The notes under the pieces: model-generated | Told to the model about the DNA's origin: nothing | Seen by the model: only the letters and a program-made list of their open reading frames with translations | The model's database searches: none | Translations under genes and position numbers: made by a program | Assembly: GCF_002160065.1 (NCBI RefSeq) | Contig: NZ_NFJW01000013.1 | Coordinates: 1-51,984 of the forward strand | Length of the DNA stretch: 51,984 nucleotides | Source: Collinsella sp. An2 | GTDB lineage: Bacteria; Actinomycetota; Coriobacteriia; Coriobacteriales; Coriobacteriaceae | Direction: 5' to 3' | In this document: in pieces, positions 1 to 51,984 of the stretch | How the letters are laid out: each line of letters begins with the position of its first letter | How positions within the stretch are numbered: position 1 is the first letter of the stretch

Positions 1-440
1 CTGTATGCGTCTTAGTTATCGAATATCCGTCTGGTAGGAACCGCGGGCCGCCGGCGTCCCCGCCGGCGTGTCCTCGATCCTGTACGACTTGTATCCCTTC
101 GCATCTGGAAGATGGTGTTGTCAGTCTGTCCTCGGCAGGACCCGGGGTTCTCCCCCTGGTCCTCCCTCGCGGTATCCGGTTCTCAAGGTGCACGCCCCGC
201 GGCCCTGGGCCGCGCGGCAAGGGGATATGTTGCCAGACCCGGGCCCCGCCGGGGGCGGGAATCGGCGTCTCCACGGGGTCTACACAATTCTGGGGTACTT
301 GGAGCAGCCCTCTTTTCTAACTTCCCTGCTTCGCCATAGGGATAGACATCGCTCTCATAATCGGCATTTCCCCAGGTAGCTTCATCCCCTATTCCTGGTT
401 TCTCATTAAGAAGTAGCGCCCACTCGTCTAACGCGCCCTA
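1..440. other. Gene-free, hairpin-rich left edge; possibly an rRNA-operon leader on the minus strand
   Basis: No convincing gene is seen. The stretch is full of G+C-rich palindromes: GGACC-A-GGGG / CCCC-G-GGTCC at 138-162, and two more around 200-260. Read on the minus strand it contains CTTGAGAACCGGATAC (about 173-188), which resembles the processing region that precedes 16S or 23S genes in Actinobacteria. If so, an rRNA gene would lie just outside the window to the left. No 16S 3' end (anti-Shine-Dalgarno end) is found to the right, so this would be an operon leader rather than a 16S-23S spacer. A minus-strand open stretch around 265-435 is less G+C-rich but lacks a start and resembles nothing I recognise. 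The call rests on resemblance only. Confidence 0.25.
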
Positions 441-519
441 TCAAGAGGCTCTATACAAGTTTCTGTTACAAACCTCAGCATCGGAAGAAAGCCGCTGCAA
501 TTCCTTCGAATCGGAAACG

Positions 520-696
520 TTTTGCGGCAATCCACACGCGCTGAATACGTTTTGTGGCAATCCACACGAACGAGGTACCCTGGAAGGTGGTCGAGCGTGT
601 GATTTGCTACAAAACTCAGCCCAGGCTCGGCGCAAGCGTGTGATCTGCTGCAAAACTCAGCCCAAGCTCAACCCAAGCGTGTGATTTGCCGCAAAA
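520..696. repeat. Five copies of a 19-nt motif, two direct then three inverted
   Basis: The motif TTTTGCGGCAATCCACACG occurs at 520-538 and, with one change, at 550-568. Its reverse form, close to CGTGTGATTTGCCGCAAAA, occurs at 596-614, 637-655 and 678-696. The last three sit in 41-bp direct repeats (595-635, 636-676 and a partial third). The two orientations face each other, so the array can fold into alternative hairpins. Spacers are only 11-30 nt and there are no associated genes, so this is not a CRISPR. It lies beyond the terminator of the rplT operon in otherwise gene-free DNA. Confidence 0.75.
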
Positions 697-858
697 GAGG
701 AACCTCGTTTGCTGCGGCGCAGATTCCAGCAAAAGACATGCTGCCCGCAACCTGGAACAGTCCGCTGCGAAAGGACACTTCTCATATAGACCGCCTCCGC
801 GTATCAAGACCTCTCGCCCTATATAGAGCGCTTCCCCATGTACGTCTTCCTTCACATA

Positions 859-888
859 CAAAAACGGCGAGCCGCCGAAGCGACCCGC
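859..888 (-). terminator. Rho-independent terminator of the infC-rpmI-rplT operon
   Basis: On the minus strand a 9-bp stem (GCGGGTCGC with GCGGCTCGC, two G-U pairs) closes a UUCG tetraloop at 867-888 and is followed by CGTTTTTG. It lies about 45 nt after the rplT stop codon. Confidence 0.85.
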
Positions 889-932
889 TGTGAGCTCGGA
901 CACACACGTGCATCCGTATATGTTTTGACCTC

Positions 933-1292
933 TTAGGCCTCGAGCGCCTTCTTGGCGATCGCGGTGAGCTCGTTGAACGACTCGATATCCTCGCAGGCCA
1001 TCTGAGCGAGCACCTTGCGGTCGAGCACGATGCCGGCGAGCTTCAGGCCGTGCATGAACTGCGAGTAGGACATATCGTTCATGCGCGCAGCAGCGTTGAT
1101 GCGGGTGATCCACAGGCTGCGGATCTCGCGCTTCTTGGCGCGACGGTCACGATACTGATACTGCAGGGAGTGCTGGACCTGCTCTTTAGCATGCTTGTAC
1201 GTACGCGAAGCGGCACCGTAGTAACCCTTCGCACGGCTCATAACGGTACGGCGCTTCTTCTTAGCAGACACTGCGCGCTTGATGCGTGCCAT
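933..1292 (-). CDS. rplT: Large ribosomal subunit protein bL20
   Basis: bL20 is an early-assembly protein of the 50S subunit that binds 23S rRNA, and in many bacteria it also represses its own operon by binding the infC leader. The 119-residue product has the usual family length. It starts MARIKRAV and has the very basic N-terminal arm (KKKRR, then RAKGYYG) that threads through the 23S core, followed by the globular half with SLWITRINAAAR. It is the last gene of infC-rpmI-rplT, 49 nt after rpmI, and is followed by a strong terminator. The ATG has AGGAG ten bases upstream, slightly far. Confidence 0.98.
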   Translation of the reverse strand: MARIKRAVSAKKKRRTVMSRAKGYYGAASRTYKHAKEQVQHSLQYQYRDRRAKKREIRSLWITRINAAARMNDMSYSQFMHGLKLAGIVLDRKVLAQMACEDIESFNELTAIAKKALEA

Positions 1293-1341
1293 ATCTCATC
1301 AACTCCTCGTAGGGGAAAGAACGTGAACGGTGGAAGGGAAT

Positions 1342-1533
1342 CTACGCGAGACGCGAAACGACGGTCTTGCGGTCGGCGGAGGACACAGTGGCCTCCTGAC
1401 GGAAACCACGCTTACGCTTGGTGGTCTTCTTGGTGAGGATGTGGCTCTTATAAGCCTTGCCACGCATGATCTTGCCGGAACCGGTCACGCGGAAGCGCTT
1501 CTTGGTACCGCTGTGGGACTTCATCTTAGGCAT
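1342..1533 (-). CDS. rpmI: Large ribosomal subunit protein bL35
   Basis: bL35 is a small basic 50S protein. The 63 residues begin [14 protein letters not shown], the family signature, and the rest is Lys/Arg-rich as expected. The start is preceded by AAGGAGAAG at good spacing. It lies 26 nt after infC and before rplT, the order conserved across bacteria. The length is normal. Confidence 0.97.
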
Positions 1534-1559
1534 GGACTTCTCCTTAATCGCTTGCAGAA

Positions 1560-2117
1560 CTACTTGTCGCCATCGCTTTTGGAAGGCTTCTCGTCAAACG
1601 CTCCCTTGATGGGGGCAAGCAACATGAGCATGTTGCGCCCTTCCAGCTTGGGTGCGGATTCGACCGTTGCGTAGGGCTTCAGGTCATCGGCGAGTCGTTC
1701 GAGCACGTTCAGGCCCTGCTCCGGGTGCGCCATCTCGCGGCCGCGGAACATGATGGTGATCTTCACGCGTGCGCCCTTCTTGAGGAAGCGCAACACATGG
1801 CCCTTCTTGGTCTCATAGTCGCCCACGTCGATCTTGGGACGGAACTTCATCTCCTTGACCTCGACGCGAGACTGGTTCTTACGAGCCGCCTTGGCCTTCA
1901 TGGCCTGCTGGTACTTGTACTTGCCGTAATCCATCACGCGGCAGACCGGAGGGTCTGCGTTCGGCGCGATCTCGACAAGGTCAAGACCCTGCTCGTCGGC
2001 AACACGCTGCGCGTCACGAATGCCGAAGAGACCCAGCTGGGATCCATCGACACCGATCAGGCGGCACCTGGTAGCGGTGATCTCGTCATTGATGCGCGTG
2101 TCATCGTGCTTAGCTAT
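1560..2117 (-). CDS. infC: Translation initiation factor IF-3, probable AUA start
   Basis: IF-3 binds the 30S subunit, keeps it apart from 50S and rejects wrong start codons or initiator tRNAs. The N-domain (RINDEI, then [20 protein letters not shown]) and the C-domain ([17 protein letters not shown]) are both clear. The reading frame stays open upstream to 2339, but family homology starts only at about 2100. There the sole well-placed signal is GGAGGT (2125-2130 on the plus strand as ACCTCC), eight bases before an in-frame ATA at 2115-2117, giving 185 residues, a normal IF-3 length. IF-3 genes commonly use AUU, AUC or AUA so that IF-3 can repress its own translation. The next upstream ATG in frame (2210) would add 31 unrelated residues across leader hairpins. 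Function is certain; the start is inferred. Confidence 0.93.
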
Positions 2118-2315
2118 TTTCCTTACCTCCCTACAAATGAAATGACCCGGAGCCTCCAAGAGACATCCGGGTTCACACACTCGAAGAAACGGCAGCAAAC
2201 GCTGCCGCATACCTGTTTGTTGTGAAGACCAGACAGCTGCTCTAAGGCGCCGAAAGGTGGGGACCCGCAGGTCCCACTTTGCAAACATCGCTTGCGCGAT
2301 GCAGAGCGAATGATA
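2118..2315 (-). promoter_or_regulatory. infC promoter and structured leader (attenuator candidate)
   Basis: A minus-strand extended -10 (TGC then TATCAT, 2310-2315) puts the start near 2303 and leaves about 185 nt of leader. It holds a hairpin CGGCAGC-GTTT-GCTGCCG (2190-2207) followed by TTTCTTC, which looks like an intrinsic terminator, and a second hairpin ACCCGGA / TCCGGGT (2145-2172) just before the Shine-Dalgarno. In other bacteria leaders of this operon mediate autoregulation by L20. Whether that applies here is inference. Confidence 0.5.
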
Positions 2316-2364
2316 GCACAGGCCATAGCTCTTCATCACAAGACCACGAAAGCCCTGAGAAGTG

Positions 2365-2451
2365 TGGTGCCTGAGAAGAGACTCGAACTCTTATGGTGTT
2401 GCCACCGGCGGATTTTGAGTCCGCTGCGTCTGCCAATTCCGCCACTCAGGC
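2365..2451 (-). tRNA. tRNA-Leu (anticodon CAA), CCA encoded
   Basis: The minus strand reads as an 87-nt tRNA. The acceptor stem is GCCTGAG with CTCAGGC, followed by discriminator A and an encoded CCA. The anticodon arm is GCGGA-CTCAAAA-TCCGC, giving anticodon CAA (reads UUG). It has the long variable arm of a class II tRNA, and the T arm contains GTTCGAGTC. It lies about 50 nt upstream of the infC promoter on the same strand. Confidence 0.95.
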
Positions 2452-2541
2452 TCGTATGGCCGGGCTTATCGCCTGTGTACCAGTGCGTACCGGCACATGG
2501 TACCACAGTTGATGCGCGCAGGCCATGAGACCTCCCGACAA

Positions 2542-3972
2542 TCAGGCCTCCTCGAGGCTTATGAGCTCGACCGAGCGGGCCATCTCGCAGTCGTCACAGC
2601 CTCGCCCGTCGACGCTCGCCTCCCCTGTCTGGTTGTCGAAGGGATCCCAGCGGATTCCGTCGGCCGGCGGTGTGAGCTCGGCCTGAAACGCCCCGTTCGC
2701 AACCATGCGCCAGGGGTCGAGGTTACCGAAGTGGTGGAGACGGCGTGCCTCGTCGCCGGTACGGCGTGCAGACGAGCCAAACGAGCAGTCCGCCCACAGC
2801 CAGCCATACTCATCGGTGTAGAACTGGGCCCAATCGTGCGGCCCCACATGGTCGGGGGCAACGTAGAGTCCGCTCTGCCAGCGAGCGGGAATCCCGGCGA
2901 TGCGGCACATGGTGATAAACGTGAGCGCGAACACGCCGCAGTCCCCTCGCAGGGACTTGGCGCAGGAGTCCGCAATATCGTCAAGCTGGGCGTAGGCAGG
3001 CTGATAGCGATAGTCCACGTTGCGGGTGATGTAGTCGTAGATGGCCCGTGCTCGATCGATCGGGCGTTCTATGTCTGCGACCACACGCGCGGTCAAAGCC
3101 TGCAGATAGGGTGTGAAGCGAATGTGCGGACGCTGCTCGGCAAGATCTGCCGAAGTGTAGGCAGGATCGGGATCGGCGACAGCGTGCTGCGCCGGTGCGG
3201 GCGCGAGCGTGTCGACATAGGGTGCGCAGATACGGTAGCGATAGGTGACCTCGAACGCGCGCCTGTCGGTAGACTCCCAGTACACGGTGCGCGCCGGAAC
3301 ATCCTCAGGAGCAATCTGAGCTCCCGGCGTCGCATCGAGCACCTGGATGTCCGACTGCTGGAATGACGCCGCCGGCAAAGGCAGCCACGCGCGGACCGTC
3401 TCTCCCGGCAAAGCTCCCGGCACCTCGATGCGGGCGCGCAACGTGATGGCACGCTCGGCCTGCCCATCTGCACGCATACGGGCAAGCATGGCGTCACGAG
3501 CGGCGATGTCCGCGGGAGGCTCGGGCTTGAGACCCGGGACCTCGGCGGGATATACGCGCAAGGAGTCGAGGAGGTTCTTCAAGAAGCGCTGCTCTCCATC
3601 GATAAAGCGCCAATCCATGCGGCGCGTGCGCACCAGGCGGTCAAGATCGTCTTCGGTAAAGGGGGGCCACTCGGCACGAATGAGCTCGAGCGCGCGGTCG
3701 CGCGTGACGCTGAACTGTCGGGCAAGGCGCCCCATGCGGTGCCGCTCGACACGCAGACACGCCTCGAGCTCGGGCTGGACGCCCGATTCGATGACGCGCG
3801 TGCACTCTGCGATGGCCTCGTCCAAATGGCCGGCGGCCTTGAGACGCGCGATCTCGGGCGGAAGGCCCACGTCCAAGTATCGATAGTCATCGTTTGAGAC
3901 GTCGTCTGTCGAGCCGACCGGCCCGACGTCTACCAGCTCGTCCTTATCCGGATAGTTGCATACAATCGCCAT
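2542..3972 (-). CDS. Transglutaminase-like domain protein
   Basis: The C-terminal half is a transglutaminase-like (papain-fold) domain. The catalytic triad is visible: Cys about 345 in GDCGVFALTF, His about 379 in GPHDWAQF and Asp about 395 in WADCSFG. Bacterial members are mostly peptidases or amidases of unknown substrate. Residues 30-200 look helical and charged with no domain I recognise, and residues about 180-260 look like a beta-rich domain (YWESTDRRAFEVTYRYR). There is no signal peptide or membrane segment, so it is probably cytoplasmic. The frame opens 8 codons earlier, but GGAGGT lies nine bases before the ATG at 3972, so that start is used. It stands alone, between fba and the tRNA. 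Confidence 0.85.
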   Translation of the reverse strand: MAIVCNYPDKDELVDVGPVGSTDDVSNDDYRYLDVGLPPEIARLKAAGHLDEAIAECTRVIESGVQPELEACLRVERHRMGRLARQFSVTRDRALELIRAEWPPFTEDDLDRLVRTRRMDWRFIDGEQRFLKNLLDSLRVYPAEVPGLKPEPPADIAARDAMLARMRADGQAERAITLRARIEVPGALPGETVRAWLPLPAASFQQSDIQVLDATPGAQIAPEDVPARTVYWESTDRRAFEVTYRYRICAPYVDTLAPAPAQHAVADPDPAYTSADLAEQRPHIRFTPYLQALTARVVADIERPIDRARAIYDYITRNVDYRYQPAYAQLDDIADSCAKSLRGDCGVFALTFITMCRIAGIPARWQSGLYVAPDHVGPHDWAQFYTDEYGWLWADCSFGSSARRTGDEARRLHHFGNLDPWRMVANGAFQAELTPPADGIRWDPFDNQTGEASVDGRGCDDCEMARSVELISLEEA

Positions 3973-4247
3973 CGGCGTGTTACCTCCACCGTCCATCCGA
4001 GACGCCGCACTGCCTGTTGACGCCTACAGGTTTATTGCACTCGTTCGATAGGATACGCCTCTCTCCGGAGTTCTGCGACATCCCGTTTTCGCAGGCAGCC
4101 ATTGCCCCAGGCAGTACGCCGAGGAGGGGCGCTCGATCTTGGGGCAGGCCTGGCGGCGCGTGCGGGCAGCTTATCCCCGGCGTCGGAGCGAAGCGGTGAA
4201 TGTCGCCTCGGCTATCGAATCTGCATACCTCATCGAGTATCGAACGC

Positions 4248-4278
4248 ACAGAAACAGAAGGAGGCCCCGAGAGCCTCC
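4248..4278 (-). terminator. Rho-independent terminator of fba
   Basis: On the minus strand GGAGGC-TCTCGGG-GCCTCC (4260-4278) is followed by TTCTGTTTCTG. It is about 90 nt past the fba stop codon. Confidence 0.75.
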
Positions 4279-4365
4279 GCGACATCCGTCATGCCTGCAC
4301 TATGGCGGGCAAAACGTATCACGAAAACCCTTCGGGGCCTCCTGAGCAGCCTCAAAGCAGGCGGT

Positions 4366-5232
4366 TTACGCCTGGTTCACCGAACCGAACTCGGCCATGA
4401 GCTCCTTGGTGCGGGCGACGATGGCCTCGCGACCAGGCTTGAGGAGCTTACGCGGATCGTAGCCCTTGCCCTGCTGATCGGAGCCGGCCTCGATGTAGCC
4501 GCGCGTAGCCTTGGCGAAGGCGAGCTGGAGGTCGGTGTTCACGTTGATCTTCGCAACGCCCATGGAGATGGCCTTCTTGATCTGGTCCTCCGGGATGCCG
4601 GTGCCGCCATGCAGCACGAGCGGCAGGTCGCCGGTGAGGGCCTTGATCTCGCTCAGACGCTCGAAGGACAGGCCGGCCCAATCCGCGGGATACACGCCGT
4701 GGATGTTGCCGATGCCGCAGGCGAGGAAGTCGACGCCCAGGTCGGCGATGGCCTTGCACTGCTCGGGATCGGCGAGCTCGCCGTTGGAGGTGACGCCGTC
4801 CTCGGTGCCACCGATGCCGCCGACCTCGGCCTCGACGGAGATGCCCTTCTCGTGGGCGACCTTCACGACCTCGGCGGTGCGCTCGAGGTTGAGCTCGAAG
4901 GTCTCCTCGTGGCTGCCGTCATACATGACGGAGGTGAAGCCGGCCTCGATGCACTTGAAGCAGTCCTCATAGGAACCGTGATCGAGGTGCAGGGCCACCG
5001 GCACCGTGATGCCCAGGGCCTCGACGCAAGCCTTCACCATGTCGGCACAGACCTTGTAGCTGCCCATCCACTTGGCGGCACCACCAGTGCACTGCATGAT
5101 GAGCGGGGACTTGGCCTCCTCGGCGGCCTGCAGGATGGCGAGGGTCCACTCCAGGTTGTTCGTGTTGAACGCGCCCAGACCGTAGTGGCCAGCCTCGGCC
5201 TTCTTGAGCATGTCAGTTGCATTGACGAGCAT
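4366..5232 (-). CDS. fba: Class II fructose-1,6-bisphosphate aldolase
   Basis: This zinc enzyme of glycolysis and gluconeogenesis interconverts fructose 1,6-bisphosphate with dihydroxyacetone phosphate and glyceraldehyde 3-phosphate in the cytoplasm. The 288 residues match the shorter FbaA/GatY/KbaY branch. LHLDHGSYED (81-90) carries the catalytic Asp and the first zinc His. The later zinc ligands lie in the EAEVGG-to-HGVYP region, and LVLHGGTGIP is the phosphate loop. The ATG is preceded by GGGAGGT at good spacing. It has its own terminator. The specificity could be tagatose bisphosphate, but with no sugar operon nearby the glycolytic role is favoured. Confidence 0.93.
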   Translation of the reverse strand: MLVNATDMLKKAEAGHYGLGAFNTNNLEWTLAILQAAEEAKSPLIMQCTGGAAKWMGSYKVCADMVKACVEALGITVPVALHLDHGSYEDCFKCIEAGFTSVMYDGSHEETFELNLERTAEVVKVAHEKGISVEAEVGGIGGTEDGVTSNGELADPEQCKAIADLGVDFLACGIGNIHGVYPADWAGLSFERLSEIKALTGDLPLVLHGGTGIPEDQIKKAISMGVAKINVNTDLQLAFAKATRGYIEAGSDQQGKGYDPRKLLKPGREAIVARTKELMAEFGSVNQA

Positions 5233-5352
5233 AGAAAACCTCCCATATCAGGATTGCCCTAAAACAGTTCGCATTTTACCACGCTGGCTCAGAGCCATAC
5301 CGATGGAATGGCCTCGCGGAGCGCATTCTTGCGACGAAGATGATCGCGCGCG

Positions 5353-6075
5353 CTAACGCCCCTCGCGCCGTGCGTGCTCGTGCAGCGCCCGCACCATGAA
5401 GGGGTTGCCGGCAAGCTCGGAGGCGATCGTGGTTGCGGGGCCATGGCCCACAAAGCAGCGCGTCTCGGGCGGCAGCACCGTCCCCAGCTTTGCGAGCGAC
5501 TTCATGATGGCGCCCTCGTCTCCGCCCTCGAGGTCGGTGCGGCCGTGGCTTCCTGGAAACAGCGTATCGCCCACAAACGCCACGGGGCCGTCTTCCGTCG
5601 CCGCAAACAGCACCACGCCGCCCGGCGTATGGCCCGGTGTGGCCACGACCTGCAGATGCACGTCGCCCACCGCGATGACATCCCCCTCGGTGACCAGGCG
5701 GCTCGGCTCGCCGGGGTCTTCGGTCTCGATGCCCCACTTCTGGCGCTGGTGATCGATGTTGGCGCGCACCATGGGAACGTCCTCGCCCGAAAGGACAAAC
5801 GGCGTCTCCTCCCCCAGCGCGCGCCGGATGCCGGCGACGCCTCCCACATGGTCGGCATGACCGTGCGTGCACACGATGCCTCGCAGCTCCACATCCGGAT
5901 GGCGATGCGAAAAGTCGGCGACGAGCGCCTCGCCATCCCAGGCGGGGTCGATGACCAAGGCCTCGCCTTTGCTTGTGATGAAATAGGTGTTGGTCTCAAT
6001 GGGACCGTTCACCACGCACTCGATATCGATCGAGCCGTGCGGTGTGAGGTCGAGGATGGACGTCTGCGTATCCAT
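5353..6075 (-). CDS. Metallo-beta-lactamase-fold hydrolase (glyoxalase II-like)
   Basis: The 240-residue protein is a stand-alone metallo-beta-lactamase fold. HGHADH at 71-76 supplies the main metal ligands; VVATPGHTPGG gives a further His, FVGDTLFPGSHGR the bridging Asp, and CFVGHGPATT the last His. The family hydrolyses thioesters such as S-lactoylglutathione or analogues, but the substrate cannot be read from sequence and actinobacteria generally lack glutathione. The longest frame begins at 6489, inside rel. The ATG at 6075 is preferred because AAAGGA precedes it by seven bases and homology begins there. recJ-rel-hydrolase is a neighbourhood seen in many Gram-positives, although dtd is absent here. 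Confidence 0.88.
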   Translation of the reverse strand: MDTQTSILDLTPHGSIDIECVVNGPIETNTYFITSKGEALVIDPAWDGEALVADFSHRHPDVELRGIVCTHGHADHVGGVAGIRRALGEETPFVLSGEDVPMVRANIDHQRQKWGIETEDPGEPSRLVTEGDVIAVGDVHLQVVATPGHTPGGVVLFAATEDGPVAFVGDTLFPGSHGRTDLEGGDEGAIMKSLAKLGTVLPPETRCFVGHGPATTIASELAGNPFMVRALHEHARREGR

Positions 6076-6102
6076 GGGAATCCTTTCAAACAGGTATGTG
6101 TA

Positions 6103-6186
6103 GCTCGCCATTGGGGACGGGTACAGTTGGCAGGCGCGGCGGTGTACCGAGGCATTCGCCAACTGTACCCGTCCCCAATGGCGAGC
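6103..6186. repeat. Perfect 29-bp palindromic element (family A)
   Basis: The arm at 6103-6131, whose core is CCATTGGGGACGGGTAC, is repeated exactly and inverted at 6158-6186, with a 26-nt loop. It sits between rel and the hydrolase gene. A second, longer relative is at 15571-15668. There are no ORF and no clear target duplication. It resembles REP/BIME or MITE-type intergenic repeats. Confidence 0.85.
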
Positions 6187-6194
6187 CTGTCCGT

Positions 6195-8543
6195 CTACCC
6201 GCGACGCTTCATGGTCTTGGAGCCTTCGCCGGGCATGAGGCGGCGAGCATCGTAGACGCTCTCGACACGGCTGATGGCCGCCAACAGCGGGTCCAGACCG
6301 CTCGCGTCGGAAATCTCGACCAGAAAACGCAGGGTGGCAATGCCCTCGCGATTCGTGGAGGTCGATGCCGACAGGATGTTCGCACCGGCATCGCCGATGG
6401 CGATCGTCACGTCCTTGAGCAGGCCCATGCGGTCGAGACACTCGACCACGATCTCTACCTGGAACAGCGCGTCGGCAGCGTTGTCCCACTCCACGGCGAT
6501 CATGCGCTCGGGGTGCTCCATGAGGCCCTTCACGTTAGGGCAGTTGGCTCGATGCACCGAGACGCCGCGCCCACGGGTGATGAAACCCACGATGTCGTCG
6601 CCCGCAACGGGGTTGCAGCAATGCGCCAGGCGCACGAGCAGCCCTGCATCGGGCGACCCCTTCACCACGACGCCGGAGTTACCCTTGTTCTTGCGAGGAC
6701 GGCGGTTGGAGCCGCGTGCGGGATGCGAAGCCGCGATTGCCTCGACGGCCGGGGCCGTCACCTCGGGCTTGGGGTCCAAGATGTGCGCCACCTTGTTGCC
6801 CACCATGCGCGGAGCGACCTTGCCGGACCCCACCGCGGCGAACAGGTCCTCGAGCTGCTTGTAGTTGAGCTGCTCGCAGACCGTGTTGAGGGCGCGCGTA
6901 GAGCGCGGCGTCGAGATGCCATATCCGCGCTTGCGCAGGTCCTTTGCCAGGATCTCTCGTCCGGCCGCGGCATCCTCGTCCTTGGTCGCCGCAGCAAAAT
7001 ACCGACGAATCTTGGACTTCGCCGACGGCGTCTTGACGATGTTCAGCCAGTCGCGCGACGGCTTGGCATTCTTGTTGGTGAGGATCTCCACCCGGTCGCC
7101 GGTGAGCAACACGTGCGTCAGCGGCGCGACCACGCCGTTCACCTTGGCGCCAACGCAGTGGTTGCCCACCTCGGTGTGGACGGCGTAGGCGAAGTCGAGC
7201 GGCGTAGAGCCCGCGCGCAGGCTCATGACCTCGCCCTTGGGGGTGAAGACAAAGATCTCCTGGTCGTACAGGTCCACCTTGAGGGAGTGCAGGAACTCCT
7301 TGGGGTCCTCGATCTCGTCGGAGGCGACCCAGTCAAGCGAATGCTTGAGCATGTTAATCTGGTCGTCGAGCCGCTGGGCGTCGAGCGACTTCGTAGCCGA
7401 CGACCCGCCCGACTTCTTATAGAGCCAGTGGGCGGCGATGCCGTATTCGGCCTGCTCGTGCATCTCGTAGGTGCGAATCTGGATCTCGAGCGGGCGCGCC
7501 GTGGGTCCGATGACCGTGGTGTGCAGGCTCTGGTAGTTGTTGAGCTTGGGCATGGCGATATAGTCTTTGAACCTGCCCGGCATAGGATGCCACAGGGAGT
7601 GCACCGCACCCAGCGCAGAGTAGCAATCGCCCACCGTACGGCAGATGACGCGCAACGCCACGAGGTCGTAGATCTCTGAGAACTCCTTGCCCTTGCGGCG
7701 CATCTTCTGATAGATGGACCAGTAGTGCTTGGAGCGCCCGTTGATCTGAAAATCGGTGAGGCCGGCGCTTTTGAGCTCGTCGGTAAGTGTCTTTATGGTC
7801 TCGGCCAGGAACCGTTCACGCACCTCGCGCGACTCCGCCACCATGCGTGCGATGCGCTGGTAGGCGTCCGGCTCCAGATAGAAGAACGAGAGGTCCTCGA
7901 GCTCCCACTTGATGGAGCTCATGCCCAGGCGGTCGGCGAGCGGCGCGTAGACGTCCATGGTCTCGCGCGCCTTGAAGAGCCGCCGATCCTCGCGCAACGC
8001 CGCAAGCGTACGCATGTTGTGTAGACGGTCGGCGAGCTTCACGATGATGACGCGAATGTCCTTCGACATGGCGAGGAACATCTTTCGCAGGTTGAGCGCC
8101 TGCTTCTCGTCCATGCTGTCGACTTCGATGTTGGTGAGCTTCGTCACCCCGTCGACGAGCTCGGCGACGGTATCGCCGAAGATGCCCGCGACGTCCGCAA
8201 GCGATGTCTCGGTGTCCTCGACGGTGTCATGGAGCAGCGCCGCGCACACCACGTCGCAGTCCATCTTGAGCTCGGCCAGAATAATCGCGACCTCTACGGG
8301 ATGGTTGATGTAGAGCTCACCGGAGCGACGCTTCTGGTTGGAGTGCTTTTCCGCCGCGAAGCAATAGGCGTGCTCGACCTTGGCGCCATCCTCGTCGCTC
8401 ATGTACTTGCCGCAGAGCTGCGCGAGTTTGTCGTAGTTGTCGGCCTGAATCTCGGGCGGGAGGTCATCCGCCCGGGTATAGAGCACCATCTTGTCGAACG
8501 GCTGCAGGGATGCATCGTGCGCCGCGCGGGAAGCTGCGTCCAT
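6195..8543 (-). CDS. rel: Bifunctional (p)ppGpp synthetase/hydrolase Rel
   Basis: Rel makes (p)ppGpp from ATP and GTP/GDP on starved ribosomes and hydrolyses it otherwise. At 782 residues it has the full long-RSH architecture: an HD hydrolase domain with intact HDTVED at 105-110; a synthetase domain with RFKD about residue 325, the R-x-K-D form typical of bifunctional enzymes; a TGS domain (EIFVFTPKGEVMSL); a conserved-Cys zinc-finger-like part (RLAHCCNPVAGDDIVGFIT); and a C-terminal ACT domain. The start has AAGGGGG upstream. It begins 24 nt after the recJ fusion gene, so the two are probably co-transcribed, an arrangement common in other bacteria. Confidence 0.97.
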   Translation of the reverse strand: MDAASRAAHDASLQPFDKMVLYTRADDLPPEIQADNYDKLAQLCGKYMSDEDGAKVEHAYCFAAEKHSNQKRRSGELYINHPVEVAIILAELKMDCDVVCAALLHDTVEDTETSLADVAGIFGDTVAELVDGVTKLTNIEVDSMDEKQALNLRKMFLAMSKDIRVIIVKLADRLHNMRTLAALREDRRLFKARETMDVYAPLADRLGMSSIKWELEDLSFFYLEPDAYQRIARMVAESREVRERFLAETIKTLTDELKSAGLTDFQINGRSKHYWSIYQKMRRKGKEFSEIYDLVALRVICRTVGDCYSALGAVHSLWHPMPGRFKDYIAMPKLNNYQSLHTTVIGPTARPLEIQIRTYEMHEQAEYGIAAHWLYKKSGGSSATKSLDAQRLDDQINMLKHSLDWVASDEIEDPKEFLHSLKVDLYDQEIFVFTPKGEVMSLRAGSTPLDFAYAVHTEVGNHCVGAKVNGVVAPLTHVLLTGDRVEILTNKNAKPSRDWLNIVKTPSAKSKIRRYFAAATKDEDAAAGREILAKDLRKRGYGISTPRSTRALNTVCEQLNYKQLEDLFAAVGSGKVAPRMVGNKVAHILDPKPEVTAPAVEAIAASHPARGSNRRPRKNKGNSGVVVKGSPDAGLLVRLAHCCNPVAGDDIVGFITRGRGVSVHRANCPNVKGLMEHPERMIAVEWDNAADALFQVEIVVECLDRMGLLKDVTIAIGDAGANILSASTSTNREGIATLRFLVEISDASGLDPLLAAISRVESVYDARRLMPGEGSKTMKRRG

Positions 8544-8567
8544 AGTCGCCCCCTTACCTCGATGTTC

Positions 8568-11500
8568 TCACGCCCGAGGGACGATCGGGCGATTCACTCG
8601 TGCAAGCATATCATGAGCCGGTGCCTCAAGCGCCCAGCGGCGAAACGCCGTAAAGGCGACGCGGGCATGCAGCCCCTCCAGATACCTGATAGAGCTGGTC
8701 AGCGCCATACGCCCAGGGTTTTCGGCCATATGGATGCGCCGTCCCTCGTCGTGGCCGGAAACCTGCGCGAAACCAAGCTCCTCGAAGATCGCCAGGCCGC
8801 TGCCCACGCTGCGCTCGTCCACAGGAGTTCGCGCGTCGATGGCAAGGCACATGTTGGCGATGTCCAGGTCGCTGGCCTGGAAGCTCCCCTCCCCCGTCTT
8901 GCCGCGATTGGCGCGCCACATGGTCTGAAGCGCGCGATAGAGCGTCACCAGCTCGTCCCGCTCGGGGGCCGCCGCATCCAGCATGCGCTCGTTGATGCGG
9001 GCATCGCGGGCAGAATACAACAGGTGGATGGACGCCGGAGCGCCATCGCGCCCTGCGCGGCCGCTCATCTGGTTGAACTCAGTCGCCGAGAACGGCATGT
9101 GGTAGAGCACCACGTGGCGGATATCTGGCAGGTTCACGCCCTCGCCGAACGCCGATGTCGACACGATGCACGACAGCGCCCCCGACCGGAAGGCGTCCTC
9201 CACCCGCGCGCGATCCGAGCGGGTGAGCCCTGCGTTGTAAAACGCCACCGAACCCGCGAGCTCGGGAACGCGCTTGCGCAGCGTGCGGGCGAGCGACAAC
9301 GACTGGTCGCGCGAGTTGACGTACACGACGCACTTCTCGCCCGTGGCCACGATGGAGACCAGGCGGTTTTCGCGGCTTGCAAGGTCGCGGTCATCTTCGA
9401 TGTCCAGGTTCTCGCGCACCGTGCCGTCCACCACCACGCGGTCGATACCCGCCAGGCGGCAGATCTCACGCGCGACGGAGGTGTCGGCTGTCGCCGTGGC
9501 AGCCAAGACGCAGGGGCGCCCTAGATCCTCGAGCACCTGAGGAAGGTCCTGATAGGCGGTTCGGTCGCCGCCTTTGGCACCTGCCGCATGGTGCGCCTCG
9601 TCCACCACCACGAAGCCCACGCGCCGCGCGCGGGCAAACCGGCTGCGGTGGATGGACAGGAACTCCGGGGTCGTGAGCACGATGTCCACCGAGCCGGACT
9701 CGAGCCCGGCAAAGGCGGCATCGCGCGCCGCCTGGACGCTCTCGCCGGTAAGCACGGCCACGCGAACACCCAGCTTGCCGCAGACGGAAGCCAGGTGATA
9801 GGCCTGGTCGGCCACGAGCGCGCGCAGGGGATATACGAAGACGCTGGCGCGACCGTTCAGCACGGCCTCGCGCACGGCATGCACCTGGAAGATAAGCGAT
9901 TTGCCGCGCCCCGTCCCCATGACGGCGAGCACGCTCTCGCCTCGCTTCAAGGCGTCGAGGGCCTCGACCTGGGCGCGATGCGGCTCGGCGGCACCGATAA
10001 ACGTATGCAGCAACGTACGGGTAAGCTCGTCGTAGGACAGATTTGCAAGCATGGCGCGCCGCTCGGCACCCCGAGCGGCAAGGTCTGCCGCAGAGGCATC
10101 GGGAACCGCGGACGGCTGGGCACAGGGCCGGCCGCCCTGGGACGGCTCCCCCTTGGCGAGCGCCGCATCGGAGGCGCTACCCGGGGCACCTGCGCCCTGG
10201 GCGGCGCCGGCGGGCGCATCGTCGCAGGTGCGGCGCAGAATGTCCTTCACCATGAGCTTGGGCTTCACCCTGCCCTGCCAATGCTCGGCGACCGCCTCGA
10301 ATACCAAATCGACCACGCTGTCGCAGGCACACAGGGCATCGACGTCGGGCGCACGGAACATGATGGCGGGCACACTCGCCACGCCGTCGGTCGCCGTGAA
10401 GCGGATGTGATCGCCCGTGCGGCCCACGACGGCACGGTCCTGCATGGTGACGCCCGTCGCCGCCAGCAGCGGCACCCGGTTGCCCTGGCCAAACGGCTCC
10501 AAGATCGAAATCTGCTCGACCGTGTCGATGTCGAGCTCCGAGAGTGAGACGGTCGCCGCGACCTCGCCGGTATCCTCAAAGGCTTCGGCAGGCAGCTCAG
10601 AGAGCACGGCATCCATGCGCTCGCGAAGCGCATCGAGGTTCTCGGCAGGAAGGGTGACGCCCACCGCGCCGGCATGCCCGCCGAACCGCGTGAGCAGATC
10701 GGAGCACTGCTCCACCGCCTCGAACAAATTCACCGTTCCCACCGAGCGACCCGAACCGCGCGCGACGCCGTCTTCGATTGAAAAGAGCAGGCAGGGCACG
10801 TGATACCGATTGACCAGACGGCTTGCCACGATGCCCTTCACGCCCTCGTGCCAGCCTTCTCCACCCACCACGATCACCCGTCCGCCGGTATAGGTCTCCT
10901 CGACCTTGGCCATGGCGTCGTCGGTAAGGTGCGCCTCTATGTCGCGCCGCTCTTGGTTGATCTGCTCCAGCTTTGCCGCCAGGCGACCGGCCTCCACGGG
11001 GTCGCGCTCCAGCAGCAGGTCGAGGGCGAGCGTCGGGTCGGCCATGCGCCCCGCCGCGTTGAGCCGTGGGATGAGCGAGAACGAGAGCGCGTCCGCCGTA
11101 ATCGTCGACAAATCCGTCTTGGTAAGCGCGGCAAGCGCCACAAAGCCCGGACGCGACGTGGCGCGCATCTGGGCGATGCCGTCGGCCACAAGAGCGCGGT
11201 TCTCGGGCGTAAGCGGCATCATGTCCGAAACCGTTCCAAGCGCGGCGACCTCGGTATAGCGCCGCCACAGCTGGGGTTTGCCGCGGCGCGTCCCCAGCAC
11301 GTCCACCAGCTTGAGCGCGACGCCCGCGCCAGCAAGCTCGTGCGAGGGTCCGAAGGGGACGAGCTTGGGGTCCGTGAGCGGAACGCCTTGCGGCACCATG
11401 TCGGCTGGCTCGTGGTGGTCGGTCACCACCAGGTCGATGCCGCGCTCGCTGAGATACGCCACCTCATCGCGGGCGGCAATGCCGTTGTCCACCGTGATGA

Positions 11501-11933
11501 CCAGCGACGGGGCGCACGCCTTGACCACGCGGTCGAGCGCCGCCTCAGAGAGGCCGTAGCCCTCGTCGAACCGGTGTGGAATGAACGCGTGCACCCGGGC
11601 GCCAAGCTCCTGCAGCGCTTCGGTAAGCAGGCAGGTCGACGTGATGCCGTCCACGTCGAAGTCCCCGAACACGGCGATGTCCTCGCCCGACTCGATAGCG
11701 GCATCCACACGGTCGGCGACCTCGGACATGCCCGGGATGGAGAGCGGGTCTGCCCAGTCGCGCTCGAGCGAAGGGGTGAGGAAGAGCCTCCCCTCCTCGA
11801 CCGACTGGATGCCATGCGCCACCATGATTCGCGCCACGAGAGGCGCGACCTGGAGCTGCGTGGCAAGTTCGTCGGCAAGGCGGGGGTTCTGCGGAGAAAC
11901 GACCCAACGATGCGTGGTCTTAAGCGATGCCAT
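8568..11933 (-). CDS. recJ: RecJ exonuclease fused to a RecQ-like DEAH helicase
   Basis: The N-terminal part (about 1-570) is RecJ, a 5'-3' single-strand DNA exonuclease of repair and recombination. Its DHH motifs are present: GDFDVDGITS at 90-99, VVTDHHEPAD about 170-179, and the DHHA1 part with RFGGHAGAVG. After an Ala/Gly-rich linker (about 580-640) comes a complete superfamily-2 helicase: Walker A MGTGRGKS about 671, DEAH about 778, TATAD, and a second RecA domain ending QMSGRAGRDG. The tail shows no clear RQC or HRDC domain. RecJ is normally about 550-600 residues; this product is 1121. The frame opens to 12218, but a consensus -10 lies at 12112-12117 and AGGTGG precedes the ATG at 11933, so that start is used. 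RecJ with a RecQ-type helicase is the classic end-processing pair, here in one chain. Confidence 0.93.
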   Translation of the reverse strand: MASLKTTHRWVVSPQNPRLADELATQLQVAPLVARIMVAHGIQSVEEGRLFLTPSLERDWADPLSIPGMSEVADRVDAAIESGEDIAVFGDFDVDGITSTCLLTEALQELGARVHAFIPHRFDEGYGLSEAALDRVVKACAPSLVITVDNGIAARDEVAYLSERGIDLVVTDHHEPADMVPQGVPLTDPKLVPFGPSHELAGAGVALKLVDVLGTRRGKPQLWRRYTEVAALGTVSDMMPLTPENRALVADGIAQMRATSRPGFVALAALTKTDLSTITADALSFSLIPRLNAAGRMADPTLALDLLLERDPVEAGRLAAKLEQINQERRDIEAHLTDDAMAKVEETYTGGRVIVVGGEGWHEGVKGIVASRLVNRYHVPCLLFSIEDGVARGSGRSVGTVNLFEAVEQCSDLLTRFGGHAGAVGVTLPAENLDALRERMDAVLSELPAEAFEDTGEVAATVSLSELDIDTVEQISILEPFGQGNRVPLLAATGVTMQDRAVVGRTGDHIRFTATDGVASVPAIMFRAPDVDALCACDSVVDLVFEAVAEHWQGRVKPKLMVKDILRRTCDDAPAGAAQGAGAPGSASDAALAKGEPSQGGRPCAQPSAVPDASAADLAARGAERRAMLANLSYDELTRTLLHTFIGAAEPHRAQVEALDALKRGESVLAVMGTGRGKSLIFQVHAVREAVLNGRASVFVYPLRALVADQAYHLASVCGKLGVRVAVLTGESVQAARDAAFAGLESGSVDIVLTTPEFLSIHRSRFARARRVGFVVVDEAHHAAGAKGGDRTAYQDLPQVLEDLGRPCVLAATATADTSVAREICRLAGIDRVVVDGTVRENLDIEDDRDLASRENRLVSIVATGEKCVVYVNSRDQSLSLARTLRKRVPELAGSVAFYNAGLTRSDRARVEDAFRSGALSCIVSTSAFGEGVNLPDIRHVVLYHMPFSATEFNQMSGRAGRDGAPASIHLLYSARDARINERMLDAAAPERDELVTLYRALQTMWRANRGKTGEGSFQASDLDIANMCLAIDARTPVDERSVGSGLAIFEELGFAQVSGHDEGRRIHMAENPGRMALTSSIRYLEGLHARVAFTAFRRWALEAPAHDMLARVNRPIVPRA

Positions 11934-12111
11934 GGCTACCACCTGCCCCAAGCGATTTGCCGCATGGCGGCGATGGCTGCGCGGACAGGTGCCGCGATAT
12001 GTGGCAGAGCGCGGCAGCATGGCACGCAACCGCGCGTAAAAGATGCGCTTGTCATAGCGAACGTCCTTGTATATGGCCCGCTGCGGCGAGCCGAGCTGTT
12101 GTTCGCCGGTC

Positions 12112-12117
12112 ATTATA
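12112..12117 (-). promoter_or_regulatory. Probable -10 box of the recJ-rel transcript
   Basis: The minus strand reads TATAAT, a perfect -10 element; no good -35 is seen. Transcription would begin near 12105, leaving about 170 nt before the recJ start and excluding the longer reading frame. Otherwise 11934-12249 holds nothing recognisable. Confidence 0.45.
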
Positions 12118-12249
12118 CCCTGTGGCCCGGACAGACCCACTGTGCCGCCCGGCGAGCGGGCTCGTTCGCAGGACCGGCGGCAGCTTTCACGCATGGGGTT
12201 GTCCCACGGCGCGCTCACGGAGGACGCACCCTATCGCGGGCAGCGCTCC

Positions 12250-14061
12250 CTAGAACCGACTTGACGCACGCAATGTCGGCTCTTGGCGGCGCCGCTCCGA
12301 GCGCGCGGGAACCGGCGCGCTCACCACACGCGTCGCCGGCCTGTGCGAAGGGCGCGGCGCCGGTGCCGACGCGCCATACGTACGCGCCGCGCCGCCGCGC
12401 GTGCCCGTTGCAAATCCCTGCTGCGTCGGGCGCAGGGTCTCCCACGGCACCAGGGCGCCAACAGCTCCCACCGCCGCTATCACCAGCACGAATGCCCCCG
12501 CCATCAAGGAGTACGGCATCACATGGATACCTACGCCCACCACGCCCCAGACAACGGCAATGCCGAAGGCGACGTCATCACACAGCCTGCGCATGAGGTA
12601 CGAGACGGCAAGGAGCGCCGCGGCCGTAAACATCGTTCCCGCCCCGGCGGCAACCGGATCCGTGCCGGCGCCTTGGGCCGCTACGCCAGACACGCAGGAC
12701 GCCATCAACACGGCAAGCCATCCGCCCCACGCAGAAAACGGCATCCAGCGGGTCCACTCCCCTGTTATGCGCTCCCATACGAAGGCGCCGGCGACAGATG
12801 CCCATTGCAACACGGCCACAATCGTGGAAAGCACGTCGAGCCCCGAGCACCACAGCACCTGCCATGCCGCACCCAGCGCGCAACCGGCTGCAACCAGACC
12901 GAGCGCAGCGTCGCGTACGGGAGGCCTCATCTCCGCTGTGACGGATACGCGAGCAAGCCAAATGCCCACACCAAGGTCGATGACCCATGTCATGGTATAC
13001 GCGTACCCCGCCGGGATAAACCAGAACGGAGCGGTATCGGCGATCTGCGCGACGGTGCACCCTCCCGCCTGAACGATGTCATATGCCACACCGATGCCGA
13101 CCATAGCCACCCATGCGATCCAGCAAGCTGCCAGAAGCGGCGTGGAAGGACGCGCCGACGGGATGCGCATCGACTGGCGCTGCGATCCCCAACGCGCGGC
13201 AGAACCCCGCGGTGTCTGAGAAGGCTGTGACCTGCGCGGCGATGACTGACGCGCACGGCTTGAAGGCGCAGGCACATGCCCGCGTCCGGAGCGACGCGAC
13301 GCCGTCGTCGGTGCGGGTGCCGCCGGCCATCGCGCGGTCATCCCCAGACCATATGAGGGCTGGGCAGCCGAAGACACGGGACCAGAGGGCATGGGCCGCC
13401 GCGAAGCCCCGGAGACATACTCGCGCGGAGCCGCGTTTGATGCATCCGCCCACCGCATCTCCGGCCGGACACCTCCTTGCCGGTCCATACGCACCTCTGG
13501 AGCATGCACCCGTGCACGTGGCAGCGGCTGCGTCACCTGGGCGGGAGAAAACCGCGTTCCCACCGGTCGGTACGCCCCCGATGTCGACGATACGACCTGC
13601 CCGGACGACGCCACACCCCCCGAAACGTATCCCGACGCATGACGCATTCCCTCGAGGCCGCTCGCTGGGCGAGGGTGTAGAGGCTGCTGGACCGCAGGGG
13701 GCTCGACCTGCACCGACGCCTCACGCACCTGTGCATGTCCCCAAGAACGGGCGGCATGGGCAGGCCGATAGTCCCCGCGCGATGTCCTTGAGGCGCGCGC
13801 CGGCCGCCGCGTCTCAGATACGGGCGCCCCCTTTTCAAAACGCGTCGACGAGGGGTGCGCGGGAGCGTGAGCGACGTCTTTGATTCGGGCGCGGTCGACG
13901 TGCGGCGCCGGCTTTGTCGCCGCCTTCCAGGCAGCGCGCCACGTAGTCCGGGGTGCCGGGCGTGGCGTGGGGTGCTGCGACACCGCAAACCCCGCGCCGG
14001 CGCCCTGATGCGGCGCGCGCGGGTGCGCATGCTGAGACGCTGTCTGTCGAGATGTCGCCAT
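12250..14061 (-). CDS. Multi-pass membrane protein with long disordered N-terminus (possible TspO/MBR-like core)
   Basis: About 310 N-terminal residues are low-complexity, rich in Arg, Pro, Ala, Ser and Gln and almost free of hydrophobic runs, so probably disordered, cytosolic and strongly basic. The last 290 residues form about eight hydrophobic segments, starting near PLLAACWIAWVAMVGIG. The stretch FWFIPAGYAYTMTWVIDL resembles the F-x-PAGY-x-FSIW-x-LIYL signature of TspO/MBR-related proteins, but the match is partial and the ligand unknown. A Pro/Arg-rich tail follows. GGAG lies five bases before the ATG at 14061, better than the ATG five codons upstream. It is divergent from the phosphatase gene. 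Function unknown. Confidence 0.7.
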   Translation of the reverse strand: MATSRQTASQHAHPRAPHQGAGAGFAVSQHPTPRPAPRTTWRAAWKAATKPAPHVDRARIKDVAHAPAHPSSTRFEKGAPVSETRRPARASRTSRGDYRPAHAARSWGHAQVREASVQVEPPAVQQPLHPRPASGLEGMRHASGYVSGGVASSGQVVSSTSGAYRPVGTRFSPAQVTQPLPRARVHAPEVRMDRQGGVRPEMRWADASNAAPREYVSGASRRPMPSGPVSSAAQPSYGLGMTARWPAAPAPTTASRRSGRGHVPAPSSRARQSSPRRSQPSQTPRGSAARWGSQRQSMRIPSARPSTPLLAACWIAWVAMVGIGVAYDIVQAGGCTVAQIADTAPFWFIPAGYAYTMTWVIDLGVGIWLARVSVTAEMRPPVRDAALGLVAAGCALGAAWQVLWCSGLDVLSTIVAVLQWASVAGAFVWERITGEWTRWMPFSAWGGWLAVLMASCVSGVAAQGAGTDPVAAGAGTMFTAAALLAVSYLMRRLCDDVAFGIAVVWGVVGVGIHVMPYSLMAGAFVLVIAAVGAVGALVPWETLRPTQQGFATGTRGGAARTYGASAPAPRPSHRPATRVVSAPVPARSERRRQEPTLRASSRF

Positions 14062-14263
14062 ATATGCTCCGGTCATAGCTTTGGGAGGGACATTGTTTGC
14101 CCCGCCTCAACAATAACCTCAAATGCCCTGGTTGGTAATATTGTGACAACATCACGCGCCATTCGGCGGCCTCAACGGTCAAAAAGAAGCCCCAGGTGGC
14201 TAAGATGGTGGAGGCGAGGCATCGCGAAAACCGCATGCCAGCCTCAATTGCAAAGGAGCAGCC

Positions 14264-14770
14264 ATGTCCAGGACGCTCGTTCTTGTTCGCCATGGAAAGC
14301 CGGAGCCTGCCGGACCCGGTGTAGTCGATTTCGACCGCAAGCTCACACCCGCAGGCATCGCGGCGCTGGAAGGCCCCGACGGATTTAACCGTACGTTTAG
14401 CCTTCTCTTGGATGAAGAGCGAAGCGGCGCCGAGATTTGGACAAGCCCCGCCGTACGCGCCCGACAGACCGCCCAGGCGGTGGGTCGCGCTCTGGACAAC
14501 AACGCCATGCGCGATTGCGAGCAGCTGTGGCAGCAGGACCACGCCGGATTCCTTGCGGAGGTCGCCTCGAGCTCTGCGCCGTGCGTCATCGCCGTGGGGC
14601 ATATCCCCTTTATGAACGAGGCGGTCGCCTATCTTACCGGCGCTGCGATTTCCTTCAAGCCCGGCGGAGCCGCCGCCATCGAGCTGCCCGACCCGTGCGA
14701 ACCCGCTTCGCTTCAGCAGGGCTCGTGCCGCCTGCTGTGGTTTGTGCAGGGACCGACCGTCGCGTCATAG
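14264..14770 (+). CDS. SixA-like histidine phosphatase
   Basis: This is a small member of the histidine phosphatase (phosphoglycerate mutase-like) superfamily. LVRHGKPEP contains the catalytic His10 and Arg9, TSPAVRARQTA carries the second phosphate-binding Arg, and AVGHIPF holds the second His at 113. Length (168) and layout fit SixA, which removes phosphate from phospho-histidine proteins, but substrates in this superfamily are diverse. AAAGGAG precedes the ATG. It is a single gene, convergent with cutC. Confidence 0.82.
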   Translation: MSRTLVLVRHGKPEPAGPGVVDFDRKLTPAGIAALEGPDGFNRTFSLLLDEERSGAEIWTSPAVRARQTAQAVGRALDNNAMRDCEQLWQQDHAGFLAEVASSSAPCVIAVGHIPFMNEAVAYLTGAAISFKPGGAAAIELPDPCEPASLQQGSCRLLWFVQGPTVAS

Positions 14771-14803
14771 GCGCGGCAATCGGAACCTGCGCACACATAT
14801 CAT

Positions 14804-15496
14804 TTATGCGGACAGCTCGACGATCTTCGTTCCATGGAGCTCTCGGGCGCCCAAGGCTTCTGCAACCGCATCCGCATTGCGGAAGGTGATGCCCGCGCCG
14901 GGCAGAATGATCAACCGGTCGTCAGCGGCATCCATAAGCGCACGCAGATGCCCCAGGTTGTCTTCGATAGCCGTTCCGGCCGCGCCCCCGTGCGTCAGGA
15001 TGCGCGAGAAGCCCAAATCGACCAGCTCGTCGATTGCTGCTGGCTGCGCGTCTTCCGGCAGCTCGTCGAAGGCCATATGAAACGTCATGTCGAGCTCCAT
15101 ATCGAAGGCGTCTGCCGCGCTTCGGGCAAGTGTGACCAGACGCGTCAGAGCCGCATGATCAAGCTGGAGCGCCCCCTCCTCGTCCGGGGCCAGGCAGCCC
15201 AGCACGATACCGTCGGCACCCGCCTCACAGGCAGCGAAGACGTCCGCCTCCATCGCCTGCAGCTCCGCCTCGGTGTAGACGAAGTCCCCGCCGCGCGGGC
15301 GAATCATCGCCATGACGGCGGCGTCGTGCTCGTGCGCATAGAGCGTCGCGACCTCCATGACGCCTATCGACGGCGTGGTGCCGCCCACGGCAAGGTTGTC
15401 ACAAAGCTCGATGCGCCGCGCCCCTGCCTCGATGGCCTGTGGCACCAGCGTAAAGTTCTCGGCGCAGAATTCGCGCAGGAAATCAGCATTGCCCAT
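14804..15496 (-). CDS. cutC: CutC family protein
   Basis: CutC is a TIM-barrel protein first linked to copper tolerance; its biochemical activity is unsettled. The 230-residue product shows the family hallmarks in order: AGARRIELCDNLAVGGTTPS near the N-terminus, MIRPRGGDFVYT in the middle, DMTFHMAFDE, and LTHGGAAGTA. Length is normal. It is convergent with the SixA-like gene 30 nt away. No copper exporter or metal regulator is nearby, so a copper role here is only by family name. Confidence 0.9.
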   Translation of the reverse strand: MGNADFLREFCAENFTLVPQAIEAGARRIELCDNLAVGGTTPSIGVMEVATLYAHEHDAAVMAMIRPRGGDFVYTEAELQAMEADVFAACEAGADGIVLGCLAPDEEGALQLDHAALTRLVTLARSAADAFDMELDMTFHMAFDELPEDAQPAAIDELVDLGFSRILTHGGAAGTAIEDNLGHLRALMDAADDRLIILPGAGITFRNADAVAEALGARELHGTKIVELSA

Positions 15497-15570
15497 AGGT
15501 GATTCTCCCCTGTTTGCCGGAGGCCGTCATTGGCCGAGATTATACGACACCCATATGCGCACTCGCCATC

Positions 15571-15668
15571 TGCCATTGGGGACGGGTACGGTTGGCAGGC
15601 GGACGGCAAATCGCCCCCGCCTGCCAACCGTACCCGTCCCCAACGGCACACCCGTCCCCAATGGCAGA
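15571..15668. repeat. Palindromic element, family A, second copy with extra arm
   Basis: A 32-nt arm at 15571-15602 (core CCATTGGGGACGGGTAC) is inverted at 15617-15648 with one mismatch and a 14-nt loop. An additional inverted half-arm CACCCGTCCCCAATGGCAGA follows at 15649-15668. It shares its core with the element at 6103-6186 but differs in loop and outer sequence. It sits between cutC and livF. Confidence 0.85.
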
Positions 15669-15753
15669 TAACAGGTTGACAAAAGCCCCGGCAGCCGCAG
15701 AGGCCACCGGGGCAAAAACGTAAGCCAGAACGTGCCTGTTCCCTTCTGGTCGG

Positions 15754-16455
15754 CTAGCCGCCCAGATACGCCTTTCGCACGTCGTCGTTGTGCAGCAGCT
15801 CCTGGCCCGTACCCGTGAGGGTAATGGTGCCCGTCTCCATGACGTAGCCGCGCGTCGCGATCGAAAGCGCCGCCTGAGCGTTCTGCTCGACCAGCAAAAT
15901 GGTCGTGCCGGCCTTGTGGAGCAGCTCGATGATCTCGAAAATCTGCTCGACCATAATGGGCGCAAGGCCCATCGAAGGCTCGTCGAGCATGAGCAGCTTG
16001 GGGTTCGCCATAAGGCCACGGCCCATGGCGAGCATCTGCTGCTCGCCGCCAGAAAGCGTGCCGGCCACCTGGCGGCGACGTTCCTTCAGGCGCGGGAAAT
16101 GGGCGTAGACGCGCTCGAGGTTATCGGCGATCGTCTCCTTGGGCTGGGTATAGGCACCCATATCGAGGTTCTCCTCGACCGTCATCTGCGCAAAGACGCG
16201 ACGGCCCTCGGGCACGTGCACCAGGCCGTTGGCGACGATGCGCTCGGCCGGCATGTGCATGATGTCCTGGTCCATGAACTTAATGGAGCCAGAGCGCGAG
16301 CGCAAAAGACCGGAGAGGGTCTTCAGCGTGGTGGACTTGCCGGCACCGTTTGCACCGATCAGCGCCACGATCTCGCCGTCGTTGACGTCGAAGGAGATGT
16401 TCTTGATGGCATGGATGGCTCCGTACCACACGTTGATGTTGTACACGGAGAGCAT
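15754..16455 (-). CDS. livF: Branched-chain amino-acid ABC transporter ATPase LivF
   Basis: This is one of the two ATPases powering the Liv-type importer for leucine, isoleucine and valine or related amino acids. The Walker A is GANGAGKS about residue 35, the signature LSGGEQQ about 135 and the Walker B LLMLDEPSMGL. At 233 residues, with YNINVWYGAIHAIK at the start, it fits LivF rather than LivG. It begins right after the livG stop codon, with GGAGGTCGAGG inside the end of livG serving as binding site. It is the last gene of livJHMGF. Confidence 0.95.
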   Translation of the reverse strand: MLSVYNINVWYGAIHAIKNISFDVNDGEIVALIGANGAGKSTTLKTLSGLLRSRSGSIKFMDQDIMHMPAERIVANGLVHVPEGRRVFAQMTVEENLDMGAYTQPKETIADNLERVYAHFPRLKERRRQVAGTLSGGEQQMLAMGRGLMANPKLLMLDEPSMGLAPIMVEQIFEIIELLHKAGTTILLVEQNAQAALSIATRGYVMETGTITLTGTGQELLHNDDVRKAYLGG

Positions 16456-17334
16456 TTACGCCTCGACCTCCTTCTTCTGCTTGCCCAGATACGCCTCGAT
16501 GACGGCGTCGTTCCGCTGGATCTCCTCAGGCGTGCCCTTGGCGATGATCTTGCCGAAGTTGAGCACGCAGATGCCCTCGCAGATGTTCATGACCAGGTTC
16601 ATGTCGTGCTCGATGAGCATGATTGCGATGTGGAACTGGTCGCGAATCTTAACGATGTTCTCCATGAGCTCGGCGGTCTCGGAGGGGTTCATGCCCGCCG
16701 CCGGCTCGTCGAGCAGCAGCAGCTTAGGGTTCGTGGCAAGCGCGCGCACGATCTCCAGGCGGCGCTGGGCACCGTAGGGCAGGCTGCCCGCCTCGTGATC
16801 GGCCAGGCCCGTCATGCCAAAGATGTCGAGCAGCTCCATGGCGCGGTCGTGGAACTCGCGCTCGGCCTTCCAGTGGCGCGGCAGGCGCAGGATGCCCGAG
16901 ACCATGCCGCATGGGATCTGGTTATGCAGACCGATCTCGACGTTCTCCTCGACCGTAAGGGAGCTGAACAGGCGAATGTTCTGGAACGTACGCGCCACGC
17001 CCAGCTGGTTCACCTTGGCGGGGCTCAGGCCTGCGGTGTCGCGGCCACCCACCATGATGGTGCCGTGCGTAGGCTGATACACCTTGGTGAGCAGGTTGAA
17101 GACGGTGGTCTTACCGGCACCGTTAGGGCCGATGAGGCCGCAGATCTCGGTCTTGCCCACGGTCACGTTGAAGTCATCCACGGCCTTGAGGCCGCCGAAT
17201 TCGATGCCCAGATGCACGCACTCAAGCGCAGGGGCCTCGCCCAGGTCGCGCTCGGGCATGATCGAGACGCTGGGCACCGGAACCATCTTGGTGCTCTTGC
17301 GGCGCGCCTCGGCGAAGTCGGTGAGCTTACTCAT
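16456..17334 (-). CDS. livG: Branched-chain amino-acid ABC transporter ATPase LivG
   Basis: This is the partner ATPase of LivF. The Walker A is GPNGAGKTT, the signature LPYGAQRRLEIVRAL (LivG-type, with YG in place of SG) and the Walker B LLLLDEPAAGMNP. LivG proteins carry the longer insertion and C-terminal tail seen here (about 292 residues). The ATG at 17334 lies nine bases after AAGGGGG and overlaps the end of livM by eight bases, suggesting translational coupling. A GTG three codons upstream is possible but crowds the binding site. Confidence 0.95.
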   Translation of the reverse strand: MSKLTDFAEARRKSTKMVPVPSVSIMPERDLGEAPALECVHLGIEFGGLKAVDDFNVTVGKTEICGLIGPNGAGKTTVFNLLTKVYQPTHGTIMVGGRDTAGLSPAKVNQLGVARTFQNIRLFSSLTVEENVEIGLHNQIPCGMVSGILRLPRHWKAEREFHDRAMELLDIFGMTGLADHEAGSLPYGAQRRLEIVRALATNPKLLLLDEPAAGMNPSETAELMENIVKIRDQFHIAIMLIEHDMNLVMNICEGICVLNFGKIIAKGTPEEIQRNDAVIEAYLGKQKKEVEA

Positions 17335-18409
17335 CGGCGCCACCCCCTTCCGCGGCCACCTCGCGGCGGCTCTTACGCAGGCGCGAGCGAACGGCGTCGA
17401 CGGTACGCTGGTAAATCTTGAGATGCGGCACGACCATCACGAGGATGAGCACCACGGCGTAGATGAGCATGCGGTACTGGTTGATGGGGCGCAGCACCTC
17501 GGGCAGGATGGTGAGGAACGCGGCCGAGATGACCGATCCCCAGATGTTGCCCATGCCGCCGAGCACCACGTAGACCAGAATCAGGATCGAGGTGTTGAAG
17601 TCGAACTGCGACGGCACGATCGAAGAGTAGTTCATGGCGTAGAGCACGCCCGCGGCGCCGGCCAGAGCAGAGGCCACCACGAAGGCCATGAGGCGATACT
17701 TGGTGACGTTGATACCCACGGACTCGGCAGCGATACGGTTATCGCGCACGGCCATGATGGCACGGCCGCTACGGCTGTGCATGAGGTTGAGCACCACGGC
17801 GACCGTGATGAGCACCAAGATCACACCGCCCACGAAGGTGGAGATCTTATCGATACCCACCGCGCCGCGCGGGCCGTTGATAATCACGACGCCCTGCGTC
17901 ATGCCCAGCGAGCTCGAGTCGGTCATAGAGAAATGCAGACCAGCATCGTCCACGCCGATATAGAAGTTGTTGAGCAGGTTCTTGATAATCTCGCCGAAAG
18001 CCAGCGTAACGATGGCAAGGTAGTCGCCCGAAAGGCGCATGACCGGGATGCCGACCACAAGGCCGATGATGCCGGCTGCAATGGCACCCGCCACGGCGGA
18101 CACCACGAAGAGCAGGATGTCGGACTCAACGCCGGCGCGGGTGAGGCAGGTTGCCACGATGACGCCGGTGAAGGCGCCCACGCTCATGAAGCCCGCGTGT
18201 CCCAGCGACAGCTCGCCGGAAACGCCGACCACCAGGTTGAGCGAAACGGCCAGACACACATAGGCGCAGATGGGCACGAGCTGGCCGCGCAGCGAATTGG
18301 AGATAAGCCCCACGCTCTCGAGGAGCGTGACCACGATGAAGGCGCCGATGGCGAGGGCATAGGTGAGCAGCGTCGAACGCGTCTGTCGCTTCAAGCCTTT
18401 GATGTTCAT
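17327..18409 (-). CDS. livM: Branched-chain amino-acid ABC transporter permease LivM
   Basis: This is a membrane subunit of the Liv importer, with about ten hydrophobic segments. The LivM-type motif GELSLGHAGFMSVGAF is present, as is the cytoplasmic coupling region SRSGRAIMAVRDNRIAAESVGINV that docks on the ATPases. The ATG at 18409 follows AGGTGAT by six bases; an upstream GTG at 18418 is the alternative. It follows livH almost directly and overlaps livG. Confidence 0.94.
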   Translation of the reverse strand: MNIKGLKRQTRSTLLTYALAIGAFIVVTLLESVGLISNSLRGQLVPICAYVCLAVSLNLVVGVSGELSLGHAGFMSVGAFTGVIVATCLTRAGVESDILLFVVSAVAGAIAAGIIGLVVGIPVMRLSGDYLAIVTLAFGEIIKNLLNNFYIGVDDAGLHFSMTDSSSLGMTQGVVIINGPRGAVGIDKISTFVGGVILVLITVAVVLNLMHSRSGRAIMAVRDNRIAAESVGINVTKYRLMAFVVASALAGAAGVLYAMNYSSIVPSQFDFNTSILILVYVVLGGMGNIWGSVISAAFLTILPEVLRPINQYRMLIYAVVLILVMVVPHLKIYQRTVDAVRSRLRKSRREVAAEGGGADE

Positions 18410-18418
18410 GCCTATCAC

Positions 18419-19300
18419 CTACACTTTCTCGCGAACGGTCTTGCCAAGCAGGCCCGAGGGCTTGATCAGCAGCACGACGATCAGCACGGCGAAGACGACG
18501 GCATCGGCAAGCTGGGTACCAATATAGGCGCGAGCGAAGATCTCGATGATGCCCAGAAGCACGCCGCCGAGCGCGGCGCCCGGGATGGACCCGATGCCGC
18601 CAAGAACGGCCGCGGTGAAGGCCTTGATGCCGGGCATGGAGCCGGTGGTGGGCATGAGCGTAGGATAGGCCGAGCACATGAGCACGCCGGCGACGGCCGC
18701 AAGACCCGAGCCGATAGCGAACACCATCGCGATGGTGGAATTCACGTTGATGCCCATGAGCTGGGCCGCGTCGCGGTCCTCGGAGCAGGCACGCATGGCC
18801 TTGCCCATCTTGGTCTTCCCCGTAAACATCACCAGCGCCACCATGATCACGATGCAGCACACGATGGTGAGCACCGCGGTGGAGCTGATGGTGAGCCGGC
18901 CATCAAAGAGCTGCAGCGCGGGCAGGCTGATGACCGTGGAGAACGATTTGGGGTCGGAGCCCATGATGAGCAGTGCGGCATTCTGCAGAAAATAGCTGAC
19001 GCCGATGGCGGTAATAAGGACGTTGAGCGAAGGCGCGTTGCGCAGCGGCTTGTAGGCGAGACGCTCCATGACGATACCCAGCACGGTGCAGCCCACGATG
19101 GACAGCAGCACGCCCACGATCGCAGGCACGCCCAGGTAGCTCACGGCGCAGAAGCAGATATAGCCACCAACCATGATGACGTCGCCATGTGCGAAGTTGA
19201 GCATCTTAGCGATGCCGTAGACCATGGTGTAACCCAGGGCGATGATCGCGTAGACGCTGCCCAGGCTCATGCCGTTGATGAGATTGGCGATGACCTCCAT
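18419..19300 (-). CDS. livH: Branched-chain amino-acid ABC transporter permease LivH
   Basis: This is the second membrane subunit, of about 293 residues with eight or so hydrophobic segments. It opens with LINGMSLGSVYAIIALGYTM, the LivH-type N-terminus, then MLNFAHGDVIMVGGY and the ATPase-contact segment KTKMGKAMRACSEDRDAAQLMGI. The start at 19300 has a strong AAAGGAGGGG, so the longer frame (to 19336) is rejected. A hairpin terminator separates it from livJ, so it is probably transcribed at lower level than the binding protein. Confidence 0.95.
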   Translation of the reverse strand: MEVIANLINGMSLGSVYAIIALGYTMVYGIAKMLNFAHGDVIMVGGYICFCAVSYLGVPAIVGVLLSIVGCTVLGIVMERLAYKPLRNAPSLNVLITAIGVSYFLQNAALLIMGSDPKSFSTVISLPALQLFDGRLTISSTAVLTIVCCIVIMVALVMFTGKTKMGKAMRACSEDRDAAQLMGINVNSTIAMVFAIGSGLAAVAGVLMCSAYPTLMPTTGSMPGIKAFTAAVLGGIGSIPGAALGGVLLGIIEIFARAYIGTQLADAVVFAVLIVVLLIKPSGLLGKTVREKV

Positions 19301-19326
19301 GTCCCCCCTCCTTTCACACTGTGTGA

Positions 19327-19371
19327 CATAAAACAAAGCGAGCGGAGACCACCTCCTGGGCAGCCTCCGCT
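19327..19371 (-). terminator. Intercistronic terminator between livJ and livH
   Basis: On the minus strand GAGCGGAG and CTCCGCTC (19339-19371) form an 8-bp stem followed by GCTTTGTTTTA. It is placed after livJ and before livH. Partial termination here would give excess binding protein over permease, as is usual for ABC importers. A nearby palindrome TCACAC-T-GTGTGA (19314-19326) lies just downstream of it. Confidence 0.6.
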
Positions 19372-19404
19372 CTGAAAATCGTCGAGGCGATCCTAGGGTT
19401 TCTC

Positions 19405-20661
19405 CTAGGCGTCAAGCGGCATGTACTCGCCGTTCTCGATGACCATGCCCATCGGCTGCTTGGAAACCTCGCCGGAGTCAGACCAGGTAGCGGCCTCGCC
19501 AGCGGTGGTCAGGCCGGTGTAGGAGAAGTCGCTGGAGGTGAAGGTCTCCACGAGCGCGTCGCAGATGTCGGAGAAGTCCTGGTCGGGCGTGCAGCCAGCC
19601 TGCTCAAGAGCATCACGGATGGCGTAGACGCAGTCATAGGCGTCGGCGGCGAACTGGTTGGGGGTCTCGCCGTACTCGTCCTGGTACTTCTTCACGAAGT
19701 CCTGCGTGGCGGAGTCGGTAGCGGTGGCGACGAACGGGGTCAGCAGCATGGCGCCCTCAGCGAGCGAGGTGTCGAAGCCCTCGACGGTGAGCAGGCCGTC
19801 CATGCCGTCGACGCCGAACCACTTGGGGGCAAAGCCCATCTGGTTCGCCTGCGTGAGGATGAGCGAAATGGGGGTGTAGTAGATGGGCAGGAACACCAGG
19901 TCGGCGCCGGCGTTCTTGGCATCGTTCAGCTGCACCGAGAAGTCGGTGGCGGAGTCGTCGGTGAACGTGGTGGTGGACACGATGGAAAGGCCCAGCGTGT
20001 CGGCCTCGGTCTTGAAGCTGTTGTAGATGCCCGAAGAGTAGGCGTCGGAGTTGTTGTAGATGATGGCAATCTTGGAGCCCAGCTGCTGCTCGGAGATGTA
20101 CTGCGCGGACGCGGCACCCTGGTTGGGGTCGGTGAAGCACATCTGGAAGACGTTGTCCTTGCGCGGCGTGGAGATGTTGCCGTCCGCGTCGGGCTGGCCG
20201 CCGATGACGTCCGTGGAGGACGCAGACGGGGTCAGCTGGAACATGTTGTCGGCGTTCGTCTCGGAGGACACGGCGACGCACGGAGCGGTGGTCGTGGTGC
20301 CCACGAGGATCTGCATACCCCAGTCCTTCAGGTTGTTGTATGCGTTGACCGACTTCTCGGCGTCGTTCTCGTCATCCTGGAAGTTCAGCTCGAACTGGAT
20401 GTCGCCGCCCTTTTCGTTGATCTCATCAACCGCGATCTGGATGGCGTTCTTGCAAGCGTTGCCATAAATCGCCGTAGCGCCGGTGGTGGGTCCGATGCCG
20501 CCGATCTTGAAGGCGGCGCCGCTCGCGCTGGAGCTGCTCGTGCTGCCCGAACCGGCGTTGTCGGAGTTGCAGCCCGCCAGGACGCCCGCAGCACCCAGGC
20601 CGGCCAGACCCATAATGAGGCTCCTGCGGCTCACCGCAGGGTTGAAGTTGATGCTCGACAT
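19405..20661 (-). CDS. livJ: Branched-chain amino-acid substrate-binding lipoprotein
   Basis: This is the extracytoplasmic binding protein of the Liv importer. It has a lipoprotein signal, SRRSLIMGLAGLGAAG followed by lipobox LAGC, with a twin-arginine pair that could indicate Tat export, then a Ser-rich linker. The mature part is a type I periplasmic-binding fold: KIGGIGPTTGATAIYGNACK, AIQIAVDEINEKGG, and later YISEQQLGSKIAIIYNN. The start at 20661 (MSSINF) follows GAGAGGAGAG; the ten-codon-longer frame is less likely. It heads livJHMGF. The substrate class is inferred from family and operon. Confidence 0.93.
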   Translation of the reverse strand: MSSINFNPAVSRRSLIMGLAGLGAAGVLAGCNSDNAGSGSTSSSSASGAAFKIGGIGPTTGATAIYGNACKNAIQIAVDEINEKGGDIQFELNFQDDENDAEKSVNAYNNLKDWGMQILVGTTTTAPCVAVSSETNADNMFQLTPSASSTDVIGGQPDADGNISTPRKDNVFQMCFTDPNQGAASAQYISEQQLGSKIAIIYNNSDAYSSGIYNSFKTEADTLGLSIVSTTTFTDDSATDFSVQLNDAKNAGADLVFLPIYYTPISLILTQANQMGFAPKWFGVDGMDGLLTVEGFDTSLAEGAMLLTPFVATATDSATQDFVKKYQDEYGETPNQFAADAYDCVYAIRDALEQAGCTPDQDFSDICDALVETFTSSDFSYTGLTTAGEAATWSDSGEVSKQPMGMVIENGEYMPLDA

Positions 20662-21050
20662 GCGACTCTCCTCTCGAGCGCGCGCCCGCACAAGGACGCG
20701 CCGTTATAGAAACCCCCACCACGGGACAGACGTTGTGCTTGAAATCCCCCATGTCCTGTATATGGTGGTTTTGTTAGAGTACTCGTTTTTTCGGCAAAAG
20801 GTAAGGTACCAGCGGTCTAACGGAGCCCTGCGCGGGGTAAGGGGGCTTGCCTTATGCGTCGTACCTGCATTTTTTTCGCGAACCCCAGGCCAGGGGGCGT
20901 GTTACATCTGTGTTTCACACGCGCGAGGCGCCGCACGGCAAAACGCGATTTCATGCTCAACCGGTATATGTATGAGGGATACTGGAATATACGGCCCGGG
21001 AACCCGCCCGCGGCAGAAGGCGCCTGCGCGCACGAATCCAAGGAGGCAGC
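20662..21050. other. Divergent intergenic region between livJ and hom
   Basis: The region should hold the promoters of livJ (minus) and hom (plus). A minus-strand TATAAC near 20703-20708 is a candidate -10 for livJ. The stretch is A+T-richer around 20770-20800. I found no T-box, riboswitch or leader peptide signature, although regulation of hom by an amino acid would be expected. Confidence 0.3.
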
Positions 21051-22388
21051 ATGCAGGATACAGACCGCACCGTGAACGTTGGACTCATCGGCCTGGGGAC
21101 CGTCGGCGGCGGCGTGGCGAAGGTCATCGCGCGCCATCGCGACGAATACCGCAAGGCCTATGGCATTGACCTGCGCATCAAGCGCGCCTGCGCTCTCGAC
21201 GCCGAGCGTGCGGCAGAGCTGGGCTTCACCGGCGACACCTTTACGCAGGACTGGCACGATGTGGTCGCAGACCCCGAGATCGACATCGTCGTAGAGCTCA
21301 TCGGCGGCGAGCATCCCGCCACCGAGATCTTCGAGGCCGCCCTTACCTCGGGCAAGCACATGGTCTCCGCCAACAAGGCCCTGCTTGGCCGCCACGTGGA
21401 GCGCCTGGCGCGCCTGGCCGCCGAGCACGGCGTGCAAATCCGCTGCGAGGCCTCTGCAGGCGGCGGCATCCCCATCGTGAACGCGCTCGAGCACGCGCTG
21501 GTGGGCAACGAGATCCTGACCGTCGCGGGCATCCTGAACGGCACCACCAACTACATCCTGTCGCGCATGGACGCCGAGGGCCTGGACTTCGACGAGGTCC
21601 TCGCCGACGCACAGCGCCTGGGCTACGCCGAGGCCGACCCCACCGCCGACGTGGACGGCTTCGACGCCGCAAGCAAGGTGGCCATCCTCTCGTCGATCGC
21701 CTTCCACACGCGCGTCACCACCGACGACGTGTTCCAGGAAGGTATCCGCAACGTGTCTGCCGCCGACATCGCGCAGGCGCGCAGCATGGGATACGTGGTG
21801 AAGCTTTTAGGTATCGCCCGCAACACCGAGAGCGGCGTGGACGTGCGCGTGCACCCCACCATGATTCCTGCCGACCACATGCTTGCCGGCGTGAACGGCG
21901 CCATGAACGCCGTGTACGTGGTGGGTGACGCCGTGGGCGAGACCATGTTCTACGGCGCGGGCGCGGGCTCCTTCCCCACCGCGAGCGCCGTGGTGGGCGA
22001 TGTGCTGGCGCTCGCCGACGCGATCAGCCACAACGAGCGCGTGCAGGCCGAGATCGAGCCGTTTGGCCGCGTGCTTCCGCTGCGCTCGATCGATGACCTG
22101 AAGACGCGCTACTACATCCGCCTCTCGGTCGAGGACCGCGTGGGCGCGCTCGCCCCGGTCGTCGACGTGTTTGCACAGCACGGCATTTCGATTTCGCAGA
22201 TCAGCCAGCTGCAGGACGACGGCGAGGGCCACTGCTCGGTGGTGTTCATGACGCACAAGGCCGCCGAGCGTGATATGGCCTCTGCTCGCGTCGACCTGGA
22301 GGCGCTCGATGTGGTGGAGCGCGTTGCCAGCGTGATTCGCATCGAGGACGTCGAGGCCTGGACCGAGGGCGCCGAGGCCAACGAATAG
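21051..22388 (+). CDS. hom: Homoserine dehydrogenase
   Basis: It reduces aspartate semialdehyde to homoserine with NAD(P)H, the branch point to threonine, methionine and (via threonine) isoleucine. The 445 residues show the nucleotide-binding GLIGLGTVGGGVAK at 11-24, the middle VSANKALL and ASAGGGIPIVNALEH, and the catalytic-domain motif ILNGTTNYILSRM. A C-terminal ACT domain (YYIRLSVEDRVGALAPVVDV onward) points to feedback control, usually by threonine. AAGGAGG lies at ideal distance. It is monocistronic, with its own terminator; no thrB or thrC is in the window. Confidence 0.96.
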   Translation: MQDTDRTVNVGLIGLGTVGGGVAKVIARHRDEYRKAYGIDLRIKRACALDAERAAELGFTGDTFTQDWHDVVADPEIDIVVELIGGEHPATEIFEAALTSGKHMVSANKALLGRHVERLARLAAEHGVQIRCEASAGGGIPIVNALEHALVGNEILTVAGILNGTTNYILSRMDAEGLDFDEVLADAQRLGYAEADPTADVDGFDAASKVAILSSIAFHTRVTTDDVFQEGIRNVSAADIAQARSMGYVVKLLGIARNTESGVDVRVHPTMIPADHMLAGVNGAMNAVYVVGDAVGETMFYGAGAGSFPTASAVVGDVLALADAISHNERVQAEIEPFGRVLPLRSIDDLKTRYYIRLSVEDRVGALAPVVDVFAQHGISISQISQLQDDGEGHCSVVFMTHKAAERDMASARVDLEALDVVERVASVIRIEDVEAWTEGAEANE

Positions 22389-22423
22389 CGGTGCTGTCGG
22401 CAGCGCACAGCAACCGTCCGCAA

Positions 22424-22462
22424 GCGGCGAGGGGTCCTGCCGGGCCCCTCGCCGCTTTCTTG
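22424..22462 (+). terminator. Rho-independent terminator of hom
   Basis: An 11-bp perfect stem, GCGGCGAGGGG with CCCCTCGCCGC (22424-22455), is followed by TTTCTTG, 36 nt after the stop codon. Confidence 0.9.
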
Positions 22463-22525
22463 TAGCGCGCCGCTTTGCCGTGTGGTGCTGCACGCAGGGA
22501 TGACGCGTTTGCCGGACGACGTTGC

Positions 22526-22658
22526 GTGCAGAAATGAAACCTTGGTGCAATTCCTGAAATTGGATGCAGGTCTGCACGGAATAAGGCCCTTTCAGCAGGA
22601 TTTCTATGCCGCATTTGCACCTATTTTCCGATTCTGCACCGAGGTTTCATTTCTGCAC
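22526..22658. repeat. Palindromic element, family B (GTGCAGAAATGAAACC arms)
   Basis: A 24-nt arm at 22526-22549, starting GTGCAGAAATGAAACC, recurs inverted at 22635-22658 with a single mismatch. The 85-nt interior contains further TGCA-centred pieces. There is no ORF. It lies between hom and upp. It is unrelated in sequence to the palindromes at 6103, 23627 and 31139. Confidence 0.75.
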
Positions 22659-22858
22659 CGAAGTTTGTATGTCCGGCTTCATCCCCTACCGGTAGACACC
22701 CCCGAAGAACCAGCTGCGACCGTCTGCCGCTTTGTCGCCACATAACCCGCCTCCTGGGCGTACTTTGAAGAGTGGTGAGATTGCCAGCAGCGCCGTCCCG
22801 GAGAACGGCACGCCTCGGCAACACCGTGCGTCGAACCCTCATCGGAAGGAGATCGCCC

Positions 22859-23521
22859 ATGTCCGACTCGAGCACCACCTATACCTACGACGCCTCACGT
22901 GTGACGTTTGTAGACCACCCGCTTGTGCAGCATAAGCTCACCCTTATGCGCAATAAGGAAACAGGCACCAAGCAGTTCCGCGAGCTGGTTCGCGAGCTTG
23001 CCATCTTCGAGGGCTATGAGGCCACCCGCGACCTGCCGCTGGAAGATGCTCCCGTCGAGACCCCCATCTGCGCGACCGTGGGCAAGCGCCTCTCGGGCCG
23101 ACGCCTGGCCGTGCTTCCCATCCTGCGCGCAGGCCTAGGGATGGTGGAAGGCCTGCTTGAGCTGGTGCCCGATGCGCGCGTGGGCCACATCGGCATGTAT
23201 CGCGACGAGGTGACGCACAAGCCGCATGAGTATTACTGCAAGGTGCCCCGCGATATTTCCGAGCGCATCTGCCTGGTGGTCGACCCCATGCTTGCAACGG
23301 GCGGCTCGGCGACGGCCGCCATCGAATACCTGCGAGGACAGGGCGTGTGTGACCTGAGGCTATTGGTGCTGGTAGCAGCTCCCCAGGGCCTGGCAACCGT
23401 TCTCGAAGCCGACCCGAACGTACACATCTACACCTGCGCGATCGATGAATGCCTGAACGACGCAGCCTACATCGTGCCTGGCCTGGGCGACGCCGGCGAC
23501 CGCATCTTTGGAACGCTGTAG
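22859..23521 (+). CDS. upp: Uracil phosphoribosyltransferase
   Basis: It salvages uracil to UMP using PRPP. The 220 residues show [16 protein letters not shown]-type N-terminal sequence (here [16 protein letters not shown]), the flexible-loop region, the PRPP-binding motif [12 protein letters not shown], and the C-terminal [11 protein letters not shown] that recognises uracil. Length is typical. The frame extends 29 codons upstream, but GGAAGGAGA lies just before the ATG at 22859 and homology starts there. No uracil permease is adjacent. Confidence 0.96.
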
Positions 23522-23626
23522 GGCGCGCAGGGTCATCCGGACAGCGCGCACGCCAGGCCTGCACACCGCAACAGGATGCGCGTCGGCGCAGCGAGGCCTG
23601 CCATGAAGCCTGAAGGGGCGTGCAAA

Positions 23627-23798
23627 AGCCCTCTTTGTGTGTAAAATCGGGCGTTTTGTACGCCCGATTTTCTTTATGCAGTTTTGAGGCGTTTTATGCA
23701 TTTCGCCGACCTGGGAAAACGTTCGTTGAGCGGACGGACAAAACCTTGCAGCGCTTTCAAGTCGTACAAAACGTCGATTTTTACACACAAACGGGGCT
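23627..23798. repeat. Palindromic element, family C (172 bp)
   Basis: A 34-nt arm at 23627-23660, with core TTTGTGTGTAAAA, recurs inverted at 23765-23798 with about five differences. The interior is 104 nt and has no ORF of note. The left arm overlaps the terminator at 23643-23671. The size and long imperfect termini suggest a non-autonomous mobile element (MITE). Confidence 0.7.
23643..23671 (+). terminator. Probable terminator downstream of upp
   Basis: AAAATCGGGCG-TTTTGTA-CGCCCGATTTT forms an 11-bp stem flanked by A and T runs, then CTTT, so it could work in both directions. It is about 120 nt past upp, inside a larger palindromic element. Confidence 0.65.
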
Positions 23799-23858
23799 CA
23801 TTGCTACCCCGGACATCTTGAAGACCCGCTCGGCTTGCATATTGTTTGCATTCTGTAA

Positions 23859-24251
23859 TCAGTACCCCATGGCGACAAGCATGGCCTCGTCGTTGCCAAA
23901 ATAATGACCCACCTCATGGATGACCGTTTTGCGTATCTCCTCAACGATAGCCTCGCGCGTCTGGAAGCAGCGCTCGTGAGGACCCTTGAAAATGGTGATG
24001 ACGTCCGGAAAGCCGCCACTCTCACCATAGTAGATGCCCCGATCGGTAAGCGGCGTCCCCTCGTACAGGCCGAGCAGCTCGTCGTCGCAGACTTCTGCCC
24101 ACTCGGTGTCTATCGCTTCCAGCTGCTCGGCCTCAGGCTCATCTGCAACGGTGAACACCACGTTCTCCAGCGCATCGAGAAACTGGTCCGGAATTGCCTC
24201 GAGCGCCGCCTCGACAGCAGCTTCGAACTCTTCCTCGGTCATGTGATACAT
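23859..24251 (-). CDS. Small zincin-like metallopeptidase family protein
   Basis: This 130-residue protein belongs to the minimal zincin family common in Actinobacteria. The zinc motif HEVGHYFG is at 112-119, preceded by the family region TIFKGPHERC. Acidic residues dominate, as is usual, and its proteolytic activity is mostly unproven in the family. There is no signal peptide, so it is cytoplasmic. The frame opens at 24434, but homology begins at MYHMTEEEF (24251), with GGGG five bases before. It is divergent from purL, 170 nt apart. Confidence 0.85.
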   Translation of the reverse strand: MYHMTEEEFEAAVEAALEAIPDQFLDALENVVFTVADEPEAEQLEAIDTEWAEVCDDELLGLYEGTPLTDRGIYYGESGGFPDVITIFKGPHERCFQTREAIVEEIRKTVIHEVGHYFGNDEAMLVAMGY

Positions 24252-24420
24252 AGCAACCCCATTCGTTCCTCGTGTGACGGTAAGCGTGTTATACCCGCCA
24301 GCCAATGCCATCCCAAGCATGAAACATGGCCTCCACGCTCCCGTTCGAGTGCATGCCTGTCGTATCATAAGGACGGTATGCAATCGGCCTTTGAGGGCAG
24401 GATTCGAAGGGCAGGATGGA

Positions 24421-27400
24421 ATGGTCTCTCGCATCTACGTAGAGAAAAAACCCGGCTTCGACGTGGAGGCGCAGCAGCTCCTCAGCGAGCTGGTGAGCAT
24501 CTTGGGCATCAAAGGCCTCACGGGCCTTCGCCTTATCAACCGTTACGACGTGGAGGGTATCGACGAGGAACTTTTCCGCTCCTGTGTGCCCACGGTGTTT
24601 TCGGAACCGCAGGTAGACCTCGCCTATGACGAGCTGCCCGATGCCGCGGACGCCGCGGCGGTCTTCGCAGTCGAGTTCCTGCCTGGGCAGTTCGACCAGC
24701 GCGCCGACTCGGCCAGCGAGTGCATCCAGCTCATCAGCCAGGGAGAGCGCCCCACCGTGCGCTCCGCCAAGGTGTACATCCTGGCCGGCGAGCTCTCGGA
24801 GGCCGACGTCGACGCCATCAAGCACTACGTCGTGAACCCCGTCGAGGCGCGCCTTGCAAGCCTCGACAAGCCCGAGACCCTTGCCACCGAGGTCCCCGAT
24901 CCCGAGCCGGTGGAAGTCCTGACCGGCTTCCGCGAGCTTGATGAGGCGGGGCTTGCCGCCTTCATCGCCGACCGCGGCCTGGCCATGGACGAGGCAGACA
25001 TCGCCTTTTGCCAGCAGTACTTCCGCGACGAGGACCGTGATCCGACCATCACCGAGATTCGCGTGATCGACACCTACTGGTCGGACCACTGCCGCCACAC
25101 CACCTTCGGCACCGTACTCACCGACGTCAAGATCGACGACGCCGTGGTTCAGGCCGCCTTCGACCGCTACATGGAGATCCGCCACGAGCTCGGCCGCGAC
25201 GAGAAGCCCGTCTGCCTCATGGACATGGGCACCATCGGCGCCAAGTATCTGAAGAAGACCGGCCAGCTCAAGAACCTCGACGAGTCCGAGGAGATCAACG
25301 CCTGCACGGTGAAGGTCACTGTGGACGTGGACGGCGAGGACCAGGACTGGCTCTTCCTGTTCAAGAACGAGACCCACAACCATCCGACCGAGATTGAGCC
25401 CTTCGGCGGCGCGGCCACCTGCATCGGCGGCGCGATCCGCGACCCGCTTTCCGGCCGCAGCTACGTGTACCAGGCCATGCGTGTCACCGGCGCGGCCGAC
25501 CCGACCGTGCCGGTGTCCGAGACGCTTGCCGGCAAGCTGCCGCAGCGCAAGCTCGTGACCACCGCGGCGGCCGGCTACTCCAGCTACGGCAACCAAATCG
25601 GGCTGGCCACCGGCCAGGTCTCCGAGCTCTACCACCCGGGATACGTGGCCAAACGCATGGAGATCGGCGCCGTCGTGGGCGCGACGCCCGCCGACCACGT
25701 GCGCCGCGAGTGCCCCGCACCCGGCGACAAGATCATTCTCTTGGGCGGCCGCACCGGCCGTGACGGCATCGGCGGCGCCACCGGCTCGTCCAAGGCGCAC
25801 AACGTCGAGTCCATCGAGAAGGACGGCGCCGAGGTCCAGAAGGGCAACGCCCCCATGGAGCGCAAGCTGCAGCGCCTGTTCCGCCGCGGCGACGCCTGCC
25901 GCCTCATCAAGCGCTGTAACGACTTCGGCGCAGGCGGCGTCTCCGTGGCCGTGGGCGAGCTGGCCGACGGCCTCTACATCGACCTCGACCAGGTGACCAA
26001 GAAGTACGAGGGCCTCGACGGCACCGAGCTCGCCATCTCCGAGAGCCAGGAGCGCATGGCCGTGGCCGTGGCCGAGGACGACGTCGACGAGTTCATGGGC
26101 TACGCCGCCGAGGAGAACCTCGAGGCGACCGTGATCGCCGAGGTCACGCAGGAAAAGCGCGTGCGCATGGCCTGGCAGGGAGACGCCATTGTGGACCTGT
26201 CTCGCGACTTCCTGGCATCGAACGGTGCGCCCAAGCACCAGAACGCCCACGTGGAGGCACGCTCCGTGTGGCAGCCGGCCTGGGAGGGCACCACGCTCGC
26301 CGAGCGCATGAAGAGCCTCGTCTCCGACCTGAACGTGTGCTCCAACAAGGGCCTCTCCGAGCGCTTCGACTCCACCATCGGCGCGGCGACCGTGCTCATG
26401 CCGTTCGGCGGCAAGACGCAGCTCACGCCCGCCGAGGCCATGGTTGCCAAGTTCCCCGTGGACGGCGAGACCACCACGGCGAGCGCGATGGCATGGGGCT
26501 TCAACCCCTACCTCATGGAGCAAGACCAGTTCGCAGGCGCGTATCTTTCGGTCGTCGAGTCTGTCGCACGTCTGGTGGCCGCGGGCTTCGACCACAGATG
26601 CGCCTACCTCACCTTCCAGGAGTACTTCGAGCGCCTGCGCGACGTGCCGGAGCGCTGGGGCAAACCCGTCGCGGCCGTGCTCGGCGCCCTCATGGCCCAG
26701 GTGGACCTGGGCATCGGCGCCATCGGCGGCAAAGACTCCATGTCCGGGTCGTTCGAGGACCTCGACGTGCCGCCTACGCTCGTCTCCTTCGCCGTGGCCG
26801 TGGGCCGCGCCGCCGGCGCCGTCTCGCCCGAGTTCAAGGGCGTGACGCACCGCGTCGTGCGCATCGCCCCCGCAACCTACGGCGAGGACTGGCGTCCCGA
26901 CACCGCCCAGCTTCTCGACGCCTTCGAGCTCGTCGAGAAGCTCGCCTCCTCCGGCGCGGCGCTCGCCATCTCCACGCCCGGCTACGGCGGAAGCGCCGAG
27001 GCGCTGTTCAAGATGTGCCTGGGCAACCAAATCGGCCTGGAGCTCGCCGAGGACGTCGACATCGACAGCCTGTTCGAGCCCATGTACGGCAGCTTCATCG
27101 TGGAGCTTTCCGAGGACGCCGATGCGGTGCTGGAGAGCGCTGCGGACGGCCTGGTCGTCGAGCCGCTCGGCACCACCGTCGAGGCCTACGTGCTCGACGC
27201 CGCCGATGAGACCATTGACCTTGCCGAGCTGCAGGAAGCCTGGGAGAGTCGCCTGGAGGGCGTGTTCCCCTACCGCACCCCCGCCGACGAGGCCGCCGAG
27301 CTTCCCGCGGTGGAGCCGACTACCTTTACCGCCGAGGCTCCGCACGTCTATACCGGCGAGAAGTTCGCGCGCCCGCGCGTGATCATCCCCGTCTTCCCGG

Positions 27401-28167
27401 GCAACAACTGCGAGTACGACACCGCTCGTGCCTTCCGCGCGGCAGGCGCCGTAGCCGACACCTTCGTGATCAACAACCTGAGCCCCGAGGCCGTCGCCGA
27501 GAGCACGCACGAGCTGGCGCGCCGCATCCGCGAGAGCCAGATCGTCATGATCCCCGGCGGCTTCTCCGGCGGCGACGAGCCCGACGGGTCGGCCAAGTTC
27601 ATCACCGCGTTCTTCCGGGCGCCCGAGGTCACTGAGGCCGTGCGCGAGCTGCTTCAGAAGCGCGACGGCCTGATGCTGGGCATCTGCAACGGCTTCCAGG
27701 CCCTCGTGAAGCTGGGCCTCGTGCCCTACGGCGACATCGTCGACGCCACGCCGGACGCCCCGACGCTGACGTTCAACACCATCGGCCGCCATCAGAGCCG
27801 CCTCGTACGCACCCGCGTGGCAAGCAACCTGTCGCCGTGGCTATCTGCCTGCAAGCCCGGCGAGGTCTACACCGTGGCCATCAGCCACGGCGAGGGTCGC
27901 TTCGTGGCGAACGACGACGTGCGCACCAAGCTCGTTGAGGGCGGACAGGTCGCCACGCAGTATGTGGACGAGGCCGGTGTGCCGTCCATGGACCTGAACG
28001 TCAATCCGAACGGCTCGGTCATGGCAATCGAGGGCATCACCTCGCCCGACGGCCGCGTCTTCGGCAAGATGGGCCACGTGGAGCGCCGTGGCGAAGGCCT
28101 GTACGCCAACGTGCCTGGCGAGAAGTTCATGCCGATCTTCGAGAGCGGCGTGGCATACTTCGCATAA
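24421..28167 (+). CDS. purL: Phosphoribosylformylglycinamidine synthase, single-chain
   Basis: The fourth step of purine synthesis: formylglycinamide ribonucleotide plus glutamine and ATP give the amidine. This is the long one-polypeptide form of 1248 residues. It has an N-terminal PurS-like part, tandem synthetase halves (HNHPTEIEPFGGAATC, then later GGKDSMSGSF), and a C-terminal class I glutaminase with the nucleophile Cys about 1090 in GICNGFQ, PVFPGNNCEYD, and ISHGEGRF supplying His. Many Gram-positives instead split it into purS, purL and purQ. The start at 24421 follows GGCAGGATGG; the 49-codon-longer frame lacks homology. It stands alone, with no other pur gene near, and has its own terminator. 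A 3.5-kb open frame on its opposite strand is a codon-bias shadow. Confidence 0.96.
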   Translation: MVSRIYVEKKPGFDVEAQQLLSELVSILGIKGLTGLRLINRYDVEGIDEELFRSCVPTVFSEPQVDLAYDELPDAADAAAVFAVEFLPGQFDQRADSASECIQLISQGERPTVRSAKVYILAGELSEADVDAIKHYVVNPVEARLASLDKPETLATEVPDPEPVEVLTGFRELDEAGLAAFIADRGLAMDEADIAFCQQYFRDEDRDPTITEIRVIDTYWSDHCRHTTFGTVLTDVKIDDAVVQAAFDRYMEIRHELGRDEKPVCLMDMGTIGAKYLKKTGQLKNLDESEEINACTVKVTVDVDGEDQDWLFLFKNETHNHPTEIEPFGGAATCIGGAIRDPLSGRSYVYQAMRVTGAADPTVPVSETLAGKLPQRKLVTTAAAGYSSYGNQIGLATGQVSELYHPGYVAKRMEIGAVVGATPADHVRRECPAPGDKIILLGGRTGRDGIGGATGSSKAHNVESIEKDGAEVQKGNAPMERKLQRLFRRGDACRLIKRCNDFGAGGVSVAVGELADGLYIDLDQVTKKYEGLDGTELAISESQERMAVAVAEDDVDEFMGYAAEENLEATVIAEVTQEKRVRMAWQGDAIVDLSRDFLASNGAPKHQNAHVEARSVWQPAWEGTTLAERMKSLVSDLNVCSNKGLSERFDSTIGAATVLMPFGGKTQLTPAEAMVAKFPVDGETTTASAMAWGFNPYLMEQDQFAGAYLSVVESVARLVAAGFDHRCAYLTFQEYFERLRDVPERWGKPVAAVLGALMAQVDLGIGAIGGKDSMSGSFEDLDVPPTLVSFAVAVGRAAGAVSPEFKGVTHRVVRIAPATYGEDWRPDTAQLLDAFELVEKLASSGAALAISTPGYGGSAEALFKMCLGNQIGLELAEDVDIDSLFEPMYGSFIVELSEDADAVLESAADGLVVEPLGTTVEAYVLDAADETIDLAELQEAWESRLEGVFPYRTPADEAAELPAVEPTTFTAEAPHVYTGEKFARPRVIIPVFPGNNCEYDTARAFRAAGAVADTFVINNLSPEAVAESTHELARRIRESQIVMIPGGFSGGDEPDGSAKFITAFFRAPEVTEAVRELLQKRDGLMLGICNGFQALVKLGLVPYGDIVDATPDAPTLTFNTIGRHQSRLVRTRVASNLSPWLSACKPGEVYTVAISHGEGRFVANDDVRTKLVEGGQVATQYVDEAGVPSMDLNVNPNGSVMAIEGITSPDGRVFGKMGHVERRGEGLYANVPGEKFMPIFESGVAYFA

Positions 28168-28197
28168 CCCGCACGGCCTGCTATAACGCCATCACAA

Positions 28198-28227
28198 CCC
28201 CCGCCGGTCTCCAAGGATCGGCGGGGG
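28198..28227 (+). terminator. Rho-independent terminator of purL
   Basis: A 9-bp stem CCCCCGCCG / CGGCGGGGG with a 12-nt loop is followed by CCGTTTGCTTT, 30 nt after the purL stop. Confidence 0.8.
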
Positions 28228-28334
28228 CCGTTTGCTTTCCCCATCCGCTTTAGTTCCGGGTAAGCACCCCGCCTGGCCACAAAGCCCGCGACGCTACGAC
28301 GCCATGGGATGCCACGTTGGTGCGACCATCACAC

Positions 28335-29702
28335 TCAGTCGTCGCCATCCTGCGGCAAAGCGCGCAGGGCCCCCATAAAGACGGGAATGCCACAGCTCCT
28401 GTCCACCACGAGACAAACGAACGGCCTATCGAGCGTGATCTCACGAACGTCGAGGTCTTCCTGTTCGCCGCTCGAACCGGCTTCCGTCGTGATCGCCGTC
28501 GCCGCGGCGCCGCGTGTGCCCGCCTCGTTCACGTCGAGAAACGTACTGTGCAGCACGTCGCTCATATACAGATTGCCGTTCTCCGCGGTTCCCAGGGCAG
28601 AGAAATCGGCAGCATCGGGATCGAACGCATCGGTTATCCCCAAGCCCTTTAGCACATCCTGCATATGTGCTTCGTACGCCAGCGAGAACTTGGGCAACGC
28701 CGCCGCGGCCTGCACGTTGGCAAGCGGGGCCAACAGCTCAAGCAGGCCTTCCCCCGTCAGGGTCGCTATGGCTGCATTCAGCGCGAACCCCTCTTTAGGA
28801 AGCAGCCCCACCAGGGCGAACCGACCGCCCGCATACGGGCGCATGAAGCCCGTAAAGGCACCGTTCTCCACATACAGCTGCTCGGTCGAGCGCATCATCT
28901 TGACCGGAACCGTCGAGCCGTCCTCACAGGTAAACGTTTCATCTGTTACAAAGGCGTCCTCGTAGGGATACTCCCAGGCGGCCTCGAACGCGAGCGCGTT
29001 CACAAGCACCGCCAGGGCGCTGTCATCAAGACGGTCGATGATCGCAGGAATCATCTTGTCGGTATGCGAGCTCACCCATGCATTGATGTCGTCCACCGTC
29101 GAGGCATCAAACGGAGCCGCGAACACCGAGGCGGTGAGGTAATCACTGCACACCGCGAGATAGTCATCCCGAACCGTGAGCGCCGATCCATCCTTGAGCC
29201 AGATCGAATTGGCCGCATGCAGCACGGGAGCGTCTTCCTGGTTATCGGACTCCTCGAGCGAATGCCGACAGGCCGACAGCACCTCGTTGAGCTCGTCAAT
29301 AGAAACGCCCAAGAGCACACCAAGCTGCTCAAGCGTTTCTCCCTTCGCCCCGTTTTGAGCAAGCGCGAGCGCAAAGAGCGTCGAAAGCGGGGAGATAAGC
29401 GTATTGGTATCGGAGCCGTTTGCCATATCTGACGACACGCATTGATAGAACAGTTGGCACGCAAACGCATCCACCGCCAGGCGAACGGATTCGGCGAGCG
29501 CCTGAAGGTCCTGGCCGTCCTCCGCTTGCCGGGTATCACTGGCCTCGGTGAGCTCGCGGGCCGTCAGAGAGGGCTGCGGCTTTGCCTGGTCGCAGCCAGA
29601 CGCGACGAGCGCCCCTCCCAAAACAGCTGCCGCCGCACCGGCACGAACGAGCAGGTCTCTTCGATTGAGCAGCTGTCCAGAAGCAAGAAACGCGCGCGTC
29701 AT
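28335..29702 (-). CDS. Serpin-family lipoprotein (probable protease inhibitor)
   Basis: Serpins trap serine proteases by cleavage of an exposed loop. The N-terminus has NRRDLL (twin Arg), a hydrophobic run and lipobox VASGC, so the protein is probably exported and lipid-anchored. The serpin body is clear: TLISPLSTLFALALAQNGAKG, then IWLKDG, LVNALAFEAAWEYPY, LYMSDVLHSTFLDVNEAGT, and FVCLVVD near the end. The hinge EAGTRGAAATAITTE (about 395-409) keeps the small-residue pattern required for inhibition. Counting from the hinge, the bait bond falls near Ala-Gly-Ser, suggesting an elastase-like target (inference). ATG 29702 is chosen for the signal peptide; its binding site is weak. It is divergent from the HD gene. 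Confidence 0.92.
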   Translation of the reverse strand: MTRAFLASGQLLNRRDLLVRAGAAAAVLGGALVASGCDQAKPQPSLTARELTEASDTRQAEDGQDLQALAESVRLAVDAFACQLFYQCVSSDMANGSDTNTLISPLSTLFALALAQNGAKGETLEQLGVLLGVSIDELNEVLSACRHSLEESDNQEDAPVLHAANSIWLKDGSALTVRDDYLAVCSDYLTASVFAAPFDASTVDDINAWVSSHTDKMIPAIIDRLDDSALAVLVNALAFEAAWEYPYEDAFVTDETFTCEDGSTVPVKMMRSTEQLYVENGAFTGFMRPYAGGRFALVGLLPKEGFALNAAIATLTGEGLLELLAPLANVQAAAALPKFSLAYEAHMQDVLKGLGITDAFDPDAADFSALGTAENGNLYMSDVLHSTFLDVNEAGTRGAAATAITTEAGSSGEQEDLDVREITLDRPFVCLVVDRSCGIPVFMGALRALPQDGDD

Positions 29703-29989
29703 AGGAACCCCACCCTTGTATCGACGTCCATTCTTGGAACCTGCTTTCATCATGCCACGGTTACAGCTGCTCAAGCCGGCGCGCGGCCTGGCGTTGCTAA
29801 CTATTCCGCAAGCGGCTCTGTAGCAGTGCCGACATGCCCGGCGCACGCAAGCCCGCGTTCAGGCTCCGGACCGCCGCGCGCGCAGACCCATGAACAGGAC
29901 CTGGTCCGCTCCTCACAACACGCCCGGGCGTACAATACAGAACCGAACAAACCAAACGCCCAAACGGGCGCCCACACAAGGAAAGCACC

Positions 29990-30958
29990 ATGGAAGAGCA
30001 CCTCGTCACCATTGACCGCGACCGCGCGCTCGCCGCGTTCCATCGCTACGTCGAGCCGTACGACATGCGCAACCCCCGCATCGCCCTCAAGATCGATCAC
30101 ACCCTGCGCGTTGCAGAGCTCTGCGAGCGCATCGCACGCGAGCAGGGGTTCGCCCCCGCAGGCGTCGATGTGGCCTGGCTCTGCGGCCTGCTCCACGACC
30201 TGGGCCGATTCGAACAGCTGCGCCGATGGGACACGTTCCGAGACGACGCCTCGGTGAGCCACGCTGCGCTGGGGGCAAAGATTCTGTTTGGCGACGCATC
30301 GAGTCGCGAGGCCATAGCAGGTCACGGCGATGCCCCCACCAAAGACGCACCCGCAGGCGACAGCGAGCCTGCCGCGCAAGCAGTCGCGATGCCCGAAAGC
30401 GCTGCGGGTACAGGCGATAGCATGGAGGACGAGCGCTTCGCCCAGCACTGCCGCCAGGCGGGGTCCATACGCGCCTTTCTGGATGACCCAGCGCTCGATG
30501 ACCTCATTCGTGCAGCGGTCGAGCATCATAGCGACTTCCGCTTGCCCGACGACCTTGCGGTGCGGACGCGTGCGTTCTGCGACGTGGTGCGCGATGCCGA
30601 CAAAATCGATATCCTGCGCGTGACGTGCACCGATACCGTTGAAACCGTGCTTGGGGTCACCGAGGACGAGCTGCTCGCCAGCGAGGTCTCCCCTGCCACC
30701 GAGGACGCGTTTTTCGAACATCGCACCGTCAAGCGCGATGAACGCTCGACCCCGGCGGACTACCTGGTGGGCCTTGCGTGCTTTGCCTACGAGCTCACCT
30801 ATCCAGCAAGCCTCGACATCGCCATCGAGCAGGGATTCCTCTTCCAGCCGTTTGAGCGACCCTTTGGCATCGAGCGGCCGTTCAGCCAGCCCGCCACGCG
30901 CTTCCTCATAAACCAGATGGACGGCCATCTGCGCGCTTGGATTGACGAGCAGGACTGA
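29990..30958 (+). CDS. HD-domain phosphohydrolase
   Basis: The protein has an HD metal-dependent phosphohydrolase core: His37 in KIDHTLRV, H69-D70 in CGLLHDLGRFE, VEHHSDFRLP in the middle and DADKIDILR with the last Asp. The substrate is unknown; such proteins act on nucleotides or second messengers. Residues about 110-145 are a low-complexity Ala/Asp/Pro insertion between the first HD motifs and the rest. AAGGAAAG precedes the ATG. TACAAT at 29940-29945 is a likely -10. There is no operon partner. Confidence 0.85.
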   Translation: MEEHLVTIDRDRALAAFHRYVEPYDMRNPRIALKIDHTLRVAELCERIAREQGFAPAGVDVAWLCGLLHDLGRFEQLRRWDTFRDDASVSHAALGAKILFGDASSREAIAGHGDAPTKDAPAGDSEPAAQAVAMPESAAGTGDSMEDERFAQHCRQAGSIRAFLDDPALDDLIRAAVEHHSDFRLPDDLAVRTRAFCDVVRDADKIDILRVTCTDTVETVLGVTEDELLASEVSPATEDAFFEHRTVKRDERSTPADYLVGLACFAYELTYPASLDIAIEQGFLFQPFERPFGIERPFSQPATRFLINQMDGHLRAWIDEQD

Positions 30959-31041
30959 CCCCTCACGTGTGCCGGCGCGCACGACCGAGCGCATAGCACC
31001 AACGGGCCACAGGCCCCTGTCCGCACGCAGACAACAAAGAG

Positions 31042-31076
31042 CAGCGCCGCCCGGATGCAACATCCCGGCGGCGCTG
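31042..31076. terminator. Strong hairpin after the HD gene
   Basis: A 16-bp stem (CAGCGCCGCC start, one mismatch) closes a 3-nt CAA loop. No U-tract follows on either strand, so termination is probable but unproven. It lies about 85 nt past the HD stop. Confidence 0.5.
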
Positions 31077-31138
31077 TCGATTACCTCACAGAAAGCCTAG
31101 GGAAACACTGAATATGAGCCTTCGCGGCGGCCCTCAAC

Positions 31139-31287
31139 GCACACTCGATTCGGAAAAGGGCGTCCCTTTCAGGAATCGTCGAGTAGGCTCCTAAGCCCCG
31201 AGCTATCTACCAGGGGTTTTATCCGTCGGGTATCCTGGTCTACTCGGCCAATCGCATTTTGGACGCCCTTTTCCGAATCGAGCGTGC
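31139..31287. repeat. Palindromic element, family D (149 bp, nested stems)
   Basis: A 27-nt arm at 31139-31165 (core GATTCGGAAAAGGGCGTCC) recurs inverted at 31261-31287 with one mismatch. Inside lie nested arms CGAGTA (31180-31185) and TACTCG (31241-31246). The element fills most of the gap between the HD gene and the hydrogenase gene. It could be a MITE or a structured RNA; the sequence alone does not decide. Confidence 0.75.
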
Positions 31288-31333
31288 ATGAGGGGGGCGC
31301 AAGGAGGCTGTAATCAGTGATTCCCAAGCGCGC

Positions 31334-32932
31334 CTATGCCTCGGGCTTCAATGCCTCGGCAGTCTCCGCCACCGCATCGCGCTGGCGCTGGCCGTCGGCC
31401 TCGCGCTCAAGCACGTCCAGATACGTGTTGTACATGTTTTCGTTTGCCACCTTGTGCGGCGACTTCTTCGCATAGGCGCGCACCTGGGCCGCCGATTTCG
31501 AAACCGCCTGAATGGTGCCCGCACCGGCAACGCATCCGCCGGGACATGCCATACCTTCCAGCAGGTAGCCGTCGAACTTTCCCTTGACCGCCCGCTTCAT
31601 CATCTTGCGGCAGTTATCCAGCCCCTCAGCGGCCTCGATCTTCACTTCCATCTCGGGGTGGTCGCGATGGATGGCGTCCGCGACGGCTTTCGCGACACCT
31701 CCCGCTACGGCAAAGCCGCGGCCATCCTGGCTCGCCACATCGAAGTCGGTCGAGCCGTCGCCCTTGAGCTTGGTGTACTCGATGCCCTTCGCCTCCATCA
31801 TGCCGGCCATCTCTTCGAACGTCAGCACGAAATCGACCTCGCTCTTTACGCTGCGGCGCTGCGCCTCGAGCTTCTTGGCCGCGCAGGGCCCCACAAAGAC
31901 GATCTTTGCCTTGGGATGATGCTCGCGGATGAGTCGAGCGGTGAGCACCATGGGCGTAAGCGCCATGGACACGCAGTCGGCGTGCTCGGGGAACTCCTTT
32001 TTTGCCATGACCGACCACGCCGGGCAGCAGCTCGTAGCCATGAACGGAATCTTATCGGGCACCTCTTCCAGGAAGTAGCCCGCCTCCTGAACCGCGCACA
32101 GGTCTGCGCCCACGGCAACTTCTTCCACTCCCGAGAATCCGAGCTGCTTGAAAGCCTCGCGCAGCTTGTCAACGTTGCCGCGGCCGCCGAACTGCCCCAC
32201 AAACGACGGGGCGACAGCAGCGATGACCTCGTCGCCCTCCTGGATGGCGCGAATGATCTGGAAGATCTGGCTCTTGTCGGCGATGGCGCCAAAGGGGCAG
32301 CTCACCAGGCACTGGCCGCACGAGACGCAGCGGTCGTAGTCGATGACCGCACGACCCTGGTCATCGGAACCGATGGCGTGCATGCCGCATGCTGCCGCGC
32401 AGGGGCGTTCGCGATGGACGATGGCGGTGTAGGGGCACACCTGCTGGCAGCGACCACACTTGATGCATTTTTCCTGGTCGATGTAGGCCTTCTTGTCCAC
32501 AAAACTGATCGCGCCCTTGGGGCACACCTCGCGGCATGGATGCGCCAAGCAACCCTGGCACAGGTTGGAAACCACATAGGACTCCTCGGCACAGGCGTTG
32601 CACGCAAACCCGATGATATTGATGAGCGGCGGCTGATAGTACGTTTCGGGCTTCGCAGCCTCGGCGACGCCCTCAGAGATCTTCGCCGGGCGGTCGGCGC
32701 CTTGCATGGGCAGTCCCATAGCAAGACGGATGCGCTCGCCCACCACGGCGCGCTCCAAAAACACACTTTCGCGATAGGTGGCGACATCTCCCGAAATGAT
32801 CTGATAGGGCAACTCGTCGACCCAACCGTAGTCGCCGTCCCCGCTCTCGTACGCAAGGCGCGCGACCTCGCGGAACACGGTGCGTCGAATCTTGGCAAGG
32901 CTGGTATACACGCCGCGCATTGAATCCGCCAT
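31334..32932 (-). CDS. Monomeric [FeFe] hydrogenase-like protein
   Basis: The 532-residue protein has an N-terminal region with several 4Fe-4S cysteine sets (CNAC at 111, CQGCLAHPC at 125, CIKCGRCQQVCP at 156, CVSCGQCLVSCP at 202), then an H-cluster domain. The three H-cluster motifs are TSCCPAW (300-306), GPCAAKKLE (348-356) and GMACPGGCVAGAG (460-472). The P2 and P3 variants differ from catalytic group A enzymes and match the group B style common in anaerobes, whose role (hydrogen production or sensing) is poorly known. No maturases or partner subunits are nearby. GGGGAG precedes ATG 32932; the longer frame to 33052 lacks homology. Confidence 0.85.
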   Translation of the reverse strand: MADSMRGVYTSLAKIRRTVFREVARLAYESGDGDYGWVDELPYQIISGDVATYRESVFLERAVVGERIRLAMGLPMQGADRPAKISEGVAEAAKPETYYQPPLINIIGFACNACAEESYVVSNLCQGCLAHPCREVCPKGAISFVDKKAYIDQEKCIKCGRCQQVCPYTAIVHRERPCAAACGMHAIGSDDQGRAVIDYDRCVSCGQCLVSCPFGAIADKSQIFQIIRAIQEGDEVIAAVAPSFVGQFGGRGNVDKLREAFKQLGFSGVEEVAVGADLCAVQEAGYFLEEVPDKIPFMATSCCPAWSVMAKKEFPEHADCVSMALTPMVLTARLIREHHPKAKIVFVGPCAAKKLEAQRRSVKSEVDFVLTFEEMAGMMEAKGIEYTKLKGDGSTDFDVASQDGRGFAVAGGVAKAVADAIHRDHPEMEVKIEAAEGLDNCRKMMKRAVKGKFDGYLLEGMACPGGCVAGAGTIQAVSKSAAQVRAYAKKSPHKVANENMYNTYLDVLEREADGQRQRDAVAETAEALKPEA

Positions 32933-33221
32933 GGTATCTCCCCTCGAAGGCAGCGCGATCGACAGGCGGGCGAACGCCGGCAGTCGCGCCGTCGTAACTC
33001 TTGACATCAGTATAGAGGGCCTATGGGCGCCGCGGCGTCCAGATGCCCTCATCAGCCAGATTCCCCGGCTTTAGAAACGACAGGTGCTTCTTGCAGCCGG
33101 ATCCCGGGAAGGCCCCAGCGAGGCGGCGACGAAAACCGCACGGCACCACTCCGGCGTGGTCTCCCCTATGACGTGCAGTCACCCGTTCTGTAACCAAATG
33201 GCAACGTAGCGGAATTGTTCC

Positions 33222-33248
33222 TTGCAAAGCACTTTATCGTGCTATAGT
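33222..33248 (+). promoter_or_regulatory. trp promoter with internal palindrome
   Basis: TTGCAA (33222-33227) and TATAGT (33243-33248) form a -35/-10 pair with a short 15-nt spacer. The spacer is filled by the palindrome AGCAC-TTTATC-GTGCT (33228-33243), in the position expected for a repressor operator. The start would be near 33255, 45 nt before the leader peptide. The rest of 32933-33221 shows nothing recognisable. Confidence 0.55.
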
Positions 33249-33299
33249 GAGCGCACTCCGAGAAGCGTCCGGCCAAGCCGGCAAGGGGAAGGTCCACCG

Positions 33300-33398
33300 A
33301 TGACGTTGGCAGCGAACACATCTTTTAGCCTGTGCGCCGCACAGACCCTTGCTGCTGCATGGTGGTGGAACAACGGAATGCGCCCCCTCTCGGACTAG
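33300..33398 (+). CDS. trpL: Trp leader peptide with Trp-Trp-Trp
   Basis: This 32-residue open frame has a good binding site (GGGGAAGG, nine bases upstream). It reads MTLAANTSFSLCAAQTLAAA, then WWW (codons at 33360-33368), then NNGMRPLSD. Three consecutive Trp codons followed by competing hairpins is the standard design of a transcription attenuator. The hairpin CTGTGC-GCC-GCACAG (33330-33344) inside the coding part is the expected pause structure. The peptide itself probably has no function other than ribosome timing. It is too short for usual gene calling. Confidence 0.92.
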   Translation: MTLAANTSFSLCAAQTLAAAWWWNNGMRPLSD

Positions 33399-33399
33399 C

Positions 33400-33458
33400 T
33401 CCGGCTTCTGCACTCGCACGCACGAAGGCCTCCGGATCGTCCGGAGGCCTTCTTTTTT
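33400..33458 (+). terminator. Trp attenuator: antiterminator and terminator
   Basis: The terminator is a perfect 13-bp stem, GAAGGCCTCCGGA (33424-33436) with its complement (33440-33452), around a TCG loop and followed by six T. The alternative pairs TCCGGCTTC (33400-33408) with GAAG (33424-33427) plus CCGGA (33432-33436), a 9-bp helix with a 4-nt bulge that destroys the terminator. The leader stop codon (33396-33398) abuts 33400. A ribosome that finishes the peptide therefore covers this arm and allows termination, while one stalled at the Trp codons leaves it free. Confidence 0.9.
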
Positions 33459-33565
33459 GTCGGCATCGGGTCCGCCGGCGCGTCGCGAGTCCGAAGCCGC
33501 ACAACAAAGAGGCGAGGCAAAGCCCCCGTTTCGCGCCACTCGGCGCCGCGTAGAAAGGACCCGCC

Positions 33566-34999
33566 ATGACCACCTCGACCGCACCGTCCGCACCTACCGC
33601 AACCAACGGCGCCGCCAAGGCGCGCGAACCGTATCGTCTGTACCTGAGCGAAGCACAGATTCCCACCCGTTGGTATAACCTGCGGGCCGACATGCCCACC
33701 AAGCCCGAGCCCATGCGGCTGCCCACGGGCGCCGTCGCCACAAAGGCCGACCTTGCGCCCGTATTCGCCGACGCGCTTATAGACCAAGAGCTCGATGACA
33801 CGACACCATATTTCGATATCCCCGAACCGGTGTTGGAGATGTATCGGGTCTACCGGCCTTCCCCGCTCTGCCGCGCCTACAACCTGGAGCGCGCGCTCAA
33901 CACCCCCGCGAAGATCTTCTTCAAGTTCGAGGGCAACAACACCTCGGGGTCGCACAAGCTCAACTCCGCCGTGGCACAGGCCTACTACGCCAAGGCCCAG
34001 GGTCTCACCAACGTAACCACCGAGACGGGCGCGGGCCAGTGGGGTACCGCCCTCGCCGAGGCATGCGCACACTACGGCCTTGACCTGGACGTCTTCATGG
34101 TCAAATGCTCATACGAGCAAAAGCCGTTCCGCCGCAACATCATGGAGACCTTCCATGCCAGCGTGACGCCTTCCCCGTCCGACACCACCGAAGTCGGCCG
34201 GCGTATCTTGGCGCAGGACCCCACCAGCTCGGGCTCGCTTGGAACAGCCATCTCGGAGGCGGTCGAGCGCGCCTTGCACGTACCCGAGAATCGCGGCCGC
34301 TACCAGCTGGGATCGGTCTTGAACCAGGTGGTGCTGCATCAGAGCATCATTGGCCTTGAGAGCTACGAGGCCATGCGCGAACTTGGCGAATACCCCGATA
34401 TCGTGATCGGCTGCGCAGGCGGCGGCTCCAACCTGGGAGGTCTCATCGCGCCGTTCATGCGCGACAAGCTCACCGGCGCACGGCCCAACACGCGCTTCAT
34501 TGCCGTGGAGCCCGAGAGCTGTCCGTCGCTCACGCGCGGCAAGTTTGCCTACGATTTTGCCGACACGGGCCAGACCTGCCCCCTGTGCAAGATGTATACG
34601 CTCGGCAACGGGTTCATTCCCAACCCCGACCACGCCGGCGGGCTTCGCTATCACGGCATGAGTCCCATCATCTCGCAGCTCAAGCACGACGGATACCTCG
34701 AGGCCGTCGCGGTAAGCCAGACGGACGTATTTGAGGCGGGCGAGAAGTTCGCCACGCTGGAGACCATCCTTCCGGCACCCGAGAGCAGCCATGCGATTCT
34801 TGCAGCCATCCGCGAGGCGGAGCGCTGCCGCGAGACCGGCGAGGCCAAGACGATTCTCTTTGGACTCACCGGCACGGGGTACTTCGACATGGTGTCCTAC
34901 GACAAGTTCAACCGCGGCGAGATGGAAAACCACCGCCCCACCGACGAAGAGCTTGAGCGAGGCTTTGCAACCATCCCGCATATCCCGGGCATCCAGTAG
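33566..34999 (+). CDS. trpB: Tryptophan synthase beta chain, TrpB2 type
   Basis: This PLP enzyme condenses indole with serine to tryptophan. At 477 residues with a long N-terminal extension (YLSEAQIPTRWYNLRADMP) it belongs to the TrpB2 branch, which often occurs without TrpA. The PLP lysine is Lys131 in SGSHKLNSA, the phosphate loop is GCAGGGSN, and the C-terminal half has GLRYHGMSPIIS. AGAAAGGA precedes the ATG. It lies behind a Trp attenuator and is the only trp gene in the window, so it may act on free indole, for example from gut neighbours (inference). Serine deamination has also been suggested for TrpB2, but attenuation by Trp codons argues for tryptophan supply. Confidence 0.95.
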   Translation: MTTSTAPSAPTATNGAAKAREPYRLYLSEAQIPTRWYNLRADMPTKPEPMRLPTGAVATKADLAPVFADALIDQELDDTTPYFDIPEPVLEMYRVYRPSPLCRAYNLERALNTPAKIFFKFEGNNTSGSHKLNSAVAQAYYAKAQGLTNVTTETGAGQWGTALAEACAHYGLDLDVFMVKCSYEQKPFRRNIMETFHASVTPSPSDTTEVGRRILAQDPTSSGSLGTAISEAVERALHVPENRGRYQLGSVLNQVVLHQSIIGLESYEAMRELGEYPDIVIGCAGGGSNLGGLIAPFMRDKLTGARPNTRFIAVEPESCPSLTRGKFAYDFADTGQTCPLCKMYTLGNGFIPNPDHAGGLRYHGMSPIISQLKHDGYLEAVAVSQTDVFEAGEKFATLETILPAPESSHAILAAIREAERCRETGEAKTILFGLTGTGYFDMVSYDKFNRGEMENHRPTDEELERGFATIPHIPGIQ

Positions 35000-35071
35000 A
35001 GCCCGTCGACGCGGACTGGGCGATGCCGAGCGTTGCCCAGCCCGCGACAGACACGATCCGGCCGGCGCCCG

Positions 35072-35893
35072 TTAGGCCCAACCCTCTTCGAGCCACTCTG
35101 CGGCAAGATCCAGCCACGCCGCGATGTGCGCGTCACGGTGCAGATCGTCCTCCCCCGTCTGCGCCGTTGCCAGCGAGAGCCCATGGCGGCCGCGGTGAAA
35201 GACGTGGCATTCGTGGTCTACGCCATGGGACGCCAGCGCCTCGGCATAGCGGTAGGCATTGGCAACGGGCACCGTGGCGTCGGTCGCCGTGTGCCACAAA
35301 AACGTGCGGGGCGTGGCGGCATCCACCAGATCTTGGGCGTGAGCTAGGGCTTCCGTAGGGTCAAGGCGGTGCGCATAGGCGGCATCGGACGGCCATCCGC
35401 AGGTGAAATCGATCACTGGATAGCAGAGCACTTGCGCCGAAACAGCCATGTCGTCGCAGCTCAAACCAAGCTCCGCAGCAAACGCGGGGTCGCGCATGAC
35501 GCGGCTGTAGGAGGCGCAGAGATGACCGCCCGCCGAGCACCCAAGCATCGCGATGCGCTCGGGATCCACATGCCACGCACCTGCATGCGCGCGCACCGTT
35601 GCCACCGCGTGCGCGAGGTCGCGCTGCGGATGGGGCAGCAGCGGGGAAGCCTCATCTTCGTCGAACACCGTATAGTCGAGTACGACCGTCTGAAAACCGC
35701 GGGCTACCCATGCAAGCGCGATGGGCTCGGCCTCCCGATCGGAACACATGCGATAGGCTCCACCCGGGCAGATGACGACCGCCGGGCGGAGCCTGTCCTC
35801 CTGGGATGCAAGGTTGTCCTGAATATAGGTGGTAAGCGTCGGCGACGACGTTCCGTAGCCCGACGCGGGAAGCTCTATGGTCTCGATATGCAT
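35072..35893 (-). CDS. Alpha/beta-hydrolase, acetyl-esterase-like
   Basis: This is a 273-residue serine hydrolase. The nucleophile Ser120 is in GCSAGGH, the oxyanion loop is CPGGAYR (42-48), Asp about 213 is in TATDATVPVAN, and His about 242 is in RGRHGLSLA. The set matches the BD-FAE/acetyl-xylan-esterase-like group that deacetylates sugars or small esters. It has no signal peptide, so is intracellular. It is convergent with trpB, whose end is 72 nt away. No glycoside hydrolase genes adjoin, so the natural substrate is open. Confidence 0.85.
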   Translation of the reverse strand: MHIETIELPASGYGTSSPTLTTYIQDNLASQEDRLRPAVVICPGGAYRMCSDREAEPIALAWVARGFQTVVLDYTVFDEDEASPLLPHPQRDLAHAVATVRAHAGAWHVDPERIAMLGCSAGGHLCASYSRVMRDPAFAAELGLSCDDMAVSAQVLCYPVIDFTCGWPSDAAYAHRLDPTEALAHAQDLVDAATPRTFLWHTATDATVPVANAYRYAEALASHGVDHECHVFHRGRHGLSLATAQTGEDDLHRDAHIAAWLDLAAEWLEEGWA

Positions 35894-36070
35894 TCGCCCC
35901 TCCGTTCGCTTGATGCGTTTCCGCCGCCCGCTTGCAAGCGGCGTCTCGCACTATAGCAAGCCCGTATCGCGCCTGCCAAGAACCCGTTTAACACCCGCCT
36001 GACAGCAGCCGCGGGGTCAATCCGCTATCCTGTTGAGCTATCTGACACAGCGAGGGCGAAGACGAAGGCC

Positions 36071-36970
36071 GTGGGCGATATGGTGAAAACGGATATACAG
36101 AACAGGGGCGCCGTTCCGGATACGGCGCCGGAGCAGCGGAAATCGACCGGTTTGGACATGACGAGCCCATCGGAGTCCGGCAGCCAACGGGCGGCTCTCA
36201 CCATACGCCGCGGCGAGCGGCTGCGCGCCCTGAAGGCCGCCTTCCCCTTCACCATCCCCATCCTCGCAGGCTTCGTCTTTCTGGGCATTACCTGCGGCAT
36301 CTATTCCATCTCGCTCGGACTTCCTTGGTGGACGCCGACTGCCATGGCAGTCATCATCTTTGCCGGTTCGGCGGAGTTCGTCGTGGCATCACTGCTCACC
36401 GGCCCCTTCAACCCCGTGCAGGCGTTCCTGCTGGCATTCGTCGTGAATGCCCGCCATCTGTTCTACGGCATCTCCATGCTCGAACGCTTTCGCGGCATGG
36501 GGTCAAAGCGCGCCTACCTCGTCTTCGGCATGTGCGATGAGACCTTCTCCATCAACTACTCCACCGAGCCGCCCGAAGGCGTCGACCGCGGATGGTTCAT
36601 GTTCTTCGTGACGCTGCTCAACCATGTGTACTGGGTTGCCGGCTGCACGTTGGGCGGCTTGTTTGGCAGCGCGCTGGCGCTCACCGTCGAGGGCGTGTCC
36701 TTCGCCATGACGGCGCTCATGGTGGTGATCTTCCTCGATCAATGGCTCAAGGACAAGCAGCACCTCAGCGCCGTGGCGGGTATCCTTGCCGCCGTGGCGG
36801 CACTGGTCGTCTTTGGGCCGGATGACTTTATGATTCCCGCGATGTTGCTCATCCTGCTTGCGGTATCTGCCCTACGCGGCCGCATCGAGCCCGCCTATGC
36901 GGCGCCGAGCTCCCCTGTCGAAGACGCCAAAGACCGCATCGAGCATGCACAGGGAGGCGATGCCGCATGA
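36071..36970 (+). CDS. azlC: AzlC family branched-chain amino-acid exporter, large subunit
   Basis: AzlC with AzlD forms an exporter for leucine, isoleucine, valine and analogues. The core (from residue 55) has the family stretches AGFVFLGITCGIYSISLGL, IIFAGSAEFVVASLL and NARHLFYGISMLERF, then several membrane segments. The N-terminal 50 residues are polar and not conserved. The frame starts at a GTG (36071); an ATG three codons later (36080) is also possible, since neither has a strong binding site. The stop overlaps azlD by 4 nt (ATGA). Confidence 0.93.
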   Translation: MGDMVKTDIQNRGAVPDTAPEQRKSTGLDMTSPSESGSQRAALTIRRGERLRALKAAFPFTIPILAGFVFLGITCGIYSISLGLPWWTPTAMAVIIFAGSAEFVVASLLTGPFNPVQAFLLAFVVNARHLFYGISMLERFRGMGSKRAYLVFGMCDETFSINYSTEPPEGVDRGWFMFFVTLLNHVYWVAGCTLGGLFGSALALTVEGVSFAMTALMVVIFLDQWLKDKQHLSAVAGILAAVAALVVFGPDDFMIPAMLLILLAVSALRGRIEPAYAAPSSPVEDAKDRIEHAQGGDAA

Positions 36971-37296
36971 GCGCCCTGCAGATGCTTCTCACGATCGGCG
37001 CAGCAGGACTTGCCACCGTGCTCACGCGCAGCCTGCCGTTTTTGGTGTTTCCCGCAGGACAGGAGACGCCGCGCTTCGTGCGATTCCTCGGCGACGCCCT
37101 GCCGGGAGCCGTCTTCGGGCTTCTTGTGGTCTATTGCCTGCGCGAAGTCGACCCTCTCGCCGGAAGCCACGGTATCCCCGAGGCCCTGGGCATCCTGGTT
37201 GCCGGCGGCCTCTATCTGTGGCGGCGAAACATGCTGCTCTCCATCTTCGCAAGCACGGCCCTCTACATGGTCCTCGTGAACCTCGTGTTCGTCTAA
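36967..37296 (+). CDS. azlD: AzlD family branched-chain amino-acid exporter, small subunit
   Basis: The 109-residue hydrophobic protein has three to four membrane segments, with LTRSLPFLVFP and RFLGDALPGAVFGLLVVYCL, the AzlD signature. It is coupled to azlC by a 4-nt start-stop overlap and always pairs with it. A 10-bp inverted repeat, ACCGCGCAGA to TCTGCGCGGT (about 37302-37364), follows and could terminate both this operon and the convergent etfA. Confidence 0.92.
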   Translation: MSALQMLLTIGAAGLATVLTRSLPFLVFPAGQETPRFVRFLGDALPGAVFGLLVVYCLREVDPLAGSHGIPEALGILVAGGLYLWRRNMLLSIFASTALYMVLVNLVFV

Positions 37297-37378
37297 GCCA
37301 CCGCGCAGAATCGCGCTGCCAACGTCGCCGGTGGCGCTTCGTCGGCGGCATGCTCTGCGCGGTACGCCTAACCAGACC

Positions 37379-38653
37379 TTAAGAGCGACGCTCCAGCTGC
37401 GCCACCAGCTCGTTGACGACCTCGATGCAGTCGCCCACCACGCAGCAATCGCTCGCTCCGAAGATCGGGGCCTCGGAATCCTCGTTGATGGCGACGACGG
37501 TCTGCGCCCCTCCGATGCCCGCAAGATGCTGAATGGCGCCCGAAACACCGATGCTCAGCAGCAACCGGGGCGCCACCGAGACGCCCGTCTGCCCCACCTG
37601 ATGACGATATTCAAGCCAGCCGGCCTCTACGAGGGGACGCGTGCAGCCAAGCTCGGCACCGAGAAGCTCGGCGAGCCTGCGCATGAGGGGAAGGTTCTTC
37701 TTGGACCCGATGCCGCGTCCGACCACGACGAGCACCTCGGCATCGGCGATGGAGGCACCGGCGTCGACAGGCTCATGCTCGAGCACCCGGATCCGCGAAG
37801 ACACCGCGGGGTCAAGCTTCACCTCGGTCACGTCGTCCGCTGCGGCACCAGAGGCGGGACGCTCCCCGGATGTCTGGCCGTCGGAGGTCGCATCGCCCTC
37901 AGACGAAGCGGTCAACGAAGACCCATCTGCAGGGTCGGGCACGGGGAAGATACCGGGGCGCACCGTGGCCATCTGCGGACGATGCCCTGGGCACACGATG
38001 GTCGCCATGAGGTTGCCGCCGAAAGCAGGCCGCGTCTGCTGTAGCTGGCCCGAAGCCTGGTCGATCTCGAGCACCGTGCAGTCCGCCGTAAGCCCGGTGC
38101 GCAGCCGCACGGCAACAGCCGGAGCAAGCTCACGCCCAAAGGCGGTGGCACCTAGCAGCACGGTCTCGGGCCGACGCTCCTCGGCCAGGGAGGTGAGCCA
38201 ACGGGCATAGACCTCTGTGTCGAGTGTTGCTAGACGATCGTCACGGCAACGCAGCACCTCGTCGGCCCCTGAGCTCATCAGCAGGCGCGCGTTGTCATCG
38301 GACGCCCCGGCGCCTTCTCCCAGCACGGCCACGACACGGCATCCGCGCACAGCGGCAAGCTGGCGCGCCTTGCCCACCAGCTCGAGAGCCACGCGCTCGA
38401 CCGACCCTGCGGCGTCGAGCTGCGCAAACACCCATATATCCCGATACGCGTCAAGGTCTTGCCCCGAGGCGGAGGCGTCGCGCTCGATGGAGATGGCGTC
38501 GACAGGACACGCGTCTACGCACGCGCCGCACAGGATGCATCCCTGTGTTGGACGAGCCAGACGATCCACGACCTCGATGCCCGCACTTCCGCAGGCGCGC
38601 ACGCAGCGACGGCACCCGATGCAGCGCTCCGCGTCGACCACCAGTCCGCTCAT
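37379..38653 (-). CDS. etfA: Electron-transfer flavoprotein alpha with N-terminal 2[4Fe-4S] ferredoxin
   Basis: EtfA/EtfB carry FAD and pass electrons between a dehydrogenase and NAD or ferredoxin. Two 4Fe-4S motifs, CIGCRRCVRACG (11-22) and CILCGACVDACP (39-50), precede the Etf alpha domain; this fusion is typical of bifurcating or confurcating Etfs such as those of the lactate and caffeyl-CoA enzymes. The C-terminal FAD domain has VVGRGIGSKKNL and GQTGVSVAPRLLLSIGVSGAIQH. A Ser/Asp/Gly-rich insertion of about 40 residues lies in the middle (near 250-290). The start overlaps the etfB stop by 4 nt. It is the last gene of the dehydrogenase-etfB-etfA operon. Confidence 0.93.
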   Translation of the reverse strand: MSGLVVDAERCIGCRRCVRACGSAGIEVVDRLARPTQGCILCGACVDACPVDAISIERDASASGQDLDAYRDIWVFAQLDAAGSVERVALELVGKARQLAAVRGCRVVAVLGEGAGASDDNARLLMSSGADEVLRCRDDRLATLDTEVYARWLTSLAEERRPETVLLGATAFGRELAPAVAVRLRTGLTADCTVLEIDQASGQLQQTRPAFGGNLMATIVCPGHRPQMATVRPGIFPVPDPADGSSLTASSEGDATSDGQTSGERPASGAAADDVTEVKLDPAVSSRIRVLEHEPVDAGASIADAEVLVVVGRGIGSKKNLPLMRRLAELLGAELGCTRPLVEAGWLEYRHQVGQTGVSVAPRLLLSIGVSGAIQHLAGIGGAQTVVAINEDSEAPIFGASDCCVVGDCIEVVNELVAQLERRS

Positions 38654-39447
38654 AGTCCCATCCCTTCCACAAGCTCCACCAACTGCTCGGCCTGCTGGGC
38701 CGGCGAACCTTCAAGCCATGCGCCGCCGGACGAGCGCTCCGGCACAAACGAACGCACCACTTGGGTGGGCGAACCGGCAAGACCGCAGCGCGCGGGATCC
38801 GCACCGACCCCCGCAACATCGAGCACTTCGACCGGGGCGGCCAGAGAGGCGCGCACGCCGCAGATGGCGGGCATGCGCAGCTGCGCAGCATCCTTTGCAA
38901 CGGTGATCACCGCGGGCAGCGGTGCCTCCACAAGCTCGATGCCTGCATCCGTCCCACGGCGCACACGCAGGCAGTTCCCATCGCACGCCAGCAGCTCGCG
39001 AACGTCGGCGATGCACGGCACATCCAACACGCCCGCGATTTCCGGCCCGATCTGCGCGGTATCGCCGTCGACCGCCATCTTTCCGCAGATAACCACGTCG
39101 GGCCTGCCCAGATGACGGATACCGCACGAAAGCGCGTAGGAGGTGGCAAGCGTGTCGGCACCGGCGAAGGCGCGGTCCGAGAGCAGCAGGCCGTCGTCCG
39201 CTCCGCGAGCGATGCAGTCACGCAGCAACCGCTCGGTATCGGGGATGCCCATGGAGAGCACCGTCACCCGCACGTCGTCACCCAGAGCCTCCCGCTCGTC
39301 TTTGATACGCAGAGCAAGCTCGAGCGCCGTCGAATCAAACGGGTTCACCACCGACTGCGCGCCGTCGCGCACGATGGTGTTTGTCACCGGGTCCATCTTG
39401 ACCTCAGTCGTGCTGGGCACCGCTTTCACACATACGATGATCCTCAT
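38650..39447 (-). CDS. etfB: Electron-transfer flavoprotein beta
   Basis: This is the partner of EtfA, 265 residues. It opens IIVCVKAVPSTTEVKMDP, has NPFDSTALELALRIKD, and the nucleotide-binding CGKMAVDGDTAQIGPEIAG with the Asp-Gly-Asp-Thr-x-Gln signature for FAD. In confurcating Etfs this subunit holds the bifurcating flavin. Its gene starts 3 nt after the dehydrogenase stop and overlaps etfA, so the three are co-translated. Confidence 0.94.
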   Translation of the reverse strand: MRIIVCVKAVPSTTEVKMDPVTNTIVRDGAQSVVNPFDSTALELALRIKDEREALGDDVRVTVLSMGIPDTERLLRDCIARGADDGLLLSDRAFAGADTLATSYALSCGIRHLGRPDVVICGKMAVDGDTAQIGPEIAGVLDVPCIADVRELLACDGNCLRVRRGTDAGIELVEAPLPAVITVAKDAAQLRMPAICGVRASLAAPVEVLDVAGVGADPARCGLAGSPTQVVRSFVPERSSGGAWLEGSPAQQAEQLVELVEGMGL

Positions 39448-39450
39448 GGC

Positions 39451-41079
39451 TCACGCACCTCCTTCCAACAGGCTCGCATCGAACAGATTGCCACGCCCCA
39501 GCTGCCCATAGGGATCGAAGGCAAGCTTGACCCGCGCCATCTCGCGCAGATGCTCCTCGCCGTACATGATGGCCAAAAAGTCGCGCTTGAGCTTGCCTAC
39601 GCCGTGCTCGGCAGAAACGGCACCGCCCATGGAGGTAACCTCGCGCGCCCACTCACCGAAGAGCGCCTTGCCGCGGGCATACTCCTCGGAGCTGCGCGGC
39701 AACACGTTGACATGCAGGTGGTTGTTGCCGATATGTCCCCACGCGGCTGCCTCGAGACCCGCCGCGGAGAGCGTGGTGCGATAGAGCTCGATGACGTCGT
39801 GCAGACGATCATCGGGCACCGACATGTCGCTTCCCAGCTTGGTGATGGCGGGGTCGGTTCGGCGCCGCGCATCGATGAGCATATTCACGCTTTCGGGCAC
39901 CGCATGGCGGAAGAACTGGAGGCTCTCGCGGTCGAGCTCGGTACGCGCGACCCACGTCGCAGCCTCCGACCCACCGGCGCGCTCGACGATGCCACCCACG
40001 CGATCGAGCTCCGCGAGGGCCAGGTCCTCGTCCTGGCAGTGCAGCTCGACATATACGCAGCAGGCCGCGTCGGCAGCCAGAAGCGGCAGGGCCGAGAAGG
40101 CCGTGCTCTGCTCGCGCTGCGTGCGCAGGATATCCAGAGAGGCCGGGTCGAAGTATTCGATCGCCGCCGCGCTTGCCACCTCGTCGCGCAGCCCCACCGT
40201 AGCGTCGAGCGCCTGATGCTCGTCTGCAAAAAAGCAGCTCACACCCCAGATGACCGGCGGAGTGGGCATGAGGGCAAGCTCGAGCTGGGTGATCACACCC
40301 AAGGTGCCGTCCGACCCGATGACAAGGTCAATGGCGTCCATGTCGTCCTGGACGAAATAACCCGACGCATTCTTGGCGTGCGGCATGTCATACGTAGGCA
40401 AATCGACCGAGATGGTCCGACCCGCTTCGGTGGAAAGCTCCAGATGCCGGCCGCGTGCAAACACCTGGCCGCGGCGAAGGTCCACCACGTCGCCGTCGGC
40501 GAGAGCCAAACGAAGCGCCGTCACATGAGGACGCATGGGCCCATAGCGAAAGCTCCGCGCACCCGAAGCGTTGCATGCCGCCATGCCGCCCAGGCAGGCC
40601 GAGGCCTCGGTGGGATCGGTGGGAAACATCTGCTCGGGGGCATCCTGCAGGGCGGAAAGGGCCTCGAGACTAGACTCATCCCAGCCTGCCGACGGAATGC
40701 TTTTTCCCTTGAGATACTTGCGGAGCTCCGAGAGAACGACCCCCGGCTGCACAAGCAGGAAGAACGACCCGTCGGCATCGCGACGCAACCCCAGACAGCG
40801 GTTCATGCGCGACAGGTTGAGAACATGCCCGCCGTGGGGCATGGCTCCCGCGGCAAGGCCCGTGCGCGCGCCCTGCACCGTAATGGGCGTGTGGTCGCCG
40901 TGCAGCGTGCGAAGAACCTCGCAGACGTCCTCTTCGGTCTGGGGAAACGAGATGCTCTGCGCCTCTCCCTGACTTCGAGACTCATCATGCCGATAATCGT
41001 CGAACTCGGCCGTAAACGCTCGAATGAGCGGATGGCCCTGCCGAACGGATTCTTCCGCTCCCGCTGCCGGTGCGTCCAT
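39451..41079 (-). CDS. FAD-linked 2-hydroxyacid (lactate/glycolate) dehydrogenase
   Basis: This is a GlcD/LctD-type flavoprotein of the vanillyl-alcohol-oxidase fold, 542 residues. The FAD domain shows ITVQGARTGLAAGA and MAACNASGARSFRYG, then VIGSDGTLGVITQLELALMP. The C-terminal substrate domain has AWGHIGNNHLHVNVLP and SAEHGVGKLKRDFL, with the conserved His residues. Next to EtfB and ferredoxin-EtfA it matches the lactate dehydrogenase-Etf complex of acetogens, which oxidises lactate with NAD using reduced ferredoxin as co-donor. Lactate versus glycolate or another hydroxyacid cannot be read from sequence. GGGGG lies before ATG 41079; the 49-codon-longer frame is unlikely. Confidence 0.88.
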   Translation of the reverse strand: MDAPAAGAEESVRQGHPLIRAFTAEFDDYRHDESRSQGEAQSISFPQTEEDVCEVLRTLHGDHTPITVQGARTGLAAGAMPHGGHVLNLSRMNRCLGLRRDADGSFFLLVQPGVVLSELRKYLKGKSIPSAGWDESSLEALSALQDAPEQMFPTDPTEASACLGGMAACNASGARSFRYGPMRPHVTALRLALADGDVVDLRRGQVFARGRHLELSTEAGRTISVDLPTYDMPHAKNASGYFVQDDMDAIDLVIGSDGTLGVITQLELALMPTPPVIWGVSCFFADEHQALDATVGLRDEVASAAAIEYFDPASLDILRTQREQSTAFSALPLLAADAACCVYVELHCQDEDLALAELDRVGGIVERAGGSEAATWVARTELDRESLQFFRHAVPESVNMLIDARRRTDPAITKLGSDMSVPDDRLHDVIELYRTTLSAAGLEAAAWGHIGNNHLHVNVLPRSSEEYARGKALFGEWAREVTSMGGAVSAEHGVGKLKRDFLAIMYGEEHLREMARVKLAFDPYGQLGRGNLFDASLLEGGA

Positions 41080-41267
41080 ATGTCCCCCATTCTTTACCGT
41101 ACCAAAGTGCGTGCAGCTGATTGTATCCGCTGACGCCCTGACAACACACGATAGCGCTGTTCGTTGCCGGTTGGAAACAATGAGCGGCGACTGCTGCGCG
41201 CCGTGGTGTGGGGTGTCTGCTACCATGCATGTCCCGGAAGCATCCAGCGAAGACAGGAGGGGCCGGC

Positions 41268-41981
41268 GTGATCGGATTGGGAACGCTCATCAACGTGGCG
41301 CTCATCGTCGTCGGAGGGGTCGTCGGCCTGCTGGGCGGACGCCTCTTCACGCCCTCCCTCCAGGACACCCTTATGAAGGCGACCGGCGTAAGCGTGGTGT
41401 TCGTAGGGCTGGCCGGCGCACTCGCCGGCATGCTGAGCCTGCAGGACGGCGTGCTGGTGAGCGGCGGCTCCATGATGATCGTCGCCTCCTTCGCCTTGGG
41501 CTCGCTTGTGGGTGAGCTCATCGACCTGGATGGCCGCTTCGAGCGCCTGGGCGAGTGGCTCAAGCGCAAGACGGGAAGCGAAGGCGACAACCAGTTCGTG
41601 AACGGCTTCGTGACGGCCTCCCTCACCGTATGCATCGGCGCCATGGCTATCGTGGGCTCCATCCAGGACGGTATCGCAGGCGACTGGTCGACGCTCGCTC
41701 TGAAGGGCGCGCTCGACTGCCTGATCGTGTGCGTTATGACCGCTTCCCTGGGACGTGGCTGCATATTCTCCGCCCTGCCGGTAGGCGTCTTCCAGGGTGT
41801 CATCACCCTCCTTGCCCGGCTGGTTCAGCCGCTCATGACGGATGCGGCGCTCGCCAACCTGTCGCTGGTAGGCTCGATTCTCATCTTCTGCGTGGGCGTA
41901 AACCTCATCTGGGGCAAGATGTTCAAACCCGCTAACATGCTTCCCGCCGTCGTGGTCGCCGTGGCGCTGGCGTTTATTTAG
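41268..41981 (+). CDS. DUF554 family membrane protein
   Basis: This is a 237-residue membrane protein with about seven hydrophobic segments. GTLINVALIVVGGVVGLLGG at the start, then GSLVGELIDLDGRFERLGEWL and FVTASLTVCIGAMAIVGSIQDG, are characteristic of DUF554 (YdfK/YqgA-like) proteins, whose transport role is unproven. The start is a GTG at 41268 behind a perfect AGGAGGGG; the 20 codons before it in frame are not protein-like. It is divergent from the dehydrogenase operon. A hairpin GCCGCG-ACGTA-CGCGGC (42002-42018) follows. Confidence 0.85.
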   Translation: MIGLGTLINVALIVVGGVVGLLGGRLFTPSLQDTLMKATGVSVVFVGLAGALAGMLSLQDGVLVSGGSMMIVASFALGSLVGELIDLDGRFERLGEWLKRKTGSEGDNQFVNGFVTASLTVCIGAMAIVGSIQDGIAGDWSTLALKGALDCLIVCVMTASLGRGCIFSALPVGVFQGVITLLARLVQPLMTDAALANLSLVGSILIFCVGVNLIWGKMFKPANMLPAVVVAVALAFI

Positions 41982-42160
41982 CGCAAGCGGGAACCGGCAA
42001 CGCCGCGACGTACGCGGCTTCTGCAGACCTACGCACCAAGCTGACGAGATGCACCTGTTGGGTTACGGTGCCCTGCCCCCGCTCCGCCGGGTTCTGCTCG
42101 CCGATCGCCGAAACGAGTCCTAACGCGCCCGCAGCATAACGGCGACGTGCGCATAGAACA

Positions 42161-42188
42161 GAACGCATGTTTGGCTTGATGGTATACT
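42161..42188 (+). promoter_or_regulatory. Promoter of the TerB module with a degenerate LexA-like site
   Basis: TATACT at 42183-42188, preceded by TGG, forms an extended -10; a clear -35 is missing. GAAC-GCAT-GTTT at 42161-42172, in the -35 region, matches seven of the eight fixed bases of the Gram-positive LexA box GAAC-N4-GTTC. The rest of 41982-42212 shows only the hairpin after the DUF554 gene. Confidence 0.5.
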
Positions 42189-42212
42189 GGAGCGATTGAC
42201 ACCAGTAGGCTC

Positions 42213-44339
42213 TTGGCTTGGGTTGAGGAGGCGAGACCCACGGCACGCAACTCCGACGACATCGAGCAGCTTATTGCCCGCATCAACGCCAGCGAACGCC
42301 TGCGCGCGGGATCGCGATATTCCTCGACCGTCTACCGCGACGAGCCCATCGTGCGCACCGGACGCCAGCTTATGGACGAACGCGAGGCGGGCCGGCATGC
42401 GCAGGAGAGCGGGGGACGTGGCAATCGCAGCGAACGCGCCCAAAGGCAGTCGGCGGACGCATGGCCGCACGCGGAGGCAACTCCCCCTGTCGCTGCACGG
42501 CAGCGTGCCACATCACGTCCGCACGTCGAATCGCAGCCGCAGTCACGCGCTGCATCGCAAGCGCAGCCGAACGCCATGTCGCAGCCGCAGCCAGATGCCA
42601 TGCCGCAGCTGCGCCTTCATGCCCAGAGCCCCGCGGCAACGCAGCAAACCACGTTGGATCCGTTAGCCACGCGCTACCACGAGATGCGGAGCGTATCGAG
42701 GTGGCAAGAGTGCAACGGGCGCGGGCGATGGCTCACCGAGGCCGAGCTCTTCGTGAAGCAGGGGCGCCTGATAGCCGATCTGGAAGACGACCGGCCCTAC
42801 CACGGCACCTTCAAATCGTACTTCCCCACCTATAACGCCATGAGCGACCAGCAGCTGCGCGGCTACGTCACATGGCGCACGGCGGTGCGTCGCGGCGAGG
42901 TCCAGGAAACCTCGCTTTCATTTGCCTACGTCTATCTCTACGAGTTCATCAACGGCATCGGTGTCTCGACGCCACTCGACGGGTTCATGCGCATGCGCGA
43001 CTTCTGGCACGCCTATCGCGACATCGCCCCCGAGATGGACCGCTTCGCCCGGGTGTGGCTGCGCGACTACGTGGTGTACCACGGCCTTGGCCCGCAGCTG
43101 CTGGACGGCGACAAGACACTCGCCTTCGATCGCGCCCTCATGGAGCTGCGGACGCTCTCGTCCCAACTCGAGGAAGCGGCGGGCGTGAACGTCCCGTACG
43201 CCGAGAGCCAGGGCCGTGCAGCCGAGACGGCGGGCGGAGAGCGTGCGACGAGGCGGCGCTCCCGGCGCACGCCCGCCCTGCCGCTGCCCCCCGACAGCGC
43301 ATTCGAATCCCGTCTCCTTGAGGGCATCGACGCGCTCTCCACCTATCGGATTCGCCTATCCCGGCTCTACAAGGACTGTCCCGACGACCTGCGCCATGTC
43401 GCTTGCGCCGTGTATGTCCGCATGCTGGAGTACTATCGGCACAACCGTAAGAGCGGTCTGTTGGAAAGCCTGTTCGGGGAGGAGGCGACCATGCCGTACA
43501 CCATGTTCGCCTCTGCGGTGTTCTACGACGAGCACCCGCATCCCGATGCGGTGGTCGAGCTCGACCCTATCCACCGATATCGCTGCGAGCACGGGCTCTG
43601 GAGCTGCACGCGTGTATATGGGACGCGCGAAAAAAGTCCCAAGCTCGGCGCCATCATGCGCGCTTGCGACCGCAAGCTGCGCTCGGCCATGGGATACCCG
43701 CACCCCCTCAAGGCGCACGAGGAGCCCAAATACCTGGAGCGCATTATCGACCGCGAGATCACCGAGTGGCTGGAATGGAAAGCTGCCCACGCGCCGCGCA
43801 TCATCGACATCGACCTTTCGAAGCTCTCGGGCATTCGAAGCGCCGCAGCCGAGACGCGCGAGGCGCTGCTCATCGACGAAGAACGCGACGATGCGGCGCC
43901 CACGTCAAGCCCCGCTGAGACAGAAACGCCCCCGGATGCCGCCGGCCACGCGCCGCGCTGCGAAGAACGTACGGCCGATTCCACCGTCCACGAAATGCCG
44001 GAAGATGCGGAGGTCGCGCATCCCGCGGCCACCACCGAAGAGCTTCCCGGCCTTTTCGCGGAGCCCATGAAACCGGCAGGTGCACGGACGGCGACGGGCG
44101 GTGCCCCGACACCGGACAGCTCGTCGCCCCTTTCTCCCGAGCAAACCGCCTATCTTGCGGCGCTGCTCGAGGGAACGCCGACGCCCCTGCCGCCCGGCAC
44201 GAGCGAAGACATGCTGGTGGACGCCATCAACGAGGCGCTTTTCGACGAACTCGGCGATACCGCGATCGAGTTTGGCCCCGACGGGCCCCAGGTGATTGAC
44301 GACTACGAGGACGATGTGAGAGGACTGATCGCCCGATGA
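42213..44339 (+). CDS. TerB-N / TerB-C domain protein
   Basis: The protein (708 residues from TTG) starts with about 60 charged residues, then a low-complexity Gln/Ala/Pro/Arg stretch (about 70-150). A TerB-N domain follows: YHGTFKSYFPTYNAMSDQQL, YVTWRTAVRRGEVQETSLSF, YVYLYEFINGIGV. The TerB-C domain fills the last part: LERIIDREITEWLEWK, IDIDLSKLSGIR, and the terminal AINEALFDELGDTAIEF. These families are linked to tellurite-type stress systems and often sit with DNA-processing ATPases; no enzymatic motif is seen. The start is unclear: TTG 42213 has no binding site, whereas GAGGAGG (42225-42231) points to an in-frame ACG at 42240. The stop overlaps the ATPase start (ATGA). It is the first gene of a three-gene module. 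Confidence 0.88.
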   Translation: MAWVEEARPTARNSDDIEQLIARINASERLRAGSRYSSTVYRDEPIVRTGRQLMDEREAGRHAQESGGRGNRSERAQRQSADAWPHAEATPPVAARQRATSRPHVESQPQSRAASQAQPNAMSQPQPDAMPQLRLHAQSPAATQQTTLDPLATRYHEMRSVSRWQECNGRGRWLTEAELFVKQGRLIADLEDDRPYHGTFKSYFPTYNAMSDQQLRGYVTWRTAVRRGEVQETSLSFAYVYLYEFINGIGVSTPLDGFMRMRDFWHAYRDIAPEMDRFARVWLRDYVVYHGLGPQLLDGDKTLAFDRALMELRTLSSQLEEAAGVNVPYAESQGRAAETAGGERATRRRSRRTPALPLPPDSAFESRLLEGIDALSTYRIRLSRLYKDCPDDLRHVACAVYVRMLEYYRHNRKSGLLESLFGEEATMPYTMFASAVFYDEHPHPDAVVELDPIHRYRCEHGLWSCTRVYGTREKSPKLGAIMRACDRKLRSAMGYPHPLKAHEEPKYLERIIDREITEWLEWKAAHAPRIIDIDLSKLSGIRSAAAETREALLIDEERDDAAPTSSPAETETPPDAAGHAPRCEERTADSTVHEMPEDAEVAHPAATTEELPGLFAEPMKPAGARTATGGAPTPDSSSPLSPEQTAYLAALLEGTPTPLPPGTSEDMLVDAINEALFDELGDTAIEFGPDGPQVIDDYEDDVRGLIAR

Positions 44340-45850
44340 CCCAGAATGCATCCGCCGCGCCGCGCGTCCCCAAGCGCGTGGCTGCCGTGATCATTAACTC
44401 GCTGAAAGGCGGCGTCGTGCCGCGCATCGGCCTACCCTATATCACCGTGGGACGCGAAACGGAGATTCGCGCGCTCCTGACCGATCTTGACCTCATCGCC
44501 GACGGCGGGGCGTCGTTCCGCTTTTTGGTAGGCCGCTATGGAAGCGGCAAGAGCTTCCTTTTGCAGACCATTCGCACCCATGCCATGGGTGAAGGCTTCG
44601 TCGTCGCAGACGCCGACCTCTCCCCCGAACGGCGCCTTCAGGGCGGCCAGGGACAGGGTCTTGCCACCTATCGTGAGCTCATTCGAAACCTCTCCACCAA
44701 GACCCGCCCCGAGGGCGGCGCACTCACGCTTATCTTGGACCGATGGATCTCGAACCTGCAGACACAGGTAGCATCGGAGCTCGCAGCCAACGATCCTGGC
44801 GGCGTCGCGCCCGTACCGGACGACCCCGCACTTGTGACGGCTGTTGATGCGCGCATTCGCACCGAGGTGGCAAGCCTTGAGGAAATGGTGCATGGCTTTG
44901 ACTTTGCACGTCTGCTCACTCTGTATTTCCACGCGAGCACCACGGGCGACGACGAGACGAAAAGCCACGTCGTCAAATGGTTCCGCGGCGAATATCGGAC
45001 AAAGACCGAGGCGCGCCAGGAGCTTGGCGTAACGGTGATCGTGGGAGACGATGACTGGTATGACTACATAAAGCTGTTTGCCCGGTTCCTCAAGGGCGCT
45101 GGCTACCGGGGAATGCTCGTGCTTATCGACGAGCTGGTGAACCTGTACAAGATCCCCAACGCCATCACGCGCCAGTACAACTACGAGAAGATTCTCACCA
45201 TGTATAACGACACGCTGCAGGGAAAGGCCCATTACCTGGGCGTCATCATGGGCGGGACCCCGCAGTCGATCGAGGATCGGCGGCGCGGCGTCTTTAGCTA
45301 CGAGGCGCTGCGCAGCCGTCTGACGCAGGGGCGCTTCGCCCGCGAAGACATGCGCGACATGCTGGCACCCATCATTCACCTGCACCCCCTCACCTACGAG
45401 GAGCTGCTGGTGCTTGCAGAGAAGCTGCAGCAGATTCACGCCGGGTATTTTGGCTACGAGCCCCGGCTGGGCGAGAACGACCTGGTGCGTTTTCTACAGA
45501 TTGAATTTGGCCGCGTGGGCGCCGACACGCATCTCACGCCGCGCGAGGTGATTCGCGATTTCATCGAGCTGCTTGATATCGTGTACCAGCACCCGGAGCT
45601 GTCGGTGGAGCAGGTTATGGGAAGCGCGGGCACGGCGAGCGTCACGGGGGCCGTGGCAGCCGGTGCAGCCGAAGGCGCATCGACGCGCGCAGGGGCACCA
45701 TATGCACCCGGAGCCTTGCCGACGCGCGAGGGCGCAAACGGTCCTGACGGCGGCGCGACGTCCGCCGGAGGTGCAGGCAGCATGGCCAGCGTCGTCGCGC
45801 CCGCCGTGCCGTCGACAGACCCCAACGCGTTCGCCGAGTTCGAGATCTAG
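44336..45850 (+). CDS. BrxD-like P-loop ATPase (DUF2791 family)
   Basis: This is a 504-residue STAND/ORC-like P-loop ATPase of the DUF2791 family, which includes BREX protein BrxD. Walker A is GRYGSGKS (66-73), Walker B is VLIDELVNLYKI (about 259-270), and IMGGTPQSIEDRRRGVFSYE is a family hallmark. The C-terminal half ends in a winged-helix-like region (HLTPREVIRDFIELLDIV). It is followed by an Ala/Gly/Pro-rich tail of about 75 residues capped by NAFAEFEI. Such ATPases probably load or remodel DNA together with the neighbouring helicase. It is coupled to the TerB gene by a 4-nt overlap. No methyltransferase, PglZ or BrxL gene is present, so this is not a BREX locus. Confidence 0.88.
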   Translation: MTQNASAAPRVPKRVAAVIINSLKGGVVPRIGLPYITVGRETEIRALLTDLDLIADGGASFRFLVGRYGSGKSFLLQTIRTHAMGEGFVVADADLSPERRLQGGQGQGLATYRELIRNLSTKTRPEGGALTLILDRWISNLQTQVASELAANDPGGVAPVPDDPALVTAVDARIRTEVASLEEMVHGFDFARLLTLYFHASTTGDDETKSHVVKWFRGEYRTKTEARQELGVTVIVGDDDWYDYIKLFARFLKGAGYRGMLVLIDELVNLYKIPNAITRQYNYEKILTMYNDTLQGKAHYLGVIMGGTPQSIEDRRRGVFSYEALRSRLTQGRFAREDMRDMLAPIIHLHPLTYEELLVLAEKLQQIHAGYFGYEPRLGENDLVRFLQIEFGRVGADTHLTPREVIRDFIELLDIVYQHPELSVEQVMGSAGTASVTGAVAAGAAEGASTRAGAPYAPGALPTREGANGPDGGATSAGGAGSMASVVAPAVPSTDPNAFAEFEI

Positions 45851-45879
45851 AGCATGGCGTCTACCTGCAGGACCTCCGC

Positions 45880-45920
45880 TTTACACGACATCGAACTTGG
45901 TATATAAAGAACATATGTTC
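45880..45920 (+). promoter_or_regulatory. Helicase promoter with a perfect LexA (SOS) box
   Basis: TTTACA (45880-45885), a 17-nt spacer and TATAAA (45903-45908) form a near-consensus sigma-70-type promoter between the ATPase and helicase genes. GAACATATGTTC (45909-45920), a perfect 12-bp palindrome, matches the Bacillus/actinobacterial LexA box GAAC-N4-GTTC, with the flanking G also fitting CGAAC-N4-GTTCG. It starts directly after the -10, so a bound repressor would cover the start site. This is a strong sign of SOS control. Confidence 0.8.
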
Positions 45921-45943
45921 GTACATGGCGTCCAGGAGCACTC

Positions 45944-48337
45944 ATGAGCATCTTCGATCGATACGCGCCATTCGTGCAGGATTTCATCTATGCGCACGAT
46001 TGGGAGAGCCTTCGCTCCATCCAGGTGGCGGCGGGTGACGCCATATTCAATACCGACGAGAACGTGCTGCTCACGGCATCCACCGCATCGGGCAAAACGG
46101 AGGCGGCATTCTTCCCCATCCTCACACTCTTCTGGGAGAACCCGCCCGCCTCGGTGGGCGCGCTCTATATAGGCCCCCTCAAGGCGCTCATCAATGACCA
46201 GTTCATGCGCCTCAACGACCTCTGTGAAGAGGCGGAGATCCCGGTCTGGCACTGGCACGGCGACGTTGCGGCGTCGCACAAGCGCCGTCTGCTCAAACAT
46301 CCCTCGGGCATACTTCAAATCACACCCGAATCGCTCGAGGCGCTTCTGCTGCACAAGCACATGGCCATACCGCGCCTCTTTGGCGACCTGCGCTTTGTGG
46401 TGATCGACGAGGTTCACTCGCTCTTGCGTGGCGACCGCGGCGGCCAAACCCTCTGCCTTATCGAGCGACTCTCGCGCATGGCGGGCGTCAACCCCCGCCG
46501 CATTGGCCTCTCGGCCACCATCGGCGACCCCGAACGCACGGGGGCGTTTCTGGCGTCGGGCACCGGTCGCGGATGCATCATTCCCCGCTTTGAAGAGCCT
46601 CGCCACATCTGGCGCATCTCGATGGAGCACTTCTACATCACCGGACCCCAGGCGACCGAGCGGGCCATGGAGCGAGCCGACGGCACACAGGAAGCAGACG
46701 TTCTCTCAATCGAGCGCGTAAACGCACCCGGTCTTCCTGGCGACGGCGCTGGACCGGCAACGGAGCAGGTGGCGCCGGCCGGCTCTGCCACAGGCTCTTC
46801 AGGCCAGCACGCCGCCGAAGGCGATGTCAGCATTCCACCCGTGACCGAGCAATCGCTTCTCGCCCCCACCGATGCCGCGCCGCGCGACGCCGATCCCGGC
46901 ATCGGCTACATCTTCGAGCGTACACGCGGACACAAATGCCTGGTGTTCGCCAATTCGCGCGAAGAGGCCGAGGCCGTCTGCACCATGCTGCGCTCATATT
47001 GCGAGGCCAATCACGAACCCGACCGGTTCCTTATCCATCACGGCAACATCTCCTCGGCGCTACGCGAGTCAGCCGAAGAGGTCATGAGGGATGATGAACG
47101 CCTGGACACGACTGTTACCACCGCGACTCTTGAGCTGGGGATCGATATCGGGCGGCTGGAGCGTGCCTTCCAAATCGATGCGCCGTTTACGGTATCGAGC
47201 TTCCTCCAGCGGATGGGTCGCACCGGCCGTCGTGACCTGCCGCCCGAGATGCACTTTGTCATACGCGAGGAGCAGCCCGAGCCTCGCACCACCATGCCCG
47301 AGACCATTCCATGGAAGCTGCTGCAGGGCATCGCGCTCGTCCAGCTCTATCGAGAAGAAAAGTGGGTCGAGCCGCCGTGCCTCGATCGCCTCCCCTACAG
47401 CCTGCTCTACCACCAAACCATGGCGATTCTTGCCAGCACGGGCGAGCTCTCCCCTGCCGAACTTGCCCAGCGCGTGCTCACCCTTTCATACTTCCACCGC
47501 GTGACCGCAGACGACTTCCGCGTGCTGCTGCGCCATCTGTTGGAAACCGACCAGTTGGAGCGAACCGAGGCGGGCGGGCTCATCATTGGTCTTGCCGGAG
47601 AACGGTTCACCAACTCGTTCAAGTTCTATGCCGTGTTCCAGGAAAACGAGGAGTTCACCGTTCGCAGTGAATCGGCCGAGCTGGGAACCATCGTGAACCC
47701 GCCGCCCCCGGGCGAACGCATCGCCATCGCCGGACACTGCTGGCTAGTTGAAGAGGTCGATTGGAAGCGCCACCTGGTCTTTGCCACACAGGTCAAGGGA
47801 CGGGTCCCCGCTTATTTTGGCGACTGCCCAGGCGACATACACACGCACGTCCTCGAGCGCATGAAGCGCGTTCTGGCCGAGCATGAGACGTACCCGTACC
47901 TACTTGCTAACGCTCGCGCCCGTCTTGCGCAGGCGAGGCATACCGCCAAAGTATCTGGCGCGGCAACGCGACCACTTATCAACCTGGGCGGCGAGACGTG
48001 GGTGCTTCTGCCCTGGCTGGGAAGCTACGCCTTCTTGGCGCTGGAGCGGCTGCTCAAGATCAAATGCGCCGGAAAGCTTGGGCTCAAGGGACTCGATGCA
48101 TCACGGCCCTACTTCCTGCAGTTCAAAATGAAGGCCGATGAGGATGCGTTCTTCGACGTGCTTGCCGAGGAGGCTCTGACGGACTTCGACCCAATCGAGC
48201 TCGTCTACCCCAACGAGGTCCCCTACTTCGACAAGTACGACGAGTTGCTGCCAGCAGAACTCGTGCGCAAAGGCTTTGCCGAAGGCGTACTCGATATCGA
48301 AGGCATGCGGGAACGTGTCCGCTCGTGGGTGTCCTGA
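45944..48337 (+). CDS. DEAD/DEAH-box helicase, Lhr/BrxHI-like
   Basis: This is a 797-residue superfamily-2 helicase. The first RecA domain has TASTASGKTEA (Walker A Lys51), LYIGPLKALINDQ, DEVH (155-158) and SAT (190-192). A Gly/Ala/Pro-rich insertion of about 75 residues (near 245-320) separates it from the second RecA domain, CLVFANSREEAEAVC, then TLELGIDIG and QRMGRTGRRD. The long C-terminal region (WLVEEVDWKRHLVFATQVKG, then LGLKGLDASRPYF) resembles Lhr-type helicases such as BrxHI. No nuclease domain is visible. AGGAG lies seven bases before the ATG. It has its own LexA-type promoter in addition to possible read-through from the ATPase gene. Confidence 0.9.
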   Translation: MSIFDRYAPFVQDFIYAHDWESLRSIQVAAGDAIFNTDENVLLTASTASGKTEAAFFPILTLFWENPPASVGALYIGPLKALINDQFMRLNDLCEEAEIPVWHWHGDVAASHKRRLLKHPSGILQITPESLEALLLHKHMAIPRLFGDLRFVVIDEVHSLLRGDRGGQTLCLIERLSRMAGVNPRRIGLSATIGDPERTGAFLASGTGRGCIIPRFEEPRHIWRISMEHFYITGPQATERAMERADGTQEADVLSIERVNAPGLPGDGAGPATEQVAPAGSATGSSGQHAAEGDVSIPPVTEQSLLAPTDAAPRDADPGIGYIFERTRGHKCLVFANSREEAEAVCTMLRSYCEANHEPDRFLIHHGNISSALRESAEEVMRDDERLDTTVTTATLELGIDIGRLERAFQIDAPFTVSSFLQRMGRTGRRDLPPEMHFVIREEQPEPRTTMPETIPWKLLQGIALVQLYREEKWVEPPCLDRLPYSLLYHQTMAILASTGELSPAELAQRVLTLSYFHRVTADDFRVLLRHLLETDQLERTEAGGLIIGLAGERFTNSFKFYAVFQENEEFTVRSESAELGTIVNPPPPGERIAIAGHCWLVEEVDWKRHLVFATQVKGRVPAYFGDCPGDIHTHVLERMKRVLAEHETYPYLLANARARLAQARHTAKVSGAATRPLINLGGETWVLLPWLGSYAFLALERLLKIKCAGKLGLKGLDASRPYFLQFKMKADEDAFFDVLAEEALTDFDPIELVYPNEVPYFDKYDELLPAELVRKGFAEGVLDIEGMRERVRSWVS

Positions 48338-48392
48338 CATGAGCCAAACAGCACGGCAAGGCACGCGGCATCTGTCGCGCTTGACCTGACCT

Positions 48393-48436
48393 GTCGCATG
48401 AGGCGCGCCCGTCCTTCATGCGACGATCGGGCGCGC
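48393..48436. terminator. Two competing hairpins between convergent genes
   Basis: GCGCGCCCG (48403-48411) pairs with CGGGCGCGC (48428-48436). Alternatively GTCGCATGA (48393-48401) pairs with TCATGCGAC (48416-48424). The two cannot form together. They lie between the convergent helicase and spermidine-synthase-like genes, so a bidirectional terminator is likely, though no U-tract is present. Confidence 0.4.
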
Positions 48437-48506
48437 GGTGTGGCAGCACAGAACATCCAGCTGCCTGCAGCACGGCACCTTTGAGCTTGACGCCGCCTTT
48501 CCCAGC

Positions 48507-49526
48507 CTATGCCACGTCGCTGTCGTGTAGAACGTCTCCTAAGAACTCGTCGTCAAAGGGGATGGCGTCCTTGAACTTCAACTCTCTGTCCGAAGCGACA
48601 ACCAAGAAGTTATCCTCCCCGCCAAGCTCATCATCTGTAGCGGAGACCACCTGCACGCAGGCAAATACCTGGGAGAGGGTCGCCACCACATCGCGCAAGA
48701 AGCTCACATCGGTTCCCTCTGAACGAGAGACGACATTTGCCGCATATACGCCCCCGGCAACGAGATGGTTCTTCGCTGCACGGATGGCCTCGACCGTGGC
48801 CAAGGCGCGCACGGGCTCTGAGCCAGAAAACACATCATTAACGATGGCGTCATAGCACGGGGTCGCGGCGTCGTCCAAAACGATGCGCGCATCTGCAGCA
48901 ACAAGCCCAAGGCGAGGAGCGGCCGCATCTCGAATCGGGGCCGCCTCGCCACCCCTGCCGGAGCTTGCTCCCTTGCAGAAGCCTTCGACAACACCCACAC
49001 GCTCGGCCAACTCATCCACGAAAAACCAGGCCCGAGCCGCCCGCGTTATAGCCGGATCGATTTCAACCACGTCGACCGCAACGTCAGCGAAGCTGGTCAG
49101 AGCATGCTTGGGCCATGCATAACCGCCTCCGCCGAGCGCAAGCACGTAACGCTGCCCCTCCTGCGAGGGGGCGACCTCTAGAACGCGGTCAAATGCGCGA
49201 TGATACGCAAACACCGGTTCAAAACGACGGTCGTCCAGATAGGTTGCCGACTGGTACACGCCACGCGTGCGAAGAACACGCATGGCATCGTCGCCGACCT
49301 TTCGCGTATAGACAAGGGCCCGTCCGTCGCGCGTCCGCACTACGTGAGGCGCAAAGCGCAGCATAATGCACAACACCACGACGGCAACAAGCGCCACGAT
49401 AACCAAAAACGCAGCAACCGGCTCGGCGAGCTGGGCCGTCTGAAACGCAAAGGCGACAACGAGTACCATCGCAACAACGCCCAACGTATGCCAGTCGTCA
49501 CGATTCCGATCATCGGGCACGCTCAT
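48507..49526 (-). CDS. Membrane-anchored spermidine-synthase-like protein
   Basis: Two hydrophobic segments at the N-terminus (about 14-34 and 37-56) are followed by a Rossmann-fold domain of the spermidine-synthase type. LALGGGGYAWPKHAL and VVEIDPAIT form the nucleotide site, and YDAIVNDVFSG the catalytic Asp region. The classical polyamine-site GGGDG is replaced by GGGGY, so polyamine synthesis is doubtful; related proteins are annotated only as fused or spermidine-synthase-like. The start overlaps the elp3 stop by 4 nt (ATGA), so the two are translationally coupled, hinting at a linked role, perhaps methyl or aminopropyl transfer. Confidence 0.75.
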   Translation of the reverse strand: MSVPDDRNRDDWHTLGVVAMVLVVAFAFQTAQLAEPVAAFLVIVALVAVVVLCIMLRFAPHVVRTRDGRALVYTRKVGDDAMRVLRTRGVYQSATYLDDRRFEPVFAYHRAFDRVLEVAPSQEGQRYVLALGGGGYAWPKHALTSFADVAVDVVEIDPAITRAARAWFFVDELAERVGVVEGFCKGASSGRGGEAAPIRDAAAPRLGLVAADARIVLDDAATPCYDAIVNDVFSGSEPVRALATVEAIRAAKNHLVAGGVYAANVVSRSEGTDVSFLRDVVATLSQVFACVQVVSATDDELGGEDNFLVVASDRELKFKDAIPFDDEFLGDVLHDSDVA

Positions 49527-51424
49527 GAAAGCCTCCTCTGCTGGTAAAGACCATGGTCGGCAAAGCCCAGGCTGCGGTAGTACTCACGCGTACCCACGGC
49601 GCTGATCACGTTGATACATTCATACCCCGCATCGCACGCAATCGCGCACGCACGCTCCACCAGACGCTTGCCCAGCCCGTGATGCTGCGCCGCCGGGCCG
49701 TCGGAACCCACAGGAGTCGCCATCCCGTACACATGCACTTCGCGAATCATGGCCTCGCCGGGGCCTACCGGTGCATCGTTTCCCAAAGCGGCAAGCGCAT
49801 CAGCATGGGGTAGTGACAGACGCAAGAATCCAGCAATACGGTTTTGATGCGTCACCCATTGCAGGAAGCGCTCTTCGGTCGTCGCAGTCTTATAGGCAAC
49901 CACATCAAGCCTCAAGTCGGCCAAATCCACGGCGCTCGTACTGATTTCGCGCATGCGGATCTCCTGCACGACCTGCCCCTCAAGCCGCTGCTCGACCATC
50001 TGGCGAAGGTTGGGCTTCTTGTTGCCCGCCACGATGTCCTGCGTCGAGAAGTCGCGAATCATGCGCGAAACGCGCGTGAACGGCGGGGTTGCCAGCACGT
50101 CGCTTGTAAGAACATCCAGCAGCTCTTCCTCGGAGTAGGGCTGCCACTGCCCCTCGTGGTAGAAGCGACAAAGCTCCGTTCCACCGATTAGCGCGCAGGG
50201 GTACAGCTTGACCTCGTCAGGCCGGTACGCGGGGCTTTCCATGAGTCGCCGATAGTCCGCTTTGTCCGCATCGGGCGTGGCTCCCAGCAGATTGACCATG
50301 GCATGCGCATGAATCTTGAACCCAAATAACCGCAGCAGCGAGAAAGCCCGTGCGATGGCTTCCGTGCCCATAGCCCGCCCGTTGCGAGCCAAAATCCATT
50401 CATCGGTGGACTGAACGCCCATCTGGATCTTGGTGGCTCCCATACGGCGAATGAGGCGCAAGCGCTCCGGCGCAATCGCATCGGGCCGCGTTTCGATAAC
50501 GAGCCCAACCACGCGATGACGTGCCGTCTCGTTGCGGCGCTGTTCACGCTCAAGATCGTCAAGCGAAGCGCGCTGCCGCGATGCTACGTGCTGCCATGGA
50601 TCGCTCGCATCATAGAGCCTGTGGAATGCCTCGTTGTAGGTCATATGACCAGCGTCGACCTCGGCCTGCACGGCCTCAAGCTCCGGAGTTGCCTGGGCCA
50701 TCGGACGGCCCTCGGCGCAATTCGGGTCGGCAAGCCCACAAGATGCAAGCTGGTCACGACGCTCCCGCACCGCGACAGGCATGGCATCGAGCGACGAGCT
50801 GTCATTCGCCGTGTCCCCCGGGAACCCCCTGAGCAACGGGTTTGCAGCAACACCCGACACCGCGTCATCATTGAGCGCGCGGAACAGTTCTTTCATGAAC
50901 CACGTTTGGTATGCAACGGGATAGTCGCTCCACGTGCCGCCGAGCACAATGAGCTCGATTTTGTCCGTCGCGTGCCCCATCTGAGAAAGTGCCGTAAGGC
51001 GTGCGGAGACCTGAAGATACGGGTCAAAGCAGCTCTGCTCCGCACGCGCGCAGGCCGGCTCGTCGGCAAGATAGCTTTTGGGCATGCGCAGGTCATTGGG
51101 GCAAAACACGCATGTTCCACCACACGGCCAAGGCTTTGTGATGACCGTGATGGTCGCCACACCCGAGGCCGAGCGGCGTGGCTTCATGCGCAGCACATGA
51201 AGCAGACGACCTTCGAGCTCCGGTGTCACGTCCCACGATGCCCAACGCTTTGGGTCGTCGCGCTTCACGCTCTGATAAAACGGGAGCAATCGCCGCTTGG
51301 CAAACGCCCGCTTATCCCCTCCTGCGCGTTTTGCCGCGGCATGGATGAGCTTTACGAGGACCTGGTCGTCCACGACCTGGCCCTCTCGGAGCAAGTCCAG
51401 TATCTGAATAATGATGTCTTCCAT
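49523..51424 (-). CDS. elp3: Elp3 family radical-SAM / GNAT tRNA wobble-uridine enzyme
   Basis: Elp3 makes the carboxymethyl modification of uridine-34 in tRNAs, using S-adenosylmethionine and acetyl-CoA. The 633-residue protein has a tRNA-binding N-terminal segment. The radical-SAM cluster is CGGTCVFC (101-108, CX3CX2C); YLADEPACARAEQSCFDPYLQ and ELIVLGGTWSDYP follow, then IQMGVQSTDEWILARNGR. The C-terminal acetyltransferase domain has the CoA loop QHHGLGKRLVERA and YYRSLGF. Most bacteria lack Elp3, though some actinobacteria and Chloroflexi have it. ATG 51424 is used; an ATG three codons earlier is equally possible and neither has a clear binding site. It leads a two-gene operon. Confidence 0.92.
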   Translation of the reverse strand: MEDIIIQILDLLREGQVVDDQVLVKLIHAAAKRAGGDKRAFAKRRLLPFYQSVKRDDPKRWASWDVTPELEGRLLHVLRMKPRRSASGVATITVITKPWPCGGTCVFCPNDLRMPKSYLADEPACARAEQSCFDPYLQVSARLTALSQMGHATDKIELIVLGGTWSDYPVAYQTWFMKELFRALNDDAVSGVAANPLLRGFPGDTANDSSSLDAMPVAVRERRDQLASCGLADPNCAEGRPMAQATPELEAVQAEVDAGHMTYNEAFHRLYDASDPWQHVASRQRASLDDLEREQRRNETARHRVVGLVIETRPDAIAPERLRLIRRMGATKIQMGVQSTDEWILARNGRAMGTEAIARAFSLLRLFGFKIHAHAMVNLLGATPDADKADYRRLMESPAYRPDEVKLYPCALIGGTELCRFYHEGQWQPYSEEELLDVLTSDVLATPPFTRVSRMIRDFSTQDIVAGNKKPNLRQMVEQRLEGQVVQEIRMREISTSAVDLADLRLDVVAYKTATTEERFLQWVTHQNRIAGFLRLSLPHADALAALGNDAPVGPGEAMIREVHVYGMATPVGSDGPAAQHHGLGKRLVERACAIACDAGYECINVISAVGTREYYRSLGFADHGLYQQRRLS

Positions 51425-51509
51425 GCGCAGCATTCTACTATCGACGGCATCCTGCTGCCCAGGCATCGCGCAAGAAGGTCGGTCTCTTGCATCTAGAAGT
51501 ATCCAGCGG

Positions 51510-51725
51510 CCGGCGTCGTCATGGCCCGGGCATCCGGCGGCCGGCGTCAACGCGGCCCGGGTGTTCTGCAGCTGGCGTCGTCACGGTCCGGGTGCCCTGC
51601 AGCCAGCGTCATCACGGTCCGGGTGTCCTGCAGACGGCACCGTCGAGACCCGGGCATAGCAGCCAACGGCGCTGCGGCCCGAACATCTCAGCCAGCGCCG
51701 CTGCTACCTGGACACCTCAGCCAGC
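51510..51725. repeat. Degenerating 31-bp tandem repeat (minisatellite)
   Basis: About seven head-to-tail units begin at 51510. The first four (51510-51540, 51541-51571, 51572-51602, 51603-51633) are each exactly 31 bp and share CGTC-x-x-CACGG-CCCGGG-type cores ending CTGCAG; later ones shrink to about 29 bp and drift. As 31 is not a multiple of three, this is not a repeated protein segment. It lies upstream of elp3. The remaining intergenic DNA to 51874 shows no gene. Confidence 0.75.
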
Positions 51726-51874
51726 ACCTCGCCAGCCCAGACGGCGACAACCATTCCCTACGTCACTCCCCAAGCCAAAATCCAACTCGCGGAACGCGTT
51801 CGCTCCCGCCTCAACAGAAAACTCCCAAACGAAGTCCTAGATTTGGACGTTTTAGAGGCTCAAAATGGGCTATG

Positions 51875-51984
51875 TTAGACATTCTTGGAGGCGCAGATAG
51901 GCACCGGCGGGGGCGGGTACGGGGCCTCCACCATCGCCCGCCAGGTCGTCCTGTACCGCCCCACCGGGATGAGGGCGATGAGCT
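51875..51984 (-). CDS. C-terminal end of an unidentified gene (cut by window edge)
   Basis: The minus strand is open from the window edge to a TAA at 51875-51877. It reads LIALIPVGRYRTTWRAMVEA and ends APYPPPPVPICASKNV (the two quotes overlap). The composition looks coding, but the piece is too short to identify. No terminator is obvious after it. Confidence 0.4.
   Translation of the reverse strand, partial: LIALIPVGRYRTTWRAMVEAPYPPPPVPICASKNV

Follow-up and report, generated by a model that had tools for sequence, protein, structure and literature searches.

Trp attenuators that depend on a translated leader peptide have been described in Corynebacterium and Streptomyces, where leaders with two or three adjacent Trp codons (WW or WWW) precede trp operons and trpS (Seliverstov et al., 2005, PMC1262725). 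The gene called "trpB2" in that work was considered as a precedent for trpB2 under a T-box and set aside, as it is the second trpB copy in the trpB2A operon of C. diphtheriae and not a member of the TrpB2 family. For the enzyme itself, the TrpB1 and TrpB2 of Thermococcus kodakarensis use exogenous indole (Hiyama, 2014, cited in PMC11085991), which shows directly that a TrpB2 is able to salvage indole, and indole salvage is also given for the TrpB of Bifidobacterium (PMC11085991).

The DNA analysed in this study, referred to here as the window, is a stretch of 51,984 nucleotides from Collinsella sp. An2 (GCF_002160065.1, contig NZ_NFJW01000013.1). It possesses a solitary trpB2 gene preceded by a short leader, and is best explained, with a probability of about 0.83, by a ribosome-mediated tryptophan attenuator that would set the transcription of trpB2, with TrpB2 predicted to feed the tryptophan supply of the cell from indole.

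Materials and Methods

For comparison, 45 Coriobacteriia trpB2 loci were taken from public genomes. Gene absences were established through six-frame profile searches with positive controls, in which the trp models matched in 14 of 14 control genomes and the tryptophanase model in some only, as expected. A covariance model, R1, was built from trpB2 leaders only and run on 150 genomes of Coriobacteriales. Orthologous trpB2 was defined by at least 75% identity, for which 35 Coriobacteriales genomes qualified.

Results

Genome setting and the trpB2 gene

The host genome of the window is Enorma-like (Coriobacteriaceae), with a size of 2.54 Mb and a completeness of 99.87%, and the nearest trpB2 is that of Enorma phocaeensis, at 94% identity. 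The sequence-only reading had taken the target gene to be a lone TrpB2, and this holds, since the protein scores above the cut-offs of both NF009057 (652.8 bits against 366) and TIGR01415 (549 bits against 518.85), and the gene is monocistronic, with its flanking genes on the other strand. With the TrpB1 model TIGR00263 it reached 135.1 bits, which is under the curated cut-off of 392.45. Its alignment with TrpB2 enzymes of solved structure (E 1e-105 to 1e-114) runs over the full length of the protein and includes the SHK, ETGAGQWG and GGGSN stretches.

This is the only trpB-like gene found in the genome by six-frame profile search, and the same searches found none of trpA, trpC, trpD, trpE, trpB1 and tnaA, the first four being those whose presence the sequence-only reading had left in question. 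A TrpA partner for an alpha-beta tryptophan synthase complex is not encoded, and on this gene content the cell is a predicted tryptophan auxotroph, incapable of de novo synthesis. The trpC (IGPS) domain is missing in 30 of the 35 Coriobacteriales genomes with an orthologous trpB2, and trpA matches were found in three (G136, G141 and G156), one of which is fragmented. In deeper Coriobacteriia (loci L085-L114, families f5-f22), a second, distant type of TrpB2 is often encoded near trpC, adjoining trpB1 and trpA, and trpB2 and trpB1 are thus found in one cluster there.

The leader peptide

The features of the leader and its gene are collected in Table 1. The 32-residue peptide with three adjacent Trp codons that had been read from the window was confirmed, and recurs in relatives. 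A leader with adjacent Trp codons was found at 34 of the 45 Coriobacteriia trpB2 loci, nearly always with a terminator behind it; ten other loci show T-box features instead, and at one (L040) the upstream sequence was too short. All but one of the 34 leaders carry WWW, the exception (L018) having WW, and in the alignment of 34 rows the first two TGG codons are invariant and the third nearly so. When leaders before trpB2 were re-read, leaving out genomes G141 and G170, WWW was seen in 26, WW in one (G159) and a single W in another (G254), and none of these relatives was seen to keep the hairpins without Trp codons.

Table 1. Features of the trpB2 leader and gene, with positions in the window
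Feature	Positions	Strand	Basis or remark
Shine-Dalgarno-like GGGGAAGG of the leader peptide	33285..33292	+	read directly
Leader ORF of 32 codons and a TAG stop, with WWW at codons 21-23	33300..33398	+	encodes MTLAANTSFSLCAAQTLAAAWWWNNGMRPLSD
Candidate pause hairpin, 6 bp, in the leader ORF	33330..33344	+	upstream of the Trp codons
Regulatory codons: three Trp in a row	33360..33368	+	first two invariant, third nearly so, across 34 aligned rows
Leader stop codon TAG	33396..33398	+	end of the leader ORF
Antiterminator 5' arm (UCCGG + CUUC + UGC)	33400..33411	+	duplex prediction
Antiterminator 3' arm, which shares positions with the terminator 5' arm	33420..33436	+	duplex prediction
Intrinsic terminator, a hairpin of 13 bp with a loop of 3 nt	33424..33452	+	sequence; covariation
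T6 tract of the terminator	33453..33458	+	read directly
Shine-Dalgarno AAAGGA of trpB2	33554..33559	+	read directly
trpB2 (TrpB-like PLP enzyme, 477 aa)	33566..34999	+	profile matches

Among the trpB2 leaders, the first Trp codon stands 77.0 nt (sd 3.7) away from the apex of the terminator, whereas the position of the leader stop codon floats, lying 21-36 nt from the apex. The tight first distance, together with the floating stop, suggests selection on the site at which the ribosome stalls and not on the stop site. Several relatives, too, have similar sites of the AAGGA type ahead of the leader ATG. A promoter scan of the region gave no strict sigma-70 promoter. By eye, TTGCAA and TATAGT can be seen upstream of the leader, with a short spacer of 15 nt. 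The window has four copies of the sequence TGGTGGTGG, and those outside the leader, three in number, are in apparent coding stretches.

Terminator, antiterminator and pause hairpin

The 13-bp terminator followed by six T, as previously read, is present at 33424-33458, and its pairs covary among relatives: in the 34-row alignment both partners vary in 7 of 11 pairs and 98.1% of cells are paired, which was matched by 0 of 500 shuffles and is far above the slid controls. For the antiterminator, 33400-33408 can pair with 33424-33427 and 33432-33436 in 9 bp with a 4-nt bulge, and its 5' arm does begin close behind the stop codon, 2 nt downstream in the window and near the stop in most relatives. 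The pairing described in the sequence-only reading therefore exists in the window, but its energy is not better than that of dinucleotide shuffles (z of -0.37 for the window, mean z of -0.28 over 35 loci), and swapping the arms across relatives gave no sign that they are co-adapted, both arms varying little. As both tests were negative, the antiterminator is counted here as present but statistically unproven. RNAalifold gave no common structure for the region before the terminator.

As for the pause hairpin, a 6-bp candidate is present in the leader ORF, but is shared, among the relatives inspected, with the nearest one (L001) only, and no clear conserved 1:2 pause hairpin was seen among the trpB2 leaders inspected. 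The Rfam Trp_leader model RF00513 did not match the window even at E 10, and the T-box model RF00230 had no match there. Those Rfam matches that were returned for the window were rejected as sub-threshold chance, the best known being Phe_leader (E 0.97).

Tryptophan sensors before trpB2 in relatives

An R1 match lies upstream of trpB2 in 30 of the 35 Coriobacteriales genomes with the orthologous gene, and the other five (G186, G190, G201, G236 and G253) have a T-box there (E 1.9e-16 to 4.7e-14), with a specifier loop that reads UGG (Trp) at the position assigned by the analyst from the alignment. With 30 attenuators and five T-boxes, every solitary trpB2 copy examined has a Trp-sensing leader. 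Of ten T-box-like Coriobacteriia loci, the six that were compared with Rfam each matched the T-box, and a Trp T-box precedes trpB2 in clostridial relatives as well. Loci in the Coriobacteriia and relatives where a T-box with UGG was seen before trpB2 are L028, L032, L033, L035, L041, L044, L218-L222 and L226. Many of these T-boxes score under the Rfam gathering cut-off, and routine annotation would not pick them up.

In the protein tree, the Coriobacteriales copies behind attenuators and those behind T-boxes form one clade with full support, apart from the Clostridia, and each of the two labels needs one change, the split between attenuator and T-box copies being weakly supported (72/54). The operon-embedded trpB2 of the deeper Coriobacteriia is a distant subgroup, separated by a branch of around 5 changes per site.

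The gene behind the leader is not intact everywhere. At three loci (L149, L151 and L153) the leader is kept and trpB2 has decayed to fragments, and on contig C2 of genome G006 trpB2 has an in-frame stop, which indicates that some hosts can do without the enzyme. Such copies behind kept leaders have the look of a salvage enzyme that is being lost in some species. In G136 (L135 / L225), one of the 30 genomes with an R1 match, a transposase-like ORF lies between an intact leader and trpB2. Two further loci, L169 (G227) and L216 (G154), have a leader of the Eggerthella type (ALLIGAWWWNK.H) but lack a trpB2 downstream, as orphaned or re-targeted attenuators would. At L169, an ABC ATPase comes next, together with a membrane protein.

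The same leader before transporter genes

R1 also gave full-length matches to leaders that stand before genes other than trpB2. The host genome has such a second WWW leader (L158; genome G000, contig C10, 7679-7783), with the peptide MNWWWRDVNMVGRR followed by a terminator. In this locus (7000-11000), the genes behind the leader encode a pair of TrpP-like ECF S components along with a double ECF ATPase; with Pfam TrpP PF17099, whose gathering cut-off is 27.2, the second S component scores above it (31.1 bits) and the first just under it (21.6 bits). The same leader with a TrpP-like ECF operon was found in around 50 relatives, including many Collinsella without trpB2, and the terminators of 31 TrpP-type leaders covary, in 6 of the 15 pairs that the structure prediction gave. 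As transporter leaders were absent from the training of R1, they are an independent test of it. Weak R1 matches at L160, L162, L175 and L177 have no Trp leader and were dismissed as chance.

In two genomes (L167 in G121 and L193 in G232), a WWW leader precedes a sodium symporter of the SNF family, of which the best solved relative is 4us3, which we take to be the tryptophan-binding transporter MhsT. Directly after the symporter in G121 comes another WWW leader, this one with an S-component operon. At around 680-785 of L158, the end of the Trp-codon stretch, GGCGTGATG, is by eye perfectly complementary to the downstream CATCACGCC, and the two make a candidate 1:2 hairpin of a kind that the trpB2 leader is without.

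Discussion

The order of the elements in the window would fit a classical switch. With charged tRNA-Trp plentiful, the ribosome would pass the Trp codons and reach the stop codon at 33396-33398, where it would mask the 5' arm of the antiterminator, allowing the terminator (33424-33458) to form and RNA polymerase to halt before trpB2. With charged tRNA-Trp scarce, the ribosome would stall on the Trp codons, some 30 nt earlier than the stop, and 33400-33411 would pair with 33420-33436, so that the terminator would be blocked and trpB2 made. We infer that the leader responds to tryptophan, that the antiterminator is the switch and that indole is the substrate in vivo.

Of the elements of this switch, the antiterminator has the least support, and the best-conserved features of the leaders are the WWW codons, the spacing and the terminator, all of which would suit a leader that acts through translation in some other way than by a 2:3 antiterminator, be it via Rho, by ribosome-release control of pausing or by sequestration of the trpB2 start. 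Such a route is judged rather unlikely, however, given that nearly all copies have a strong intrinsic terminator separating the leader from the gene, and that the alternative arm lies right behind the leader stop in most of them.

The role of the stand-alone TrpB2 has long been debated, with serine breakdown, a spare synthase and indole salvage all having been suggested. The claim of the sequence-only reading that TrpB2 serves tryptophan supply is strengthened here by the missing trp genes, by the T-boxes on the same gene and by the shared control with TrpP-like transporters. The attenuator might instead be real and be the relic of an ancestral trp operon, with TrpB2 mainly degrading serine or carrying out another PLP reaction. 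A serine deaminase role was indeed proposed from phyletic patterns, but TrpB2 proteins had poor serine deaminase activity (PMC1854888), and serine breakdown would not need to be induced by a shortage of tryptophan. Some relatives do keep the leader while trpB2 decays, as a relic might; against this, the leader shows conservation and covarying stems in place of decay, the Trp-specifier T-boxes place the same gene under tryptophan control in two unrelated forms, and the operon-embedded trpB2 is such a far-off subgroup that the solitary gene is not simply a leftover of an operon. A relic on a serine-degrading enzyme is for these reasons considered improbable. That the leader is an ordinary terminator with a chance small ORF and no translation-coupled switch is scarcely credible, for although GC-rich DNA forms hairpins readily and the antiterminator is no better than shuffles, WWW stands in 33 of 34 relatives at a near-fixed distance to a terminator that covaries, and the architecture recurs in a gene family of this pathway that is independent of trpB2.

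The two unrelated kinds of Trp sensor, and the leader shared with a likely tryptophan importer, argue that the job of TrpB2 is tryptophan supply. Most likely, TrpB2 belongs to a small tryptophan-supply regulon and salvages the indole of neighbours. Indole crosses membranes, and in cells without trpA and tryptophanase it must come from neighbours; TrpB2 would condense this outside indole with serine or activated serine to give tryptophan, and the TrpP-like ECF importer, under the same kind of leader, would act in parallel. More broadly, it is probable that a single WWW attenuator design runs a tryptophan-scavenging regulon in the Coriobacteriales, made up of TrpB2, the ECF importer and the sodium symporter, and that attenuator and T-box have been exchanged on trpB2, in one direction or the other.

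Trp sensors of two kinds on all solitary copies examined in one order, together with a leader type shared with a likely tryptophan importer, are genome-wide evidence that TrpB2 serves tryptophan supply. Enorma, Olsenella, Eggerthella, Gordonibacter and relatives with an intact trpB2 are predicted to turn the indole of their neighbours into tryptophan; the source would be tryptophanase-positive members of the gut community, and gut indole pools would be affected. In trpB2, nature may also provide an example of one gene on which ribosome-mediated attenuation has been swapped with the tRNA-sensing T-box.

Comparison with known systems

As in Corynebacterium and Streptomyces, the leader has tandem Trp codons (two or three), a GC-rich terminator and, as a candidate here, an alternative antiterminator, and both fall within the Actinobacteria broadly; the leaders described there, however, control biosynthetic trp operons or trpS in other classes, the Coriobacteriia being outside that study (PMC1262725), whereas the targets here are a solitary trpB2 and likely tryptophan importers in predicted tryptophan auxotrophs. 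The logic would also be that of the E. coli trp leader (RF00513), in which stalling on Trp codons picks the antiterminator or the terminator, but the E. coli leader controls trpEDCBA and not a salvage gene, and the pause hairpin is not conserved in the present leaders. Trp T-boxes (RF00230) likewise sense tryptophan supply via tRNA-Trp and act by transcription termination, but bind uncharged tRNA directly and have no leader peptide.

For the metabolic setting, Chlamydia trachomatis, whose TrpB is a TrpB1-type enzyme, is comparable, being a tryptophan auxotroph with a Trp-regulated trpB (trpRBA) and indole salvage, which is predicted here; it differs in also having trpA, the TrpR repressor and YtgR. 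To our knowledge, no leader is known for the trpB2 of Pyrococcus horikoshii. This archaeal gene resembles that of the window in standing without other trp genes (PMC1854888). Thermococcus and Bifidobacterium differ in having other trp genes, and no attenuator is described for them in the available part of the source (PMC11085991).

In the literature outside subscription journals, no report was found of an attenuator on a stand-alone trpB2 or of a Trp-attenuated TrpP-like ECF operon, nor of Coriobacteriia in the context of Trp attenuation. In this body of work, nothing that links TrpB2 with Collinsella was found, and among papers joining Coriobacteria, tryptophan and leader peptide none describes such a system, as judged by title and abstract. 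The mechanism itself is classical; what is new is the set of targets, its use in auxotrophs and its exchange with T-boxes.
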